In this document: positions 1-64,000 of the stretch, in pieces
How the letters are laid out: each line of letters opens with the position of its first letter
How positions within the stretch are numbered: the first letter of the stretch is position 1
The notes under the pieces: generated by a model
Seen by the model: only the letters and a program-made list of their open reading frames with translations
Databases searched by the model: none
Told to the model about the DNA's origin: nothing
NCBI RefSeq assembly: GCF_027625935.1
Contig: NZ_CP115300.1
Coordinates: 5,890,001 to 5,954,000, forward strand
Reading direction: 5' to 3'
DNA from: Streptomyces camelliae
GTDB lineage: Bacteria > Actinomycetota > Actinomycetes > Streptomycetales > Streptomycetaceae
Length of the DNA stretch: 64,000 bases
Position numbers and translations under genes: made by a program

Positions 1-106
1 CCGGTTCCTGCTCGCTCGGATGCGCGAGGCGTTGACCGACGTACACAGGATTGCCGTGAGCCGGGGTGTCCGCCTCAGTTCAGGAGAGTGGGAAAGTCCT
101 CTTTGA
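1..106 (+). CDS. Possible 3' end of a gene entering from the left (partial)
   Basis: One forward frame (codons from base 2) is open from the window edge to a TGA at 104-106 and has GC-rich third positions typical of real genes here. It reads as an amphipathic tail ending in SSGEWESPL. No family is recognisable from about 34 residues. It would overlap the convergent gene ending at 75 by 32 nt, which weakens the call. The upstream part lies outside the window. Confidence 0.3.
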   Translation, partial: RFLLARMREALTDVHRIAVSRGVRLSSGEWESPL

Positions 107-446
107 GCTGGGCCAGTTGGGCGTCGTAGCCGGCGATGAAGTCCGGGAGGCGGTCCTGGCCGATGGTGTCCGTGTGCGGGAGTGGCCCCTGTTCCAGGAG
201 GCCGGGTATCGAGCGGAACACCGTCACTGCCGCCTCCCAGCGCGCGCCACCCTGTTTGCGTGCCTCCAGCAGAGCCTCGTACGGGTTCGACTTCAGGGCG
301 TTGATCCGTTGCTCAGGGCTGTCCTTCCCTGTGAAGGCGTCCGCACCGGGCAGGCGCTTGCCCGGATCGGCGAGGAAGCGCAGTACCGCCACCGCCGCGA
401 ACAACCGCCCCGACCGCCTGACTTGACTCTCACTCTCCCCTGGCAT
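75..446 (-). CDS. Hypothetical protein, 123 aa
   Basis: I do not recognise this protein. It is a soluble, mostly helical-looking sequence of 123 residues with no signal peptide or membrane segment and no catalytic motif. The C-terminal half is acidic and Leu/Phe-rich (DFIAGYDAQLAQLKEDF). The start is the ATG whose complement is at 444-446, giving MPGESESQ. The frame stays open farther upstream, but that part runs antisense to the divergent beta-lactamase-like gene and reads like shadow coding. It could be a remnant of a larger protein, since its N-terminus lacks a clear domain beginning. Confidence 0.5.
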   Translation of the reverse strand: MPGESESQVRRSGRLFAAVAVLRFLADPGKRLPGADAFTGKDSPEQRINALKSNPYEALLEARKQGGARWEAAVTVFRSIPGLLEQGPLPHTDTIGQDRLPDFIAGYDAQLAQLKEDFPTLLN

Positions 447-546
447 GAGCGAATCATTGCCCCCTGTCCACCCTGGCGAACCTTCGAACTGCCCTGGCGG
501 GAACGGGTGTGCAACCATTCCGCTACCCCGGCGAGTCAACTTGGGT

Positions 547-1467
547 ATGAATTCCCGGACATCGAGACGTACCGCCGCCCTCGCCGCCGCCCTGCTCATA
601 CCGGCGGTCACCGCCGTGGCCGCCGCCGGTCCGGCCGCCGCGGCCACGCCCGCCGTCAGCTGTACGTCCGCCAAGGCGGGCCTCGCCGCCAAGCTGCAGA
701 AGGACATCACCGGCGCCCTGGCGGGCCGCAGGAGCACGGTCGCCCTCGGCCTGTACGACCGCAGCACCAACACCACCTGCACCCTGCGCGCGACCAGCGC
801 CTACGACTCGGCCAGCACCGTCAAGGTCACCGTGCTCGCCACGCTGCTGTGGGACGCCAAGAAGCACAACCGGTACCTGACGAGCACCGAGCAGTCGCTC
901 ACCAAGGCCATGATCACCAGGTCGGACAACAACGCGACCAGCACGCTGTGGAAGCAGCTGGGCCTGACGAAGATCAAGGGGTTCCTGTCCGCCGCCGGGA
1001 TGACGAAGACCGTGCCGGGCGCGGGCGGTTACTGGGGCCTGACCCAGGAGAACGTCACCGACGAGCAGAAGCTGCTCAAGCTCATCACTGCCAAGAACAG
1101 CGTGCTGAGCGACAACTCCCGCGCCTACATCCTGAAGCTGATGGGCCAGGTCGTCTCCGACCAGCGCTGGGGCACGCCCGCCGGTGCCCCGTCCACCGTC
1201 TCCGTGCACGTCAAGAACGGCTGGCTGCAACGCTCGACGCACGGCTGGCGGGTGCACAGCCTCGGCACCTTCAACGGCGCCGGCCACGACTACATGATGT
1301 CGGTGCTCACCCAGGACAACAGCACCATGGGCTACGGCGTGACCACCATCCAGAACGTCGCCAAGGTCATCCACAAGGATCTCGTACCGACCACCTCCGC
1401 CACCGCCGTCTACACCCCGACGAGCAAGCCCAGCGAGGCGTTCGTCGCGGTGCCGCCGCAGGGCTGA
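547..1467 (+). CDS. Secreted class A beta-lactamase-fold serine hydrolase
   Basis: This 306-residue protein has a Sec-type signal peptide (about residues 1-34: basic start, Ala-rich core, AAAA-TPA region) and the motifs of the serine beta-lactamase/DD-peptidase fold: S90-T-V-K93 with the nucleophilic serine and general-base lysine, S126-D-N128, and K223-N-G in place of the usual KTG triad. Length fits class A. No clear ExxxN omega-loop is evident, so it may act on peptidoglycan peptides or esters rather than as a true antibiotic-inactivating lactamase. The ATG at 547 was preferred over an earlier in-frame ATG at 445 because it sits directly before the signal peptide. It lies outside the cell or at the wall. 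Confidence 0.8.
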   Translation: MNSRTSRRTAALAAALLIPAVTAVAAAGPAAAATPAVSCTSAKAGLAAKLQKDITGALAGRRSTVALGLYDRSTNTTCTLRATSAYDSASTVKVTVLATLLWDAKKHNRYLTSTEQSLTKAMITRSDNNATSTLWKQLGLTKIKGFLSAAGMTKTVPGAGGYWGLTQENVTDEQKLLKLITAKNSVLSDNSRAYILKLMGQVVSDQRWGTPAGAPSTVSVHVKNGWLQRSTHGWRVHSLGTFNGAGHDYMMSVLTQDNSTMGYGVTTIQNVAKVIHKDLVPTTSATAVYTPTSKPSEAFVAVPPQG

Positions 1468-1533
1468 CGCTTCGACACGGCGTTTCACGGTGCGGTCTCC
1501 CGCGGGACACCCGGCCGCCCTACGGTGACGGGC

Positions 1534-2559
1534 ATGCGTCTGAGAACCGTACTCGCCACCCTCACCGCCGGCCTGGCGGCGGTCACCTCCCTGACCGCCG
1601 CCGGGCCCGCCGGTGCCAACTCATCGATCAGCAAAGCCTGTTCGCCATCCGTCTCCCTCGACCGCTTCTCCGACGCGCTCGACAAGACGACGTACGACGG
1701 CACCTTCGTCGGCAACTTCTCCGCGCTCGCCGTCGACCGGGACGGCTCCCTCGCCGCGCTGGAGGACCGCTCCTCCCTCTTCGACCTGGACCCGACGACC
1801 CTCCAGCCGAAGCGGGCCGTCCGCCTCGCCGACGAGAAGGGCGCCGATCTCGACTCCGAGGGCCTCGTCATCGACCGGGACGGCACCCGGCTCATCACCT
1901 CCGAGACCGAGCCGTCGGTCCGCCGCTACTCCGTCGACGGCAGGATCCTCGACCGCCTCCCGGTCCCGCCCTCCCTCCTGGTCGCCCCTGCCGGCCGCGC
2001 CACCGCCAACCAGACCTTCGAGGGCCTGACCCTGCTGCCCGGCGGACACACCCTGCTGGCCTCCATGGAGGACGCGATCTCGGGCGACTCGACCGGGATC
2101 GTGCGCTTCCAGACCTGGACACGTCACCAAGGCAGATTCGACCTGTCCGCCCAGTACGGCTACCGCACCGACCCCGGCCTCGGCGTCCCCGAGGTCCAGG
2201 CCACCCCCGACGGCCGCCTCCTGGTCCTGGAACGCGGCTTCACCGCCGGCGTCGGCAACACCGTCCGCCTCTACCTGGCCGACCCCCGCCACGCCACCGA
2301 CACCAGTGCCATCCAGAACCTCACCGGTCAGCCGAGTGTCCGTCTGATCACGAAGACCCTGCTCGCTGACATCGCCGCCTGCCCCTCCCTCGGCGCCACC
2401 GCGAAGCAGCCCCAGCCCAACCCCCTGCTGGACAACATCGAAGGCATGACGATCACAGGGCGTGACCACACCGGCCGCCTGAAAGTGGTCCTGGTGAGCG
2501 ACGACAACCAGAACCCGGCCCAGACGACCCGGTTCTATTACCTGCGGGTACGAGTCTGA
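1534..2559 (+). CDS. Secreted esterase-like/phytase-like beta-propeller protein
   Basis: A 341-residue exported protein (signal peptide about 1-28 ending in PAGAN) with the repeats of the esterase-like activity of phytase family (PF13449 type): blade motifs containing DSEGLVID, NQTFEGLTLLPGG and LLDNIEGMTI, and a terminal SDDN element. These families form a six-bladed propeller with acidic metal sites and are annotated as phytase-like phosphoesterases, but activity is rarely shown. The ATG at 1534 begins the signal peptide; an in-frame GTG at 1525 adds three residues. It lies 66 bp after the serine hydrolase, same strand, and could share its transcript. Confidence 0.75.
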   Translation: MRLRTVLATLTAGLAAVTSLTAAGPAGANSSISKACSPSVSLDRFSDALDKTTYDGTFVGNFSALAVDRDGSLAALEDRSSLFDLDPTTLQPKRAVRLADEKGADLDSEGLVIDRDGTRLITSETEPSVRRYSVDGRILDRLPVPPSLLVAPAGRATANQTFEGLTLLPGGHTLLASMEDAISGDSTGIVRFQTWTRHQGRFDLSAQYGYRTDPGLGVPEVQATPDGRLLVLERGFTAGVGNTVRLYLADPRHATDTSAIQNLTGQPSVRLITKTLLADIAACPSLGATAKQPQPNPLLDNIEGMTITGRDHTGRLKVVLVSDDNQNPAQTTRFYYLRVRV

Positions 2560-2682
2560 TACCTGCGGGTGCGGGTCTGACCCTTCCCCGAACCCTCCCC
2601 CTCGTTTGTTGCAGAGGGATGAAATCCGCTCCCGCGCGCGTTGGTGCCTTCCGGTAGACCAGGTCAACAGGGAGGCACCGGC

Positions 2683-5600
2683 GTGGCAGCGCAACGGGGA
2701 TGGGCAAAGCGCCTGGCGGGCTACGCCTGGCGGTATCCGAAGGACGTGATCCTCGCCCTCGGCTCCTCGCTCGCCGGCATGGCCGTCATGGCCGTCGTCC
2801 CCTTGATCACGAAGGTGATCATCGACGACGTGATCGGGAACCACACCCGCTCCATGGCCCCCTGGGCCGGCGCCCTCATAGCCGCCGCCCTCCTCGTCTA
2901 CGCCCTCACCTATATCCGCCGCTACTACGGCGGACGCCTCGCCCTCGACGTCCAGCACGACCTGCGGACGGAGATGTACGGCACGATCACCCGGCTCGAC
3001 GGGCGCCGTCAGGACGAGCTCAGCACGGGACAGGTCGTCGGCCGGGCGACCAGCGACCTCCAGCTGATCCAGGGGCTCCTCTTCATGCTCCCGATGACCA
3101 TCGGGAACGTCGTGCTCTTCGTGATCTCCCTGATCATCATGGCGTGGCTGTCGCTGCCGCTGACCCTGGTCGCGCTCGCCGTCGCGCCCGCGCTCGGCTG
3201 GATAGCCAAGCGCAGCCGCAGCAAGCTGCACCCCGCCACCTGGTACGCGCAGGCCCAGGCCGCCGCCGTCGCGGGTGTGGTCGATGGTGCCGTCAGCGGC
3301 GTCCGCGTGGTGAAGGGCTTCGGGCAGGAGGATCAGGAGACCGGGAAGCTGCGCGAAGTAGGCCGGCGGCTCTTCGCCGGGCGCCTGCGCACCATCCGGC
3401 TGAACAGCAAGTTCACCCCCGCCCTGCAGGCCGTCCCCGCCCTCGGCCAGGTCGCCATGCTGGCCCTCGGCGGCTGGCTGGCCGTACGCGGTCACATCAC
3501 GCTCGGCACCTTCGTCGCCTTCTCCTCCTACCTCGCCCAGCTGGTCGGCCCGGTCCGCATGCTCGCCATGGTCCTCACCGTCGGCCAGCAGGCGCGCGCC
3601 GGCACCGAGCGCGTCCTGGAGCTGATCGACACCGAGCCGACCATGCAGGACGGCACGAAGACCCTGCCCGCCGACGCGCCCGCGACCGTCGAGTTCGACG
3701 ACGTGTCCTTCGGATACGACCATGAACGCCCGGTCCTCGAAGGGCTCACCTTCGAGATCCGGCCCGGTGAGACCCTCGCCGTCGTCGGCTCCTCCGGCTC
3801 CGGCAAGTCCACCCTCTCTCTGCTCCTGCCGCGCTTCTACGACGTGACCCACGGCGCCGTGCTCATCGGCGGCCACGACGTCCGCGAGCTGACCTTCGAC
3901 AGCCTGCGCTCCGCCATCGGGCTCGTCCCCGAGGACTCCTTCCTCTTCTCCGACACCGTCCGCAACAACATCGCGTACGGCCGTCCGGACGCCACCCAGG
4001 AGGAGATCGAACAGGCCGCCCGCGCCGCCCAGGCGGACCGTTTCATCCATGACCTCCCCGCGGGCTACGACACCAAGGTCGGCGAGCAGGGCCTGACCCT
4101 CTCCGGCGGCCAGCGCCAGCGTGTCGCGCTCGCCCGCGCCCTGCTCACCGACCCTCGCCTGCTGGTCCTGGACGACGCCACCTCGGCCGTGGACGCCCGG
4201 GTCGAGCACGAGATCCACGAGGCGCTGAAGCACGTCATGGAGGGCAGGACCACCCTCCTCATCGCGCACCGCCGCTCCACCCTCAACCTCGCCGACCGCA
4301 TCGCCGTCCTCGACGGCGGCCGGCTCGCCGACCTCGGCACCCACGACGAGCTGCAGGAGCGGTCCGCCCTCTACCGCCGGCTGCTGACCGACCCCGACGA
4401 GCTGGGCGGGGTCTCCCCGGGCCATGCGCTGCCGGTCCCGCCCGCCGAGGACACGACCGTCCGTGAGGAGCTGGACGCCGAGTTCGACGCCGAGCGGGGC
4501 GTGACCCCCCGGCTGTGGAGCGGCGACCGGGAGCCCAGGGACCTGGCGCTGTCCGGCACCCCCGCCACCCCCGAACTGCTCGCCCAGGTCGACGCGCTGC
4601 CCCCGGCCACCGACACTCCGGACATCGACGAGGCACGGGCGGTCCGGCGCGAGGACTCCTACGGGCTGCGACGGCTGCTGCGCGGCTTCGGCGTGCCCCT
4701 GCTGATCAGCCTCGGGCTGGTCGCCGTGGACGCGGGCGCCGGTCTGCTGCTGCCGGTGCTGATCCGGCACGGCATCGACGCGGGCGTGACGAAGATGACC
4801 CTCGGCGCGGTCTGGGCGGCGTCCCTGCTCGGCCTCGCGACCGTCCTCGTCCAGTGGGCCGCGCAGATCGGCGAGACCCGGATGACCGGCCGTACCGGCG
4901 AACGCGTGCTGTACACGCTGCGGTTGAAGATCTTCGCCCAGCTCCAGCGGCTCGGCCTCGACTACTACGAGCGCGAGCTGACCGGCCGGATCATGACGCG
5001 GATGACGACCGACGTCGACGCCCTGTCGACGTTCCTGCAGACCGGCCTGGTCACGGCGTTCGTCTCGGTCGTCACCTTCTTCGGCATCATGGTCGTCCTG
5101 CTCGTGATCGACGTCCAGCTCGCGCTCGTCGTCTTCGCGACCCTGCCCCCGCTGATCGTCGCGACCGTCTTCTTCCGCCGAGCGAGCGTGAAGGCGTACG
5201 AACTCGCCCGCGAGCGCGTGTCGGTGGTCAACGCCGATCTGCAGGAGTCGGTCGCCGGGCTGCGGATCGTGCAGGCCTTCCGGCGCGAGCGGGACGGCGG
5301 TGCGCGGTTCGCCGGGCGCAGCGAGGACTACCGGCGCGCCCGGATCCGCGGCCAGTGGCTGATATCGGTCTACTTCCCCTTCGTCCAGCTGCTGTCCTCG
5401 GTCGCGTCGGCGTCCGTGCTGATCGTGGGCGCGCACCGGGTGGAAGCGGCCACGCTGACGACCGGTGCCCTGGTCGCCTACCTCCTCTACATCGACCTGT
5501 TCTTCGCGCCCGTCCAGCAGCTGTCCCAGGTCTTCGACGGCTACCAGCAGGCCACGGTCTCCCTGGGCCGCATCCAGGAACTGCTGCGCGAGCCGACGTC

Positions 5601-6402
5601 CACGAAGTCGGCCGACGAGCCCCTCGAAGTCCTGTCCCTGCGCGGGGACATCGCCTTCGAGGACGTGCACTTCGCGTACGGCGCCGAGGAGGAGGCGCTG
5701 ACCGGCATCGACCTGACGATCCCCGCGGGGCAGACGGTGGCGTTCGTCGGCGAGACGGGCGCGGGCAAGTCCACCCTGGTCAAGCTGGTCGCGCGCTTCT
5801 ACGACCCCACCAGCGGCCGGGTCACCGCCGACGGCACGGATCTGCGCGCCCTCGACATGACCTCGTACCGGCACCGCCTCGGGGTCGTCCCGCAGGAGGC
5901 GTACCTGTTCCCCGGCACCATCCGTGACGCCATCGCCTACGGCCGCCCCGACGCGAGCGACGCCGCGGTGGAGGCGGCGGCGCGGGCGGTCGGCGCGCAC
6001 GAGATGATCGCCGGGCTGGAGGGCGGCTATCTGCACGAGGTCGCCGAGCGCGGCCGCAACCTCTCGGCCGGCCAGCGCCAGCTGATCGCGCTCGCCCGCG
6101 CCGAACTGGTCGACCCCGACATCCTGCTCCTGGACGAGGCCACGGCCGCCCTGGACCTGGCCACCGAGGCCCAGGTCAACCAGGCCACCGACCGCTTGGC
6201 CGGCCGCCGTACGACCCTGGTCGTCGCCCACCGCCTGACCACGGCGGCCCGCGCCGACCGGGTCGTGGTGATGGCCCACGGCCGGGTCGCGGAGGACGGT
6301 ACCCACGACGAACTCCTCGCCCGCGGGGGCCGGTACGCCGAGCTGTGGCGGACCTTCGTAGGCGGGGCCGAGCCGGAGGAGCCGGTTCCCGCCACCCGCT
6401 GA
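2683..6402 (+). CDS. Single-chain ABC exporter, two fused half-transporters
   Basis: A 1239-residue polypeptide containing TMD1-NBD1-TMD2-NBD2, a complete multidrug/lipid-type ABC exporter in one chain. NBD1 has Walker A at 369-376 (GSSGSGKS) and LSGGQ at 473-477, but its Walker B ends D497-D498, so the catalytic glutamate is replaced by Asp. NBD2 has Walker A at 1023-1030, a canonical D1151-E1152 and a variant signature LSAGQ at 1127-1131. The degenerate ATP site would therefore combine NBD1 Walker A/B with the NBD2 signature, as in heterodimeric exporters such as TM287/288. A GTG start at 2683 is preceded by GGGAGG (2670-2675) and begins AAQRGWAKRL. The substrate cannot be told from sequence. 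Confidence 0.9.
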   Translation: MAAQRGWAKRLAGYAWRYPKDVILALGSSLAGMAVMAVVPLITKVIIDDVIGNHTRSMAPWAGALIAAALLVYALTYIRRYYGGRLALDVQHDLRTEMYGTITRLDGRRQDELSTGQVVGRATSDLQLIQGLLFMLPMTIGNVVLFVISLIIMAWLSLPLTLVALAVAPALGWIAKRSRSKLHPATWYAQAQAAAVAGVVDGAVSGVRVVKGFGQEDQETGKLREVGRRLFAGRLRTIRLNSKFTPALQAVPALGQVAMLALGGWLAVRGHITLGTFVAFSSYLAQLVGPVRMLAMVLTVGQQARAGTERVLELIDTEPTMQDGTKTLPADAPATVEFDDVSFGYDHERPVLEGLTFEIRPGETLAVVGSSGSGKSTLSLLLPRFYDVTHGAVLIGGHDVRELTFDSLRSAIGLVPEDSFLFSDTVRNNIAYGRPDATQEEIEQAARAAQADRFIHDLPAGYDTKVGEQGLTLSGGQRQRVALARALLTDPRLLVLDDATSAVDARVEHEIHEALKHVMEGRTTLLIAHRRSTLNLADRIAVLDGGRLADLGTHDELQERSALYRRLLTDPDELGGVSPGHALPVPPAEDTTVREELDAEFDAERGVTPRLWSGDREPRDLALSGTPATPELLAQVDALPPATDTPDIDEARAVRREDSYGLRRLLRGFGVPLLISLGLVAVDAGAGLLLPVLIRHGIDAGVTKMTLGAVWAASLLGLATVLVQWAAQIGETRMTGRTGERVLYTLRLKIFAQLQRLGLDYYERELTGRIMTRMTTDVDALSTFLQTGLVTAFVSVVTFFGIMVVLLVIDVQLALVVFATLPPLIVATVFFRRASVKAYELARERVSVVNADLQESVAGLRIVQAFRRERDGGARFAGRSEDYRRARIRGQWLISVYFPFVQLLSSVASASVLIVGAHRVEAATLTTGALVAYLLYIDLFFAPVQQLSQVFDGYQQATVSLGRIQELLREPTSTKSADEPLEVLSLRGDIAFEDVHFAYGAEEEALTGIDLTIPAGQTVAFVGETGAGKSTLVKLVARFYDPTSGRVTADGTDLRALDMTSYRHRLGVVPQEAYLFPGTIRDAIAYGRPDASDAAVEAAARAVGAHEMIAGLEGGYLHEVAERGRNLSAGQRQLIALARAELVDPDILLLDEATAALDLATEAQVNQATDRLAGRRTTLVVAHRLTTAARADRVVVMAHGRVAEDGTHDELLARGGRYAELWRTFVGGAEPEEPVPATR

Positions 6403-6513
6403 GGCGTTCCGCTGACGGTCGTGCAACCTTCCGACACACTGACGCGTCCGTACATCAGTACGGGCCATCGGGGGAGGGCGACCGTCATACGGGGCAATAC
6501 GGGGAGGACAACT

Positions 6514-6903
6514 GTGGACCGTGGTGGGATACGCCGGCGGCTGGCGCTCGGCGCGGCCGTGCTGGCCGCGTCCGGGGGGCTCGCACTGCTGGCGTCGGGC
6601 ACCGCTCAGGCCGACGCCAACTCCTGTGCCGGGCGCGAGGTGCGCACGCTGTCGTTCGACACAGGTGTGACGCACGTGTACAGGGACAACGGATACGTTT
6701 GCGCCATCACCGTCGCCAGACGCGCCGGCACCACCCAGACCATGTCCGTCAGCGTCCAGGCCCGCGGCAACCGCCCGGTCGCCGACACGGGCAGCTACCG
6801 CTACCAAGCGGGCCCGGTCACCGTCCACGCCGGCCACCGGTGCGTGTGGATCAAGGGCTCGGTGGGCCGGAGCTCGGTGAGTTCCGGGTGGATCCTGTGC
6901 TGA
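6514..6903 (+). CDS. Small secreted protein with four cysteines
   Basis: A 129-residue protein with an N-terminal signal peptide (arginine-rich start RRRLALG, hydrophobic core, cleavage near AQADA). The mature part has four cysteines (NSCAG, YVCAI, HRCVW and the last residue), enough for two disulfides, and is otherwise a beta-rich, unrecognised sequence. GTG at 6514 is chosen because GGGGAGG lies 8-10 bp upstream and the signal peptide begins there; the frame is open to 6421. It follows the ABC exporter by 111 bp. Function unknown. Confidence 0.65.
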   Translation: MDRGGIRRRLALGAAVLAASGGLALLASGTAQADANSCAGREVRTLSFDTGVTHVYRDNGYVCAITVARRAGTTQTMSVSVQARGNRPVADTGSYRYQAGPVTVHAGHRCVWIKGSVGRSSVSSGWILC

Positions 6904-6932
6904 CCGCGCGCTGAGGCCTCACACCCGCGACC

Positions 6933-7493
6933 TCACACCCGCCGGGCGCAGCCCACCGGCTTGCTCCCGCCCAGCTGGACGTACAGGGCCGTCGACGCCG
7001 GACACTCCGCCCGCGTCGCCGCCGCCCCGGTGATCCGGTACTGCGGCCGGTGGGTGCCCGAGCCGTCGCACGGGGTCTCGCGGACCTGGCCGGCGCCGGA
7101 GGCGTACACGCAGTCGCCCGGGATCGTGCGCGGGCCGCCTCCGCCGCCGGGGTCGCCGGGGTGCGGGGGCTCCAGGTTGCGCATGCACGCGTAGCCCTGG
7201 GCGCCGATGTGCAGCACGAAGTCGGTGGTCGCCGGGCACAGGGGGCCGTCGGCCGTCGCGCCGTCGTAGCGGGCGACGACCCGGGCCGCCGCCCGCTCGC
7301 TCGTGCACGGCACCTCGGTGAACCTGGTCGTGCCGAAGGAGCTGCACGTGCCGACGGCGAGGAACTCGGCGCCGTAACCGCCGACGGCCGTGGGGCGGGC
7401 GTCGCCCACCGGGGTGTCCGTCGTGCCCCGGCAGCCGGTCAGCGAGGCGGCCAGCAGCAGGCACGCCAGTACGGAGACACCTTTCCCGCGCAT
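6933..7493 (-). CDS. Putative lipoprotein with cysteine-rich mature domain
   Basis: This 186-residue protein begins with a lipoprotein signal peptide: basic MRGKG, hydrophobic core, and lipobox L-T-G-C near residue 21, so it is probably diacylated and anchored on the outer face of the membrane. The mature part has several cysteines (GTCSS, VPCTS, PLCPA, YACMR, GDCVY, TPCDG, AECPA, VGCAR) in two similar halves each containing a Thr/Arg-rich exposed strand. This pattern is common in actinobacterial DUF-type lipoproteins; no enzyme motif is visible. The ATG at the complement of 7491-7493 is preceded by a G-rich site. It converges on the small secreted protein with a 29-bp gap. Confidence 0.65.
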   Translation of the reverse strand: MRGKGVSVLACLLLAASLTGCRGTTDTPVGDARPTAVGGYGAEFLAVGTCSSFGTTRFTEVPCTSERAAARVVARYDGATADGPLCPATTDFVLHIGAQGYACMRNLEPPHPGDPGGGGGPRTIPGDCVYASGAGQVRETPCDGSGTHRPQYRITGAAATRAECPASTALYVQLGGSKPVGCARRV

Positions 7494-7610
7494 CGCCACC
7501 CCCCGGACACACACCCCCGCCCAGCGTGACCCGGGGCCCCGGTGACACGCCAGACGATGAGGGAGGGTTTCCGGTGTTCGATGGTGGTACGCCCGGTGTG
7601 TGACGTACGC

Positions 7611-9443
7611 CTAGTACGTCAGCCCGTGCCCGATCGGGTACAGCACCTGCGCCGGATCGTCCGCCCGCTGCACCGGCACCGGCAGCTTCCCGCGCGGCGA
7701 CACGCGCCCGGCGATCACCCGGGCCGCCGCCCGCACTTCTACGTCGGTCCAGCCGTACGACGCCAAGCAGGCTTTCACGGAGCCGAGTTGGGCCACGTCG
7801 TAGGGGTTGCGGACGGCGAGGGCCGCCAACGGCTTGCCCGTGGCGAGCAGTTGTTCCACCAGGGTGCGCTGCGCGCTGTCCGCGGTGACGTTGTACGTCG
7901 CCACGACCACCGCGTCCGCGTCCTTCGCCGCCGTGACCGCCTCGGCGACGGTCGCGGCGGAGGGGGCGGTGCCGGTGGACAACGCCGTTGCGGTGAAGCC
8001 GAGTTCGGTGAGGGCGGCGGCCAGGACGCCGGTGGGCGGGCCGGTGGTGCCGGAGGGGGAGGCCGGGTCGGCGCCGACGACCAGGATCCGGCGTGCGGCG
8101 CGGGGCGTGAAGGGGAGGGTGCGGTCCTCGTTGACCAGCAGGGTCGTGGTGCGCTCGGCGATCCGGTCGGCGGCGGCCAGGTGCGCCTTGGTGCCCACCG
8201 TGCGCTCGACGGCCGCCCGGCTGGTGTACGGCGCGTCGAAGAGGCCGAGCCGGGACTTCAGCCGCAGGATGCGCAGGATCGATTCGTCCAGGCGGGACTC
8301 GGTCAGCTCGCCGTCCTGTACGGCCTTCAGCACGGCGTGCCAGGCCACGTCGATCGACGGCGGGTTGAGCAGCTGGTCCACCCCGGCCTTCAGCGCGAGC
8401 ACCGGCACCCGGTCGTCGCCGTACTTGGTGCGGACGCCCTCCATGCCCAGGGAGTCGGTGATGACGACGCCGTCGTAGCCGAGCTCGCCGCGCAGGATGC
8501 CGGTCAGGATCGGGTGGGAGAGGGTGGCCGGGTCGCCGGAGTCGTCCAGGGCCGGGAACTGGATGTGCGCGGTCATGACCGAGTCGATGCCGGCGGCGAT
8601 CGCGGCCCGGAACGGCACCGCGTCCAGCTTCTCCCACAGGTCCCGGCTGTGCGTGATGACCGGGAAGCCGGTGTGGCTGTCGACGGCCGTGTCACCGTGC
8701 CCCGGGAAGTGCTTGGCGGTCGCCGCGACCCGGGACTGCTGATAGCCCCTCACCTCGGCGGCCACCAGCCCCGCCACCGCCTCCGGGTCGGCCCCGAACG
8801 ACCGTACGCCGATGATCGGGTTCGCCGGGTTGACGTTGACGTCGGCGTCCGGGGAGTAGTCCTGGTTGATGCCCATCGCGCGCAGCTCGGCGCCGGAGAT
8901 CCGGCCGAGGGTCTGCGCGTCGGACCGGGAGCCGGCCGCGCCGAGGGCCATGGCACCCGGGAAGAGGGTGGCGGGCTTGCCGACCCGGCAGACCGCGCCG
9001 TGCTCCTGGTCGGTGGCGATGAGCACCGGCAGACCGCGCGCCTGGCCCAGCGAGGCCCGCTGGATGCCGTCGGAGAGGTCCGCGATCTGCCGCGGGTCAC
9101 GGGTGTTGTGGGCCCAGGTGAAGTAGATGATCCCGCCGACCCGGTACGTCGCGATCAGCTCGGCGGCCGTGCGGACCCCGAGCTCTTTGCGGTTGGCGTC
9201 GATGTCGGCCTGGTCGGGGGCGGTGGCGGAGTCGCCGTAGACCCGCATCACGAACAGCTGGCCGACCTTCTCCTGAAGGGTCATGCGGGAGATCAGGGCG
9301 CGCAGCCGGCGGTCGTCGAGGGGAGTGGCGGGAGCGGCGGGGGTGATGGCGTGGGCGGCGGCGGCCGGTACGGTCAGCGCGGCGGTGAGGCCCGCGCCGG
9401 CGGTGAGGACGGCGCGTCTGGACGGTCTGCCGGTGTCGGACAC
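7611..9443 (-). CDS. Exported GH3 beta-N-acetylglucosaminidase-like glycoside hydrolase
   Basis: A 610-residue exported hydrolase of glycoside hydrolase family 3. The N-terminus SRRAVLTAGAGLTAALTVPAA is a Tat-like signal. The (beta/alpha)8 domain holds the K-H-F-P-G-H-G-D-T motif (about 244-252) that marks the NagZ subgroup, where the His/Asp pair acts as acid/base; the nucleophile Asp is in the TDSLGM segment. A second alpha/beta domain follows (about 400-610). The likely role is release of GlcNAc or muropeptide sugars outside the cell. The start is GTG (complement of 9441-9443), with GGAAGGAG 8 bp upstream. Paired inverted operators lie at 9474-9512, suggesting control by a sugar-responsive repressor encoded elsewhere. 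Confidence 0.85.
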   Translation of the reverse strand: MSDTGRPSRRAVLTAGAGLTAALTVPAAAAHAITPAAPATPLDDRRLRALISRMTLQEKVGQLFVMRVYGDSATAPDQADIDANRKELGVRTAAELIATYRVGGIIYFTWAHNTRDPRQIADLSDGIQRASLGQARGLPVLIATDQEHGAVCRVGKPATLFPGAMALGAAGSRSDAQTLGRISGAELRAMGINQDYSPDADVNVNPANPIIGVRSFGADPEAVAGLVAAEVRGYQQSRVAATAKHFPGHGDTAVDSHTGFPVITHSRDLWEKLDAVPFRAAIAAGIDSVMTAHIQFPALDDSGDPATLSHPILTGILRGELGYDGVVITDSLGMEGVRTKYGDDRVPVLALKAGVDQLLNPPSIDVAWHAVLKAVQDGELTESRLDESILRILRLKSRLGLFDAPYTSRAAVERTVGTKAHLAAADRIAERTTTLLVNEDRTLPFTPRAARRILVVGADPASPSGTTGPPTGVLAAALTELGFTATALSTGTAPSAATVAEAVTAAKDADAVVVATYNVTADSAQRTLVEQLLATGKPLAALAVRNPYDVAQLGSVKACLASYGWTDVEVRAAARVIAGRVSPRGKLPVPVQRADDPAQVLYPIGHGLTY

Positions 9444-9473
9444 ATGCGCTCCTTCCAGAGGAGAACCGCTGAA

Positions 9474-9512
9474 GGAAACTTCCGAGAGGCCACCAATATC
9501 CGGGAAGTTTCT
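9474..9512 (-). promoter_or_regulatory. Paired inverted GGAAACTTCC operator sites upstream of the GH3 gene
   Basis: GGAAACTTCC at 9474-9483 is matched by GGAAGTTTCT at 9503-9512, whose reverse complement AGAAACTTCC differs by one base. The two sites face each other about 29 bp apart, centre to centre, and sit 31-69 bp upstream of the GH3 start. GAAA-centred palindromes of this type are bound by RpiR/MurR-type repressors of amino-sugar genes; that assignment is inference. Confidence 0.5.
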
Positions 9513-9617
9513 TTCCGTCAAGGACATGCGCAGCAACCCCGGCCGGGGTCGGTTCCGGCCACTCCGGTGTCCCAGTTCATGGACATCGGGCTCCCGGCGG
9601 GCGGCCGTACGGCCATC

Positions 9618-10853
9618 ATGGGGGCCATGCCCGCAGTCGAGATCCCCGGTTCCAAGTCCATCACCGCCCGCGCCCTCTTCCTCGCGGCCGCCGCCGACGG
9701 TGTCAGCACCCTGGTACGGCCCCTGCGGTCCGACGACACCGAGGGCTTCGCGGAGGGCCTGACCCGGCTCGGCTACCGGGTGGGCCGCACCCCGGACACC
9801 TGGCAGGTGGACGGCCGCCCGCAGGGCCCGGCGCACGCCGAGGCCGATGTCTACTGCCGCGACGGCGCCACCACCGCCCGCTTCCTGCCGACCCTGGCCG
9901 CCGCCGGCCACGGCACCTACCGCTTCGACGCCTCCCCGCAGATGCGCCGCCGCCCCCTCGGCCCGCTCACCCGCGCCCTGCGCGACCTGGGCGTCGACCT
10001 GCGGCACGAGGAGACCGAGGGCCACCACCCGCTCACCGTCCGGGCGGCCGGGGTCGAGGGTGGCGAGGTGGTGCTGGACGCCGGCCTCTCCTCCCAGTAC
10101 CTGACCGCCCTCCTCCTGCTGGGCCCGCTCACCCGCACCGGCCTCAGGATCCGGGTGACCGAGCTGGTCTCGGCGCCGTACGTGGAGATCACGCTCGCGA
10201 TGATGCGGGCGTTCGGGGTGGAGGTCGTCCGGGACGGCGACGTGTACGACGTCCCGCCGGGCGGCTACCGGGCCACCACCTACGCCGTCGAGCCGGACGC
10301 CTCCACCGCGAGCTACTTCTTCGCCGCGGCCGCCGTCACCCCGGGCCGCGAGGTGACCGTCCCGGGCCTCGGCACGGGCGCGCTCCAGGGCGACCTGCGC
10401 TTCGTGGAGGTGCTGCGCCGGATGGGCGCCGAGGTGGAGATCGGGGCGGACCGGACGACCGTACGCGGCACGGGAGTTCTGCGCGGACTCTCCGTCAACA
10501 TGCGGGACATCTCCGACACCATGCCGACCCTGGCCGCGATCGCCCCGTTCGCCGACGGACCCGTGCGCATCGAGGACGTGGCCAACACCCGGGTGAAGGA
10601 GTGCGACCGTCTGGAGGCCTGCGCGGACAACCTCCGGCGGCTCGGCGTGACGGCGACGACCGGCCCGGACTGGATCGAGATCCAGCCGGGCAGCCCGCTG
10701 CGGGACGTCGAGATCAAGACCTACGGCGACCACCGCATCGTCATGTCCTTCGCCGTGACCGCCCTGCGCACACCTGGCGTCACGTACGACGACCCCGGTT
10801 GCGTACGCAAGACCTTCCCGGGGTTCCACGAGGCGTTCGCACAGCTCGGCTGA
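9618..10853 (+). CDS. EPSP synthase family enzyme (3-phosphoshikimate 1-carboxyvinyltransferase), divergent paralogue
   Basis: A 411-residue enolpyruvyl transferase. Family motifs are present: PGSKS with K13, the RSDDT element, SSQYLTALLL, QGDLRF, DISDTMP (catalytic Asp region), RVKECDR (catalytic Glu) and YGDHRIVMSF. The PEP-site loop that reads NAGTAMR in E. coli AroA is D82-G-A-T-T-A-R88 here, so Ala84 occupies the position of Gly96, as in glyphosate-insensitive class II enzymes. No other shikimate genes are nearby, so this may be a specialised second copy rather than the housekeeping enzyme. The ATG at 9618 is used; an ATG three codons later is possible. The gene is convergent with the next one, with one base between their stops. 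Confidence 0.85.
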   Translation: MGAMPAVEIPGSKSITARALFLAAAADGVSTLVRPLRSDDTEGFAEGLTRLGYRVGRTPDTWQVDGRPQGPAHAEADVYCRDGATTARFLPTLAAAGHGTYRFDASPQMRRRPLGPLTRALRDLGVDLRHEETEGHHPLTVRAAGVEGGEVVLDAGLSSQYLTALLLLGPLTRTGLRIRVTELVSAPYVEITLAMMRAFGVEVVRDGDVYDVPPGGYRATTYAVEPDASTASYFFAAAAVTPGREVTVPGLGTGALQGDLRFVEVLRRMGAEVEIGADRTTVRGTGVLRGLSVNMRDISDTMPTLAAIAPFADGPVRIEDVANTRVKECDRLEACADNLRRLGVTATTGPDWIEIQPGSPLRDVEIKTYGDHRIVMSFAVTALRTPGVTYDDPGCVRKTFPGFHEAFAQLG

Positions 10854-10854
10854 C

Positions 10855-11655
10855 CTACGCCGCCTCGTCGAGCAACCTCAGCAGATGCTGCCGTCCCCCG
10901 CCCAGCAACTCGGGAAGCGGCGCTGCCGACTCGTACCACCGCTTCTCGTACTCCCAGCACAGCCACCCGTCCCAGCCGTTCCGGCACAGGACGTCCACGC
11001 ACTCGGTGAGCGGAAGCACCCCCGCCCCGAGCGGCAGCGGGGTCGTGTCCTCGGCCGAGGCGATGTCCTTGACCTGTACGTATCCCAGGTGTGGAGCGAG
11101 TGCGGCGTAGGTCTCCGCGGGCTGTTCGCCGCCCAGCCAGGTGTGCATCACGTCCCACAGTGCGCCGACGTGGCCGTGTCCGACCGGCCCCAGGACACGG
11201 ATCGCGGCGGCTCCGGTGCGGTGGGAGTCATGGGTCTCCAGCAGGACGCGTACCCCGAGCGCGGCGGCGTCCTCGGCGACGGTGCCGAGCCGCCGGGCGG
11301 CGGCCGCGTCGGACTCGGCGGCGGGCAGGGCCGGGTCGGCGCCGGGGAAGACCCGGATGAAGGGAGCGCCCATGTCATGGGCGAGATGGAGGAGTTGGCG
11401 GATCTCGTCGACGACCGGGGCGTCCTCGCCGGGCGCCGCGACGCGCGCATACCCGGCAATGCCCAGGACTTCGACCCCGGCCGCCTTGAACTCGGCGGCG
11501 ACATCCGCCCGCCCCGCCGCCGAGAGGCCCGGATGCACCGGCTCCTCCGGATGCGCGCGCAGTTCGACACCGTGGTAACCGTGCGCGGTCGCGAGCGCCA
11601 GTACGTCCGGCACCGGCAGACCGGGAACCCCGAGGGTGGAGAAGGCTAGCTTCAT
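10855..11655 (-). CDS. Sugar phosphate isomerase/epimerase (xylose isomerase-like TIM barrel)
   Basis: A 266-residue AP-endonuclease-2/xylose-isomerase-like TIM barrel. It begins MKLAFSTLG, the usual first strand, and contains GYHGVELR after strand 2, the metal-ligand glutamate region LLETHDSHRTG, the WDVMHTW histidine, VQVKD and the terminal CWEYEKRW strand. Such proteins bind a divalent metal and isomerise or epimerise sugars or cyclitols; the substrate is not evident. The ATG (complement of 11653-11655) is used; a GTG two codons upstream is possible. It lies 18 bp downstream of the MarR-GNAT gene on the same strand, so the two may be co-transcribed. Confidence 0.75.
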   Translation of the reverse strand: MKLAFSTLGVPGLPVPDVLALATAHGYHGVELRAHPEEPVHPGLSAAGRADVAAEFKAAGVEVLGIAGYARVAAPGEDAPVVDEIRQLLHLAHDMGAPFIRVFPGADPALPAAESDAAAARRLGTVAEDAAALGVRVLLETHDSHRTGAAAIRVLGPVGHGHVGALWDVMHTWLGGEQPAETYAALAPHLGYVQVKDIASAEDTTPLPLGAGVLPLTECVDVLCRNGWDGWLCWEYEKRWYESAAPLPELLGGGRQHLLRLLDEAA

Positions 11656-11673
11656 GGTCACGGACCCTACTCG

Positions 11674-12447
11674 TCACTCACCCGATCGGTGCAGATCCAG
11701 GCGCCAGTCCTGGCCGATCAGGTCCTTGCCGAAGGAGCGGTGCGGTTTCTCCGCGGTGAGCACGAAACCGTGCCGCTGGTAGATGCGCCGGGCGGCACCG
11801 AGCACGTCGTTCGTCCACAGCACCAGGTCCCGGTAGCCGACCCCGCGCGCGAAGTCCACGACCGCGCCGACCAGCCGGTCCCCGAGGCCGTGCCCCCGTG
11901 CCTCCGGCTCGACCAGCAGCAGCCGCAGCCGTGCGGTGCCGGGCGCGTCGTCCCGTACGCACATCACGCATCCGGCGGGCCGCCCCGCCAGCTCCGCGAT
12001 CCACACCCGCTCCAGATGGGGATCGTGGTCCTCGGCGAAGTCGGCCACGATCCGGGCGACCAGTCCCTCGTAGTCGGCGTTCCAGCCGTACTCGGCGGCG
12101 TACAGCGCGGCATTGCGCTGCACGATCCACCCCAGGTCACCGGGCCGGGGCTCACGCAGCGCGACCCCGGCGGAACCCTGCGGGGCCGGGCTGCCGAGGA
12201 ATGTACGGAGCGTTTCCCGGGCCCGCTCGGCGAGCAGCCCGGCGGCGGCCCGTCCGCGCGCGGTGAGTGCCACGCGTGTCCCGGCGGGGACCCGCTCGAC
12301 CAGTCCGGCCGCCACGAGGGAGTCGAGTGTCCGGCTCACGTGTGCGGCGTCCAGCCCGAGTCGGGTCCGCAGCCCGGCCTCGTCGCTGTCCGTGGTGTGC
12401 GCGAGTTCGTACAGCAACCGGCACTCGGCGATGGTCTGGACGGTCAT
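11674..12447 (-). CDS. MarR-GNAT fusion (winged-helix regulator with acetyltransferase domain)
   Basis: A 257-residue two-domain protein. Residues about 1-90 form a winged helix of MarR type (LLYELAHTTDS, HVSRTLDSLVAAGLVERV, ALTARGRAAAGLL). Residues about 97-250 are a GNAT N-acetyltransferase with the acetyl-CoA loop E-A-R-G-H-G-L-G-D-R-L and a C-terminal RRIYQRHGFVLT strand. Single-chain MarR-GNAT proteins are common in Streptomyces and are thought to sense and acetylate a small ligand or amino-acid-like substrate. The start is ATG (complement of 12445-12447). A 16-bp direct repeat lies immediately upstream (12458-12489), a possible binding site for this or another regulator. Confidence 0.8.
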   Translation of the reverse strand: MTVQTIAECRLLYELAHTTDSDEAGLRTRLGLDAAHVSRTLDSLVAAGLVERVPAGTRVALTARGRAAAGLLAERARETLRTFLGSPAPQGSAGVALREPRPGDLGWIVQRNAALYAAEYGWNADYEGLVARIVADFAEDHDPHLERVWIAELAGRPAGCVMCVRDDAPGTARLRLLLVEPEARGHGLGDRLVGAVVDFARGVGYRDLVLWTNDVLGAARRIYQRHGFVLTAEKPHRSFGKDLIGQDWRLDLHRSGE

Positions 12448-12764
12448 GGCTGGACCCCGATGGTTTCCTGCGGCGATGGTTTCCTGCGGCACCGATGGTT
12501 GAAATCTTGAACTACCTTGACTTCTCTTGCAGTTATCTTCTCCCGCCGCGGTCTGCTTTTGACTTCCACGCCCTCTCATCGTAGGTTTAAACACGAACGT
12601 CACTTATGTCCGTTTAGCACCGGAAGTGACGGATCCGCCGCAGATCGCCTTTGCGGGCGGCGGACCCCCCGCTCGGAGCTGCGCGCAGGCTCTGGAGCGC
12701 CAGGAGAGCGGCCCCGATCGCGGCCGCCGGAAGAAAAAATCCCACCCTCGGAGAGGGGCACACC
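12448..12764. promoter_or_regulatory. 317-bp divergent promoter region with 16-bp direct repeats
   Basis: This gap separates the leftward MarR-GNAT gene from the rightward Gly/Trp peptide gene. It contains two perfect adjacent copies of CGATGGTTTCCTGCGG (12458-12473 and 12474-12489), a truncated third copy CGATGGTT at 12493-12500, and an unusually AT-rich stretch (about 12500-12610) with repeated TTGA/CTTG blocks and a GTTTAAAC octamer near 12585. This is where divergent promoters would be expected. I could not pick a convincing -35/-10 pair by eye, and no gene is visible in it. Confidence 0.5.
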
Positions 12765-13055
12765 ATGCGCGCGCACACCACCCGTATCAAGAGAGTGGCC
12801 ATCGCTGTCTGCTCGGCCCCCATCCTGGCACTCGCGGCCGGGGCCGGAGTCGCCAGCGCCGCCACGACCGCAGCTCCGACCGCGGCTGTCCAGCACGACG
12901 GCGGCGGATGGGGCTGGGGAGACGAAGGCGGCTGGGGCTGGGGAGACCACGGCGGCTGGGGTTGGGGAGACCACGGCGGCTGGGGCTGGGGCGACGAAGG
13001 CGGCTGGGGCTGGGGCGACGGCTGGGGCTGGGGCGGTGACGGAGGCTGCGACTGA
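12765..13055 (+). CDS. Secreted Gly/Trp-rich tandem-repeat peptide
   Basis: A 96-residue protein with a clear Sec signal peptide (about 1-33: RIKRVAIAV, hydrophobic Ala-rich core, ASAAT cleavage region). The mature part is a short Ala/Thr spacer, then an array built from an eight-residue unit GGWGWGDx (x is Glu or His), about four full copies plus shortened ones, ending GGDGGCD with a single cysteine. The mature half is essentially Gly, Trp, Asp, Glu and His. The ATG at 12765 follows a GAGAGGGG site. A 15-bp-stem hairpin at 13097-13133 closes the transcript. I know of no characterised homologue; a surface, metal-binding (His/Asp) or structural role is speculation. Confidence 0.8.
   Translation: MRAHTTRIKRVAIAVCSAPILALAAGAGVASAATTAAPTAAVQHDGGGWGWGDEGGWGWGDHGGWGWGDHGGWGWGDEGGWGWGDGWGWGGDGGCD
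12898..13042 (+). repeat. Tandem repeats encoding GGWGWGD(E/H)
   Basis: The coding sequence repeats a 24-bp unit (GGC GGC TGG GGC TGG GG. GAC plus one variable codon) about four times, followed by shortened copies. The copies are nearly identical in DNA, so they probably arose by recent slippage or unequal exchange and may vary in number between strains. Confidence 0.8.
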
Positions 13056-13096
13056 CCCCCAGTTGTGACGTGACACCCCCTGACGGAAACGAAGGG

Positions 13097-13133
13097 TGGA
13101 TCCGGGTGCCCGGCCCACGGGCACCCGGATCCA
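13097..13133 (+). terminator. Hairpin terminator after the Gly/Trp peptide gene
   Basis: A perfect 15-bp inverted repeat (left arm 13097-13111, right arm 13119-13133, core GGATCCGGGTGCCC) surrounds a 7-nt loop. No long T-run follows, as is usual in Streptomyces. It lies 42 bp after the stop codon. Confidence 0.75.
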
Positions 13134-13193
13134 TATGCCCTCCGCACAGGGAATCCCCGTAGGGGTGAAGGCAGTGGTGAAGGCGGTGACCGG

Positions 13194-14435
13194 ATGAGGA
13201 TCGTCTGCGTGGGCGGAGGCCCGGCCGGGCTGTACTTCTCGATCTCGGCGAAGCTCAGGGACGCCGGGCACGAGATCACGGTGATCGAACGCGACCCGCC
13301 CGAGGCCACCTACGGCTGGGGCGTCGTGTACTGGAATGACCTGCTGGACATCCTGCACGGCAACGACCCCGAGAGCGCACGGGCGGTGAGCGCCGGCTCC
13401 GTGCTCTGGGAGGGGCAGGAGATCCAGCTGCACGGCAGCCGGCACGACGGTACGGCGTACTTCGGGGGCTACGGCTACAGCATGGGCCGCGCCTCCCTCC
13501 TGGACGCGCTGACCCGGCGCGCCCGGTCGCTCGGTGTGGACGTACGGCACGGGGAGTATCTGGCCGACCCTGCCGAGCTGCCCGAGGCCGACCTGATCGT
13601 GGCCGCCGACGGCGCGAGCAGCCGGATCCGGCAGAGCCGCGCCGAGCACTTCGGCACCAAGATCGAGACCGGCCGCAACCCCTACATCTGGCTCGGCACG
13701 GACCGGCAGTTCGACAGCTTCGTGTTCTGCTTCGAGGAGACCGAGGCCGGCTGGGTCTGGTTCCACGCCTACCCGTCGATCCGCGGGATCAGCACCTGCA
13801 TCGTGGAGTGCTCCCCACGGACCTGGCAGGGCCTGGGCCTCGACTCGATGGAGACCGAGGAGGCCGTACCCCTGCTGGAGAAGATCTTCCACCGGGCCCT
13901 GGACGGCCACTCCCTCATCAGCCGGTCCCGCGGTGCCCCGGCGAAATGGCAGCGCTTCACCCACATCAGCAACGAGACCTGGTTCGACGACACCGACGGC
14001 AGGCTCGTCGTCCTGACCGGCGACGCCGCCCACACCACCCACTTCACCCTGGGCTCCGGCACCCGGCTCGCGATGATCGACGCGATCGTGCTGGCCCACA
14101 GCCTGGCCCACCACGCGGATCCCCGCGCGGCCCTGCGCGCCTACGACCAGCACCGCCGCGAGGAACTCCACCCCGTCCAGGCCGGCGCCCGCTCCAGCAT
14201 GGCCTGGTTCGAGCAGCTCGACGACTACCTGGACCGCGACCCGGTCTCCTTCGCCTACGCCATGTCGGTCCGCACCGGCAAACAATCCCCCTGGCGCTAC
14301 CAGGTCCACCTGGCCACCCAGATCCCGCCCGTACGCAAGGCCCGCCTGGCCTACGACAGGGGCCGCCGCTGGTACCGCGACAGGAGGAGGGGCGAGGCAC
14401 CGCTGCCGCTGCTGGGGCGGTCACTTCACAAGTGA
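13194..14435 (+). CDS. FAD-dependent aromatic hydroxylase, salicylyl-CoA/anthranilyl-CoA monooxygenase type
   Basis: A 413-residue flavoprotein monooxygenase. The N-terminal FAD fold reads VCVGGGPAGLYFSI; the GWGVVYWND segment, the AADGASSRIR motif and the late GDAAHTTHFTLGSGTRLAMID motif match salicylyl-CoA 5-hydroxylase and the hydroxylase half of anthranilyl-CoA monooxygenase more closely than generic PHBH enzymes. It lacks the C-terminal OYE-like reductase domain of the bifunctional forms. It probably hydroxylates an aromatic acyl thioester with NAD(P)H and O2. ATG at 13194. Its neighbours give no aromatic degradation operon, so the substrate is uncertain. Confidence 0.75.
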   Translation: MRIVCVGGGPAGLYFSISAKLRDAGHEITVIERDPPEATYGWGVVYWNDLLDILHGNDPESARAVSAGSVLWEGQEIQLHGSRHDGTAYFGGYGYSMGRASLLDALTRRARSLGVDVRHGEYLADPAELPEADLIVAADGASSRIRQSRAEHFGTKIETGRNPYIWLGTDRQFDSFVFCFEETEAGWVWFHAYPSIRGISTCIVECSPRTWQGLGLDSMETEEAVPLLEKIFHRALDGHSLISRSRGAPAKWQRFTHISNETWFDDTDGRLVVLTGDAAHTTHFTLGSGTRLAMIDAIVLAHSLAHHADPRAALRAYDQHRREELHPVQAGARSSMAWFEQLDDYLDRDPVSFAYAMSVRTGKQSPWRYQVHLATQIPPVRKARLAYDRGRRWYRDRRRGEAPLPLLGRSLHK

Positions 14436-14589
14436 CGGTGAGGGAGCGTGGGGAGGGTCGCGGGGAGGACGGCTCGCTTCTCGGCCGACCGGTGAACGGA
14501 TCCCGGGCGGGTCACCTCTCGGCCGGCCGAGTCGGGTGACGGGTGGGCACAGGACGGGGATCCGGTGGCGGAGCCCCCAGGTGGGCCGC

Positions 14590-15636
14590 TCAGGCCCGGG
14601 GCACCCCCGAAGACCCCCGCACCATCAACTCCCCGCGAACCGTCGCGATCCCGCCGGGGGGCGGCTCCTCCCGCCCCATCGCGATCCGCCCGGCCCGCGC
14701 CCCCGCCTCCGCCAACGGCAACCGCACCGTCGTGAGCGAAGGCACCGCATCCACGCTGAACGGCAGATCGTCGAACCCGGCGACAGAGACATCGTCCGGA
14801 ATCCGCAGCCCCGACTCGCGCAGCGCCGCACACGCCCCCAGCGCGACGGAGTCGTTCGCCGCGACGATCCCCGTCAGCCCGGGATCCCGCCGCAGCAACT
14901 CCAGCGTGGCCTCGTACCCGGACCGGCGGTCGTAGCGGCCGTACACCGTCCAGCGCGGATCCTCCTCTATCCCCGCCGTGGCCAGCGCCGCGCGGTGTCC
15001 CTCCAGCCGATGCCGTGTCGTCGTCCGCTCCTCCGGCCCCGCGATGTACCCGAGCCGCCGGTGACCGAGCCCGAGCAGATGCTCGGTCAGCCGGTGCGCG
15101 CCCCCGCGGTTGTCGAAGGTGAGCGCCACGGCATCGGTGCCGGGCACCGGCGGCCGCCCGCACAGCACCACCCGCGTCCCGGCCTCCGCCAGCTTGCGCA
15201 GCTTCGCCGAGACCGCCGCCGCGTGCGGCACGTTCTCCATCGCGCCGCCGGTCAGCACCACGGCCGCCGCACGCTGCCGCTGGAGCAGCGTCAGATACGT
15301 CAGCTCCCGCTCGGGCGACCCCCCGGTGTTGCAGACGACGGCCAGCCGCTCACCGCCCGCTCGGCCGCCGGGTCCGCCGATCTCGGCCTGGATCGCGGAC
15401 GCCATGATCCCGAAGAAGGGGTCCGCGATGTCGTTCACCAGGATCCCGACCAGGTCGGACGTGGCGGCAGCCAGCGCGCTCGCGGGACCGTTGAGGACGT
15501 AGTCCAGCTCGTCCACCGCCCGCAGCACCCGTTCGCGCGTGGAGGCGGCCACCGGGTAGTTGCCGTTCAGTACGCGCGACACCGTCGCGGGGGAGACCTG
15601 GGCGCGGGCCGCCACATCCGCCAGGGTCACCGTCAT
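14590..15636 (-). CDS. LacI-family transcriptional regulator
   Basis: A 348-residue repressor: LacI helix-turn-helix with hinge at the N-terminus (TLADVAARAQVSPATVSRVLNG) followed by a periplasmic-binding-protein-like effector domain (VGILVNDIADPFFG, VVLCGRPPVPG, FDNRGGAHRLTEHLL, GFDDLPFSVDAVPSLTTVRLP). The divergent Gfo/Idh-DUF993-isomerase genes are the obvious target; a LacI-type palindrome lies at 15834-15847. The effector is probably a sugar or cyclitol related to that pathway. ATG at the complement of 15634-15636. Confidence 0.88.
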   Translation of the reverse strand: MTVTLADVAARAQVSPATVSRVLNGNYPVAASTRERVLRAVDELDYVLNGPASALAAATSDLVGILVNDIADPFFGIMASAIQAEIGGPGGRAGGERLAVVCNTGGSPERELTYLTLLQRQRAAAVVLTGGAMENVPHAAAVSAKLRKLAEAGTRVVLCGRPPVPGTDAVALTFDNRGGAHRLTEHLLGLGHRRLGYIAGPEERTTTRHRLEGHRAALATAGIEEDPRWTVYGRYDRRSGYEATLELLRRDPGLTGIVAANDSVALGACAALRESGLRIPDDVSVAGFDDLPFSVDAVPSLTTVRLPLAEAGARAGRIAMGREEPPPGGIATVRGELMVRGSSGVPRA

Positions 15637-15754
15637 GTCGTCGTCCTCCGGTCGCGCTTCGTGTCGTACGCCCTCGTAGACAGCCGGGCACTGCTCCTGG
15701 TTCCGAGCAGATCGCCAGCAGATCTTCCAGCAGACCTTAAAGCCATGGACCCCG

Positions 15755-15776
15755 GTTGTTCGCCCCCTCGAACAAC
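15755..15776. promoter_or_regulatory. Inverted repeat GTTGTTCG/CGAACAAC in the divergent promoter region
   Basis: Perfect 8-bp arms (15755-15762 and 15769-15776) flank a CCCCCT centre between the LacI gene and the Gfo/Idh module. It could be an operator or a short hairpin; nothing distinguishes these. Confidence 0.35.
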
Positions 15777-15833
15777 TCGAAGGGGCAACGGTCTTGTACA
15801 GACCACTGTTCAGAGGCTAGCTTCTCAAGTGAT

Positions 15834-15847
15834 AGAAAGCGCTTGCT
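15834..15847. promoter_or_regulatory. LacI-type operator AGAAAGCGCTTGCT
   Basis: This near-palindrome is centred on the CG typical of LacI-family operators (compare the GAAAGCGCTTTC form) and lies 25 bp before the GTG of the Gfo/Idh gene, where a bound repressor would block transcription. The LacI gene is next to it and reads away from it. Confidence 0.65.
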
Positions 15848-15871
15848 GTACCCGTATATGAGGGGACTGAC

Positions 15872-17023
15872 GTGACACGCAAGACGGTGCGTATCGCCAT
15901 GAACGGCGTGACCGGGCGCATGGGCTACCGCCAGCACCTCGTCCGGTCGATCCTCGCCCTGCGCGAGCAGGGCGGCCTCGACCTCGGCGACGGCACCGTG
16001 CTGTGGCCGGAGCCGATCCTGCTCGGCCGCCGCGAACACGCGCTCCAGGAGATCGCCGAGCGCCACGGCCTGGAGCACATCTCGACGGATCTGGACGCGG
16101 TGCTGGCCGATCCTTCCGTGGACATCTACTTCGACTCCCAGGTCACCTCGGCCCGCGAGGAGTCGATCAAGAAGGCGATCGCGGCCGGAAAGCACATCTA
16201 CACCGAGAAGCCCACCGCCACCGGACTGGAGGGCGCCCTCGACCTCGCCCGCCTCGCCCACGACAAGGGCATCAAGCACGGCGTCGTCCAGGACAAGATC
16301 TTCCTGCCGGGCCTGCTGAAGCTGAAGCGGCTCATCGACGGCGGCTTCTTCGGCCGGATCCTGTCCGTCCGGGGCGAGTTCGGCTACTGGGTCTTCGAGG
16401 GCGACTGGCAGCCGGCCCAGCGCCCCTCCTGGAACTACCGCGCCGAGGACGGCGGCGGCATCGTCGTCGACATGTTCCCGCACTGGGAGTACGTCCTGCA
16501 CGAGCTGTTCGGCCGCGTGACCTCCGTCCAGGCCCTCGCCACCACCCACATCCCGCAGCGCTGGGACGAGAACGGCAAGCCCTACGACGCGACGGCTGAC
16601 GACGCGGCGTACGGCATCTTCGAACTTGACGGCGGCGCCATCGCCCAGATCAACTCCTCCTGGGCGGTCCGGGTCAACCGCGACGAGCTGGTGGAGTTCC
16701 AGGTCGACGGCACGGAGGGCTCGGCGGTCGCGGGCCTGCGCAACTGCCGCGTCCAGCACCGTTCCGCGACCCCCAAGCCGGTGTGGAACCCCGACATCCC
16801 CGCCACCGAGGTCTTCCGCGACCAGTGGCAGGAAGTGCCGGACAACGGCGACTTCGACAACGGCTTCAAGGCACAGTGGGAGCTGTTCCTCAAGCACGTC
16901 TACGCCGACGCGCCGTACCACTGGGACCTGCTCGCCGGCGCCCGCGGTGTGCAGCTCGCCGAACTGGGCCTGAAGTCCTCCGCCGAGGGCCGCCGCCTCG
17001 ACGTACCGGAGATCTCGCTGTGA
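15872..17023 (+). CDS. Gfo/Idh/MocA-family NAD(P)-dependent oxidoreductase
   Basis: A 383-residue dehydrogenase. Its N-terminal Rossmann fold opens with the variant VRIAMNGVTGRMGYRQH (GxxGxxG), and the conserved E-K-P lies in HIYTEKPTATGLEGA. The C-terminal alpha/beta domain includes DGGGIVVDMFPHWEYVL, which corresponds to the GG..D..xH catalytic motif. These enzymes oxidise sugars or cyclitols at ring hydroxyls. It is the first gene of a tight operon with DUF993 and isomerase genes and has a LacI operator upstream. The GTG at 15872 follows a GGGGA site. Confidence 0.85.
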   Translation: MTRKTVRIAMNGVTGRMGYRQHLVRSILALREQGGLDLGDGTVLWPEPILLGRREHALQEIAERHGLEHISTDLDAVLADPSVDIYFDSQVTSAREESIKKAIAAGKHIYTEKPTATGLEGALDLARLAHDKGIKHGVVQDKIFLPGLLKLKRLIDGGFFGRILSVRGEFGYWVFEGDWQPAQRPSWNYRAEDGGGIVVDMFPHWEYVLHELFGRVTSVQALATTHIPQRWDENGKPYDATADDAAYGIFELDGGAIAQINSSWAVRVNRDELVEFQVDGTEGSAVAGLRNCRVQHRSATPKPVWNPDIPATEVFRDQWQEVPDNGDFDNGFKAQWELFLKHVYADAPYHWDLLAGARGVQLAELGLKSSAEGRRLDVPEISL

Positions 17024-18171
17024 CCATCCAACTCCCGTCGGCGGACGGCACGTTGCGGACGTACGAGCCGCGCACCGAACCCCTCCTGTTCTCGGCAGGC
17101 ACCCCCTTCAGCTCCCGTACGGTCTTCTCGGCGGCCCACGTCGTCGCGGACCCTTACGCGGACACGACCCCCGACTCGCCCGCGGCCGTCGACTGGGACG
17201 CCACCCTCGCCTTCCGCCGCCACCTGTGGTCCCACGGGCTCGGTGTCGCCGAGGCGATGGACACCGCCCAGCGCGGCATGGGCCTGGACTGGGCGGGCGC
17301 GGCCGAGCTGATCCGCCGCAGCTCGGCGGAGGCGCGTTCGGTCGGCGGTCGCATCGCCTGCGGGGTCGGCACCGACCAGATCACCGGCGGCACACTCGCC
17401 GACATCCGCGCGGCCTACGAGGAACAGCTGGCCGTGGTGGAGGAGTCCGGCGCCCAGGCGATCCTGATGGCGTCGCGCGCCCTGGCCGCCGTGGCCGCGG
17501 GCCCCGAGGACTACCTGGAGATCTACGGCCACCTGCTGCGCCAGTCCGCCGAGCCGGTGATCCTGCACTGGCTGGGCCCGATGTTCGACCCGGCGCTGGA
17601 GGGCTACTGGGGCTCGGCCGACCTCGACGCGGCGACGGAGGTGTTCCTGGAGGTCATCGCCGCCCACCCGGACAAGGTGGACGGCATCAAGGTGTCGCTC
17701 CTGGACGCCCAGCGCGAGATCGACCTGCGCCGCCGCCTCCCGCAGGGCGTCCGCTGCTACACCGGCGACGACTTCAACTACCCCGAGCTGATCGCGGGCG
17801 ACGACCAGGGCTTCAGCCACGCCCTGCTGGGCATCTTCGACCCGCTGGGCCCGCTGGCGGCGCAGGCGGTACGGGTCCTGGACACGGGCGACGTGACGGG
17901 CTTCCGAGCCCTGCTGGACCCGACGGTCGACCTCTCCCGCCATCTCTTCCAGACCCCGACCCGCTTCTACAAGACGGGCGTGGTCTTCCTGGCCTGGCTC
18001 GCGGGCCACCAGTCGCACTTCACGATGGTCGGCGGCCTCCAGTCGGCCCGCTCCCTGCCGCACCTGGCCCGCGCCTACGAACTCGCCGACGGCCTGGGCC
18101 TGTTCCCGGACCCGAAGCTGGCGGAGGAGCGGATGAAGAACCTGCTGTCGCTGTACGGGGTGGACCGATGA
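17020..18171 (+). CDS. DUF993 family protein (DHDPS/aldolase-like barrel)
   Basis: A 383-residue protein of the DUF993 family, which resembles dihydrodipicolinate synthase/class I aldolases. Visible segments include GGRIACGVGTDQITGG, AILMASRALAAVAAGPEDYLEIYGHLL, a VDGIKVSLLD strand that offers a Schiff-base-type lysine, and TRFYKTGVVFLAWLAGHQSHF. The start GTG overlaps the previous stop (GTGA), so translation is coupled. The family has no activity I can name with certainty; context suggests cleavage of a keto-sugar or keto-acid made by the dehydrogenase. Confidence 0.8.
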   Translation: MTIQLPSADGTLRTYEPRTEPLLFSAGTPFSSRTVFSAAHVVADPYADTTPDSPAAVDWDATLAFRRHLWSHGLGVAEAMDTAQRGMGLDWAGAAELIRRSSAEARSVGGRIACGVGTDQITGGTLADIRAAYEEQLAVVEESGAQAILMASRALAAVAAGPEDYLEIYGHLLRQSAEPVILHWLGPMFDPALEGYWGSADLDAATEVFLEVIAAHPDKVDGIKVSLLDAQREIDLRRRLPQGVRCYTGDDFNYPELIAGDDQGFSHALLGIFDPLGPLAAQAVRVLDTGDVTGFRALLDPTVDLSRHLFQTPTRFYKTGVVFLAWLAGHQSHFTMVGGLQSARSLPHLARAYELADGLGLFPDPKLAEERMKNLLSLYGVDR

Positions 18172-19001
18172 CCGATCTCTCGCGGTTCAGCATCAACCAG
18201 ATGACGGTGAAGCAGCTGTCCCTGCCGGAACTGGCCGATGTCTGCGGCCAGTTGGGCGTGAGCCAGGTGGGCCTGTGGCGCGAACCGGTCCAGGCGTACG
18301 GCGTGGAGGCGACGGCCAAACTCATCCGTGAGGCAGGCCTGACGGTGACGACCCTGTGCCGGGGCGGCTTCTTCACGGCGATCGACCCGGAGGCCCGCGC
18401 GGCGGCGCTGGCCGACAACCGGCGCGCCATCGAGGAGGCGGCGACCCTCGGCACCGACACCCTGGTCCTGGTCTCCGGCGGCCTCCCCGCCGGCAGCAAG
18501 GACCTGCGGGCGGCCCGCGAACGCATCGCCGACGCCCTGGCCGAACTCGGGCCGTACGCCGAGCAGCACGGCGTCCGCCTGGCCATCGAGCCCCTGCACC
18601 CCATGTACGCCTCGGACCGCTGCGTGGTCTCCACCCTGGCCCAGGCCCTGGACATCGCCGAGCGCTTCCCGGCGCACCAGGTCGGGGTGGCGGTGGACAC
18701 GTACCACATCTGGTGGGACGACCAGGCCCCGGCCCAGATCGCACGGGCGGGCGCGAGCGGCCGCATCCACACCTTCCAGCTCGCCGACTGGACCACCCCG
18801 TTGCCCGAGGGCGTCCTCAACGGCCGCGGCCAGATCGGCGACGGCGCGATCGACATGCGGGAGTGGAAGGGGTACGTGGAGGCAGCCGGCTACACGGGCC
18901 CGATCGAGGTCGAACTCTTCAACGACGAGCTGTGGGCGCGGGACGGGCGGGAGGTGCTGGCGGAGACGGCGGAGCGGTTCGTGGAGCACATGGCGGACTG
19001 A
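18168..19001 (+). CDS. Sugar phosphate isomerase/epimerase
   Basis: A 277-residue xylose-isomerase-like TIM barrel and third gene of the module. It starts inside the stop of the DUF993 gene (ATGA overlap). Strand and ligand motifs include LCRGGFFTAID, LVLVSGGLPAGSKD, LAIEPLHPMYASDRC (metal-ligand Glu), GVAVDTYHIWWDD (Asp/His ligands), FQLADW and PIEVELFND (terminal Glu). It probably isomerises or epimerises the keto-sugar intermediate with a divalent metal. Confidence 0.8.
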   Translation: MTDLSRFSINQMTVKQLSLPELADVCGQLGVSQVGLWREPVQAYGVEATAKLIREAGLTVTTLCRGGFFTAIDPEARAAALADNRRAIEEAATLGTDTLVLVSGGLPAGSKDLRAARERIADALAELGPYAEQHGVRLAIEPLHPMYASDRCVVSTLAQALDIAERFPAHQVGVAVDTYHIWWDDQAPAQIARAGASGRIHTFQLADWTTPLPEGVLNGRGQIGDGAIDMREWKGYVEAAGYTGPIEVELFNDELWARDGREVLAETAERFVEHMAD

Positions 19002-19092
19002 AGGATCCGCGGCCTGCCCGCTTCCCGCGCTGACGGGCAGGCCACGGCCCTAAGATCGGCTGCGACACCCGAATGAACGGACGCCGACGCCC

Positions 19093-20505
19093 ATGTACGT
19101 CAGCCGGATCATCGTGAAGGACATCAAGTCCTTTTACGGCCCCCGCGCAGTTGACCTCACCCTGACCCGCCCCGACGGCAGTCACGCCGGGTGGACGGTG
19201 CTCGCCGGGCGCAACGGCTCGGGCAAGACGACGCTGCTGCGGGCCATGGCGCTGGCGCTCAGTGGGCCGGGGGTGGCCCGCAGCCTGGTGCCGGTGTTCG
19301 AGAACTGGGTGACCGAACAGAGCACGGCGGGTGAGGTCGAGGTCGAGATCAGCCGGGACGCGCAGCACGACCGGTTCTCGCAGGGCCGCCCGCCCGCCGG
19401 TGCCTTCTGGGCCGGGCTTCGCTGGAAGACGCCCCGCGACGGCTCGGCAGGCAGGGTTCCGATCCGCCGGGGCGTCCTGTCCGGGCTCGACGAGATCAAG
19501 TACACCAAGGCGCAGACGAGCATCGCCCGCCGTGGTCCGTGGGCGGACAATCCCGCCGGCTGGTTCTCCGCAGCCTACGGGCCGTTCCGGCGGATGGCCG
19601 GTGGCTCGGGCGAGGTGCAACGGCTGATGCTGGCGTCAGGGCCTGTGGCCAGGCACACGAGCCTCTTCCACGAGGACGCCTCACTCGCCGAGGGGGTTAC
19701 CTGGCTGATCGAGCAGCATCTGCGTGCGCTGGAAGGCAGAGGGGGCGCCCGGGGACTGAAGACGTTCGCACTGGCGCTGCTCGGAGACGGACTGCTGCCG
19801 GACGGGCACCGGATCGACGACGTCGACTCCGAGGGTTTGTGGGTCGAGCGGCACGACAGCCGCTTCCCACTGCGGGAGATGAGCGACGGGTTCCGTACGG
19901 TGGCGGCGCTTGTCGTCGACATCCTCAAGCAGCTGCACGACGTGTTCGGCGACGACCTGTGGGAGTCCGGTCCCTGGGAGGCCAGAGGCAAGTCGATCGC
20001 GCTGATGACGCCCGGGGTCGTCATCATCGACGAGATCGACGCCCATCTGCACGTCTCCTGGCAGCGCCGGATCGGCCCCTGGCTGACCGCCCACTTCCCC
20101 CGCATCCAGTTCATCGTCACCACCCACAGCCCCTACATCTGCCAGGCCGCGGATCCAGGCGGCCTGATCCGGCTGCCGGGCGTGGACGAGGCGCGCCCGC
20201 CCGAGGTCATCGACCAGGATCTGTACGACCGAGTGGTGTACGGCAGCGGCGACGACGCGGTTCTCTCCGACCTCTTCGGTCTCGACACGCCCTACTCCGA
20301 GCGGGCCGAGCAGGTGAGGGCCGAGTTCGTGCAGTTGGAGGCGGAGATCTACGACGGGGCCTCGTCACGGGAGTCGCTCGCCCGCTACCGGGAACTCAAG
20401 GACCGGCTTGCCAGCTCGCCGTCGGCCCGTGTGGACGAGGTGAGCGCGCACCTCCGCCGGATCGGGGAGGAGATCACCGGGGGTCCGAAGGACGAAGAGG
20501 AGTGA
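19093..20505 (+). CDS. AAA/ABC-type ATPase, PtuA-like (Septu candidate)
   Basis: A 470-residue ATPase of the RecF/SMC-related AAA class: Walker A G39-RNGSGKT-46, an arginine-rich middle region with a DGFRTVAAL segment in the signature position, Walker B VVIIDEIDAHLH (about 310-320) followed by SWQ, and the switch TTHSPYICQAAD (about 340-350). It lacks the long coiled-coil arms of SMC proteins. It ends in an acidic tail whose stop overlaps the start of an HNH gene (GTGA). ATPase plus HNH in this order is the architecture of Septu defence (PtuA-PtuB), also found as retron-associated effectors. PtuA is thought to hold PtuB and respond to nucleotide depletion. The defence role here is inferred. 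Confidence 0.75.
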   Translation: MYVSRIIVKDIKSFYGPRAVDLTLTRPDGSHAGWTVLAGRNGSGKTTLLRAMALALSGPGVARSLVPVFENWVTEQSTAGEVEVEISRDAQHDRFSQGRPPAGAFWAGLRWKTPRDGSAGRVPIRRGVLSGLDEIKYTKAQTSIARRGPWADNPAGWFSAAYGPFRRMAGGSGEVQRLMLASGPVARHTSLFHEDASLAEGVTWLIEQHLRALEGRGGARGLKTFALALLGDGLLPDGHRIDDVDSEGLWVERHDSRFPLREMSDGFRTVAALVVDILKQLHDVFGDDLWESGPWEARGKSIALMTPGVVIIDEIDAHLHVSWQRRIGPWLTAHFPRIQFIVTTHSPYICQAADPGGLIRLPGVDEARPPEVIDQDLYDRVVYGSGDDAVLSDLFGLDTPYSERAEQVRAEFVQLEAEIYDGASSRESLARYRELKDRLASSPSARVDEVSAHLRRIGEEITGGPKDEEE

Positions 20506-21263
20506 TCCGGCTTCGGCGTGCGGTTCTGTCTGCGGTCACGACGGAGCTGCTGAGGGGCTACACCGACGACATCCGGCAGCAGGCCACGGAGAAGCAGCGC
20601 AAGGACAGGGCGAAGCAACTCTGGGCGAATAGACGAAAGGTCCGCCCCGCACTCTTCGCGGGGCTTGCGGAGATGGCGCCCGGCCACGAACGCTGCATGT
20701 ACTGCGGTGACGGACAAGGCACGGACATCGACCACTTCGAGCCGAAGAGCCTCGCTCCGCTGCGTACCTTCGACTGGCTCAACCATCTGCTGGCCTGCTC
20801 GTTCTGCAACAGCAACCAGAAACGGAACCTCTTCCCCACCGCGGCCGACGGCAGCCCGCTGCTCGTCGACCCGACGGCCGAGGACCCGTTGGACCACCTA
20901 CGGCTGGTGCTCCCGCTCGGAACGTACCAGGGTCTGACCGACCGGGGGCGGGCCTGTATCGACGTGTTCGGCCTCAACAAAAGAGCGGTCCTGGTCAAGG
21001 GACGCACGGACGCCTATGCGACGGCCAGGCACTCAATCGAGCTGTGGCGCATGGCCATGGACAAGGGGCAACGTGACAAGGCGACGGAGATCGTCCGTGT
21101 CTCCTGGAACCGCCCCCTGGTCGATGTCCTGGTCGCCATGTTCCACCAGTCCGGCCATCCGGCGGCCGATGTCCTGTTCGCGGGGGAGGAGGAGGTCCTC
21201 GACCTCCTCCACGATGCCGAACTGCGGTCCGCGTTTCTGCACTTCCGGGGTGTCAGCTACTGA
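20502..21263 (+). CDS. HNH endonuclease, PtuB-like (Septu candidate)
   Basis: A 253-residue protein with the zinc-bound HNH/treble-clef core of the retron/Septu HNH family: C65-x2-C68, D75-I-D77-H78-F-x-P-K-S, W92-L-N94, and C99-x2-C102-N103 followed by NQKRNLFP. A basic helical N-terminus (KQRKDRAKQLW) precedes it and a helical C-terminal part follows the nuclease. The GTG start lies within the stop of the ATPase, so the two are made together. It would cut DNA when released by the ATPase on phage attack. Other HNH roles, such as homing, are less likely given the coupled ATPase. The 3' end overlaps an antisense DUF397-like remnant. Confidence 0.75.
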   Translation: MIRLRRAVLSAVTTELLRGYTDDIRQQATEKQRKDRAKQLWANRRKVRPALFAGLAEMAPGHERCMYCGDGQGTDIDHFEPKSLAPLRTFDWLNHLLACSFCNSNQKRNLFPTAADGSPLLVDPTAEDPLDHLRLVLPLGTYQGLTDRGRACIDVFGLNKRAVLVKGRTDAYATARHSIELWRMAMDKGQRDKATEIVRVSWNRPLVDVLVAMFHQSGHPAADVLFAGEEEVLDLLHDAELRSAFLHFRGVSY

Positions 21264-21345
21264 GACGCCCGTCCCGCACGGCCCCGCCGAACGCGGCCCA
21301 GCCGTCGGTCGAGAAGATGAGGGCAGGACCGGTGGTGCAGCGTTC
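21253..21345 (-). pseudogene. DUF397-like 3' remnant
   Basis: The reverse strand encodes GPALIFSTDGWAAFGGAVRDG and ends at a TGA (complement of 21253-21255). This is the typical C-terminal half of a DUF397 protein (compare PALTFTPAEWAAFxxGVKDGEF). The conserved N-terminal WRKSSYSG part is missing, and upstream reading gives no DUF397 or HTH sequence. It overlaps the end of the HNH gene by 11 bp, which suggests that the defence pair was inserted into or beside an XRE-DUF397 locus. Confidence 0.55.
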
Positions 21346-21655
21346 AGATGACCGGCTGCTCGGGGCCGTCGAGGATTCGGCGGCGTTTTGTTCGGATGAC
21401 GACGAACTCGTCAAGTTCCTCGGCCGTGTAGTTCGGTCGGCTGGACCACGCGGCCGAACTCCTCGCCGAACAGCGGCTCACCGGTGAGGAACTGCGCTAT
21501 CTGGCCCGGCGGCTCAGCGAGTCCCTGGCGGATGTCAAGCGGATAGCGGAGAGCAGAGGCGCGCGCCTTGGCCGGGTGGACCACGATGCCGAGTTGCGGC
21601 GCGGATCAGGTCCCCGCAGGCTGGATCTGGCGAGCGGCCTCGATGACGTGAAGAG
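21317..21655 (+). pseudogene. Gene debris between the HNH gene and the haloperoxidase-like gene
   Basis: Two overlapping forward frames look protein-like. One runs from ATG 21317 to TGA 21485-21487 (56 codons: RAGPVVQRSDDRLLG..., EDSAAFCSDDDELVKFLGRV). The other is open from a TAG near 21430 to a TGA just before 21660 and reads as an Ala/Arg/Glu helix (LDHAAELLAEQRLTGEELRY, then LARRLSESLADVKRIAESRG) but has no start codon at its beginning. One base change would join them into a single small helical protein, so this is probably a frameshifted remnant. I recognise no family. Confidence 0.35.
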
Positions 21656-22924
21656 GTGATCGGGTTGCGGAAGACACTCGCCGTACTGACCGGAATCGCG
21701 CTGGCAGCCGGACTCACCAGTCCCGCATTCGGGACAGGCGCCGCCCCCTCGCCCACCGCGGCCACGGCGTCGGGGACGGCGGTCGTGGAATGGAACCGCG
21801 AGCTCATCACCATCCTCGGCGATCCGAAAGCGCAGCCCGCCACAATCCAGCCCACGCGCAGCTTCGCGCTCCTCCAGGCCGCCGAGTACGACGCGGTGGT
21901 GTCGATCAGCCGGGGCGGCCCCGCCTACCTGTTCTCGGTGTCGGCGCCGCGAGGCGCTCGTGCGGATGCCGCGGCGGACCAGGCGGCCCACGATGTGCTG
22001 GTCGCCCTGTACCCGGGCAAGCGCGCGGGCGTGGACCAGCGGCTGAGCAGCCAGCTGTCCACGATTCCGGGCGGCCCGGACAAGCAGGCGGGCACGGCTG
22101 TGGGAGCCGAGGTCGCCCGCAGGCTGATCAGCCTGCGGTCCGACGACGGGTCCTCGGCGACACCGCCGCCGTTCCACCCCGGCGACAAGGCCGGTGACTA
22201 CCGGCCCACCCCTCCCGACCACCCGGCACCGGTGTTCACCGACTGGGGCTCGGTCAAGCCGTTCGTGCTGACCAGCGGACGCCAGTTCCGCCCGGCAGCA
22301 CCGCCGGCCGTGAGCAGCGGCGCGTACGCCACCGCCTTGAACGAGGTCAAGGGCCTGGGCAGCAAGACCAGTACCACGCGCACCGCCGATCAGACCGCGG
22401 CCGCGAAGTTCTGGTCGGCGGCGCCCGTCTGGAACGTCTGGAACCAGATCGCGCAGAACCTGGTCACCTCCCAGAACACGAGCCTGGAGCAGGCGGTGAA
22501 GGTCTTCGCCCGGCTCGACCTCTCCCTCGCCGACACCACCATCGCGACGTACGACGCCAAGTACACCTACCGCGTGTGGCGGCCCGTGACCGCCATCCGG
22601 CTCGGCGGTACGCACTACAACCCGCGCATCGTCGGCGACCCCAACTGGACCCCCCTGCTGAAGACCGCCCCGGATCCGTCCTACCCCAGCGCTCACGCCG
22701 CCCTCAGCCAGGCGGCGGCAACGACGCTCGCCGGGTTCTACGGTGCGCGGCACCGGCTCACGGTGACGTCGAAGGGCATCACCCGCACCTTCGCCGGCTT
22801 CCAGGACGCCGCCACCGAAGCGTGGCTCAGCCGGATCTGGGCCGGCCAGCACACCTCTCTCGACAACCGCGCGGGACAGCAACTCGGCACGCAGGTGGCG
22901 GGCTTCGTGGCAGGCCGGCTCTGA
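21656..22924 (+). CDS. Exported vanadium-dependent haloperoxidase/PAP2-superfamily protein
   Basis: A 422-residue protein with a signal peptide (about 1-27, ending near PAFG). The C-terminal half carries the three-part active site shared by vanadium haloperoxidases and acid phosphatases: K302-YTYRVW-R309-P310, P344-S-A-H347, and S392-R393-IWAGQ-H399-TSL-D403. The long helical N-terminal half fits the vanadium-chloroperoxidase-like bacterial group rather than small PAP2 phosphatases. It may oxidise halide with H2O2 or hydrolyse phosphate. The start is uncertain: GTG at 21656, or TTG at 21665, which has the better spacing to AAGAGG at 21651-21656. It starts just after the debris region. Confidence 0.75.
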   Translation: MIGLRKTLAVLTGIALAAGLTSPAFGTGAAPSPTAATASGTAVVEWNRELITILGDPKAQPATIQPTRSFALLQAAEYDAVVSISRGGPAYLFSVSAPRGARADAAADQAAHDVLVALYPGKRAGVDQRLSSQLSTIPGGPDKQAGTAVGAEVARRLISLRSDDGSSATPPPFHPGDKAGDYRPTPPDHPAPVFTDWGSVKPFVLTSGRQFRPAAPPAVSSGAYATALNEVKGLGSKTSTTRTADQTAAAKFWSAAPVWNVWNQIAQNLVTSQNTSLEQAVKVFARLDLSLADTTIATYDAKYTYRVWRPVTAIRLGGTHYNPRIVGDPNWTPLLKTAPDPSYPSAHAALSQAAATTLAGFYGARHRLTVTSKGITRTFAGFQDAATEAWLSRIWAGQHTSLDNRAGQQLGTQVAGFVAGRL

Positions 22925-22955
22925 CCGTCGGCCCGGCGGTTGTTTAGCTACGGCC

Positions 22956-23873
22956 ATGGAACTGCGTCAACTTCGCTACTTCGTGGCCGTCGCCGAGGAG
23001 CTGCACTTCGGGCGGGCCGCCGAACGGCTGCTGATCGTGCAGTCGGCCGTCAGCCAGCAGGTGCGGCGGCTGGAACGGGAGCTCGGCACCGACCTGTTCG
23101 ACCGGTCACCGCGGCGGGTGCGGCTGACCGAGGCGGGGCAGCGGTTCCTGCCGGCGGCGCGCGAGGTGCTGGCGGCCGAGCAGCGGGCACGTGCGACGGT
23201 GGCCGACTACACCGCCGCCCGCGCCGACCGGTTGCGGGTGGGCACCAGCACCGGGATGGGGGACCGGCTGGATCAGGTGCTGGAGGTGCTCGCCGGGCAG
23301 GCTCCCGAGCTGCGGGTGGAGCTGGCCTCGGCCCCCACCGCCGTACGACTGGAGCAGGTGGCCCGTGGAGAGCTGGACGCCGCTTTCGTGCGCGGGGTGG
23401 AGGAGGGCCCCGACGGAGTCCGGCTCGTTCCGGTGTGGCAGGACCGGCTCCTGGTGGTCCTCGGCGCCCGGCACGTGCTGGCCCGGCAAGCCGAGCTGGA
23501 GCTGGCCGAGCTGGCCGCGCTGCCGCTGTATCTGACGGCACGGCGCAACAATCCGCCCCTGGTGGATCTCGTCGTGGGCGCGTGCCGTGACGCCGGCTTC
23601 GAGCCCGTACCCGGCCCGGCGCACAGCTCGCTGCAGGACACCCTCGCCGCCCTGGGAGCGGGCACTCCCGGCTGGAGCGTGGTGTACGCGTCCCACGCCG
23701 TCCAGCTGGCCACCGAGCGGGTCGCCTTTCTGCCGGTGCGGGAGGCCGGCGGGCACGGGACCCCCCTCGTCCTGCCGACCGCGCTCGCCGTGCGCCGCAC
23801 CTCACCCCCGGCCCGCCTCGGGTCTCTCCTGGACGCCTGCCGTGCGGTCGGCGCGAGCGATCACGAATCGTGA
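22956..23873 (+). CDS. LysR-family transcriptional regulator
   Basis: A 305-residue LysR-type regulator: N-terminal winged HTH (MELRQLRYFVAVAEELHFGR, then AAERLLIVQSAVSQQVRRLE), linker helix, and a co-inducer domain (LRVGTSTGMGDRLDQVLEVL, AALPLYLTARRNNPPLVDLV). It starts 31 bp after the haloperoxidase-like gene and precedes the tautomerase and SnoaL-like genes by 126 bp, all on the same strand. It may control these neighbours. Confidence 0.85.
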   Translation: MELRQLRYFVAVAEELHFGRAAERLLIVQSAVSQQVRRLERELGTDLFDRSPRRVRLTEAGQRFLPAAREVLAAEQRARATVADYTAARADRLRVGTSTGMGDRLDQVLEVLAGQAPELRVELASAPTAVRLEQVARGELDAAFVRGVEEGPDGVRLVPVWQDRLLVVLGARHVLARQAELELAELAALPLYLTARRNNPPLVDLVVGACRDAGFEPVPGPAHSSLQDTLAALGAGTPGWSVVYASHAVQLATERVAFLPVREAGGHGTPLVLPTALAVRRTSPPARLGSLLDACRAVGASDHES

Positions 23874-23937
23874 ACGCTGCGTGCGCGAGGTGGCCCTGGG
23901 TCGCGCGCCCCGGATCGAGTGAACTGGTGGTCGTACA

Positions 23938-23977
23938 AGGAACACGCAGGAACACCCAAGAACCCGCAGGAACACGC
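23938..23977 (+). repeat. Four 10-bp AGGAACACGC-type repeats upstream of the tautomerase gene
   Basis: Four contiguous 10-bp units read AGGAACACGC, AGGAACACCC, AAGAACCCGC, AGGAACACGC. The period equals about one helical turn, so each unit faces the same side of DNA. The array ends 22 bp before the tautomerase ATG. The core GAACACGC/GAACACCC recurs in the 16-bp repeats after the SnoaL-like gene (24658-24768). Confidence 0.7.
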
Positions 23978-23999
23978 TCATCGATCTCGGGAGATGAAC

Positions 24000-24182
24000 A
24001 TGCCCATCGTCACCGTCCAGCAGGGCCCGCGCAGCACCGAGCTCAAGCGCGAACTGATCGCCCGCATCACGGACGCCTTCGTGGACGCCTACAAGATCCC
24101 CGCCGACACCGTCCAGGTGTGGATCAACGAGGTCCCGGCCGACAGCTGGGGCGCCGCCGGCACCCTCACCGCAGACAAGTAG
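24000..24182 (+). CDS. 4-oxalocrotonate tautomerase family protein
   Basis: A 60-residue protein beginning MPIVTVQQGP, so Met removal exposes the catalytic N-terminal proline of the tautomerase superfamily. It continues with RSTELKRELIARITDAF and the VQVWINEVPADSWGAAG strand, matching the 62-residue 4-OT size. It probably assembles as a hexamer and interconverts enol and keto forms of a dicarbonyl. The ATG at 24000 is chosen because the proline must be residue 2; an upstream in-frame ATG at 23919 would bury it. GGGAG lies just before. It sits 33 bp upstream of the SnoaL-like gene. Confidence 0.85.
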   Translation: MPIVTVQQGPRSTELKRELIARITDAFVDAYKIPADTVQVWINEVPADSWGAAGTLTADK

Positions 24183-24215
24183 CCGGACGAGTAGCCGAGA
24201 GGAACCGACGCCGCC

Positions 24216-24662
24216 ATGACCACCGCCGAGCGCACCGAACGCCCCGATTCCGACGAGCCCAGGGACGTGGTGCTGCGCTACTTCGAGGCGCTCGCCGCCG
24301 GGGACCAGGAGACCATCTGGGACAGCTGGGCCGACGACGGCACCTGCTGGTACGGCGGTGACCTGCCCATCTCCGGCACCTGGCAGGGCCGGGACCAGGT
24401 CATCAACGGATTCCTGGCGACGGCCTTCGCCCACCTGGACCCCGACCGCGAGATCGGCCTGAAGGTCACCAACGTCTTCGGCGAGGGCGAGCAGGTGCTG
24501 GTCGAGTGGGACTCCTGGGCGACCGGCAGGACCGGCAGGCCCTACCACGAGCACAACATCGGCGTCTTCACCGTCCGCGCCGGAAAGATCGCCGGCATGC
24601 GCGAGTACGCCGACACCCAGCACTGGGAGCGCGCACTCGTCGCCCCGGACCCGGTCCGCTAG
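24216..24662 (+). CDS. SnoaL-like/NTF2-fold protein
   Basis: A 148-residue protein of the SnoaL/NTF2-like cone fold. It begins with the usual helix and Trp-containing segment (VVLRYFEALAAGDQETIWDS, WADDGTCWYGG), then ISGTWQGRDQVINGFL, and ends with YHEHNIGVFTVRAGKIAGMREYADTQ, a standard SnoaL-like motif. It could be an isomerase/cyclase, or a ligand-binding protein acting with the tautomerase. The stop TAG is inside the first copy of the 16-bp repeat array. Confidence 0.8.
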   Translation: MTTAERTERPDSDEPRDVVLRYFEALAAGDQETIWDSWADDGTCWYGGDLPISGTWQGRDQVINGFLATAFAHLDPDREIGLKVTNVFGEGEQVLVEWDSWATGRTGRPYHEHNIGVFTVRAGKIAGMREYADTQHWERALVAPDPVR

Positions 24663-24768
24663 AAGAACACGCCGCTAGAAGAACACGCCGCTAGAAGAAC
24701 ACGCCGCTAGAAGAACACGCCGCTAGAAGAACACGCCGCTAGAAGAACACCCGCTAGAAGAACACCCC
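24658..24768. repeat. Seven tandem 16-bp repeats between convergent genes
   Basis: The unit GCTAGAAGAACACGCC starts at 24658, 24674, 24690, 24706, 24722, 24738 (15 bp, ending ACCC) and 24753. The first copy holds the stop codon of the SnoaL-like gene; the last holds the stop codon of rbsD, reading on the reverse strand. Each copy also encodes the rbsD ending (VFF-stop) on the reverse strand, so the array looks like serial duplication of the convergent gene ends. Interior copies are identical, implying recent expansion. Confidence 0.9.
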
Positions 24769-25134
24769 GCACCGCAACAGCACATTGGCGTACGGCCGCG
24801 CCTCCCCGGTGCGGACCACCAGCCGGGCGCCCGCCGAGAGTTCCTTCAGCCGCTCGTGCGGGACCAGCTCCAGGTCCTCGAAGTGGCCCTCCAGCAGCGC
24901 CCGGTTGGTCCCGCGCAGCTCCTGCGCGGCCGTGGCGCCCTCCACCACCAGCTCGGCCAGCACCCCGTCCAGCACCTCCGCGAACGACGGCACACCGGCC
25001 CGGAACGCCAGGTCCACCACCCGCGGCCCGGCCGGGATCGGCATACCGGCGTCACACACCAGCACCCCGTCCCCGTGCCCCAACTCGGCTATGGCACCGG
25101 CGAGATGACGATTGAGGATCCCCGCCTTCTTCAC
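24754..25134 (-). CDS. rbsD: D-ribose pyranase
   Basis: A 126-residue RbsD: VKKAGILNRHLAGAIAELGH with the active-site His, DAGMPIP, VDLAFRAGVPSFAEVLDGVL, and a C-terminal ANVLLRCGVFF. It interconverts pyranose and furanose ribose before phosphorylation. The GTG start overlaps the rbsK stop (GTGA). Its 3' end has been copied into the tandem repeats at 24658-24768. Confidence 0.9.
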   Translation of the reverse strand: MKKAGILNRHLAGAIAELGHGDGVLVCDAGMPIPAGPRVVDLAFRAGVPSFAEVLDGVLAELVVEGATAAQELRGTNRALLEGHFEDLELVPHERLKELSAGARLVVRTGEARPYANVLLRCGVFF

Positions 25135-26033
25135 AGCGCGTCGACCTCCTCCGCCGTCGGGTACGACTCCTGCGCACCCCGCTTGGTCACAGCGGCGGCG
25201 CCGACGCGGGCCGCGTACTCCGCCGCCTCCGCCAGCGAGGCACCCGACCCCAGCTGCCGGCCCAGCGCGGCCGTGAAGGCGTCGCCCGCCCCCGTCGTGT
25301 CCACCGCGTCCACCTTCACCGACGGCACCCGCGTCACCCCGGAGGAGTCGCACACCAGCGCCCCCTCGGCGCCCAGGGTCACGACCACCGAGCGCGGCCC
25401 CTTGGCCAGCAGCAGCTTCGCCCAGTCCGCGGGCTCCTCGCTGACGCACGCGTCGCCGAGGACGACCCGGGCCTCGTGCTCGTTGACGATCAGCGGGTCG
25501 CAGGCCGCCAGCACCTCCGAGGACAGCGGCCGCGGCGGCGACGGGTTCAGCACGAAGCGGCTGTCCGGGGACAGGTTCCGTACGACCTCCACCACCGTCT
25601 CCAGCGGGATCTCCAGCTGCGCCGACACCACCCGGGAGGCGTGGAAGAGGCTGCCCGCCGCCCGGACGTCCGCCGGGGTGAGCCGGGCGTTGGCCCCGGG
25701 GGACACCACGATGCTGTTGTCCCCTTCAGGGTCGACGGTGATCAGCGCCACGCCCGTCGGCGCCCCGCCCACCAGCACGCCGACCGTGTCGACGCCCGCC
25801 GAGCGCAGCGAGTCGAGGAGCAGCCGGCCGTGGCTGTCGTCGCCGACCCGCGCCAGCAGGGCCGTAGCGGCACCGAGCCGGGCGGCGGCGACCGCCTGGT
25901 TGGCGCCCTTGCCGCCCGGGTGGACGGCGAGGTCACCGCCGAGCACGGTCTCTCCGGCGGCCGGCCGCCGCTCGACATCGATCACCAGGTCGGCGTTGGC
26001 CGACCCCACGACCAACAGGTCGTAGTCGTACAT
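25131..26033 (-). CDS. rbsK: Ribokinase
   Basis: A 300-residue PfkB-family kinase. The N-terminal sugar-binding motif is HPGGKGANQAVAAARLG, and the C-terminal anion hole/catalytic base is D-T-T-G-A-G-D-A-F. NPSPPRPL and VNEHEARVVLG are ribokinase-type. It phosphorylates ribose at O5 in the cytosol. ATG at the complement of 26031-26033 follows GGGGAG. It lies between rbsCB and rbsD in the operon. Confidence 0.92.
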   Translation of the reverse strand: MYDYDLLVVGSANADLVIDVERRPAAGETVLGGDLAVHPGGKGANQAVAAARLGAATALLARVGDDSHGRLLLDSLRSAGVDTVGVLVGGAPTGVALITVDPEGDNSIVVSPGANARLTPADVRAAGSLFHASRVVSAQLEIPLETVVEVVRNLSPDSRFVLNPSPPRPLSSEVLAACDPLIVNEHEARVVLGDACVSEEPADWAKLLLAKGPRSVVVTLGAEGALVCDSSGVTRVPSVKVDAVDTTGAGDAFTAALGRQLGSGASLAEAAEYAARVGAAAVTKRGAQESYPTAEEVDAL

Positions 26034-26150
26034 CAGTTGACTCCCCTTGATCCCCGTGACAATCCTGCGGGACGACCCGGGGCGGACGGCCGCCACCCGG
26101 AACACCCGAGGTGCCCATGGTGTACGACCGCCCGCCCGAGCCGTCCGTCA

Positions 26151-28112
26151 TCAGCCGCTGAAACCGGCCACGTTGTCCTTCGTGACGACCTTCACCGGCA
26201 CCTTCACCGTCGACTCGACCTTCTTGCCCTGCACGGCCTTCAGCGCGTTGTCGACGGCGATCCTTCCCAGCTGCGACGGCTGCTGGGCGACCGACGCGTA
26301 CAGCGTGCCGTCCTTCACCGCCGTCAGCCCGTCCGGGGTGCCGTCGAAGCCGACGACCTGCACCGACGTGCCGGCCTTGGAGCCGAGCGCCTTGATCGCG
26401 CCGAGCGCCATCTCGTCGTTGGCGGCGATCACGCCCTGCACGTCAGGGTGGGCCTGGAGCAGGTTCGACATCACGTCGAGGCCCTTGGTGCGGTCGAAGT
26501 CGGCGGGCTGCTGGGCCACCACCTGGATACCGGGGTAGGCCTTCAGACCCTGGGCGAAGCCGGCCGCCCGCTCGCGGGCCGCCGACGTACCGGCCTGGCC
26601 CTGCAGGATCACGATCTTGCCCTTGCCGCCGAGCTTCTCGGCGATCGTCTTGGCCGCCAGCTCACCGCCGGCCACGTTGTCGGACGCCACCAGGGCATCG
26701 ACGTCGGCCTTGTTGACACCCCGGTCGACGGCGATGACCGGGATCTTCGCCTTGTCGGCGGCCTTCACGGAGTTGCTCGCCGCGTCCGAGTCGACGGGGT
26801 TGACGATGATCGCACCCAGCCCCGAACTGGTGAAGTTCTGCAGCTGGTTGGCCTGCTGCGAGGCGTCGTTCTGGGCGTCGGTGACGGTCAGGTCCACGCC
26901 CAGCTTCTTCGCCTCGGCCTGGGCACCGGCCCGGATCTGCACGAAGAAGGGGTTGTTCAGGGTGGACAGCGACAGACCCATGCGCGGGGTGGCGGACGAG
27001 GACGAGCCGGTGTGCAGGAAGGAGGTCGCGCCGACGACCGCCACGGTGACGACGGCCGCGAGCGCGTACGTCGCCGCCTGCTTGCCCTTGCCGCCCGGAG
27101 CACCGCCGGTGGTCACCGGGGTCGCCCCGGCCTTGCGGCGCACGGTGTCCAGCAGCACCGCCAGCGCGATGACGACACCGATCACGACCTGCTGCCAGAA
27201 CGCCGACACGGACAGCAGGTTGAGGCCGTTGCGGAGCACCGCCAGGATCAGCGCGCCGATGAGCGTGCCGGACGCCTTGCCGGTACCGCCCGCGAGCGAG
27301 GCACCGCCGATGACGACCGCCGCGATCGCGTCCAGCTCGTAGCCGGATGCGGCCTGCGGCTGCGCCGAGGACAGCCGGGAGGCCAGCACGATGCCGGCGA
27401 CGGCCGCGAACAGCCCGGACAGGGCGTAGATCGCGAGCTTCTGCTTCGACACCCTCAGACCGGAGAGCCGGGCGGCCTCCTCGTTGCCGCCGATGGCGTA
27501 CATCGAACGACCGATGTACGTCCGCGCGAGGACCACGGCCGCGACGAGCCCCATCACCACCATGACCAGCACGGGCACCGGCAGCCAGCCGCCGAGCGTG
27601 TCACCGAGGTGCGAGACCGAGTCCGGGAAGGCGATCGGCGAGCCCTGCGAGATCACGAGGGCCAGACCACGCCCCACGGACAGCATCGCCAGCGTCGCGA
27701 TGAACGGCGGCAGCTTGCCGTAGGCGATGAGGAAACCGTTCACCAGCCCGGCCACGACACCCGTGCCGAGGCCGAGGAGGACGGCGACCGGCACCGGCAC
27801 CCCGTGCTGCGTGGCCGTCCAGGCCAGCACGGTCGCCGACAGCGCGGCCACCGACCCGACCGACAGGTCGATGCCCGCCGAGACGATCACGAAGGTCACA
27901 CCGAACGCGAGGATCGCCGTGACAGCGGCCTGCACACCGATGTTGAGCAGGTTGTCGGTGGTCAGGAAGTCCCCGGACAGCGCCGACAGGGCGATGACCA
28001 GGACGATCAGCGCGGTGAGCGCGCCGTTGTCGAGGAGCAGCCGGCGCAGGCCGCCGGGGCCTCCGGGGGCGCCAGTCGCGCCCTTCGTGCTCGTGAGCGT
28101 GTCAGTGGCCAC
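26151..28112 (-). CDS. rbsCB: Fused ribose ABC permease and substrate-binding protein (RbsC-RbsB)
   Basis: A 653-residue fusion. Residues about 20-335 are the RbsC/AraH permease, with many membrane helices, AGIDLSVGSVAALS and the GGNEEAARLSGLRV cytoplasmic loop that contacts the ATPase. After a linker with one more membrane helix (AATYALAAVVTVAVVGATSF), residues about 378-653 are a complete RbsB-type binding domain (MGLSLSTLNNPFFVQIRAGA, VNPVDSDAASN, DNVAGGELAAK, GVIAANDEMALGAI). The binding protein is thus tethered to the permease instead of being a lipoprotein. The GTG (complement of 28110-28112) overlaps rbsA and has AAGGAGG inside rbsA. Confidence 0.92.
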   Translation of the reverse strand: MATDTLTSTKGATGAPGGPGGLRRLLLDNGALTALIVLVIALSALSGDFLTTDNLLNIGVQAAVTAILAFGVTFVIVSAGIDLSVGSVAALSATVLAWTATQHGVPVPVAVLLGLGTGVVAGLVNGFLIAYGKLPPFIATLAMLSVGRGLALVISQGSPIAFPDSVSHLGDTLGGWLPVPVLVMVVMGLVAAVVLARTYIGRSMYAIGGNEEAARLSGLRVSKQKLAIYALSGLFAAVAGIVLASRLSSAQPQAASGYELDAIAAVVIGGASLAGGTGKASGTLIGALILAVLRNGLNLLSVSAFWQQVVIGVVIALAVLLDTVRRKAGATPVTTGGAPGGKGKQAATYALAAVVTVAVVGATSFLHTGSSSSATPRMGLSLSTLNNPFFVQIRAGAQAEAKKLGVDLTVTDAQNDASQQANQLQNFTSSGLGAIIVNPVDSDAASNSVKAADKAKIPVIAVDRGVNKADVDALVASDNVAGGELAAKTIAEKLGGKGKIVILQGQAGTSAARERAAGFAQGLKAYPGIQVVAQQPADFDRTKGLDVMSNLLQAHPDVQGVIAANDEMALGAIKALGSKAGTSVQVVGFDGTPDGLTAVKDGTLYASVAQQPSQLGRIAVDNALKAVQGKKVESTVKVPVKVVTKDNVAGFSG

Positions 28113-29631
28113 GGCTGGCCTCCTTCTGGGTCTTCTCGGTGCTGGGGGTGGAGACGGCGAGGGACATGACGGCGTCCTGGGTGGCCTCGTCGGCGGTGAG
28201 CTCACCGGCGATCCGGCCCTGGGCCATGACCAGCACCCGGTCGCTCATGCCGAGCACCTCCGGCAGATCGCTGGAGATCATGAGCACGGCGGCCCCGGCG
28301 GCGGTCAGTTCATTGATCAGCTGGTAGATCTCGACCTTGGCGCCGACGTCGATGCCACGCGTCGGCTCGTCGAGGATCAGCACCTTGGTGTCGGCCAGCA
28401 GCCACTTGCCGATGACGACCTTCTGCTGGTTGCCGCCGGACAGGGTCCGCACAAGCTGCCCGAGGCCCGCCATCCGCACCCCCAGCTGCCCGGCGATGCG
28501 CTCGGCGGCCACGTGCTGGCTCTTACGGTCGACGAGCCCCGCCCGGGTGGCGGCCCGCATCGTGACGAGCCCGAGGTTCTCCTCGACGGAGGCGTCGAGC
28601 ACGAGCCCCTGCCCCTTGCGGTCCTCGGGCACGAGCCCGATCCCGGCGGCCATGGCGGCGTTCACGTCATGCCGCCTGAGCCGCGTGCCGGAGACGGTGA
28701 CGGCCCCGCCGTCGTACGGATCGGCCCCGAACACGGCCCGCACGACCTCGGTCCGCCCGGCTCCCACGAGCCCGGCGATCCCGACGACCTCCCCGGCGTG
28801 CACCTCGAAACTCACGTCGTGGAACACCCCGTCCCGGGTGAGCCCCTCGACGCTGAGCAAGGCCGAGCCCCGCTCGGGCCGCTGCCGCGGATACTGCTGC
28901 TCGATGGACCGCCCGACCATGAGCCGTACGAGCTCGTCCTCGGCCGTGGAGGCGGGCACCTGCCCGACACTGCGCCCGTCCCGGATGACGGTGACCCGAT
29001 CCCCGAGGGCGGCGATCTCTTCGAGGTGATGGGTGATGAAGACGACCCCGACCCCGTTCTCGCGCAGCTGGCGCACGATGCCGAAGAGCTTCTCCACCTC
29101 CTCGGAGGTGAGCACGGCGGTCGGCTCGTCCATGATGAGCACGCGTGCGTCCAGGCTGAGCGCCTTGGCGATCTCGACCATCTGGAGCCGGGCGATACCG
29201 AGTTCACGCACACGCGCGCGTGGAGACACATGTACGCCCACACGCGCGAGCAGAGCCTCGGCGTCGGCCTCCATCCTCTTCCGGTCGATCATCCCGAAGC
29301 GCCGGGGCTGACGCCCGAGGAAGATGTTCTCGGCGACGGTGAGATCGGGAACGAGGTTGAACTCCTGGTAGATGGTGGCGATGCCGAGCCGCTCGGCATC
29401 CTGCGCACCATGGATCCGCACTTCCTGACCGTCGACGCGGATCCGACCGGCATCGGGCGTATACGCCCCGGAGAGCATCTTGATGAGCGTGCTCTTGCCG
29501 GCGCCGTTCTCACCGAGCAGCACATGGACCTCGCCCCGGCGCAGATCGAAGTCGACGCCGTCGAGCGCGACCACGCCGGGGAAGGTCTTGCGTATGCCCT
29601 CGATGCGCAGCAACTCGTCCGGGTTGCTCAC
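28102..29631 (-). CDS. rbsA: Ribose ABC transporter ATP-binding protein
   Basis: A 509-residue double ATPase of the sugar (CUT2) type. The N-terminal cassette has GENGAGKST, a variant signature region ELGIARLQMVEIAKAL and VLIMDEPTAVL. The C-terminal cassette has the degenerate Walker A GLVGAGRTE usual in this family, LSGGNQQKV and VLILDEPTRGIDVGAK. It powers the RbsCB permease. GTG at the complement of 29629-29631 overlaps the rbsR stop, and its own end overlaps the rbsCB start by 11 nt. Confidence 0.93.
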   Translation of the reverse strand: MSNPDELLRIEGIRKTFPGVVALDGVDFDLRRGEVHVLLGENGAGKSTLIKMLSGAYTPDAGRIRVDGQEVRIHGAQDAERLGIATIYQEFNLVPDLTVAENIFLGRQPRRFGMIDRKRMEADAEALLARVGVHVSPRARVRELGIARLQMVEIAKALSLDARVLIMDEPTAVLTSEEVEKLFGIVRQLRENGVGVVFITHHLEEIAALGDRVTVIRDGRSVGQVPASTAEDELVRLMVGRSIEQQYPRQRPERGSALLSVEGLTRDGVFHDVSFEVHAGEVVGIAGLVGAGRTEVVRAVFGADPYDGGAVTVSGTRLRRHDVNAAMAAGIGLVPEDRKGQGLVLDASVEENLGLVTMRAATRAGLVDRKSQHVAAERIAGQLGVRMAGLGQLVRTLSGGNQQKVVIGKWLLADTKVLILDEPTRGIDVGAKVEIYQLINELTAAGAAVLMISSDLPEVLGMSDRVLVMAQGRIAGELTADEATQDAVMSLAVSTPSTEKTQKEASRGH

Positions 29632-30677
29632 GACGTGCTCCTTTGCACTGGGGAGGGGGACTCCACCGGGTCGGTGGCGGGGGTGGGCGGCTCACCGCAC
29701 GAGCGGCGTACGACGAGCCGGGCGGGCAGGGTGACGGACCGGGGCGTCCGCCCTTCGATCCGGTCGACGAGGGCCCGTACGGCGGCCCGCCCGAGCTCAC
29801 CGGTCGGCTGGGCGATCGCGGTGACGGGCGGATCGGTGTGCACGAACCAGGGGATGTCGTCGAACGCGGCCAGCGCGATGTCGTCCGGAACGCGCAGCCC
29901 ACGCGCGCGTACGGCGTCCAGGGCGCCGAGTGCCATGAGGTTGTCGGCGGCGAAGACGACGTCCGGCGGCTCGGGAAGATCCAGGAACCCCTCGGTCGCC
30001 CGCCGCCCGCTCTCGGCCTGGAAGTCGCCCTGGCCTATGTAGGCGTCGGGAAGCTCAAGCCCGTACTCGGCCAGCGCGGCCCGGAAGGCCTCGACGCGCT
30101 CACTGCCGGTCGTGGTGGCGGCGGGCCCGGCGATGATCGCGAGCCGCCGGTGCCCGAGGGAGTGCAGATGCGCGACCAGATCCCGTACGGCGGCTCGCCC
30201 GTCAGCCCGTACGACAGGCACGTCGAAGCCCGGGATCCACCGGTCCACGAACACCATCGGCGTCCCGGCGCGGGCGGCGTCGAGCATGAGCGGTGACCCG
30301 CCGTCGGTGGGGGAGATGAGCAGCCCGTCGATCCGCCGGTCCAGCAGATTCCGCACGTGATGATCCTGGATCTCGGGCCGCTCGTCGGCGTTCCCGATGA
30401 TCACGCTGTACCCGAGCGCCCTGGCCTCCTCCTCGACGGAGCGAGCCAGCTCGGTGAAGTAAGGGTTCAGTACGTCGCTGATGACGAGCCCGAGGGTGTG
30501 CGTCTGGTCGGTCCGCAGCGACCGGGCCACGGCGTTCGGCCGATACCCGAGCGCTTCGACGGCGGCCAGCACACGCGTGCGTGCGTCCGCACTGACCGAC
30601 GGATGCGCATTCAGGACACGCGACACCGTGGCCACGGACACCCCGGCCGCGGCGGCGACATCCTTGATACTCGCCAA
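29628..30677 (-). CDS. rbsR: LacI-family ribose operon repressor
   Basis: A 349-residue LacI regulator: SIKDVAAAAGVSVATVSRVL headpiece, then a ribose-type effector domain (LGLVISDVLNPYFTELARSV, DGLLISPTDGG, VFVDRWIPG, AAFDDIPWFV). It is the first gene of the rbs operon and probably represses it until ribose binds. The start is TTG (complement of 30675-30677) with AGGAGGTG upstream. Two facing operators lie at 30740-30787. Its stop overlaps rbsA (GTGA). Confidence 0.9.
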   Translation of the reverse strand: MASIKDVAAAAGVSVATVSRVLNAHPSVSADARTRVLAAVEALGYRPNAVARSLRTDQTHTLGLVISDVLNPYFTELARSVEEEARALGYSVIIGNADERPEIQDHHVRNLLDRRIDGLLISPTDGGSPLMLDAARAGTPMVFVDRWIPGFDVPVVRADGRAAVRDLVAHLHSLGHRRLAIIAGPAATTTGSERVEAFRAALAEYGLELPDAYIGQGDFQAESGRRATEGFLDLPEPPDVVFAADNLMALGALDAVRARGLRVPDDIALAAFDDIPWFVHTDPPVTAIAQPTGELGRAAVRALVDRIEGRTPRSVTLPARLVVRRSCGEPPTPATDPVESPSPVQRSTS

Positions 30678-30739
30678 CGCCGGCTCACCTCCTCGTGAGA
30701 CTCCCTGGTGGAACGGACAGCGGTGTAACCGTCGAGTCG

Positions 30740-30787
30740 TGTAATCGATTCCATGCCGTGCCGTAGGAGGGATTGGAATCGATTACA
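30740..30787. promoter_or_regulatory. Two facing LacI-type operators for rbsR
   Basis: TGTAATCGATTCCA (30740-30753) and its exact reverse complement TGGAATCGATTACA (30774-30787) are each near-palindromic around ATCGAT, 34 bp centre to centre. They lie 63-110 bp upstream of the rbsR start. The pair suggests two repressor dimers, possibly bridged. Confidence 0.75.
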
Positions 30788-30833
30788 TGGCGGGATGCAA
30801 GAGGTTGAAGGTTGACCGAAACCTAATCGTGAC

Positions 30834-30858
30834 CGGGGCGGGGCACGCGTCCGCCCCG
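30834..30858 (-). terminator. Hairpin terminator after the MFS gene
   Basis: CGGGGCGG (30834-30841) and CCGCCCCG (30851-30858) form an 8-bp GC stem with a 9-nt loop. It lies 65 bp downstream of the MFS stop on the reverse strand. Confidence 0.45.
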
Positions 30859-30922
30859 CCTGCTCCAGCGGAAGGTGGCTTCCGGGCTGCGAGAGACGGG
30901 GCGGGGCAGCGGGCTGACGGGA

Positions 30923-32401
30923 TCAGTCGCGGGGCAGGAGGAGACGGGCGAGAGCGGCGGTGACGAGGAGGAGGGCGGCGACGGCGACGAGGCCGAGGCG
31001 CATGCCCGGAAGGGAGAAGCCGCCGCCGGGGCCGGAGAGCAGGCCGCCGAAGAGGGCGACAGCGAGCGCACCGCCGGTCTGGCGGAGGGAGTTGAGCAGC
31101 CCGGACGCGGTCCCCGCGCGATCGCCCGGGACGACGTCGATCAGCAGCGCGGTCAGCGCGGGTACCGCGAGTGCCCCGCCGATGCTCAGCGGCAGCAGCA
31201 GAAGCAGCACCAGCCAGAGCGGGGTGTGCGCGGCCAACGGCAGCATGGCCAGCATGGCGACGGTGAAGACCAGCTGACCGGTGACGATCACCGGCCGCCG
31301 TCCGATCCGTTCCGCCAGGCGCGGTGACAGCAGATTGGTCGCCGTCACCACCGCCGACATCGGGACGAACATCAGCCCGGCCGCTGTTCCCGACATTCCC
31401 CGCAGCTGCTGGTAGTACAGCCCGAGAAGGAAGATCCCGCCGTAGAAGGCGGCGTTGACGGCGAAACCGACGGCAAGCGGGACCGCCACCCGGCGATCGG
31501 TCAGTATCGCCAGGGGGACCATGGGCTGGCGGTGCCGGGACTCCACCGCGTGGAAGGCGAACCCGGAGGCGACGGCGAGCACGGCGGCGATCAGCACAGG
31601 GAGACTGGTCCAGCCCAGGTGCCCGCCTTCGATCACCGTGAACGCCAGCCCGGCCAGGGCCAGTACGGCGGTGAGCTGGCCGCCGCCGTCCAGCGCGGCC
31701 GGCCGGCGCGCAGAGCGTGGCACGCGGACCAGCAGGCCGAGGATCACCGCTCCCACCGGGAGGTTGAGCAGGAAGACCGCCCGCCAGCCGGCCGACTCGG
31801 TGAGCAACCCGCCCAGCACCGGGCCCGCGGCCATGGCCACCGAACCGCCGACCGTCCACAGCGCGATGGCGCGGGCGCGCTCCCGGGCGTCGTCGTAGGC
31901 CTGCCGGATCAGGGCCAGCGAGGCCGGCATCACGACCGCGGCGGCGCCGCCCTGCGCCACGCGTGCGGCGACCAGCAGGCCGATACCGGGCGCGAGCGCG
32001 CAGCCGAGCGAGGCGAGGGTGAACAGGGCCACGCCCCAGCCGTAGGCGCGGCGGGCTCCCGCGCGGTCGGCGATGGCGCCGGCGGAGAGCATCAAGGCCG
32101 CGAACATCAGGGTGTACGCGTCCACCACCCACTGCAGCCCGGCCATCCCGCCGCTGAGGGAGTCCCGGATCGAGGGCAGGGCGATGTTCACGGCCGACAC
32201 GTCGATGGTGATCACCGTGAACCCGAGGAGCGAGGCGATCAGCGCGACGCCCGCCCGCCGGGACTCGGCGGGGGCGTCGACGGGCGGCGCGTCCGGCCGG
32301 GCCCGGTCCGGCCGTCGTCGCCGGGGCCCGGGGTCCGATGTCTCGGGGCCGTGCCCGTGCGCGGGGACAGCGGACGATGACAGTGAAGGGGTGCGCGGCA
32401 C
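30923..32401 (-). CDS. MFS transporter, DHA2 (14-helix) drug efflux family
   Basis: A 492-residue transporter with a charged, Pro/Arg-rich N-terminal tail of about 48 residues followed by roughly 14 hydrophobic helices. DHA2 features include ASLLGFTVITIDVSAVNIALPS (motif D1-like), GAIADRAGARRAYGWG (motif A) and GPVLGGLL (motif C, the antiporter signature). It is a likely proton-driven exporter of a drug or metabolite. GTG (complement of 32399-32401) follows AGGAGG. It is divergent from an MmyB-type regulator, its probable controller. Confidence 0.88.
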   Translation of the reverse strand: MPRTPSLSSSAVPAHGHGPETSDPGPRRRRPDRARPDAPPVDAPAESRRAGVALIASLLGFTVITIDVSAVNIALPSIRDSLSGGMAGLQWVVDAYTLMFAALMLSAGAIADRAGARRAYGWGVALFTLASLGCALAPGIGLLVAARVAQGGAAAVVMPASLALIRQAYDDARERARAIALWTVGGSVAMAAGPVLGGLLTESAGWRAVFLLNLPVGAVILGLLVRVPRSARRPAALDGGGQLTAVLALAGLAFTVIEGGHLGWTSLPVLIAAVLAVASGFAFHAVESRHRQPMVPLAILTDRRVAVPLAVGFAVNAAFYGGIFLLGLYYQQLRGMSGTAAGLMFVPMSAVVTATNLLSPRLAERIGRRPVIVTGQLVFTVAMLAMLPLAAHTPLWLVLLLLLPLSIGGALAVPALTALLIDVVPGDRAGTASGLLNSLRQTGGALAVALFGGLLSGPGGGFSLPGMRLGLVAVAALLLVTAALARLLLPRD

Positions 32402-32430
32402 AGTGACCTCCTGGATGCGGCAGGCGTGGT

Positions 32431-32443
32431 TGACGGTCCGTCA
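32431..32443. promoter_or_regulatory. Palindrome TGACGG-T-CCGTCA near the MFS start
   Basis: A 13-bp perfect palindrome lies 30 bp upstream of the MFS start in the 240-bp divergent region. A related CCGTGACGG half-palindrome lies near 32550. It is a candidate operator for the divergent regulator. Confidence 0.4.
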
Positions 32444-32650
32444 GGGATGATCGGGCGGGCGGCCGCAGACCACGGGGGCCGCGGCCCGGTGTCTCGCACC
32501 CCCTGGGCCCCGGCGGCCGGGCCGCCCGCTCCGGGGTCAACTCTCCGCCCGTCCGTGACGGCGCGGCAGACCGCGCTGTACCCGGGGTGCGGCGTTCCAG
32601 GCCCTGACACGGCCTCCCATGAGCCTCGCCCGCCTGCCAGAATGGGTCGA

Positions 32651-33553
32651 ATGGCAGCAGCGACGGAGGCACGGGGCACCGAACTCGGCAGATATCTGAA
32701 GGCCCGCAGGGCGCAGGTGCGACCGGAGGACGTCGGCCTCCCGGCCGGCGCGGGTCTGCGCCGCACCCCCGGACTGCGCCGGGAGGAGCTGGCCGCGCTG
32801 GCCGGGGTGAGCGTGGACTACTACATCCGCCTGGAGCGCGGCCGGGAGACCAACCCCTCGCCGGCCGTCGTGGACGCCCTCGGCCGCGCCCTGCGTCTGC
32901 GCGGGGACGCCTACGAGCGCCTGCACGAGCTGGCGGAGCTGGCCTCCGGCCGGATGTCCGAGCTGCCGGCCTGCTCGGACCACACCGTCCGCGACTCGGT
33001 GCTGCGGCTGCTGGAGTCGGTGCGTCCACTGCCGGCCTACGTGGTGAGCCGGTACAACCTCCTACTGGCCGCGAACCCGCCGGGCCGTCGGCTGCTGCCC
33101 GGGCTCTGGGACTGGCCCCAGCACCAGCGCAACCTGACCCGCTATCTCTTCCTCCACCCGGTCGGGCGGACGCTCTACGAGCCGTGGGAGGAGACGGTCG
33201 CGTTGTCGGTGGCGCATCTGCGGGCGGTCGCGGGCGCCGACCCGGACGACCCCGAGCTGACCGCGCTCGTCGGCGAACTGCTGCTGAAATCACCCGAGTT
33301 CGCGCGACTGTGGGAGCGCTACGACGTATGCGAGCGCGGCGGCGGGCAGAAGGTCTTCCGGCATCCGAAGACCGGACGGATGACCCTCACCTACGAGGTC
33401 ATGCGACTGGCCCGGACCGGCGACCAGCGGATGGTGGTGTACCAGGCAGCCCCCGGCACCCCGGACGAACAGGCCATGCTCCGCCTGGACCCGGCGGACA
33501 CCCACCCGGCCCCGACCCCCATGGGCCATCCGACCCTGGCCCCCGCGAACTGA
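32651..33553 (+). CDS. XRE-type regulator with MmyB-like ligand domain
   Basis: A 300-residue regulator: HTH_31 domain (ELGRYLKARRAQVRPEDVGL, RTPGLRREELAALAGVSVDY, YIRLERGRETNPSPAVVDAL), then an MmyB-like PAS-type ligand-binding domain (LLESVRPLPAYVVSRYNLLLAANP, RYLFLHPVGRTLYEPWEE, FRHPKTGRMTLTYEVM). Such regulators commonly sit divergent from an efflux pump or oxidoreductase and bind a fatty acid or drug-like ligand. ATG at 32651 is used; an in-frame ATG at 32642 is nine bases earlier. Confidence 0.85.
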   Translation: MAAATEARGTELGRYLKARRAQVRPEDVGLPAGAGLRRTPGLRREELAALAGVSVDYYIRLERGRETNPSPAVVDALGRALRLRGDAYERLHELAELASGRMSELPACSDHTVRDSVLRLLESVRPLPAYVVSRYNLLLAANPPGRRLLPGLWDWPQHQRNLTRYLFLHPVGRTLYEPWEETVALSVAHLRAVAGADPDDPELTALVGELLLKSPEFARLWERYDVCERGGGQKVFRHPKTGRMTLTYEVMRLARTGDQRMVVYQAAPGTPDEQAMLRLDPADTHPAPTPMGHPTLAPAN

Positions 33554-33565
33554 CCTCGCGCCCGC

Positions 33566-34474
33566 TCACTCCGCGGCGAACAGCTCCGCAGCATCCGTGG
33601 CGTGTACGGCTCGCTGGGCCCAGGCCTCAAGTCGGTCCGGGTCCGTGCAGGACTCGACTCGCTCGCGGGCGGCGTCGGTCACCGGGATGCGGCGCCACTC
33701 CAGGATGGAGAGGACCATCTCGCGGCACTTTTGGATGCGTCCCTCTTCGCGGCCCTGCTCCAGACCTTGTTCCCGGCCTTCCTCCCGCACCTGCTCGGCG
33801 AGTGGGTGTCGCCAGAAGTACTGGATTGCCGTCATCAGGTTCCTCCACATCTGCTTCGCCTGGGGGTCGGTCAGGCATGAGTCGACGAACTGCACGAAGA
33901 CTGCGGCGCTGTCGGGGTCGATGGTCCGCAGGGCGGCGGCCAGGGACTCCAGTATGGCCGGAGCCTGGGGGCCACGCCCGTGTGTCATGGCCGAGAGCAC
34001 CGCAAGGGGGACATCCAGCTCCGCCTGTTTCTCGTCCGCGATCACGGGCACGTTGTCCGGGCCGAGCACGAGAGGCCGTACCGTCAGCGACTCCCAGCCG
34101 GGGAAGCCGAGCCGGATGGGGCGCGAGGCCCACTTGGCCGTATGGCTGCTCTGGGTGATGACGATGAGGACGGGCTCGCAGCGGTACTTCTCGTACAGGT
34201 AGGACAGGTAGTAGGGCCAGCTGCCCCGCTTGCGCCCGTCCACCTTCCCCTGTGACTCGACCACCAGCAGGTAGGTGCCCTTGTCCGTCTCCGCCCGCAG
34301 CAGGGTGTCCACGCGGCGCTCGACCGGTTCGATCTCCGTGAGGTCCACGTTCAGCGCGGCGATCGCGCGGGGCTCGGGGAAGGGCACGTGCAGGACGCGT
34401 TGTAACGCCTTCGTCAGCAGTGTCGGGTCCTTCTGAAAGATCTGGTGCAGCGCCTCATGGGACGAGCTGACCAT
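33566..34474 (-). CDS. Rpn/PDDEXK-type putative nuclease family protein
   Basis: A 302-residue protein with a PD-(D/E)XK-like core near the N-terminus: E-R-R-V-D-T-L-L-R-A followed by YLLVVESQGKVD, in which the second acidic residue sits in an E-x-Q form. This layout is shared with Rpn (recombination-promoting nuclease) and Streptomyces DUF4351-type proteins. The C-terminal part holds the EQVREEGREQGLEQGREEGR repeat helix typical of Rpn tails and a coiled-coil-like end. Role unproven: DNA metabolism or a degraded mobile-element-type nuclease. It converges on the MmyB-like gene with 12 bp between stops. Confidence 0.65.
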   Translation of the reverse strand: MVSSSHEALHQIFQKDPTLLTKALQRVLHVPFPEPRAIAALNVDLTEIEPVERRVDTLLRAETDKGTYLLVVESQGKVDGRKRGSWPYYLSYLYEKYRCEPVLIVITQSSHTAKWASRPIRLGFPGWESLTVRPLVLGPDNVPVIADEKQAELDVPLAVLSAMTHGRGPQAPAILESLAAALRTIDPDSAAVFVQFVDSCLTDPQAKQMWRNLMTAIQYFWRHPLAEQVREEGREQGLEQGREEGRIQKCREMVLSILEWRRIPVTDAARERVESCTDPDRLEAWAQRAVHATDAAELFAAE

Positions 34475-34509
34475 CGCTTCTCCTTTCGTACGACGTCGTG
34501 ATCAACGAG

Positions 34510-34914
34510 CTAGGCGGCCACAAGTTCGCACCACACGAACTTGCCCGTGTTGCCGAACCGCGCAGACGGCTGCCAGCCCCACACCTCCGCGCACGCCACG
34601 ACCAGCCCCAGCCCCCGCCCCTCCTCCAACTCCCCGACCTGCTCCAGCGCACGCGGCGGGTCGGGCGGTACCGGGTTGGTGTCCCACGCGCCGATCCACA
34701 CCATGCCCTCTGGGGAACGGCGGACCCTGAGGGCGGCGGGTCCCTTGGTGTGTCGTACGGCGTTGGAGACCAGCTCCGTGGCGAGGAGTTCGGCGACCTC
34801 CACGAGTCCGGTCAGGCCGTGCAGGGTGAGGATCAGGCGCAGGGTGCGGCGGCACACCGTGACCGCTCTCAGGTCGTTGGGGATCTGGAGGGTGTAGTCC
34901 CAGGTTTCGGGCAT
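34510..34914 (-). CDS. ATP-binding protein, HATPase_c_2 (RsbW/SpoIIAB-like)
   Basis: A 134-residue GHKL ATPase domain protein: N-box LLATELVSNAVRHTKG, G1 box WIGAWDTNP and G2-type EGRGLGLVVACAEVWGW. Streptomyces encodes dozens of these, resembling anti-sigma serine kinases. It is divergent from an XRE-DUF5753 regulator followed by a DUF397 gene, a grouping seen repeatedly in streptomycetes and often tied to developmental control. No cognate sigma factor is next to it. Confidence 0.85.
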   Translation of the reverse strand: MPETWDYTLQIPNDLRAVTVCRRTLRLILTLHGLTGLVEVAELLATELVSNAVRHTKGPAALRVRRSPEGMVWIGAWDTNPVPPDPPRALEQVGELEEGRGLGLVVACAEVWGWQPSARFGNTGKFVWCELVAA

Positions 34915-35013
34915 GCGGCATCAACTCCGTTGAGATGAGGGGTTTTTGGGCGCAGGGTGGCAACGCCGCATACGCGGTGCACTTCCGCTGCGTGTGCGGT
35001 ACGTCACCGACGG

Positions 35014-35027
35014 TAGATCTAAATCTA
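35014..35027. promoter_or_regulatory. Inverted repeat TAGAT-CTAA-ATCTA upstream of the XRE regulator
   Basis: Perfect 5-bp arms with a 4-bp AT-rich centre lie 75 bp before the XRE-DUF5753 ATG, between it and the HATPase gene. The AT content stands out against the GC-rich surroundings. It could be an autoregulatory site. Confidence 0.4.
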
Positions 35028-35101
35028 GGGACGCGGCAAGCCGATCGCGTAATCTGACGCCGAACGAGTTGCGCCAACAGGCCTGTGAGGAGAGCCAGTC
35101 G

Positions 35102-35938
35102 ATGGTGAAGAGGCGCGAACCAACGGCACGTCAGATGCGACTGGCAACCGAACTGCGCAGACTCCGTGAGGCTGCGGGTCTCAACTCCCGCCAGGCGGCG
35201 GCGCTCCTCGGCGTGGCCCCCGCCCAGATCACCCATATCGAGTCCGCCCTCGCGGGTGTGAGCGAGCAGCGACTCCTTCGCCTCGCCTCCCACTACGCCT
35301 GCACCGACGAGGAGTTCATCGACGCCCTGGTGGCGATGGCCACCGACCGGACACACGGCTGGTGGGAGGAGTACCGGGGCTTGCTGCCCACGTCGTTCCT
35401 GGACCTGTCCGAGCTGGAACACCACGCTCGGTTCCTCCGCCACGTGGCAATCCTGTACGTACCGGGCCTGCTCCAGACCGAGGACTACTCGCGTGCCGTC
35501 TTCTCGTCCAGGCTGCCGGAACTGACCGCTGAAGAACTTGAGTTGCGTATCCAGCACCGCAAGGCGCGCCAGGAGTTCGCCATCCCCTACGAAGCGGTGA
35601 TCCACGAGGCAGCGCTTCGGATCAGAGTCAGTGACCGCGCCACCTCAAGGGCCCAGCTCACCCGGCTCCTGGAGCTCTCCGAAGCGGATCACATCACCGT
35701 GCGCGTCATCCCCTTCGACCTGGATGGCTTCGCCATGGCCTCCAGCACGATGACGTACGTGGGCGGCCCCCTCGCCAAGCTGGACACCGTGGTCCGTGAC
35801 GCGCTGCACGGCTCGGCCTTCATCGATTCCGAGGCTCAGCTCAACACCTATCGAACGAGCTTCCATAAGGTGGAAGCCGCGTCACTGGACCCTGGACAGT
35901 CGCGTGAATTCATCCACAGCCTGGCGAAGGAGCTGTAG
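35102..35938 (+). CDS. XRE-family regulator with DUF5753
   Basis: A 278-residue protein. The N-terminal HTH is RQMRLATELRRLREAAGLNS, then RQAAALLGVAPAQITHIESA; DUF5753 follows (WWEEYRGLLPTSFLDLSELE, YVPGLLQTEDYSRAVF, RQEFAIPYEAVIHEAALRIR, VRVIPFDLDGFAMASSTMTY). This is the WhiJ-like class of Streptomyces regulators, which work with a small DUF397 partner. The ATG at 35102 is preceded by GAGGAGA. The DUF397 gene begins 7 bp after its stop. Confidence 0.9.
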   Translation: MVKRREPTARQMRLATELRRLREAAGLNSRQAAALLGVAPAQITHIESALAGVSEQRLLRLASHYACTDEEFIDALVAMATDRTHGWWEEYRGLLPTSFLDLSELEHHARFLRHVAILYVPGLLQTEDYSRAVFSSRLPELTAEELELRIQHRKARQEFAIPYEAVIHEAALRIRVSDRATSRAQLTRLLELSEADHITVRVIPFDLDGFAMASSTMTYVGGPLAKLDTVVRDALHGSAFIDSEAQLNTYRTSFHKVEAASLDPGQSREFIHSLAKEL

Positions 35939-35945
35939 GAACACC

Positions 35946-36128
35946 ATGGACAACTGGCGGAAGTCGTCCTACTCGGGCCCCGGCGACGGGAACGAGTGCG
36001 TGGAGATCGCGACCTCACCCACCCACATAGCCATCCGCGACTCCAAAACCCCCACCCGAGCCACCCTCACCTTCCCCACCCCCGCCTTCACCACCTTCCT
36101 CGAAGCCCTGAAGAAGGCGGACCGGTAA
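35946..36128 (+). CDS. DUF397 small protein
   Basis: A 60-residue DUF397 protein: WRKSSYSGPGDGNECVEIA, IAIRDSKTP, LTFPTPAFTTFLEALKK. It partners the upstream XRE-DUF5753 regulator, probably as an antagonist as in WhiJ/BldB-type systems. ATG at 35946 with the site inside the end of the preceding gene (AGGAACACC). Confidence 0.9.
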   Translation: MDNWRKSSYSGPGDGNECVEIATSPTHIAIRDSKTPTRATLTFPTPAFTTFLEALKKADR

Positions 36129-36161
36129 CCCGCTGTCACACCCCACCGGTACCGTCGGATC

Positions 36162-38435
36162 ATGGCTCAGCATGCGGGGACCCAGACCGGAGAGCGACGG
36201 CTCGCCACGCTCGAAGGCGTGCTGGAACGCATCACGTACGCCAACGAGGAGAACGGCTACACGGTCGCCCGGGTCGACACGGGCAGAGGCGCGGGCGATC
36301 TCCTCACGGTCGTCGGCGCGCTGCTCGGTGCCCAGGTGGGGGAGTCGCTGCGCATGGAGGGTCGCTGGGGCTCGCACCCGCAGTACGGCAAGCAGTTCCA
36401 CGTCGAGAACTACACGACCCTCCTCCCCGCCACCGTCCAGGGCATCCGGCGTTACCTCGGCTCAGGGCTCGTGAAAGGGATCGGCCCCGTCTTCGCCGAC
36501 CGGATCACCCAGCACTTCGGGCTGGACACCCTCCGGATCATCGAGGAAGAACCCAAGCGGCTCATCGAAGTCCCCGGCCTCGGGCCCAAGCGGACCAAGA
36601 AGATCGCCGACGCCTGGGAGGAGCAGAAGGCGATCAAGGAGGTCATGCTCTTCCTCCAGACCGTCGAGGTGTCCACCTCCATCGCCGTGCGGATCTACAA
36701 GAAGTACGGCGACGCGTCGATCTCCATCGTCAAGAATCACCCCTACCGACTCGCCGCCGACGTCTGGGGCATCGGCTTCCTGACCGCCGACAAGATCGCC
36801 CAGTCCGTCGGCATCCCGCACGACAGCCCGGAGAGAGTCAAGGCCGGCCTTCAGTACGCGCTGTCCCAGTCCGCCGACCAGGGCAACTGCTTCCTGCCCG
36901 AGGAGCGGCTCATCGCCGACGCGGTCAAGCTGCTCCAGGTCGACACCGGGCTGGTCATCGAGTGCCTCGCCGAGCTGGCCGCCCAGCCGGAAGAGGAGGG
37001 AGCGGACCCGGGCGTCGTACGGGAGAAGGTCCCCGGACCGGACGGTGACCGGGACGACCCGGTCACCGCCGTCTACCTGGTCCCCTTCCACCGCGCCGAA
37101 CTCTCCCTCTCCGCCCAGCTCCTGCGTCTCCTGCGAACCGAGCAGGACCGCATGCCCGGCTTCCAGGACGTCGACTGGGACAAGGCCCTCGGCTGGCTGA
37201 AGACGCGTACCGGCGCCGATCTCGCCCCGGAGCAGGAGGCAGCGGTCAAGCTGGCGCTCAGCCAGAAGGTCGCCGTGCTCACCGGCGGGCCCGGCTGCGG
37301 AAAGTCCTTCACGGTGCGTTCGATCGTGGAGCTGGCCCGCGCCAAGCGGGCCAAGGTGCTGCTGGCCGCGCCGACCGGGCGGGCCGCCAAGCGGCTGGCC
37401 GAGCTGACCGGTGCCGAGGCCTCCACGGTGCACCGGCTGCTGGAGCTCAAGCCGGGCGGGGATGCCGCGTATGACCGGGACCGGCCGCTGGACGCCGACC
37501 TGGTCGTGGTCGACGAGGCCTCCATGCTCGACCTCCTCCTCGCCAACAAGCTCGTGAAAGCCGTACCGCCCGGAGCGCATCTCCTCTTCGTCGGGGACGT
37601 CGACCAGCTTCCCAGCGTCGGCGCGGGGGAAGTCCTCCGGGACCTTCTCGCCGACGGCAGTCCCATCCCCGCCGTACGGCTCACGCGCGTCTTCCGGCAG
37701 GCCCAGCAGTCCGGTGTCGTCACCAACGCGCACCGCATCAACGCGGGGCAGCATCCGCTCACCGACGGGCTCAAGGATTTCTTCCTCTTCGTCGAGGACG
37801 AGACGGAGGAGGCCGGGCGGCTCACCGTGGACGTGGCGGCGCGGCGGATTCCGGCCAAGTTCGGGCTCGATCCGCGGCGGGACGTCCAAGTGCTCGCGCC
37901 GATGCACCGGGGGCCTGCCGGGGCCGGGGTGCTCAACGGTCTGCTCCAGCAGGCCATCACCCCCGGCCGGCCCGATCTGCCCGAGAAGCGGTTCGGCGGG
38001 CGGGTCTTCCGTGTCGGGGACAAGGTGACCCAGATCCGTAACAATTATGAGAAAGGGGAGAACGGCGTCTTCAACGGCACCGTCGGCGTCGTCACCTCGC
38101 TCGATCCGGTCGACCAGAAGCTGACGGTGCTGACGGACGAGGACGAGGAGGTTCCGTACGAATTCGACGAACTGGACGAACTGGCGCACGCGTACGCGGT
38201 GACCATTCACCGCTCGCAGGGAAGTGAATATCCCGCGGTGGTGATTCCCGTCACGACCGGGGCATGGATGATGCTCCAGCGGAACCTGCTGTACACCGCC
38301 GTGACCCGGGCCAAACAGCTGGTCGTCCTCGTCGGTTCACGCAAGGCGATCGGGCAGGCGGTGCGCACGGTGTCCGCCGGACGGCGGTGTACGGCCCTGG
38401 ACTTCAGGCTCATCGAGTCCCATCGCGAAAAATGA
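36162..38435 (+). CDS. recD2: RecD-like ATP-dependent DNA helicase (RecD2 type)
   Basis: A 757-residue SF1B helicase of the RecD2 type, not part of RecBCD: an N-terminal OB-like segment and tandem helix-hairpin-helix region (LVKGIGPVFADRI, LIEVPGLGPKRTKKIADAW, VWGIGFLTADKIA), then Walker A GGPGCGKS (375-382), VVVDEASMLD (motif II), GDVDQLPSVGAGEVL (III), the LTRVFRQ motif (IV) and HRSQGSEYP with TAVTRAKQLVVLVG (V/VI). It probably unwinds DNA 5' to 3' in repair or replication. ATG at 36162, 33 bp after DUF397. Confidence 0.92.
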   Translation: MAQHAGTQTGERRLATLEGVLERITYANEENGYTVARVDTGRGAGDLLTVVGALLGAQVGESLRMEGRWGSHPQYGKQFHVENYTTLLPATVQGIRRYLGSGLVKGIGPVFADRITQHFGLDTLRIIEEEPKRLIEVPGLGPKRTKKIADAWEEQKAIKEVMLFLQTVEVSTSIAVRIYKKYGDASISIVKNHPYRLAADVWGIGFLTADKIAQSVGIPHDSPERVKAGLQYALSQSADQGNCFLPEERLIADAVKLLQVDTGLVIECLAELAAQPEEEGADPGVVREKVPGPDGDRDDPVTAVYLVPFHRAELSLSAQLLRLLRTEQDRMPGFQDVDWDKALGWLKTRTGADLAPEQEAAVKLALSQKVAVLTGGPGCGKSFTVRSIVELARAKRAKVLLAAPTGRAAKRLAELTGAEASTVHRLLELKPGGDAAYDRDRPLDADLVVVDEASMLDLLLANKLVKAVPPGAHLLFVGDVDQLPSVGAGEVLRDLLADGSPIPAVRLTRVFRQAQQSGVVTNAHRINAGQHPLTDGLKDFFLFVEDETEEAGRLTVDVAARRIPAKFGLDPRRDVQVLAPMHRGPAGAGVLNGLLQQAITPGRPDLPEKRFGGRVFRVGDKVTQIRNNYEKGENGVFNGTVGVVTSLDPVDQKLTVLTDEDEEVPYEFDELDELAHAYAVTIHRSQGSEYPAVVIPVTTGAWMMLQRNLLYTAVTRAKQLVVLVGSRKAIGQAVRTVSAGRRCTALDFRLIESHREK

Positions 38436-38475
38436 TCGATCAAATGAGTCACGAAGGTCACAGAGCACTTCCGGA

Positions 38476-38527
38476 TGCCCCTTCCAGGGGGCAGGATGGG
38501 CAAGTTGGCGGCACTGAGTGCCGCCAA
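38476..38527. promoter_or_regulatory. Hairpin and inverted repeat between the helicase and citA
   Basis: TGCCCC-TTCCA-GGGGGCA (38476-38493) is a likely terminator for the helicase. A perfect 10-bp inverted repeat TTGGCGGCAC/GTGCCGCCAA with a TGA centre follows at 38505-38527. The second may be a further stem or an operator for citA, whose GTG is 106 bp downstream; a GAGTGCACTC palindrome at 38548-38557 lies between. Confidence 0.5.
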
Positions 38528-38632
38528 TGGGCCCAATGGTCGACCCCGAGTGCACTCTCCTGAGCCAAATGGGGGATGGTAGAGACAGTCAGGGCACCTC
38601 GAAGATGAGGCACTACGTCGGTGAGGGAAGAC

Positions 38633-39922
<1,290 letters not shown>

Positions 39923-39936
39923 GGGGCACTGAGTGC

Positions 39937-39966
39937 CAGGGCCTGCCCGCTGCCGGGTGGGCCCTG
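39937..39966 (+). terminator. citA terminator hairpin 1
   Basis: CAGGGCCTGCCCG and CGGGTGGGCCCTG pair along most of 13 bp with a short CTGC loop, starting 15 bp after the citA stop. Confidence 0.65.
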
Positions 39967-39984
39967 AAACAGCCGTAAGAAGCA

Positions 39985-40037
39985 GAAGGCGCCCTGAGCC
40001 GTCAGTCCCCCCACGGGCCGACGACCAGGGCGCCTTC
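39985..40037 (+). terminator. citA terminator hairpin 2
   Basis: A perfect 12-bp inverted repeat, GAAGGCGCCCTG (39985-39996) and CAGGGCGCCTTC (40026-40037), encloses 29 nt. It backs up the first hairpin. Confidence 0.6.
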
Positions 40038-40518
40038 CCATGTCCCGGTGCGGATTCCCCCCACGGGATCCGGCCGGGCGCTCGGAGAGGACAGCGCCTG
40101 AATCGCTGTCTGTCGAGCAGAACGAGCAAAACTCGTCCCACTCCAGTGATGCGGTGCGATCTGCCGGGACAACGCACGCTGGGAGGGCCGCTCAAAGCTC
40201 CCCGGTGTACGTGCCCCGGCAACGCATCTCTGAGGAAGTCCCCCAAGACATCCCCAGATGCCGGCTGACGCCCCCCAAGACGCCGAACCGACATCGCCAA
40301 CTTAGACCTTCGAACCCCTTCGATGGTTACGTTCGCATCACTGTGATCTGCGTCTCTTGCATATGTCCTTTAGGTGCGCAAGAGCCCCGATACGGCGATC
40401 GGGGCCCAAGCGTAAGGATGATGCGCGAGCCTTGTGAAGAGCTTATGTGAGGCGCGCGCCCGACTCCAGAGGGTGTCTCACTTCGGCTGGGGCGAACCGC
40501 CGGTAACCTCTGGGGACT
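40038..40518. other. Intergenic region without a convincing gene
   Basis: This 480-bp stretch between citA and copA is less GC-rich than its surroundings (about 40300-40440). It contains a perfect 8-bp hairpin GCCCCGAT-ACGGCG-ATCGGGGC at 40384-40405, which could terminate copA on the reverse strand. A 136-codon forward frame (40040-40450) lacks normal third-position GC bias and resembles no family, so I do not call it. A small RNA here is possible but unsupported. Confidence 0.4.
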
Positions 40519-42840
40519 TCAGCGGAAGCGGCGCAGCCGCAGGCTGTTGGTCACCACGAAGACCGAGGAGAACGCCATCGCCGCGCCCGCGATCATGGGG
40601 TTGAGCAGCCCGGCGGCGGCCAGCGGCAGCGCGGCCACGTTGTAGCCGAAGGCCCACACCAGGTTGCCCTTGATGGTGGCCAGCGTCCGCCGGGACAGCC
40701 GGATCGCGTCCGCCGCCACCCGCAGGTCCCCGCGCACCAGCGTCAGATCGCTCGCCTCGATCGCCGCGTCCGTGCCGGTGCCCATCGCCAGGCCCAGGTC
40801 GGCGGTGGCCAGCGCGGCCGCGTCGTTGACGCCGTCGCCGACCATCGCCACGGCGTGTCCCTCGTCCCGCAGCCGCCGTACGACGTCCACCTTGTCCTCG
40901 GGGAGCACGTCGGCGTAGACGTCCGCCGGGTCGATGCCGACCGTCTTCGCGACCGCCTCGGCGACCGTCCGGTTGTCCCCGGTCAGCAGGACCGGCGTGA
41001 GACCCAGGGCGCGCAGTTCGGCCACGGCCGCCGCGCTGGTCTCCTTGATCGCGTCGGCGACGGCGAGGACCCCGCGCGCCCGCCCGTCCCAGCCGGCCAC
41101 GACGGCCGTACGGCCCTGCTCCTCGGCCTCGCGGGCCGCCTGGGCCAACGGGTGCGGCAGCTCGTCGTACAGGCGGCCCACGGCCACCTCACGGCCGTCC
41201 ACGCGTCCGCGTACGCCCCGGCCGGGGACGTTCTCGAAGTGCTCGACCCCCGGCAGTGCTCCGGCGCGTTCCTCGGCGCCGGCGGCGATCGCGCGGGCGA
41301 CCGGGTGCTCGGAGGCGTGTTCCAGGGCGCCGGCGAGCCGCAGCAGCTCCTTCTCGTCCTCGCCGTCGGCGACGTGGACCGCCTGGAGGGTCATCCGGCC
41401 GGTGGTGACGGTGCCGGTCTTGTCGAGGACGATCGTGTCGACGCGGCGCGTGGACTCCAGCACCTCGGGGCCCTTGATCAGGATGCCGAGCTGGGCGCCG
41501 CGGCCGGTGCCGACCATCAGCGCGGTCGGCGTGGCGAGGCCCAGCGCGCAGGGGCAGGCGATGATCAGGACGGCGACGGCGGCGGTGAACGCGGCGACCG
41601 CGTCCCCGGTCACGCCCAGCCAGCCGCCGAACGTGGCGAGCGCGATGCCGATGACGACGGGCACGAAGACGGCGGAGACGCGGTCGGCGAGCCGTTGCAC
41701 CTCGGCCTTGCCGTTCTGGGCGTCCTCCACGAGCTTCGCCATCCGCGCGAGCTGGGTGTCGGCCCCGACCCGGGTCGCCTCGACGACCAGTCGCCCGCCC
41801 GCGTTGACCGTGGCCCCGGTGACCCGGTCGCCCGGTCCCACGTCCACCGGCACCGATTCGCCGGTCAGCATGGACGCGTCCACGGCGGAGATGCCCTCGG
41901 TCACCGTGCCGTCGGTGGCGATCTTCTCGCCGGGCCGTACGACGAACCGGTCCCCGACGGACAGAGATGCCACCGGGACGCGTACCTCACGGCCGCCCGC
42001 CCGTCGCCCACCACCGCCCTCAACCGAGAGCCCTTCGGGCTCGCCCTCCTCGTATCGGAGCACCGCCACGTCCTTGGCGCCCAGCTCCATCAGGGCCTTC
42101 AGGGCCGCGCCCGCCCGCCGCTTGGAGCGGGCCTCCAGGTAGCGGCCGAGCAGGATCAGCGCGACCACTCCGGAGGCGACCTCCAGGTAGATGGTGGAGG
42201 CGCCGTCCATCCGGGAGATGGTGAGCCGGAACTCGTCGTGCATGCCGGGCATGCCGGCGTCGCCGAAGAACAGGGCCCACAGCGACCAGCCGAACGCGGC
42301 CAGCGTGCCGACCGAGACCAGCGTGTCCATGGTCGCGGCGCCGTGCCGGAGGTTGGTCCAGGCGGCCTGGTGGAAGGGCAGGCCACCCCAGACGACAACG
42401 GGTGAGGCGAGGGTGAGCGAGAGCCACTGCCAGTTGTCGAACTGGAGCGCCGGGATCATCGCGAGCAGGACGACGGGCAGCGCGAGCAGCGCGGATATCA
42501 GCAGCCGCCGGCGCAGGGCGCCGAGCTCGGAGTCGTCGCCGGGAGTGTCTTCGGCCGTGGCCTCGGGCTGCGGCGGGGCGGGCTCCTCGGCGGTGTAGCC
42601 GGTCTTCTCCACGGTGGCGATCAGGTCGGCGACCCGGACGCCCGTGCCGAAGGAGATCTTCGCCTTCTCGGTGGCGTAGTTGACGGTGGCGCTGACGCCG
42701 TCCATCCGGTTGAGCTTCTTCTCCACGCGCGCGGCGCAGGAGGCGCAGGTCATCCCGCCGATGAGCAGCTCGACCTCGTCGGCTTCGGAGGAGGTCCCGC
42801 CTGTCGCGGGGGCTTTCCCTGTACGGGTGGTGCTGGTCAT
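40519..42840 (-). CDS. copA: Copper-exporting P1B-type ATPase
   Basis: A 773-residue heavy-metal ATPase. One N-terminal HMA domain (M30-T-C32-A-S-C35) precedes membrane helices; the actuator loop has [11 protein letters not shown], the intramembrane metal site is A-C-P-C-A-L-G, the phosphorylation motif is DKTGTVTTG, followed by [14 protein letters not shown] and [11 protein letters not shown] Gly/Arg-rich insert ([11 protein letters not shown]) sits in the loop before the actuator. It exports Cu(I) from the cytosol. ATG at the complement of 42838-42840. It is 85 bp downstream of copZ and probably co-transcribed under the CsoR-type operator. Confidence 0.93.
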
Positions 42841-42925
42841 GTCCGGACTCCAGACATCGGACCGGACCGCACGGAGCCAGTATCAGCTGGTCGGCACGGC
42901 CCGGTCGGGGGATCGAGGGGGTTGC

Positions 42926-43165
42926 TCAGGCCCGGCCGGCCAGCTCGAAGCCGGCCTCGTCCACAGCGGCGCGCACGGCCTCGTCGTCCAGCGGGGCCTC
43001 GGAGACGACGGTCACCTCGCCGCTGGACGCCACGGCCTTCACCGAGGTGACGCCGGGGATCTGGGAGACCTCGCCGGAGACGGCGCCCTCGCAGTGGCCA
43101 CAGCTCATGCCGGTCACCTTGTAGACGGTGGTGACGGAACCGGAGGTGTCGGTGTGGGCGGTCAT
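42926..43165 (-). CDS. copZ: Copper chaperone (HMA domain)
   Basis: A 79-residue protein that is a single HMA domain: VYKVTGM-S-C22-G-H-C25-EGAVSGEVSQIPGV, then the acidic end. It binds Cu(I) through the two cysteines and delivers it to CopA. ATG at the complement of 43163-43165 with GAGGAG upstream. The operator lies 88-104 bp upstream. Confidence 0.92.
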   Translation of the reverse strand: MTAHTDTSGSVTTVYKVTGMSCGHCEGAVSGEVSQIPGVTSVKAVASSGEVTVVSEAPLDDEAVRAAVDEAGFELAGRA

Positions 43166-43252
43166 GTCGTTACTCCTCGTCGAGGCGTAGGGGGCCAGTG
43201 GGGTCCGCGAGGGCCGTTGGGCCACGGGAGAACCCCTCATGCTCCTCACACT

Positions 43253-43269
43253 ATACCCCTAGGGGGTAT
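43253..43269. promoter_or_regulatory. CsoR-type copper operator ATACCCC-TA-GGGGGTAT
   Basis: A near-perfect GC-rich palindrome with ATACCCC arms matches the general form of CsoR sites upstream of copper efflux genes. It lies 88 bp upstream of copZ and also contains the stop codon of the neighbouring PrsW-like gene (43259-43261). No csoR gene is in the window. Confidence 0.7.
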
Positions 43270-44209
43270 TCCCCCAAGGGGCGTCCTGGCGTGCCAGCGA
43301 CCGCACCCAGCCGATCCCGGCCAGCGCCACCAGGGCCAGCCCGCCGACCGAGAACAGAGTGAACAGATGCTCCTGCGTGGCGCTGGGCCGGGCGAGGTAC
43401 TCCTGCGCGAACAGCAGCCGGTCCAGACCGGCCCCGGTCAGCCGGGCCGTGGCCCAGACCGCGAGGCCGTGCGTCGAGTCCCACAGGGCGTGCAGCAGGG
43501 CGACGCCGAGGTAGGTGCCGACGACGGGGGCGGTGACGCGGAAGCGGCCGGTCGGCCGGCGCCGGGACAGCAGGGCGGCTCCGGCGATCGCGGTCCACAG
43601 GCCGTGCCCGAAGGGCGCCAGGACCCCGCGCAGGATCTCCGTCTCCAGCAGTGCGCGCAGGTCGACGCCCGCGGAGGAGACGGCCGTGTCGAAGGCGTAC
43701 CCGGCGCTCTCCAGGGCGGCGAAGCCGAAGCCGACGGCCGCGCCGAGCACCAGCCCCGCGCGCGTGCCGCGGACACCGGGCTGGCTCCGCAGCACGAACA
43801 CCAGCGCGGCGAGCTTGGCCGCCTCCTCGATCAGGCCGACACCGAGGAACATCCCGAGAGAGGGATGCAGCAGATACGACTCCACCAGCGAGGCGCCGAG
43901 CACCCCGAGCGTGCCGCCGGTCAGGAAACAGCCGAGGATCGCGCTGACGCCCAGGTCCCGGCCGTGCCGCTCGTACGCCCACAGCACGAAGACGACCGGC
44001 GCCAGAAAGCTGCCGAGCAGGATCAGCGTCGGCAGCAGCGTGCTGTCGCGCGTCTCGTACGTCACCCACGCCGTCAGCGCCCACAGGGCGAGCCCGCCGC
44101 CCAGACAGCGCCGCCACAGCCCCGTGCGGATGCGGGGGTACGGCGGCGGGGGCTGCTGCGGGCCGGGGATGCGGGCCTTGGGCGTGCCGGGCGGCGGGGA
44201 GTGGGTCAC
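43259..44209 (-). CDS. PrsW-family intramembrane protease
   Basis: A 316-residue membrane protein with a Pro-rich cytosolic N-terminus and about eight hydrophobic helices. It has the PrsW/CAAX-like motifs E-E-A-A-K in GVGLIEEAAKLAALVF, F-A-A-L-E in GFGFAALESAGYAFD, FGHGLWTAIAGAAL with a histidine, and ALLHALWDSTHG. PrsW is a glutamic protease that cleaves anti-sigma factors or membrane peptides. Its last codons lie in the copper operator, but the gene ends there and is not itself obviously copper-controlled. Confidence 0.82.
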   Translation of the reverse strand: MTHSPPPGTPKARIPGPQQPPPPYPRIRTGLWRRCLGGGLALWALTAWVTYETRDSTLLPTLILLGSFLAPVVFVLWAYERHGRDLGVSAILGCFLTGGTLGVLGASLVESYLLHPSLGMFLGVGLIEEAAKLAALVFVLRSQPGVRGTRAGLVLGAAVGFGFAALESAGYAFDTAVSSAGVDLRALLETEILRGVLAPFGHGLWTAIAGAALLSRRRPTGRFRVTAPVVGTYLGVALLHALWDSTHGLAVWATARLTGAGLDRLLFAQEYLARPSATQEHLFTLFSVGGLALVALAGIGWVRSLARQDAPWGNTP

Positions 44210-44487
44210 GGGCGTCCCCTCGACTGCTGCTGGGCGATGTATCCGCGCTGATTTATCCGCACTCTAGGCATATGTGCCGGTTGCCGCAGTCCGGGTGACT
44301 CCCCGGAGTCACCTGCGGCCATCCGGGCGTACCCCGGGCCCTCTGAGCGGTCCTGGCGAAGTCGGCTGCGGTTCGGCAGCGCCCCGAAGGGGCGCCGGCT
44401 ACGACGGGCCCGCAGACGACCGACGGCCCATCGCGGCACTTCGCGCGGAGCGCCTAGTCTTCGCGGAGGTCCCCGAAAGGAGCGCGC

Positions 44488-45531
44488 ATGCGAGCGGTCG
44501 TCTTCGAGCGGTACGGCGCCCCCGCCGAGGTACGTGAGCTGCCCGACCCCCACCCGGCCCCGCACGGGGTGGTCGTCCGGGTCGAGGCGACCGGCCTGTG
44601 CCGCAGCGACTGGCACGGCTGGATGGGCCACGACCCCGACATCAGGCTGCCGCACGTGCCGGGGCACGAACTCGCCGGTGTCGTCGAGGCGGTGGGGCCC
44701 CTGGTGCGGCGCGCGCGGCCCGGCGACCGGGTCACCGTGCCGTTCGTCTGCGCCTGCGGCACCTGCCCGGCGTGCGCGGCGGGCGACCAGCAGGTGTGCG
44801 AGCGCCAGACCCAGCCCGGCTTCCACCACTGGGGCTCCTTCGCCGAGTACGTCGCGCTGGACCACGCCGACGTCAACCTGGTCGCGATCCCGGACGACAT
44901 GGCGTACGCCACCGCCGCCGCCCTCGGCTGCCGCTTCGCCACCGCCTTCCGTGCGGTGGTGCAGCAGGGCCGGGTGGCGGCGGGGGAGTGGGTCGCGGTG
45001 CACGGCTGCGGCGGGGTCGGACTGTCGGCGGTGATGGTCGCGGCGGCCTCGGGAGCGCGGGTGGTCGCCGTCGACGTAGCACCCCAAGCCCTCGATCTGG
45101 CACGGAAGTTCGGGGCGGCGGAGTGTGTGGACGCGACCGGTGCGGCCGATACGGCCGCCGCGGTCCGCGAGCTGACCGGCGGCGGGGCGCACCTCTCCCT
45201 CGACGCACTCGGCTCCCCGGCCACCTGCGCGGCCTCGGTGAACGGCCTGCGCCGCCGGGGCCGGCACGTCCAGGTCGGCCTGCTGCCCTCGGCCGACGGC
45301 ACCACCCCCGTCCCGCTGGCCCGCGCCATCGCCCTGGAGCTGGAACTGATCGGCAGTCACGGCATGGCCGCCCACGCCTACCCCGGGATGCTCCGCCTGG
45401 TCCGCTCCGGGGTGCTGCGGCCCGACCTGCTGGTGACGTCCACGATCCCGCTGGCCGCGGCACCGGCGGCCCTCGCGGCGATGGGGACGGCACCGGGTGC
45501 CGGGGTCACCGTCATCGAGCCGTGGCGCTGA
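44488..45531 (+). CDS. Zinc-dependent alcohol dehydrogenase (MDR family)
   Basis: A 347-residue medium-chain dehydrogenase: catalytic-zinc ligands in [10 protein letters not shown] and [10 protein letters not shown], structural-zinc cysteines in [17 protein letters not shown], and the NAD(P) Rossmann motif [20 protein letters not shown]. It oxidises an alcohol or reduces an aldehyde. ATG at 44488 follows GAAAGGAG. It stands alone between divergent and convergent neighbours, so the substrate is not evident. Confidence 0.88.
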
Positions 45532-45537
45532 GGGATT

Positions 45538-45735
45538 TCACTCTCTGCGGCCGCGGTTGCCCGGCCGGGAGGCGACCCAGGCGCGGACGGTGTCGGCGTA
45601 CCAGTAGGGCTTGCCGCCCTCCACATGGTCGGGTGCGGGCAGCAGCCCGTGCTTGCGGTAGGACCGTACGGTGTCGGGCTGCACGTTGATGTGCGCCGCG
45701 ATCTCTTTGTAGGACCAGAGCCTGCGGTCGGTCAT
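45538..45735 (-). CDS. Small MerR/excisionase-type HTH DNA-binding protein
   Basis: A 65-residue single-domain winged HTH: LWSYKEIAAHINVQPDTVRS, YRKHGLLPAPDHVEGGKPYW, YADTVRAWVASRPGNRGRRE. This is the HTH_17 type used by excisionases and by small Streptomyces regulators such as BldC. No integrase is near, so a regulatory role is more likely. ATG at the complement of 45733-45735 follows GGGAGG; an in-frame ATG seven codons upstream is less well placed. Confidence 0.78.
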   Translation of the reverse strand: MTDRRLWSYKEIAAHINVQPDTVRSYRKHGLLPAPDHVEGGKPYWYADTVRAWVASRPGNRGRRE

Positions 45736-45871
45736 GAGTTGCACCTCCCTGCGCACGCCACGGCGGCGGCCTGGGACGGCCGTCGGGGGAGCCGGGCGCT
45801 GCGCTGGCGATCACCAGCCTGCGTCCGGTGAACGACGCGGAGTGAGCAGGGGACAGTGCTTGTCGACCGGG

Positions 45872-45932
45872 TGTGACGCACAACCCGCGTACACGAGACA
45901 CATGTGACACAGGCGGTGCGTTTGTGACACAG
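45872..45932. promoter_or_regulatory. TGTGACACAG direct repeats
   Basis: TGTGACACAG occurs at 45903-45912 and exactly 20 bp later at 45923-45932, with a related TGTGACGCA at 45872-45880. Spacing of two helical turns suggests same-face binding. The site lies upstream of the small HTH gene and just beyond the end of the iol isomerase gene. Confidence 0.4.
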
Positions 45933-45949
45933 CTACCGCAAAGCGGCCC

Positions 45950-46867
45950 TTACGCCCCGCAGGACCGGAGAAACGCCCTGGTTCGCCTGGCGATCGGCAG
46001 CGGTTTGTCCGGCTCGCAGGGGTACATGTCCTGCTCGACGATCGCGAAAAGGTCGGCGTCCAGCCGCTGGGCCGCTTGCAGCACCGGCCCCAACTCCGGT
46101 ACTCCGCTGGGAGGTTCGCACATCACGCCCTGTGCCACGGCCGGCCCGAACGGCGTGCCCTTGGCCCGCACGTCCGCCAGGATCTCCGGGTCCACCTGCT
46201 TGAGGTGCAGATAGCCGATGCGCTCGCCGTAGGTCTCGATGAGCTTCACGCTGTCCCCGCCGCAGTACGCGTAGTGCCCGGTGTCCAGGCACAGGGACAC
46301 CAGGTCGGAATCCGTGCCGTCGAGGAAGCGCGTGACGTTCTCCTCGCTGTCGATGTGCGTGTCGGCGTGCGGGTGGACGACGATCGTCAGGCCGTAGCGC
46401 TCGCGCACCTCCCGGCCGAGCCGCTCGGTCAGCGAGGTCAGGTTCCGCCACTGCCCGGCGGTCAGCGTGTCGGGCTCCAGCACCTCGCCGGTCTTGTCGT
46501 CCCGCCAGAAGGAGGGGATGACGACCAGGTGGCGGGCGCCCATCGCCTGGGTCAGCGCGGCGATGTCCGACACGTGTGCCCAGGTCTTGTCCCAGACCGC
46601 GTCCCCGTGGTGCAGGCCGGTGAAGACCGTGCCGGCCGACACCTTCAGGCCGCGCCGGGCGGTCTCCTCGGCGAGTACGGCCGAGTCGGTCGGCAGATAG
46701 CCGTAGGGGCCCAGCTCGATCCACTCGTAGCCGGAGTCCGCCACCTCGTCGAGGAAGCGCTGCCAGGGAACTTGCCGCGGGTCGTCGGGGAACCACACGC
46801 CCCAGGAGTCGGGCGCCGATCCGATCCGGATACGGGAGAGTGAGGAGGAGGGTGACAACGACGTCAT
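45950..46867 (-). CDS. IolE/IolI/IolH-like sugar (cyclitol) isomerase-dehydratase
   Basis: A 305-residue xylose-isomerase-like TIM barrel: RIGSAPDSWGVWFPDDP first strand, YEWIELGPYGYLPTD, LVVIPSFWRDDKTGE, IVVHPHADTHIDSEE, LCLDTGHYAYCGGD (Asp/His ligands), LHLKQVDPEIL and IVEQDMYPCEP. It reads away from iolC, so it is the left arm of the inositol locus. It may be inosose dehydratase (IolE) or an inosose isomerase (IolI/IolH); the sequence alone does not settle which. Confidence 0.75.
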   Translation of the reverse strand: MTSLSPSSSLSRIRIGSAPDSWGVWFPDDPRQVPWQRFLDEVADSGYEWIELGPYGYLPTDSAVLAEETARRGLKVSAGTVFTGLHHGDAVWDKTWAHVSDIAALTQAMGARHLVVIPSFWRDDKTGEVLEPDTLTAGQWRNLTSLTERLGREVRERYGLTIVVHPHADTHIDSEENVTRFLDGTDSDLVSLCLDTGHYAYCGGDSVKLIETYGERIGYLHLKQVDPEILADVRAKGTPFGPAVAQGVMCEPPSGVPELGPVLQAAQRLDADLFAIVEQDMYPCEPDKPLPIARRTRAFLRSCGA

Positions 46868-46917
46868 GGGCGTCAGCGTGCGGGTGCGTGGAAAGCGGTG
46901 TCAAGAGCTGGTCCGAA

Positions 46918-46937
46918 TGTCTGGACAAAACATTGAC
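46918..46937. promoter_or_regulatory. Possible GntR-type operator and promoter in the iol divergent region
   Basis: TGTC-TG-GACA (46918-46927) is a short palindrome of the form used by GntR/HutC-type regulators, followed directly by a TTGACA hexamer (46932-46937) that could serve as -35 for iolC. It lies between the divergent isomerase and iolC genes. Confidence 0.4.
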
Positions 46938-46992
46938 AGGGCTCGGCGTGCGGGACTACAAAGCCGTGGAGAGCCGTGACGAAGGGAAGCCG

Positions 46993-47943
46993 ATGGCCTA
47001 CGACCTGATCACCATGGGGCGGATCGGAGTGGACCTCTATCCGCTCCAGACCGGTGTCCCGCTCGCCCAGGTGTCGTCCTTCGGCAAGTTCCTCGGCGGG
47101 TCGGCCACGAACGTCGCGGTCGCCGCGGCGCGGCTCGGCCGGCGCACCGCCGTGATCACCCGCACCGGCGACGACCCGTTCGGCGCCTATCTGCACGAGG
47201 CGCTGCGCGGTTTCGGCGTCGACGACCGCTGGGTCACCCCGGTCCCGGGCCTGCCGACCCCGGTCACCTTCTGCGCGGTCTTCCCGCCGGACGACTTCCC
47301 GCTCTACTTCTACCGGCAGCCCAAGGCGCCCGACCTGGAGATCGACGCCCACGAGCTCGATCTCGACGCGGTCCGCGACGCCCGCATCTTCTGGGTCACC
47401 GGCACCGGCCTGAGCGAGGAGCCGAGCCGTACGGCGACCCTCGCCGCCCTCGCCCACCGCGCCAAGTCCGCTGCGACGGTCTTCGACCTCGACTGGCGCC
47501 CCATGTTCTGGTCCGACCCCGACCAGGCCCGCCCCTTCTACGCCGAGGCCCTGCGGCACACCACCGTCGCCGTCGGCAACCTGGACGAGGTGGAGGTCGC
47601 GACCGGGGTGCGCGAGCCGCATGCGGCCGCCCGCGCGCTGCTGGACGCCGGGGTCGAGATCGCCGTCGTCAAGCAGGGACCCAAGGGCGTCCTCGCGGTA
47701 AGCGCTTCCGGCGACTCGGCCGAGGTGCCGCCCCTGCCGGTCACCGTCCTCAACGGGCTCGGCGCCGGGGACGCCTTCGGCGGTTCCCTGTGCCACGGCC
47801 TCCTCGAAGGCTGGGACCTGGAGACGATCATGCGGCACGCCAACGCGGCCGGCGCCATCGTCGCCTCCCGGCTGGAGTGCTCCTCCGCGATGCCCACCCC
47901 GGACGAGGTGGCCGCCGCCCTGGACGCCGGAGCGGTGCTGTGA
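46993..47943 (+). CDS. iolC: 5-dehydro-2-deoxygluconokinase
   Basis: A 316-residue PfkB-family kinase: LITMGRIGVDLYPLQTGVPL start, GGSATNVAVAAARLG sugar-binding motif, LDWRPMFWSD, EVEVATGVREP and the catalytic GLGAGDAFGGSLCHG. It phosphorylates 5-dehydro-2-deoxygluconate in myo-inositol breakdown. ATG at 46993 follows GAAGGGAAG. Its stop overlaps the next start (GTGA). Confidence 0.9.
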   Translation: MAYDLITMGRIGVDLYPLQTGVPLAQVSSFGKFLGGSATNVAVAAARLGRRTAVITRTGDDPFGAYLHEALRGFGVDDRWVTPVPGLPTPVTFCAVFPPDDFPLYFYRQPKAPDLEIDAHELDLDAVRDARIFWVTGTGLSEEPSRTATLAALAHRAKSAATVFDLDWRPMFWSDPDQARPFYAEALRHTTVAVGNLDEVEVATGVREPHAAARALLDAGVEIAVVKQGPKGVLAVSASGDSAEVPPLPVTVLNGLGAGDAFGGSLCHGLLEGWDLETIMRHANAAGAIVASRLECSSAMPTPDEVAAALDAGAVL

Positions 47944-48887
47944 GGGCCGGCCGCGTCACGGGCACCCACACCGAGGGCGGGGACGCCGGACGGCAGCCGC
48001 GGGTCGATGTCGCCGAGCTCGTCCGCATCCGCACCCACCACCCCGAGGCGATCACCGAGGCCGCCACCCGCCGGGCCCGCAGGCCGCTGCTCAACGAGAG
48101 CGGCAAGCTGATGATCGTCGCCGCCGACCACCCCGCCCGGGGCGCGCTCGGCGTCGGCGACCGCAAGCTCGCCATGGCCAACCGTGCCGACCTGCTGGAA
48201 CGGCTCTGCCTGGCGCTGTCCCGCCCTGGCGTCGACGGCGTCCTCGCCACCGCCGACATCCTGGACGACCTGCTGCTGCTCGGCGCCCTCGACCACAAGG
48301 TGGTCATGGGCTCGATGAACCGGGGCGGACTGCAGGGCGCCAGCTTCGAGCTGGACGACCGCTTCACCGGCCACCGGCCCGAGGACATCGAGCGGCTCGG
48401 CTTCGACGCGGGCAAGCTGCTGCTGCGGATCGACTACGACGACCCCGGTTCGCTGACCACCCTGGAGTCCACGGCCCGCGCCATCGACGCCATGGCGGCG
48501 CGCCGGCTGCCGGTCTTCGTCGAGCCGTTCATCAGCCGCCGCACCCCCGAGGGGAAGGTGCGCAACGACCTGTCGGCCGAGGCGGTCACCCGGTCCATCG
48601 CCATCGCCTCCGGCCTCGGTGGCTCCTCCGCCTACACCTGGCTGAAGGTGCCCGTCACCGACGACCCCGACGACATGGCCCAGGTCATGGAGACGTCGAC
48701 CCTGCCGGCCGTGCTGCTCGGCGGTGACATCGGCGATTCGCCCGAGGACCAGGTCGCCGCCTACGAGAAGTGGCGTGGCGCGCTCCAACTCCCCACCGTG
48801 CGCGGCCTGGTGGTCGGCCGCTCGCTGCTGTACCCGGCGGACGGCGATGTGGCCGCCGCCGTGGACACCGCCGTAGGACTGTTGTGA
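47940..48887 (+). CDS. Cgl0159-type (beta/alpha)8 aldolase-like protein of the iol operon
   Basis: A 315-residue class I aldolase-like barrel found in actinobacterial inositol operons. Segments include MIVAADHPARGALGVGD, DGVLATADILDDLLLL, VMGSMNRGGLQGASFELDDR, KLLLRIDYDD, PVFVEPFISRR and SSAYTWLKVPVTDDP, whose lysine could form the Schiff base. It may fill the step of 2-deoxy-5-keto-gluconate-6-phosphate aldolase (IolJ). GTG start within the iolC stop. Confidence 0.78.
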   Translation: MRAGRVTGTHTEGGDAGRQPRVDVAELVRIRTHHPEAITEAATRRARRPLLNESGKLMIVAADHPARGALGVGDRKLAMANRADLLERLCLALSRPGVDGVLATADILDDLLLLGALDHKVVMGSMNRGGLQGASFELDDRFTGHRPEDIERLGFDAGKLLLRIDYDDPGSLTTLESTARAIDAMAARRLPVFVEPFISRRTPEGKVRNDLSAEAVTRSIAIASGLGGSSAYTWLKVPVTDDPDDMAQVMETSTLPAVLLGGDIGDSPEDQVAAYEKWRGALQLPTVRGLVVGRSLLYPADGDVAAAVDTAVGLL

Positions 48888-48894
48888 GGGCCGC

Positions 48895-49719
48895 ATGACC
48901 AGCACCGATCTGCATCTGGCCAAGGGCGCGACCCGGAACGGCCAGTACGTCGTCGACATCGATCCCAAGGCGGCCGGCTGGACGCACAGCAGCTTGCGTG
49001 TCGTCGAGTTGACGCCTGGTGGCACGCATATGTTCACCACCGGTGACAGTGAGTGGATCGTGCTTCCGCTGGAAGGCGGATGTACCGTCCACATCGAGGA
49101 AGAAGAGTTCCAACTCCTGGGTCGGGAGAGCGTGTTCGCGGCAGTCTCCGACTTCGCGTACGTTCCCCGGGACGCCCGGGTCCAGATCGCCTCCGGCGCG
49201 GGAGGCCGCTTCGCCCTGGCAGGAGCGAAGTGCGAGCGACGACTCCCCGCCCGCTACGGCCCCGCGCCGGAGGTCCCCGTCGAGCAGCGCGGCAGCGGCA
49301 CCTGCGCCCGCCAGGTGCGCAACTTCGCCTCGGCCGACTCGTTCGACTGCGACAAGCTGATCGCCGTCGAGGTGATCACTCCCGGCGGCAACTGGTCCTC
49401 GTACCCGCCGCACAAGCACGACGAGCACCGGCCGGGCGAGGAGTCCGAGCTGGAGGAGATCTACTACTTCGAGATCGACGGCCCGAACGGTCTCGGCTAC
49501 CAGCGCGTGTCCCCCTCGCGCGAGGGCGGCTCCGACGTCCTCGCCGAGGTCCGCTCCGGCGACGCCGTCCTCGTCCCCGACGGCTGGCACGGCCCGTCGA
49601 TCGCCCAGCCCGGCCACGACATGTACTACCTGAACGTCATGGCGGGCCCGGGCGCCACCCGCGAGTGGCGGATCTGCTTCCACCCGGACCACACCGACAC
49701 CACAGGGGGGTACCGATGA
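48895..49719 (+). CDS. iolB: 5-deoxy-glucuronate isomerase
   Basis: A 274-residue double cupin of the IolB family: two barrels with metal-ligand histidines and acids in the second one (YPPHKHDEHRPGEESELEEI, YYFEIDGPNG, DAVLVPDGWHGP). It converts 5-deoxyglucuronate to 5-dehydro-2-deoxygluconate, the IolC substrate. ATG at 48895, 7 bp after the aldolase-like gene; the stop overlaps iolD (ATGA). Confidence 0.92.
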   Translation: MTSTDLHLAKGATRNGQYVVDIDPKAAGWTHSSLRVVELTPGGTHMFTTGDSEWIVLPLEGGCTVHIEEEEFQLLGRESVFAAVSDFAYVPRDARVQIASGAGGRFALAGAKCERRLPARYGPAPEVPVEQRGSGTCARQVRNFASADSFDCDKLIAVEVITPGGNWSSYPPHKHDEHRPGEESELEEIYYFEIDGPNGLGYQRVSPSREGGSDVLAEVRSGDAVLVPDGWHGPSIAQPGHDMYYLNVMAGPGATREWRICFHPDHTDTTGGYR

Positions 49720-51596
49720 CGACGACCCGGCTGACCGTCGCCCAGGCACTCGTCCGTTTCCTCGCCGCCCAGTACACCGAGCGGGACGGCGAGCGCCGCC
49801 GGCTGATCGGCGCGACCTGGGGCATCTTCGGGCACGGCAATGTCGCCGGCCTCGGCCAGGCGCTCATCGAGTACGCGGACGTCATGCCGTACCACCAGGG
49901 CCGCAACGAGCAGTCCATGGTGCACGCGGCCGTCGGGTACGCCCGCCAGGCGAACCGGCTGTCCACGCACGCGGTGACGACGTCGATCGGCCCCGGCGCG
50001 ACCAACCTCGTCACCGGCGCCGCCCTCGCCACCATCAACCACCTCCCGGTCCTGCTGCTGCCCGGCGACGTCTTCGCGACCCGCCCCGCCGACCCGGTGC
50101 TGCAGCAGCTGGAGGTGCCGTACGCGGGCGATGTCTCGGTCAACGACACGCTGCGGCCGGTGTCGAAGTACTTCGACCGGATCACCCGCCCCGAGCAGCT
50201 GATCCCGTCCGCGATCCAGGCCATGCGGGTCCTCACCGACCCGGTCGAGACCGGCGCCGTCACCCTCGCGCTGCCCCAGGACGTGCAGGCCGAGGCGTAC
50301 GACTGGCCGGAGGAGTTCTTCGCCGAGCGCGTGTGGACCGTACGCCGGCCGGGCGCGGACCCCGTCGAACTGGCCGAGGCGGTCCGGGCGATCCGCGCGG
50401 CGAAGCGGCCCCTCGTCGTCGCGGGCGGCGGGGTCCACCACAGCCGCGCCGAGGAGGCCCTCGCGGAGTTCGCGTCGGCCACCCGGATCCCGGTCGCCTC
50501 CACCCAGGCCGGCAAGGGCTCGCTGCGCTGGGACCACCCGCAGGACGTCGGCGGGGTCGGCCACACCGGCACCGCGACCGCCGACGAACTGGCCCGCACC
50601 GCCGACCTGGTGATCGGCGTCGGCACCCGCTACACCGACTTCACCACCGCCTCCGGCACCCTCTTCGCGAACCCGGACGTCCGCTTCCTGAACCTCAACA
50701 TCGCCCCCTTCGACGGCCACAAGCTGGGCGCGCTGCCGCTGATCGCGGACGCCCGCAGCGGTCTGGGCGAGCTGACCGAGGCCCTCCAGATGCACGGCCA
50801 CCGGGTCGAGGACTCCTATGTCACCGAGTACACCGAGGACAAGGAGCGCTGGGAGCAGCGCGTCGACGCCTGCTACGAGGCCGACGAACTGGACGTACGG
50901 CCGACCCAGCCGCAGGTCCTCGGCGCCCTGGACGCCCTGGCCGACGAGTCCGACATCATCATCAACGCGGCCGGCTCGCTCCCCGGCGACCTGCACAAGC
51001 TGTGGCGGGCCCGCTCGTACGACCAGTACCACCTGGAGTACGGCTACTCCTGCATGGGCTACGAGATCCCGGCCGCGATCGGCGTGAAGCTCGCCGCGCC
51101 GGAGCGCAACGTGTGGGCGCTGGTCGGCGACGGCACGTATCTGATGATGCCGACGGAGATCGTGACGGCCGTGCAGGAGGGCATCGCGATCAAGATCCTG
51201 CTGGTGCAGAACCACGGGTACGCGTCCATCGGCGGGCTGTCGGAGTCGGTGGGCGGCGAGCGGTTCGGCACGGCCTACCGCTTCCCGACGGACGAGGGGA
51301 CGCTCACGGGTGCCCCGCTGCCCCTCGACCTCGCCGCCAACGCGGCCAGCCTGGGCATGCGGGTGCTGCGCGCGAAGACCGTACGGGACCTGCGCGAGGC
51401 ACTCGCCGAGGCGCGGGCCGCCGACACTCCCACATGTGTCTACGTGGAGACCGAAACGTCCGACACTGTGTCGGGCGCGCCTCCGGCGCAGGCCTGGTGG
51501 GATGTTCCTGTGGCCGAGACCGCGACGCGACCGTCGGCGGTCAAGGCACGTGAGCTGTACGAACGGCACGTCTCGACCCGACGCCGCCATCTGTGA
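49716..51596 (+). CDS. iolD: 3D-(3,5/4)-trihydroxycyclohexane-1,2-dione hydrolase
   Basis: A 626-residue thiamine-diphosphate enzyme: RLTVAQALVRFLAAQYTERD start, GRNEQSMVHAAVGYARQANR with the ThDP-activating Glu, SIGPGATNLVTGAALATI, a middle Rossmann-like domain, and the cofactor motif VGDGTYLMMPTEIVTAVQEG ending in a VQNHG segment. It opens the cyclitol ring. ATG overlaps the iolB stop. Confidence 0.93.
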   Translation: MTTTRLTVAQALVRFLAAQYTERDGERRRLIGATWGIFGHGNVAGLGQALIEYADVMPYHQGRNEQSMVHAAVGYARQANRLSTHAVTTSIGPGATNLVTGAALATINHLPVLLLPGDVFATRPADPVLQQLEVPYAGDVSVNDTLRPVSKYFDRITRPEQLIPSAIQAMRVLTDPVETGAVTLALPQDVQAEAYDWPEEFFAERVWTVRRPGADPVELAEAVRAIRAAKRPLVVAGGGVHHSRAEEALAEFASATRIPVASTQAGKGSLRWDHPQDVGGVGHTGTATADELARTADLVIGVGTRYTDFTTASGTLFANPDVRFLNLNIAPFDGHKLGALPLIADARSGLGELTEALQMHGHRVEDSYVTEYTEDKERWEQRVDACYEADELDVRPTQPQVLGALDALADESDIIINAAGSLPGDLHKLWRARSYDQYHLEYGYSCMGYEIPAAIGVKLAAPERNVWALVGDGTYLMMPTEIVTAVQEGIAIKILLVQNHGYASIGGLSESVGGERFGTAYRFPTDEGTLTGAPLPLDLAANAASLGMRVLRAKTVRDLREALAEARAADTPTCVYVETETSDTVSGAPPAQAWWDVPVAETATRPSAVKARELYERHVSTRRRHL

Positions 51597-51613
51597 GTAA
51601 GGAGTCTCTGGTC

Positions 51614-53116
51614 ATGACGAAGATCGTCAACCACTGGATCGGCGGCAAGACCGTCGAAGGCGCGTCGGGCACGTACGGGCCGGTCACCGACCCGGCGACC
51701 GGCGCGGTCACCACGAAGGTCGCGTTCGCCTCGGTCGACGAGGTGGACGCGGCGGTGGCGGCGGCCAAGGAGGCCTTCGTCACCTGGGGCCAGTCCTCGC
51801 TGGCCCAGCGCACGAACATCCTCTTCACGTTCCGCGCGCTGCTGGACGCCAACCGGGACGCCATCGCGGAGCTGATCACCGCCGAGCACGGCAAGGTGCA
51901 CTCCGACGCGCTCGGTGAGGTCGCGCGCGGTCTGGAGATCGTGGACCTGGCCTGCGGCATCAACGTCCAGCTCAAGGGCGAGCTGTCCACGCAGGTCGCC
52001 AGCCGGGTGGACGTCTCCTCCATCCGCCAGCCGCTCGGTGTCGTCGCGGGCATCACGCCGTTCAACTTCCCGGCGATGGTCCCGATGTGGATGTTCCCGA
52101 TCGCCATCGCGTGCGGCAACACCTTCGTGCTGAAGCCGTCCGAGAAGGACCCGTCGGCGTCGATCAAGATCGCCGAGCTGCTGGCCGAGGCCGGTCTCCC
52201 CGACGGCGTCTTCAACGTCGTGCACGGCGACAAGCTGGCCGTGGACCGGCTGCTGGAGCACCCGGACGTCAAGGCCGTGTCCTTCGTCGGCTCGACCCCG
52301 ATCGCCCGCTACATCCACACCACCGCCTCCGCCAACCACAAGCGCGTACAGGCCCTGGGCGGCGCCAAGAACCACATGCTGGTCCTGCCGGACGCCGACC
52401 TGGACGCGGCCGCCGACGCGGCGGTCTCGGCGGCCTACGGCTCCGCGGGCGAGCGCTGCATGGCCATCTCGGCCGTCGTCGCGGTCGGCTCGATCGGCGA
52501 CACGCTGGTGGAGAAGATCCGCGAGCGCGCCGAGAAGATCAAGATCGGTCCCGGCAACGACCCGACGTCCGAGATGGGCCCGCTGATCACGGCCGCCCAC
52601 CGCGACAAGGTGGCGTCGTACGTGACGGGCGCGGCGGCGGAAGGCGCCGAGGTCGTGCTCGACGGCACCGGGTACACGGTCGAGGGCTTCGAGGACGGCC
52701 ACTGGATCGGCATCTCGCTGCTCGACAAGGTGCCGACCAGCGCCAAGGCCTACCAGGACGAGATCTTCGGCCCGGTGCTGTGCGTGCTGCGCGCGGAGAC
52801 GTACGAGGAGGGCCTGGCCCTCATCAACGCCTCGCCGTTCGGCAACGGCACCGCGATCTTCACCCGGGACGGCGGCGCGGCCCGCCGCTTCCAGCTGGAG
52901 GTCGAGGCAGGCATGGTCGGCGTGAACGTGCCGATCCCGGTGCCGGTGGGCTACCACTCCTTCGGCGGCTGGAAGGACTCGCTCTTCGGCGACCACCACA
53001 TCTACGGCAACGACGGCACGCACTTCTACACCCGCGGCAAGGTCGTCACCACCCGCTGGCCCGACCCGGCCGACGCCCCGGCGGGCGTGGACCTGGGCTT
53101 CCCGCGCAACCACTGA
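51614..53116 (+). CDS. mmsA: Methylmalonate-semialdehyde dehydrogenase (CoA-acylating)
   Basis: A 500-residue aldehyde dehydrogenase of the MmsA/IolA type: TKIVNHWIGGKTVEGASGTY start, GITPFNFPAMVPMWMFPIAI, KPSEKDP, LGGAKNHMLVLPDADL and the active-site Cys282 in SAGERCMAIS. It converts malonate semialdehyde from inositol (or methylmalonate semialdehyde from valine/thymine) to acyl-CoA. ATG at 51614 is preferred because AAGGAG lies 9 bp upstream; the frame also has a GTG at 51593 inside the iolD stop. Confidence 0.92.
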   Translation: MTKIVNHWIGGKTVEGASGTYGPVTDPATGAVTTKVAFASVDEVDAAVAAAKEAFVTWGQSSLAQRTNILFTFRALLDANRDAIAELITAEHGKVHSDALGEVARGLEIVDLACGINVQLKGELSTQVASRVDVSSIRQPLGVVAGITPFNFPAMVPMWMFPIAIACGNTFVLKPSEKDPSASIKIAELLAEAGLPDGVFNVVHGDKLAVDRLLEHPDVKAVSFVGSTPIARYIHTTASANHKRVQALGGAKNHMLVLPDADLDAAADAAVSAAYGSAGERCMAISAVVAVGSIGDTLVEKIRERAEKIKIGPGNDPTSEMGPLITAAHRDKVASYVTGAAAEGAEVVLDGTGYTVEGFEDGHWIGISLLDKVPTSAKAYQDEIFGPVLCVLRAETYEEGLALINASPFGNGTAIFTRDGGAARRFQLEVEAGMVGVNVPIPVPVGYHSFGGWKDSLFGDHHIYGNDGTHFYTRGKVVTTRWPDPADAPAGVDLGFPRNH

Positions 53117-53134
53117 ACGACCGACAGGGCCTGA

Positions 53135-53170
53135 CAGGGCCGTCCGCTATGCGGACGGCCCTGTTTTTTT
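53135..53170 (+). terminator. Intrinsic terminator of the iol operon
   Basis: A perfect 13-bp stem CAGGGCCGTCCGC/GCGGACGGCCCTG around a TAT loop, followed by seven Ts (53164-53170), is the best classical Rho-independent terminator in the window. It closes the iolC-to-mmsA operon. Confidence 0.95.
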
Positions 53171-53232
53171 GGGCCGGGGCGCTGCGATTCTCGTACAGCC
53201 GCAACAGCCCGAGAATGTGGATGGTTGATGCG

Positions 53233-53269
53233 GGAATCCGTTGTTGATCGCTTATTCGCTACGGATTCC
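53233..53269. promoter_or_regulatory. Inverted repeat GGAATCCG/CGGATTCC upstream of the APC permease
   Basis: Eight-base arms (53233-53240 and 53262-53269) separated by 21 bp of AT-rich sequence lie 154-190 bp before the permease start. It could be an operator pair; no regulator gene is adjacent. Confidence 0.4.
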
Positions 53270-53422
53270 GTAGGTGAACACCCATTGACGCGGCGGTTTT
53301 CGTCGGGGTTCCCTATGCACCGCCGGGAGCGGACGAGACACACACGCACCACGATCCGCCGGAGGCGATAGCGCGCTCCCGAGCCCCACCCTCATGTCAC
53401 ACGAGTCGATCGGAACCGCCGC

Positions 53423-54841
53423 ATGACCGACACGTTCAGCCCTGCCGAGACATCCGCCCCGGGCGCTTCGCACAGTCCCCGGCAACTCAAGCGCTCCATC
53501 GGCGTGGTCGGCGGCACCCTGCTGACGCTGTCCTGCGTCACGCCCGCCTCGACGCTCTTCGTGATCGTGCCCGACCTGTTCTCCAGCCTCGGCACCGCGA
53601 CCGCCCTGTGCCTCGTCATCGGCGCGCTGCTCTGCATCCCCGTGGCCTTCTGTTACTCGGAGCTGGGCACCCTCATCCCCAGCGCCGGCGGCGAGTACGC
53701 GATCGTCTCCACGCTGGCCGGGCGGCTCGCCGGCTGGCTGGCCTTCGTGATGTCGCTGCTCGTCGTGATGATCGTCCCTCCGGTCATCGCGATGGGCACC
53801 GCCGACTACCTTGCCCCGGTCGTCCACCTCGACCCGGCCTGGACGGGCGCCGGCGTGATGATCGCGGCCACCCTCGCCGGCCTGCTGGACCTGCGCGCCA
53901 ACGCCTGGATCACCGGCATCTTCCTGGTCCTGGAGGTCGTCGCCGCCGGTGTCGTCGCCGTACTCGGCTTCAGCCACTCCCACCGCGGTGCGGGCAGCCT
54001 CGTGAGCTCGCTCCAGGTGGCCGGTGACCACGCGCACGTCAACCCGGTCACGGCCATGATGGTCCTCTCCGGGCTCGCCATCGCCCTCTTCGCCACCCAG
54101 GGCTTCTCCACCGCCATCTACCTCTCCGAGGAACTGGAGAACCCGCGTCGCAGCGTCGCCCGCACCGTCCTCGCCACCCTCGCCATCTCCAGCGTCGTCA
54201 TCCTGGTGCCGGTCGTGGCGATCACCCTCGGCGCCGGTGACCTCAAGACCCTGACCGGCGGCGACATCTCCAGCATGGTCATCGCCTGGAGCAACTCGGC
54301 CGTCGGCACCTTCGTCAGCCTCTGCGTCGCCCTCGCGATCATCAACGCGGGCATCGTCATGGTCATCCAGAACTCCCGCGTCCTGTTCGCCTCCGCCCGT
54401 GACAAGGCCTGGCCCGCCCCGGTCAACAACGCCCTCGCCAAGCTCGGCCGGTTCGGCTCCCCGTGGGTCGCCACCCTCGTGGTCGGCGTCCCCGGCGCCT
54501 TCCTCTGCTTCGTGAACCTGGACACCCTCTACGGCGTCACCGGCGTCGCCGTCACCGGCCTGTATCTGCTGGTCGCGATCGCCGCGCTGCTCGCCCGGCG
54601 CGGAGCGCACGGCACCCGGCAGGCCTGGCGGATGCCGCTGTGGCCGGCGATGCCGATCCTGCTGATCGCCGTCCTCCTCTACATCCTGGTCGAGCAGGAC
54701 CCGTCGTACCTGTGGTGGACCGGCGGCATCACCGCCGTCGCCACCCTCTACTGGGTCTTCTACCTCCGCCCGCGCCGCGAGACCCGCTGGCTGGTGTCCC
54801 TGCCGGAGGACGTCCGGGTGCCGGAGAACGCCCAGGCCTGA
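53423..54841 (+). CDS. APC-superfamily amino acid permease
   Basis: A 472-residue membrane protein with about 12 hydrophobic helices. It has the APC opening VGGTLLTLSCVTPASTLFVI, SELGTLIPSAGGEYAIVSTL, ALFATQGFSTAIYLSEELEN (central motif) and SRVLFASARDKAWP. It probably takes up an amino acid or amine. It lies after the iol terminator with its own 253-bp leader, so it is not part of that operon. ATG at 53423. Confidence 0.85.
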   Translation: MTDTFSPAETSAPGASHSPRQLKRSIGVVGGTLLTLSCVTPASTLFVIVPDLFSSLGTATALCLVIGALLCIPVAFCYSELGTLIPSAGGEYAIVSTLAGRLAGWLAFVMSLLVVMIVPPVIAMGTADYLAPVVHLDPAWTGAGVMIAATLAGLLDLRANAWITGIFLVLEVVAAGVVAVLGFSHSHRGAGSLVSSLQVAGDHAHVNPVTAMMVLSGLAIALFATQGFSTAIYLSEELENPRRSVARTVLATLAISSVVILVPVVAITLGAGDLKTLTGGDISSMVIAWSNSAVGTFVSLCVALAIINAGIVMVIQNSRVLFASARDKAWPAPVNNALAKLGRFGSPWVATLVVGVPGAFLCFVNLDTLYGVTGVAVTGLYLLVAIAALLARRGAHGTRQAWRMPLWPAMPILLIAVLLYILVEQDPSYLWWTGGITAVATLYWVFYLRPRRETRWLVSLPEDVRVPENAQA

Positions 54842-54961
54842 CGCCGGCCCTTTCGTACCGCGCCCGAAGTACGGCGGCGCGGGTCCGTACGCCCCAAGGA
54901 GGGGCCCGGGTTCAGCCCGGGGGATCCATCGGATGTCAGTGCGGGCCCGTACCGTTGGGGC

Positions 54962-57616
54962 ATGGATCTTCGCCGGCTCTCGGTGCGAGGGCTGCTCAAA
55001 GGACCGCGGCGGCTGACGGCCGCCGCGGCCGCTGTCGTGGTGCTCGCCGGCGCCGGGACGTGGACGGTCGCCGCTGCCGATGACGGCCCGCCCGCGGTGC
55101 ACCGCACCGACCAGGTCATGGCCATGCCCGGCGGCGCCCGTCTGGACACCTCGTACTTCACCCCGGCCGGCTCCGGCCGCCACCCCGCCGTCCTGCTGGC
55201 GCACGGCTTCGGCGGCAGCAAGGACGACATGCGCGGCCAGGCCGAGGACCTCGCACGGGACGGGTACGCGGTCCTGACCTGGTCCGCGCGCGGCTTCGGC
55301 AGGTCGACGGGGAAGATCGGGCTCAACGACCCCAAGGCCGAGGTCGCCGACGTCTCCCGGCTCATCGACTGGCTCGCGAAGAAGCCCCAGGTCCAGCTCG
55401 ACAAACCCGGCGACCCGCGCGTGGGCGTGGCCGGCGGCTCCTACGGCGGCGCGATCTCCCTGCTCGCCGCCGGATACGACGACCGGGTGGACGCCATCGC
55501 CCCGGCCATCACGTACTGGAACCTCGCCGACGCCCTCTTCCCGAACGGCGTGTTCAAGAAGCTGTGGGCCGGCATCTTCTTCAACACCGGCGGCGGATGC
55601 GCCCACTTCGAGCCCGAGCTGTGCCAGATGTACAACAGGGTCGCCGAGTCCGGCACCCCGGACGCGGCCGCCCGCACGCTGCTGCAGGAGCGCTCGCCGT
55701 CCGCCGTAGCCGCCCGCATCAAGGTGCCCACCCTGCTGATGCAGGGCCAGACGGACTCCCTGTTCCCCCTCGGCCAGGCCGACGCCGCCCAGAAGGCGAT
55801 CCGTGCCAACGGCGCCCCCGTGGACGTCGACTGGATCGCGGGCGGCCACGACGGCGGCGACATGGAGAACGGCCGCGTCCAGACACGCGTGCGCGTGTGG
55901 TTCGACCGCTATCTCAAGGGTGAGAAGAGCGCCGACACCGGACCGGCCTTCCGGATCACCCGGACCGGGGGCGTGGACTCGCGCGACGGCACCGCCCAGT
56001 TGCGCGGCGCCAGTGCCGCCGCCTACCCCGGCCTGCACGACCACCAGCGCTCCGTCGCCCTGACCGGCGGCGCCCAGCAGGTCGCCAACCCGGCAGGCGC
56101 CAGCCCGCCCGGCGTCTCCGCGCTGCCCGGCCTCGGCGCCTCCGGCGGCCTGAGCCAGCTGTCGGCGCTCGGCGTCGGCGTCTCCCTCGACTTCCCCGGC
56201 CAGTACGCCAGGTTCGACTCCGCCCGGCTCACCCACGACCTCCAGATCACCGGCGCCCCCACGGCCACCGTCCACATCACCTCGACCAGCGACGACGCCG
56301 TCCTGTTCGGCAAGGTCTACGACGTCGGCCCCGACGGCACCCAGCAGGTGCTGCCCTCCCAGCTCGTCGCGCCCTTCCGGGTGACCGGAGCCAAGGCCGG
56401 CAAGGACGTCACGGTCACCCTCCCGGCGATCGACCACCAGGTGCAGAAGGGCCACCGGCTCCGCCTGGTCCTCGCCTCCACCGACCTCGGCTACGCCTCC
56501 CCGGCCGCCCCCGCCACCTACACCGTCTCCCTGAAGGGCGCGCTGAGCGTGCCGACGGCCCCCGCCGTCACCACCGCCGCCGCACCCCTGCCCGCCTGGG
56601 TCTGGTGGCTGCCCGCGGCCGGCGCCGCGGCCGCGCTCGCCCTGCTGCTCACCGGCCGCCGCCGGACGACCGCCCCCGCACCCGACCCGGAGCTCACCGA
56701 CGTCCCGCTCGTCATCAAGGACCTGAGCAAGCGGTACGCCAAGTCCACCGACCGGTACGCCGTGCGCGAGCTGTCCTTCCGGGTGGAACGCGGCCAGGTG
56801 CTCGGCCTGCTCGGCCCCAACGGCGCGGGCAAGACCACCACCCTGCGCATGCTGATGGGCCTGATCACCCCGGACGACGGCGAGATCAGGGTCTTCGGCC
56901 ACGCCATCCGGCCCGGCGCGCCCGTGCTGTCCCGGGTCGGCGCCTTCGTGGAGGGCGCGGGCTTCCTGCCGCACCTGTCCGGCCGGGAGAACCTGGAGCT
57001 GTACTGGCGGGCCACCGGCCGCCCGCCCGAGGACGCCCACCTGGACGAGGCCCTGGAGATCGCCGGGCTCGGCGACGCGCTCGCCCGCGCGGTGCGCACC
57101 TACTCCCAGGGCATGCGCCAGCGCCTCGCCATCGCCCAGGCCATGCTCGGCCTGCCCGACCTGCTCATCCTCGACGAACCCACCAACGGCCTCGACCCGC
57201 CCCAGATCCGCGAGATGCGCGAGGTGATGATCCGCTACGCGGCCGCCGGCCGTACGGTGATCGTCTCCAGCCATCTCCTCGCCGAGGTCGAGCAGTCCTG
57301 CACCCACCTGGTGGTGATGGACCGCGGCCGGCTCGTCCAGGCGGGCCCGGTCCGGGAGATCGTCGGCTCCGGCGACACCCTGCTGGTCGGCACCGCCCTG
57401 CCCGTGCAGGACCCGGTCGTGGAGAAGGTGGGCGCGCTGCCCGGCATCGCCTCCGCCGTACGCACCGACGACGGACTGCTGGTCCGGCTGGAGCCGGGCG
57501 GCACGGCCGAGCGGCTGGTCGTGGAGCTGGTGCGCCTCGATGTGCCCGTCGCCTCGGTCGGCCCGCACCGTCGCCTGGAAGACGCCTTCCTGACCCTGAT
57601 AGGAGGTTCCGCATGA
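54962..57616 (+). CDS. Fusion of S15-type alpha/beta hydrolase and ABC transporter ATPase
   Basis: An 884-residue chimera. The N-terminus has a signal/anchor helix (about 17-38) followed by an X-Pro dipeptidyl-peptidase/CocE-type hydrolase with nucleophile S160 (GGSYGGA), TDSLFP Asp and GGHDGGD His, and a jelly-roll C-terminal domain (HITSTSDDAVLFGKVYDVGP). A membrane helix at about 543-565 (WVWWLPAAGAAAALALLL) is followed by a complete ABC ATPase: GPNGAGKTT at 618-626, YSQGMRQRL and LLILDEPTNGLDP. The predicted topology puts the hydrolase outside and the ATPase inside. The stop overlaps the permease start, so a hydrolysis step and a transporter are physically joined. Confidence 0.88.
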   Translation: MDLRRLSVRGLLKGPRRLTAAAAAVVVLAGAGTWTVAAADDGPPAVHRTDQVMAMPGGARLDTSYFTPAGSGRHPAVLLAHGFGGSKDDMRGQAEDLARDGYAVLTWSARGFGRSTGKIGLNDPKAEVADVSRLIDWLAKKPQVQLDKPGDPRVGVAGGSYGGAISLLAAGYDDRVDAIAPAITYWNLADALFPNGVFKKLWAGIFFNTGGGCAHFEPELCQMYNRVAESGTPDAAARTLLQERSPSAVAARIKVPTLLMQGQTDSLFPLGQADAAQKAIRANGAPVDVDWIAGGHDGGDMENGRVQTRVRVWFDRYLKGEKSADTGPAFRITRTGGVDSRDGTAQLRGASAAAYPGLHDHQRSVALTGGAQQVANPAGASPPGVSALPGLGASGGLSQLSALGVGVSLDFPGQYARFDSARLTHDLQITGAPTATVHITSTSDDAVLFGKVYDVGPDGTQQVLPSQLVAPFRVTGAKAGKDVTVTLPAIDHQVQKGHRLRLVLASTDLGYASPAAPATYTVSLKGALSVPTAPAVTTAAAPLPAWVWWLPAAGAAAALALLLTGRRRTTAPAPDPELTDVPLVIKDLSKRYAKSTDRYAVRELSFRVERGQVLGLLGPNGAGKTTTLRMLMGLITPDDGEIRVFGHAIRPGAPVLSRVGAFVEGAGFLPHLSGRENLELYWRATGRPPEDAHLDEALEIAGLGDALARAVRTYSQGMRQRLAIAQAMLGLPDLLILDEPTNGLDPPQIREMREVMIRYAAAGRTVIVSSHLLAEVEQSCTHLVVMDRGRLVQAGPVREIVGSGDTLLVGTALPVQDPVVEKVGALPGIASAVRTDDGLLVRLEPGGTAERLVVELVRLDVPVASVGPHRRLEDAFLTLIGGSA

Positions 57617-58464
57617 GCACGCTCACCGAGGTCGCCTCCGGCTATCAGACCCGGCACACCCTGCCCCTGCGGGTCGAGCTGGTCCGCCAGCTCAAGCGGC
57701 GCCGCACCCTGGTCATGGGCGCGATCCTGTTCCTGCTGCCGTTCGTCCTGCTGATCGCCTTCGCGATCGGCACCCCGCACGACCGGGGCGGCCAGATCAC
57801 CCTGATGGACACGGCCACCGCGTCCGGCGCCAACTTCGCCGCGGTGAACCTGTTCGTCTCGGCCGGCTTCCTGCTGGTGATCCCGGTCGCCCTGTTCTGC
57901 GGGGACACCGTCGCCTCCGAGGCCAGCTGGTCCTCGCTGCGCTATCTGCTGGCCGCGCCCGTGCCCCGGGCCCGGCTGCTGTGGTCCAAGCTCGTCGTGG
58001 CCCTCGGGATGAGCCTCGCCGCGATGGTGCTGCTCCCGGTCGTGGCGCTCGCCGTCGGCACGGCCGCCTACGGCTGGGGCCCGCTGCAGATCCCCACCGG
58101 CGGCGCGCTGGACACCGGCACGGCGGCCCAGCGGCTCGTGCTGGTCGTGGCGTACGTCTTCGTGTCCCAACTGGTCACCGCCGGGCTCGCGTTCTGGCTG
58201 TCCACGAAGACGGACGCCCCGCTCGGCGCGGTCGGCGGCGCGGTCGGCCTGACGATCGTCGGCAACGTCCTGGACGCCGTCACCGCCCTCGGCCACTGGC
58301 GCGACTTCCTGCCCGCGCACTGGCAGTTCGCCTGGGCCGACGCCATCCAGCCGCACGCAGAGTGGTCCGGCATGATCCAGGGCGCCGCGATCTCCGTGTC
58401 GTACGCCCTGGTGCTGTTCGCCCTGGCCTTCCGGGGATTCGCCCGCAAGGACATCGTCTCCTAG
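57613..58464 (+). CDS. ABC-2 type transporter permease
   Basis: A 283-residue membrane protein with about six helices: RQLKRRRTLVMGAILFLLPF, FLLVIPVALFCGDTVASEAS with the usual ABC-2 amphipathic loop SWSSLRYLLAAPVPRARLL, GLTIVGNVLDAVTALGHWRD and a terminal YALVLFALAFRGFARKDI. It is the membrane partner of the fused ATPase; ATG overlaps its stop (ATGA). Confidence 0.9.
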   Translation: MSTLTEVASGYQTRHTLPLRVELVRQLKRRRTLVMGAILFLLPFVLLIAFAIGTPHDRGGQITLMDTATASGANFAAVNLFVSAGFLLVIPVALFCGDTVASEASWSSLRYLLAAPVPRARLLWSKLVVALGMSLAAMVLLPVVALAVGTAAYGWGPLQIPTGGALDTGTAAQRLVLVVAYVFVSQLVTAGLAFWLSTKTDAPLGAVGGAVGLTIVGNVLDAVTALGHWRDFLPAHWQFAWADAIQPHAEWSGMIQGAAISVSYALVLFALAFRGFARKDIVS

Positions 58465-58510
58465 CGGGCCGACCACGAGGACGTCCTGCTCGCCGAAGGT
58501 GAAGCAGAAA

Positions 58511-58549
58511 CGGCGGCGGGCCACCGGGGGAACCGGTGACCCGCCGCCG
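58511..58549. terminator. Bidirectional hairpin between the permease and rodlin 1
   Basis: CGGCGGCGGGCCACCGG (58511-58527) and CCGGTGACCCGCCGCCG (58533-58549) pair over 17 bp with one mismatch and a 5-nt loop. It sits between two convergent genes and could terminate both. Confidence 0.75.
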
Positions 58550-58562
58550 CGGAAGGACTCGA

Positions 58563-58973
58563 TCAGCCGTTGTTGGTGCCGTTGCCCGACAGCGCGGAGA
58601 TGTCGTCCAGGATGTGCGAGAGCGGCTCGTCGCCCTTGGCCTGGGTGGAGTTCTCGGTGCACTGCTGGTTCTGCGGCGCGGACAGGATCGGCACGTCCTG
58701 GAGCACGCCGACGGCGCCGACGCCGACCAGGCCCTGGGCGTTCAGCTTCGCCGGCAGGCCGATGCACAGCTTGTTCAGCGAGCCCTGGACCAGCGAGAGC
58801 TGCGGGCTCATGTTGCCGAAGGTGGCCGAGTTGCCGAACGACTGCTTCGCGTCGTTGCCGCTGAACGACGTGGTGCCGTGGTCGTCACCGATGGCGAGGG
58901 CCTGGGGGGCCGCCGTACCGGCGAGACCGGCGACGGAGGCGGCGACGGCCGCGGTTGCCCACAGCTTCTTCAT
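58563..58973 (-). CDS. Rodlin 1
   Basis: A 136-residue secreted rodlin: signal peptide about 1-28 (KKLWATAAVAASVAG, ending QALA), then [60 protein letters not shown] and [15 protein letters not shown]. Rodlins pair into the fibrils that make the rodlet pattern on aerial hyphae and spores together with chaplins. Start ATG at the complement of 58971-58973. A BldN-type promoter-like element lies at 59022-59050. The C-terminal part is almost identical in DNA to the other two rodlins. Confidence 0.95.
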   Translation of the reverse strand: MKKLWATAAVAASVAGLAGTAAPQALAIGDDHGTTSFSGNDAKQSFGNSATFGNMSPQLSLVQGSLNKLCIGLPAKLNAQGLVGVGAVGVLQDVPILSAPQNQQCTENSTQAKGDEPLSHILDDISALSGNGTNNG

Positions 58974-59021
58974 GTTCGTTCCCTTTCGAAAGGCGGACTC
59001 CGGGGAGGAGCTGCGTGATCG

Positions 59022-59050
59022 TCAACGCTGCCGACTCGCCCCGGGTTGCG
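59022..59050 (-). promoter_or_regulatory. BldN-type promoter-like element of rodlin 1
   Basis: On the reverse strand, CGCAAC (59045-59050) and CGTTGA (59022-59027) are 17 bp apart and the -10 is 48 nt from the start codon. The known BldN consensus, from memory, is CGTAAC-N16-CGTTGA. Confidence 0.6.
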
Positions 59051-59062
59051 CTCTTTGCCTCG

Positions 59063-59083
59063 ATCGGACCAGTGCAGTCCGAT
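59063..59083. promoter_or_regulatory. Inverted repeat ATCGGAC/GTCCGAT upstream of rodlin 1
   Basis: Perfect 7-bp arms with a 7-bp centre (CAGTGCA) lie just upstream of the -35-like element, 90-110 bp from the rodlin 1 start. A CTCCGAT or ATCCGAT sequence also lies near the other rodlin promoters (about 59694 and 59774). A shared regulator site is possible. Confidence 0.35.
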
Positions 59084-59131
59084 GAGTTCATGAATGCCCC
59101 CTTGGTTCAGGGGGTGTGCCCCGGGGGTAGA

Positions 59132-59165
59132 CCGAAGGGCCGCCGGGGAGCCGACGGCCCTTCGG
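59132..59165 (-). terminator. Hairpin downstream of rodlin 2
   Basis: CCGAAGGGCCG (59132-59142) and CGGCCCTTCGG (59155-59165) form a perfect 11-bp stem with a 12-nt loop, 33 bp after the rodlin 2 stop on the reverse strand. Confidence 0.7.
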
Positions 59166-59197
59166 GACGGGCCCGTGCGGGCCCGGGGATGTCCGGA

Positions 59198-59611
59198 TCA
59201 GTGGTTGTTGGTGCCGTTGCCGGACAGGGCGGAGATGTCGTCCAGGATGTGCGACAGGGGCTCGTCGCCCTTGGCCTGGGTGGAGTTCTCGGTGCACTGC
59301 TGGTTCTGCGGCGCGGACAGGATCGGCACGTCCTGCAGCACGCCGACGGCGGCGACACCGACCAGGCCCTGGAGGTTCAGCTTCGCCGGCAGGCCGATGC
59401 ACGGCTTGTTCAGCGAGCCCTGGATGAGCGCCATCTGCGGGCTCATGTTGCCGTAGGTCGCGGAGTTGCCGAACGCCTGCTCGGCGCCGTTGCCGCTGAA
59501 GGACGTGGTGCCCGTGTCGTTGCCGATGGCCAGGGCCGGCGACGCGACGGCGGCCGAAGCACCGACGACGGAGGCGGCTACCGCGGCGGTAGCCAGAACC
59601 TTCTTGATCAC
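59198..59611 (-). CDS. Rodlin 2
   Basis: A 137-residue rodlin: signal peptide IKKVLATAAVAASVVGASA through PALA, then [40 protein letters not shown] and the shared [20 protein letters not shown] region ending GNGTNNH. The start is GTG (complement of 59609-59611) with GAAGGGAA upstream. A promoter-like element is at 59658-59685. It is divergent from rodlin 3 and co-oriented with rodlin 1. Confidence 0.94.
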   Translation of the reverse strand: MIKKVLATAAVAASVVGASAAVASPALAIGNDTGTTSFSGNGAEQAFGNSATYGNMSPQMALIQGSLNKPCIGLPAKLNLQGLVGVAAVGVLQDVPILSAPQNQQCTENSTQAKGDEPLSHILDDISALSGNGTNNH

Positions 59612-59657
59612 TTGCGCATTCCCTTCTGAAGAAACCCCGTCCACCGGAGCGCCTGGT

Positions 59658-59685
59658 TCAACTGCCCATCCCGTGAAGGGTTGCT
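59658..59685 (-). promoter_or_regulatory. BldN-type promoter-like element of rodlin 2
   Basis: On the reverse strand AGCAAC (59680-59685) and AGTTGA (59658-59663) are 16 bp apart, with the -10 46 nt before the GTG, the same layout as for rodlins 1 and 3. Confidence 0.5.
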
Positions 59686-59792
59686 CCGGTTCACTCCGAT
59701 GGCCCACATAGGGGCGTGCGAACATGCCCGGTGCGCTGGTCGAGGAATTCCACCGATGCCGTCAAACCGAACGATCCGATCGGGTGATGCCC

Positions 59793-59820
59793 CGCAACCA
59801 AACCGCCAGGAGCCGGTTGA
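59793..59820 (+). promoter_or_regulatory. BldN-type promoter-like element of rodlin 3
   Basis: CGCAAC (59793-59798) and GGTTGA (59815-59820) are 16 bp apart and the -10 ends 52 nt before the ATG. Confidence 0.6.
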
Positions 59821-59872
59821 TGCGGGGGCAGGAACGTGCGTCTTGGCGAGGAGCCAGGGAAGGAAAGCGAAA

Positions 59873-60286
59873 ATGCTGAAGAAGGCAATGGCCGCGGCGG
59901 CGGTCGCCGCGTCCGTCATCGGTGTGTCGGCGGCGGCAGCCCCCCAGGCGCTTGCCATCGGCAACGACACGGGCACCACGTCGTTCAGCGGCAACAACGC
60001 CAGCGAGGCGTTCGGCAACAGCGTGACCGGGGGCGACCTCAGCCCGCAGGCCACGCTGGTCCAGAGCTCGCTCAACAAGCTCTGCGTCGGCCTGCCGGCG
60101 AAGGCGAACCTGCAGGGTCTGGTGGGCGTCGGCGCCGTCGGTGTGCTGCAGGACGTGCCGATCCTGTCCGCGCCGCAGAACCAGCAGTGCACCGAGAACT
60201 CCACCCAGGCCAAGGGCGACGAGCCGCTCTCGCACATCCTGGACGACATCTCGGCGCTGTCGGGCAACGGCACCAACAACGGCTGA
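59873..60286 (+). CDS. Rodlin 3
   Basis: A 137-residue rodlin on the opposite strand from the other two: signal peptide [20 protein letters not shown] through QALA, then [40 protein letters not shown] and the shared C-terminal region ending GNGTNNG. ATG at 59873 with GGAAGGAAAG upstream. Two cysteines (LC and QQC) are conserved in all three copies. The well-studied species has two rodlins (rdlA, rdlB), so I leave out individual symbols. Confidence 0.94.
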
Positions 60287-60578
60287 CCCACGCCGGTCCC
60301 ACCACCGCCCGGGCGGCGCGCCGATTCTCGTGCCGTCGCCCGGGCGGCTTTTGCCCGCCTTGCCGAAGAAGCGTTTCTCTGCCCGGCCTGCACGCCTTCC
60401 GTCGAGGTGTCAATTCTGTGAAGGCGTTCGAGTGAATTCCGGGACGGCACGTGTTCCATAGTTTCTTCGGCTGTCTATCCCTCGTTTTACAGCCTGCCGG
60501 TCATGGTGCGAGCCGTTGAAGCTGTGCTCGCTCGGTTTCGGCCGTCATAGGGGCATGACCGCAGAGAAGGGAAATCCC

Positions 60579-60806
60579 ATGAAGAAGAGCGCTGCCGTCG
60601 TCGCCGGCGCGATCCTGGTCCTGGGCGGGGCTGTCCCCGCCTTCGCCGACTCCGAAGCGGAAGGCCAGGCCATCGGTTCCCCGGGTGTCATCTCCGGCAA
60701 CGTGGTCCAGGTCCCGATCCACATTCCGATCAACGTCTGCGGCAACACGGTCAACGTCATCGCGCTGCTGAACCCGACGTTCGGCAACGTCTGCGTGAAC
60801 CACTGA
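60579..60806 (+). CDS. Short chaplin
   Basis: A 75-residue secreted chaplin: signal peptide about 1-24 (KKSAAVVAGAILVLGGAVPAFA), then one chaplin domain (GQAIGSPGVISGNVVQVPIH, IPINVCGNTVNVIALLNPTF, GNVCVNH) with its two cysteines. Short chaplins assemble into amyloid-like fibrils that lower surface tension for aerial growth. It has the ChpD/E/F/G/H layout; its position beside rodlins suggests ChpD. ATG at 60579 with GAGAAGGGAA upstream. A CGTTGA lies at 60514-60519, but its partner hexamer is poor. Confidence 0.92.
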   Translation: MKKSAAVVAGAILVLGGAVPAFADSEAEGQAIGSPGVISGNVVQVPIHIPINVCGNTVNVIALLNPTFGNVCVNH

Positions 60807-60843
60807 CGTTCCGCGCCCTCACCCAGCCCACCGGCTGCGTTCT

Positions 60844-60891
60844 GGCCGGCCCCGGACAGCGATCCGTCGATCTTTCGTCCCGGGGCCGGCC
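60844..60891 (+). terminator. Hairpin between the two chaplin genes
   Basis: GGCCGGCCCCGG (60844-60855) and CCGGGGCCGGCC (60880-60891) are perfect 12-bp arms around 24 nt, ending 32 bp before the next start. It would terminate the short chaplin transcript or attenuate read-through. Confidence 0.6.
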
Positions 60892-60923
60892 TTCCCACTT
60901 CTTCGAGCAGGAAGACCACGAGA

Positions 60924-61874
60924 TTGCGACAGACCCTCAGCAAGGGCATGGTCGTGGCCGCCGCCGCGACCGGCGTGCTGTCCTTGTACGGCGGCAGTTA
61001 CGCACTCGCCGACACGCACGCACAGGGCGCCGCCCAGGGCTCGCCCGGCGTCCTGTCCGGCAACAATGTCCAGGTCCCGGTGAACGTCCCGGTCAACGTC
61101 TGCGGCAACTCCGTGGACGCGGCCGCCGCTTTGAACCCGGCCTTCGGCAACTCCTGTGTGAACCACCACGGTTCCCAGGACCGGCACACCGACGAACCCC
61201 GGCACGCGTACGACGACTCCGACGACGAATCCGGACACGGCGGCCCGGGCTACGGCGACTCCGGCGGCTACGGTGACTCCGGTCACGGCGACACGGGCGG
61301 CTACGGCGACCACCCGGGCCCAGGCACCAGCACCCCTCCCCCGTACGGCGGCGGCGAGACGACCCCGCCGTACGGGGGCAGCGAGACCACCCAACCCCCT
61401 TACGGCGGCAGCGAGACCACCCAACCCCCTTACGGCGGCAGCGAGACCACCCCGCCCTCGTACGGCGGCAGCGAGACCACCCAACCCCCGTACGGGGGCG
61501 GGCACAGTGCCCCTCCGGGCGGTGATCACAGCACGCCTCCCGGCGGTGAGCACTGCACGCATCCTGGTGGCGGACAGACCACGCCTCCCGGCGGTGGCCC
61601 GTCATCGCCCCCCGGTGGCGAGCACAGCACGCCTCCCGGCGGTGGTCACACCACGCCCCCGTCGGGCGGTGGTCACACCACGCCCCCGTCCGGCGGTGGG
61701 GAGACCACTCCGCCGAGCCACGGTGGCGGCGAGCACCACCCCGGGAAGCCGCCCACCCTTCCGCACACCGGTGGGGACGCCCGGGCCATGTTCGCGACCT
61801 CGGCCGCCAGCGCCGCGCTGATCGCGGCCGGAGCGGTGCTGTACCGGCGCGGCCGGTCCGCCGCCCATAGGTAG
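60924..61874 (+). CDS. Long cell-wall-anchored chaplin-like protein with repeat stalk
   Basis: A 316-residue wall protein. The signal peptide (about 1-30) is followed by one chaplin domain (GSPGVLSGNNVQVPVNVPVN, VCGNSVDAAAALNPAFGNSC), then a long low-complexity stalk: a His/Asp/Gly section (DDSDDESGHGGPGYGDSGGY), about five copies of PPYGGSETTQ-like units, and PPGGGEHST-type units. It ends with a sortase signal LPHTGG, a hydrophobic helix and RRRGR. Long chaplins usually carry two chaplin domains; this has one and a stalk in place of the second. The start is TTG at 60924 (GAGCAGGAAG upstream). A role in anchoring the chaplin layer is likely. Confidence 0.85.
   Translation: MRQTLSKGMVVAAAATGVLSLYGGSYALADTHAQGAAQGSPGVLSGNNVQVPVNVPVNVCGNSVDAAAALNPAFGNSCVNHHGSQDRHTDEPRHAYDDSDDESGHGGPGYGDSGGYGDSGHGDTGGYGDHPGPGTSTPPPYGGGETTPPYGGSETTQPPYGGSETTQPPYGGSETTPPSYGGSETTQPPYGGGHSAPPGGDHSTPPGGEHCTHPGGGQTTPPGGGPSSPPGGEHSTPPGGGHTTPPSGGGHTTPPSGGGETTPPSHGGGEHHPGKPPTLPHTGGDARAMFATSAASAALIAAGAVLYRRGRSAAHR
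61342..61505 (+). repeat. Repeats encoding (Q)PPYGGSETT in the chaplin stalk
   Basis: A roughly 30-bp unit (CCCCCTTACGGCGGCAGCGA plus GACCACCCAA) is repeated about five times; two neighbouring copies at about 61393-61450 are identical. Copy number probably differs among strains. Related PPGGG-type units continue to about 61740. Confidence 0.75.
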
Positions 61875-61879
61875 CAGCC

Positions 61880-61904
61880 CCTCGCGCCCCGGAGGGGCGC
61901 GAGG
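61880..61904. terminator. Bidirectional hairpin between the chaplin and flavoprotein genes
   Basis: CCTCGCGCCCC (61880-61890) and GGGGCGCGAGG (61894-61904) form a perfect 11-bp stem with a 3-nt loop between convergent genes. Confidence 0.85.
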
Positions 61905-61916
61905 CCGTGACGCCCC

Positions 61917-63176
61917 TTACGGCAGCGGCACTCCCAGCGGAGCCTCGGCGCTTCGCCCGGCCGGGATCCGCCAGCCCGCCGGGCCCGTGCGCAACCGCCG
62001 CCGTACCCCTCGTACCAGCGTGCCCGCCGTGAAGGTCGCGCCGTGCACGAAGCGCATCGCCGGGCCGAAGCCCGCGGCCGTGATCAGACCGGCCAGGAAC
62101 AGGCCGGGGTACGACGACTCGAACTCCGGCCCCACCTCCGGCGCCGCGTCGGCGCCCGTCGCCAGCAGCTCGCGCAGTTCGGGGGAGAGCAGCCGCAGCC
62201 GGCTCCGGGTGGCCCTGAAGCCGGTCGCCGCGATCACGTGCCCGGTGCGCAGGGAGTGCACCCCGCCGTGCAGGCCGGCCGTCTCCAGCCGCAGCCCGTC
62301 CGGGACGTGACGGGCCGCCACGATCTCCCGGCCGAGCAGCACCTCCACCCGGGGCTCCACCCGCTCGCGCACCCACCAGGCGCCCGCCGGGCCGAGCGCG
62401 CCGGCCGCGATGCGGGTGCGGGTGTGTTCCGGCAGCCGTCGGTACAGGCCCGGCCGCTCGGCGTAGAACCAGTTCCGCCAGCCGGGGCCCAGACCGCTGT
62501 GCGGGGAGCGGGCCGAGCGCCACCAGGGGCGTACCCAGGGCGGTGGCACGTCATTCCAGCTCAGCCGGTCCGCGCGGGCCAGGATCCGCACCCGGGTGCC
62601 CTGTTCGGCGAGGAGCGCGGCCGTCTCCAGGGCCGCCTGGCCGCCGCCGACGACGGTCACGTCCTGGTCGCGGAAGCGGTCGAGGTCGGCGTGGTGGCTG
62701 CTGTGCGAGACCAGGGAGGGGGGCAGATGACGCAGGGGCTTCGGGATCTCGGTGAACGGCAGGACGCCCACGGCGAGTGCGACCGTGCGGGCGCTGAGCG
62801 TCTCGCCGTCCTCGGTGACGGCCTCGAAGCCGCCCGTGCGGGGCGCCACCCGGGTCACGATCCGCTCGTCGACCGCGGGTACGGCGTTGCGCGCGAACCA
62901 CAGTCCGTACTCCGCGAACACCTTCAGCGGGAGCGGTTCGGCGTGCCGGGCCGTGAGGCCGCGGAAGGCGCAGAAGACGTCGAGCCGCCAACGCCCCTCC
63001 GGGTCGGAGAGGTTGGAGGCCCAGGGCTCGGACTTGAGGAACATGCCGCGCGGCATGTGGTCGAGCCAGGACGCCATGGGCCGGCCGAGGACGCGGACGT
63101 TCAGGCCGGCCGCCGCGGCGTGCGACGCGATGGACAGCCCGTACGGGCCGGCGCCCACCACCAGCAGGTCGTACAT
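61917..63176 (-). CDS. FAD/NAD(P)-binding oxidoreductase
   Basis: A 419-residue flavoprotein with two dinucleotide folds: FAD-binding LLVVGAGPYGLSIASHAAAA at the N-terminus and NADPH-type VTVVGGGQAALETAALLAEQ at about 170, plus VIAATGFRATRSRL and LFLAGLITAAGFGPAMRFVH. The layout recalls ornithine/lysine N-hydroxylases and Baeyer-Villiger-type monooxygenases. Its ATG overlaps the stop of the ATP-grasp gene by one base (TGATG), so the two are coupled. Substrate unknown. Confidence 0.82.
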   Translation of the reverse strand: MYDLLVVGAGPYGLSIASHAAAAGLNVRVLGRPMASWLDHMPRGMFLKSEPWASNLSDPEGRWRLDVFCAFRGLTARHAEPLPLKVFAEYGLWFARNAVPAVDERIVTRVAPRTGGFEAVTEDGETLSARTVALAVGVLPFTEIPKPLRHLPPSLVSHSSHHADLDRFRDQDVTVVGGGQAALETAALLAEQGTRVRILARADRLSWNDVPPPWVRPWWRSARSPHSGLGPGWRNWFYAERPGLYRRLPEHTRTRIAAGALGPAGAWWVRERVEPRVEVLLGREIVAARHVPDGLRLETAGLHGGVHSLRTGHVIAATGFRATRSRLRLLSPELRELLATGADAAPEVGPEFESSYPGLFLAGLITAAGFGPAMRFVHGATFTAGTLVRGVRRRLRTGPAGWRIPAGRSAEAPLGVPLP

Positions 63177-64000
63177 CAGCAGCTGCTCGCTTTCTCGTCG
63201 TCGCGGAAGTCGTCGGTGAGGTGAGTGAAGTGGGCGAGGTGCGTGAGTCGGGTCAGGTCGGTGGTGGCTTCGGGAGGGCTGAGGGGGCGGCCCCGGAGGC
63301 CCGCCTGGTGCACCAGGCGCCGGGCCGGTTCCGGTGCGGGGGAGGCGCGGTGCCGCCGGCCGACGACGCGGCTCGCGAGGCGCTGGGTGAGGCGGCCCGC
63401 CGCGTGCCGGCACCACAGGGCCCACATCGCCAGGCCCGGCGCCCGGTCGTCCGCCGCCCACCAGGCCAGCTCCCGGCCCCCGGGCGCGGGCCGCAGCGCG
63501 GTCAGCGGCGCGTAGTTCTCCACCACGAACTCCCGCCCGGCCAGCGGTACCCCGTCCGGCAGCGGCCGGTGCGTCATGTCCAGGTGCAGGGCGCGTACGA
63601 CGTCCAGGCCGGTGCTGTCGGCGAACAGCCGGAACTGGGCGCCGGGGCGCGGGTTGAAGTCCAGCAGGTGGTAGCGGCCGGTGCTGCCGCAGCGGCGGAA
63701 GTCCAGATCGAAGATGCCCCGGTAGCCCAGCTCGCCGGTGATGCGCGCGGCCAGCGCCGACAGCTGCGGGTTGGGCGTCCACTGGCCGACCGCGGTCAGG
63801 CCGGCCCCGCGCGGCCAGGCCAGGTGCTTGCGGCCGGGGCCGCCGGCCCGGAGGGTGCCGGTGCGGTCGGCGTAGCCGTGGAAGAACCAGTCGCGGTCCG
63901 GGCCGGGCGGCAGGAACGCCTGGAGCAGCAGTGTGCTGCCCGCCTCGGCGGTGCGCAGGAACAGCTCCCGTGCCTCGCGCGCCGAGCGCACCAGCGTGGT
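63176..64000 (-). CDS. ATP-grasp domain protein (partial, runs off the window)
   Basis: The visible 274 codons are the C-terminal part of an ATP-grasp enzyme: IFDLDFRRCGSTGRYHLLDF, then NPRPGAQFRLF, supplies the metal-binding acidic residues and NPRPG motif of carboxylate-amine ligases. The frame stays open to the right edge, so the start and the N-terminal ATP-binding part are outside the window. The tail after about 200 residues is Arg/Pro-rich and ends THLTDDFRDDEKASSC. Translational coupling to the flavoprotein suggests a two-step pathway: hydroxylation or oxidation and amide-type ligation. Confidence 0.8.
   Translation of the reverse strand, partial: TTLVRSAREARELFLRTAEAGSTLLLQAFLPPGPDRDWFFHGYADRTGTLRAGGPGRKHLAWPRGAGLTAVGQWTPNPQLSALAARITGELGYRGIFDLDFRRCGSTGRYHLLDFNPRPGAQFRLFADSTGLDVVRALHLDMTHRPLPDGVPLAGREFVVENYAPLTALRPAPGGRELAWWAADDRAPGLAMWALWCRHAAGRLTQRLASRVVGRRHRASPAPEPARRLVHQAGLRGRPLSPPEATTDLTRLTHLAHFTHLTDDFRDDEKASSC

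Follow-up and report, generated by a model that had tools for sequence, protein, structure and literature searches.

The window, a 64,000-nucleotide stretch of the Streptomyces camelliae chromosome, carries a pair of genes, ptuA and ptuB, that very probably forms a stand-alone Septu system with a role in anti-phage defence, the role being assigned by homology. That ptuAB is an ordinary Septu pair of an already known family is well supported. The pair and its upstream surroundings comprise the following features.

18168..19001, + strand: flanking isomerase gene (xylose isomerase-like TIM barrel, Pfam PF01261), left edge of the locus
19011..19043, + strand: hairpin in the isomerase-ptuA intergenic region (strong fold, no U run)
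19093..20505, + strand: ptuA, ABC-type ATPase, 470 aa
20502..21263, + strand: ptuB, HNH nuclease family, 253 aa, GTG start

Gene layout and conservation

Both open reading frames are intact, and the stop codon of ptuA shares four bases (GTGA) with the GTG start of ptuB. An earlier sequence-only reading of this DNA had described an ATPase gene (19093-20505) overlapping an HNH gene (20502-21263), each with named motifs, and this description was confirmed. The PtuA motifs are Walker A (GRNGSGKTT), Walker B (VVIIDEIDAHLH), and the switch (TTHSP), and those of PtuB are CMYC, DIDHFEPKS, and CSFCN. Conservation was assessed using one alignment per protein, each consisting of the window sequence and 36 sequences chosen by hand out of 120 listed. 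Among the 37 sequences, PtuA residues D313, E314, H318, H320, S264-G266, and T343-P347 were invariant, and the Walker A residues G39-G42, G44, K45, and T46 were at least 90% conserved, the Walker A part being missing from one row, which is a fragment. Invariant residues of PtuB were C65, C68, D77, H78, N94, C99, C102, and N103, and the remaining motif positions varied in both alignments. PtuA is therefore placed with Septu as an ABC-type ATPase having Walker A, Walker B, and a signature-like motif, and PtuB as a PtuB-family HNH nuclease. The order ptuA-ptuB in a putative operon is that of Septu, and the same layout recurs in four other genomes (G278, G368, G386, and G019).

Compared with five relatives, dN/dS was 0.16-0.21 for ptuA and 0.23-0.35 for ptuB, and both genes are under purifying selection. 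The only match to PtuA in its own genome at E<=0.001 was PtuA itself. The region from 18999 to 19092 was predicted to fold at -41.6 kcal/mol (z -2.8), with 2 of 200 shuffled sequences equally low; the hairpin within it, the sequence of which is retained in the scar loci G389 and G013, is possibly the end of the upstream transcript. No consensus sigma-70 promoter was detected in 18950-21700, the consensus being uninformative for Streptomyces.

Assignment to the Septu family

Both proteins matched PADLOC Septu profiles (families PtuA1/PtuB1) over nearly their full length, as the proposed Septu-like identity had predicted: PDLC00269 (PtuA) matched the ATPase with 601 bits in a single stretch covering residues 1-455, and PDLC00317 (PtuB) matched the HNH protein with 310 bits over residues 1-245. 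Chance is ruled out because of these family scores and the dN/dS values of the two genes. The best Pfam match was AAA_21, and HNH fell just under its cut-off. An ATPase partner accompanies the HNH protein, which removes the earlier caveat that it might belong to a homing or toxin family lacking such a partner.

The second-best PADLOC group for both proteins was mREase_IV (PDLC03660, 381 bits; PDLC03661, 183 bits), and the pair could on this basis be a type IV methyl-directed restriction system that cuts modified DNA directly. This is very unlikely, as the Septu models outscore it (601 and 310 bits), PDLC03660 matches best at residues 156-456 and has another stretch elsewhere while PDLC00269 spans 1-455 in one piece, and the structural neighbours of PtuA found with its model are Septu and retron I-A entries. 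When compared with the sequences of solved structures, PtuA matched Septu PtuA 8ee4 best (1e-15), followed by retron PtuA; PtuB gave a weak match to retron PtuB (0.0012) and one of 0.084 to Septu PtuB 8ee7. A Foldseek search with the predicted PtuA model (mean pLDDT of 68) returned Septu or retron I-A chains in all of the best 50 rows shown (best E 4e-15), and alignments with solved PtuA chains had 16-19% identity, TM-scores of approximately 0.4-0.6, and rmsd of 7-18 A. The predicted PtuB model, which has pLDDT <50 over the HNH core (residues 64-109), gave a best E of 0.23 against the PDB, which is not significant, the two best rows being retron Ec78/Eco7 complexes.

The pair resembles E. coli Septu (8ee4, 8eea; EcB88) in the order of ATPase and HNH genes, the PADLOC families, the Walker and HNH motifs, and the fold of PtuA. 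It differs in belonging to an actinobacterial branch, with 16-19% identity in the structural alignment, and in that many of its relatives adjoin an XRE-DUF397 module. Both of its families are also those of the PtuAB effectors of retron I-A systems (Ec78/Eco7, Ec83), whose PtuA chains, among those listed, are mostly 542-552 aa in length compared to 470 aa here. The NCBIfam retron Ec78 models for PtuA and PtuB scored 95.9 and 25.4 bits, far under their cut-offs of 500 and 150. Across the whole genome there were two RVT_1 matches, located approximately 608 and 643 kb from ptuAB; the retron link mentioned in the sequence-only reading was not borne out, and retron I-A identity was rejected because no reverse transcriptase is found closer than 600 kb.

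Distribution and history of the locus

Among 392 Streptomyces genomes, 41 had a PtuA match at E<=1e-40, in agreement with the earlier expectation that the pair is not universal in the genus; the flanking isomerase, a conserved neighbour used for synteny, was found at E<=1e-60 in 351. Seventeen of the 41 PtuA genomes were placed at this locus using fetched stretches. PtuA was located no more than 3.3 kb from the isomerase gene in 11 of them (G000, G278, G368, G110, G386, G062, G149, G363, G057, G019, and G351) and 4-12 kb from it in four (G155, G284, G079, and G366). In G391, broken frames lie at a distance of 1.5 kb from fragments of the isomerase gene; G100 has no isomerase match and carries the LacI gene of the locus. 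For the remaining 24 PtuA genomes, the isomerase was absent from the fetched 9.5-15 kb in 23 (G165 left out). Two further arrangements were observed: G068 and G091 each have two PtuA copies, one towards either end of the chromosome contig (L132, L143, and the mirrored positions), which may belong to terminal inverted repeats, and in G366 a second PtuB-like fragment (L090, 8072-8230; residues 158-210, 38% identity) lies between the isomerase gene and the Septu pair.

A quick PtuA tree of 108 rows (117 gathered, identical sequences merged), in which 29 of 105 inner branches were open and several branches were long, placed all 24 rows that have an isomerase within 13 kb in one 30-row clade (SH-aLRT 100). 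The pair is present in three isomerase groups, with 67-76% identity between the members of one group and the references of the others. A single PtuA clade spanning three isomerase groups therefore points to either long residence of the pair or its repeated re-entry by recombination of the flanks.

As the sequence-only reading had anticipated, the pair is missing from the locus in relatives, namely 15 near relatives without an intact pair and two carriers of remnants. In G259, the sole genome marked as the same species, the flanks are 97% identical and approximately 19015-21150 is replaced by one base, with the scar retaining the final 30 ptuB codons and the tail of DUF397; this genome lost the pair by a 2.1-kb deletion. 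The edges of the deletion (window 19003-19016 and 21151-21165) lie at inverted repeats of 14-15 nt, the other arms of which are inside ptuA; these repeats may be due to chance, as a 2.9-kb stretch contained 11 inverted pairs. Among the 17 loci without an intact pair, pieces of ptuAB were present in four (G259, G013, G029, and G389), debris pieces alone in two (G291 and G260), and no trace in 11; G013 and G029 were picked for their remnants, and when they are left out, remnants of either kind are present in 4 of 15 pairless loci. Broken copies of ptuAB occur in G155, G284, and G049.

These losses bear on the possibility that the pair is a leftover in this strain or serves a host function other than defence. 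The decay of the neighbouring module, the pairless same-species genome G259, and the broken copies in G155, G284, and G049 would fit such a view, which is nevertheless improbable: neither frame is broken, comparison with five relatives shows purifying selection on both, and patchy presence with frequent loss is usual among defence genes.

The two genes of the pair may not always have shared one history. In G062, G386, and G079, the isomerase and ptuB belong to the group of the window (SH-aLRT 87 and 93), and ptuA instead groups with other isomerase groups (SH-aLRT 100). The pair of G386 (L085) is a mosaic in which ptuA is 75% and ptuB 90% identical to the window genes. At shared fourfold sites, ptuB of the window differed by 14-22% from seven of nine relatives, the flanking genes of which differed by 26-48%; against the other two relatives, ptuB differed by 32 and 38% and did not stand out. 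The corresponding range for ptuA was 15-49%. The conflict between the ptuA and ptuB trees and the low divergence of ptuB therefore suggest that single genes of the pair recombined at this locus.

Debris downstream of the pair

The interval between ptuB and the PAP2 gene contains three collapsed gene pieces, in the same order as in relatives (DUF397, XRE, fourth gene).

21256..21342, - strand: DUF397 (BldB-like) remnant, residues 58-86 (tblastn with the G386 DUF397 protein, 69%, 9e-11)
21323..21436, - strand: XRE/DUF5753 (WhiJ-like) remnant, residues 147-184 (tblastn with the G386 XRE protein, 76%, 2e-13)
21441..21569, + strand: remnant of the module's fourth gene, residues 67-109 (tblastn with the G155 gene, 58%, 1e-11)

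The alignments identify the debris as what is left of a collapsed XRE-DUF397 (WhiJ/BldB-type) module that is recognisable in relatives. Intact XRE and DUF397 genes were not found beside the window pair, which is accompanied by fragments only. A further DUF397 motif match, possibly part of another XRE-DUF397 pair, occurs in the window at 35955 on the + strand.

In G386 (L085), the module has open frames of 295 and 86 aa, the XRE protein consisting of HTH (HTH_31/HTH_3) and DUF5753 domains and the second protein of DUF397. Two further small proteins of this module matched no Pfam family at E<=0.01, and PADLOC gave weak HTH matches at most for the module proteins. XRE and DUF397 genes convergent to PtuA were present in nine of the 16 other genomes placed at the locus (G386, G057, G019, G100, G363, G155, G366, G149, and G351), in G149 and G351 at a distance of 1.4-1.6 kb. 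G278 has DUF397 without XRE at the locus, and no trace of the module was detected in the fetched stretch of the other six (G110, G062, G079, G368, G284, and G391).

The DUF397 domain is common to BldB paralogues, which adjoin WhiJ and often abaA paralogues. The HTH_31/HTH_3 plus DUF5753 protein and the DUF397 protein encoded next to Septu in relatives resemble the WhiJ/BldB modules of Streptomyces. The published modules differ in adjoining abaA paralogues or iosA (PMC10294661; also PMC10364602), Septu being unnamed in the available portions of these sources, and the window differs from them in keeping only fragments. XRE-DUF397 pairs have been proposed as toxin-antitoxin systems, and one regulates antibiotic production, according to PMC10364602, PMC6262351, and PMC7159879.

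The sequence-only reading had taken the debris, a DUF397 remnant and a frameshifted frame, as the mark of an insertion site. The remnant and the frame are real, and the reading of them as such a mark did not hold, because relatives carry the module and the same-species genome G259 lost the pair by deletion. A recent insertion of the pair at this spot is accordingly most unlikely. It could draw on codon composition, as GC3 is lower in ptuA (0.90) and ptuB (0.85) than in three upstream genes (0.95-0.96), yet two downstream genes are also low (0.91 and 0.89); the small fourfold divergence of ptuB from seven of nine relatives would likewise suggest lateral exchange at the same site. Opposed to this, one PtuA clade holds the pair here across three isomerase groups (67-76% identity of members to the references of other groups), pairless loci carry pieces of ptuAB, and the debris is an old neighbouring module. 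Integrase or transposase families were absent from the six window neighbours scanned, and no direct repeats of >70% identity flank the pair on both sides. Recent insertion was rejected on the identity of the debris, the single PtuA clade, the remnant-bearing loci, and the lack of flanking direct repeats.

Origins on a plasmid or a phage were also rejected. PtuA was found at E<=1e-60 in four of 72,556 plasmid records (best match 62% identical), and none of 50,697 phage records gave a match at E<=1e-40.

Linkage of Septu and XRE-DUF397 modules beyond the locus

DUF397 lies no more than 2 kb from PtuA in 33 of the 108 tree rows and is not so placed in 75, with the 2-kb limit having been chosen after the data were seen and the window row set by hand as not linked because the window holds only fragments. 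The linked state requires at least 12 changes on this tree. For the best 80 of 515 confirmed PtuA loci, DUF397 was found within 2 kb in 21 and within 1 kb in 14. The density of DUF397 around these best 80 loci was 163 per Mb in the first 500 bases, 13 and 45 per Mb up to 2 kb, and 0-18 per Mb beyond, and the background in ten whole Streptomyces genomes was approximately 4.7 per Mb (457 matches, 33-56 per genome).

The arrangement of the module varies. It is downstream and convergent at this locus and in Thermobifida cellulosilytica (L212), upstream and co-directional (XRE-DUF397-ptuA-ptuB) in G096, G388, G393, and S. hirsutus (L179), and upstream and divergent in Saccharothrix (seven loci), G295, and G022, with the fourth gene of the module directly before ptuA in the latter two genomes. 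In G295 (L137, 5406-8173), two small module genes precede ptuA/ptuB on the same strand, possibly as a four-gene operon, with XRE-DUF397 divergent. In G332 (L153), XRE-DUF397 is followed by ptuB, with no ptuA match in between.

When PtuA sequences were clustered, the clusters linked by majority numbered 2 of 18 at 65% identity, 4 of 32 at 70%, 6 of 41 at 75%, and 8 of 53 at 80%, for binomial P values of 0.045, 0.003, 1e-4, and 7e-6, respectively, against an expectation of 1.9% based on the density in the ten Streptomyces genomes, although some of the loci belong to other genera. With the cluster of the window removed, the counts were 2/17, 3/31, 5/40, and 8/52 (P 0.041, 0.021, 9e-4, and 6e-6), figures limited by the lower independence of finer clusters and by a DUF397 profile derived from these same loci. 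The evidence for enrichment of XRE-DUF397 near Septu is moderate, and the link between Septu and the module is a lead that is not established, with regulatory coupling as a hypothesis. No paper naming both DUF397 and Septu, or both WhiJ and antiphage, was found in the literature searched.

Predicted mechanism and significance

In known systems, PtuA forms an oligomer with PtuB. By homology, the PtuA ATPase of the window would form an oligomer that both carries and restrains the HNH nuclease PtuB. Phage infection would then release the complex to cut nucleic acid (phage DNA or host tRNA), and this cutting would block the production of phage, usually sacrificing the cell. In EcB88, an E. coli Septu, defence is abolished by mutating H75 or N91 of PtuB and likewise K43 or D316 of PtuA (PMC13096335); the 16-residue spacing of H78 and N94 in the window PtuB equals that of H75 and N91. 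PMC11555353 describes depletion of tRNA-Tyr by the PtuAB of Retron-Eco7 and reports that the Septu of E. coli ATCC 25922 targets DNA. The nuclease target of the window pair is not readable here because known PtuAB systems differ in this way (PMC11555353).

With regard to history, ptuAB appears to have been long settled at one chromosomal spot in a Streptomyces clade, many members having it beside an XRE-DUF397 module; it is inherited and apparently exchanged at that spot and is frequently lost via deletion. In this genome, the neighbouring module has decayed and ptuAB is still intact. At the level of titles and the beginnings of abstracts, no Septu assay in any actinobacterium was recognised in the literature searched, and the word Septu does not appear in the main text, as available, of a survey of actinobacterial defence systems (PMC10482375). 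The Septu studies drawn on here concern E. coli, and the window adds, from a genus amenable to manipulation, an intact pair of actinobacterial origin whose locus history is clear.

A more speculative and rather doubtful proposal is that actinobacteria repeatedly recruited WhiJ/BldB-type XRE-DUF397 modules as a control or safety device for Septu. If true, the modules would hold PtuAB switched off, or increase it during some life-cycle stage or upon infection; anti-phage defence would be coupled to development, and the window would represent a Septu system freed from its ancestral regulator. Should a wider census bear it out, the linkage would tie a large set of Streptomyces regulators to phage defence.
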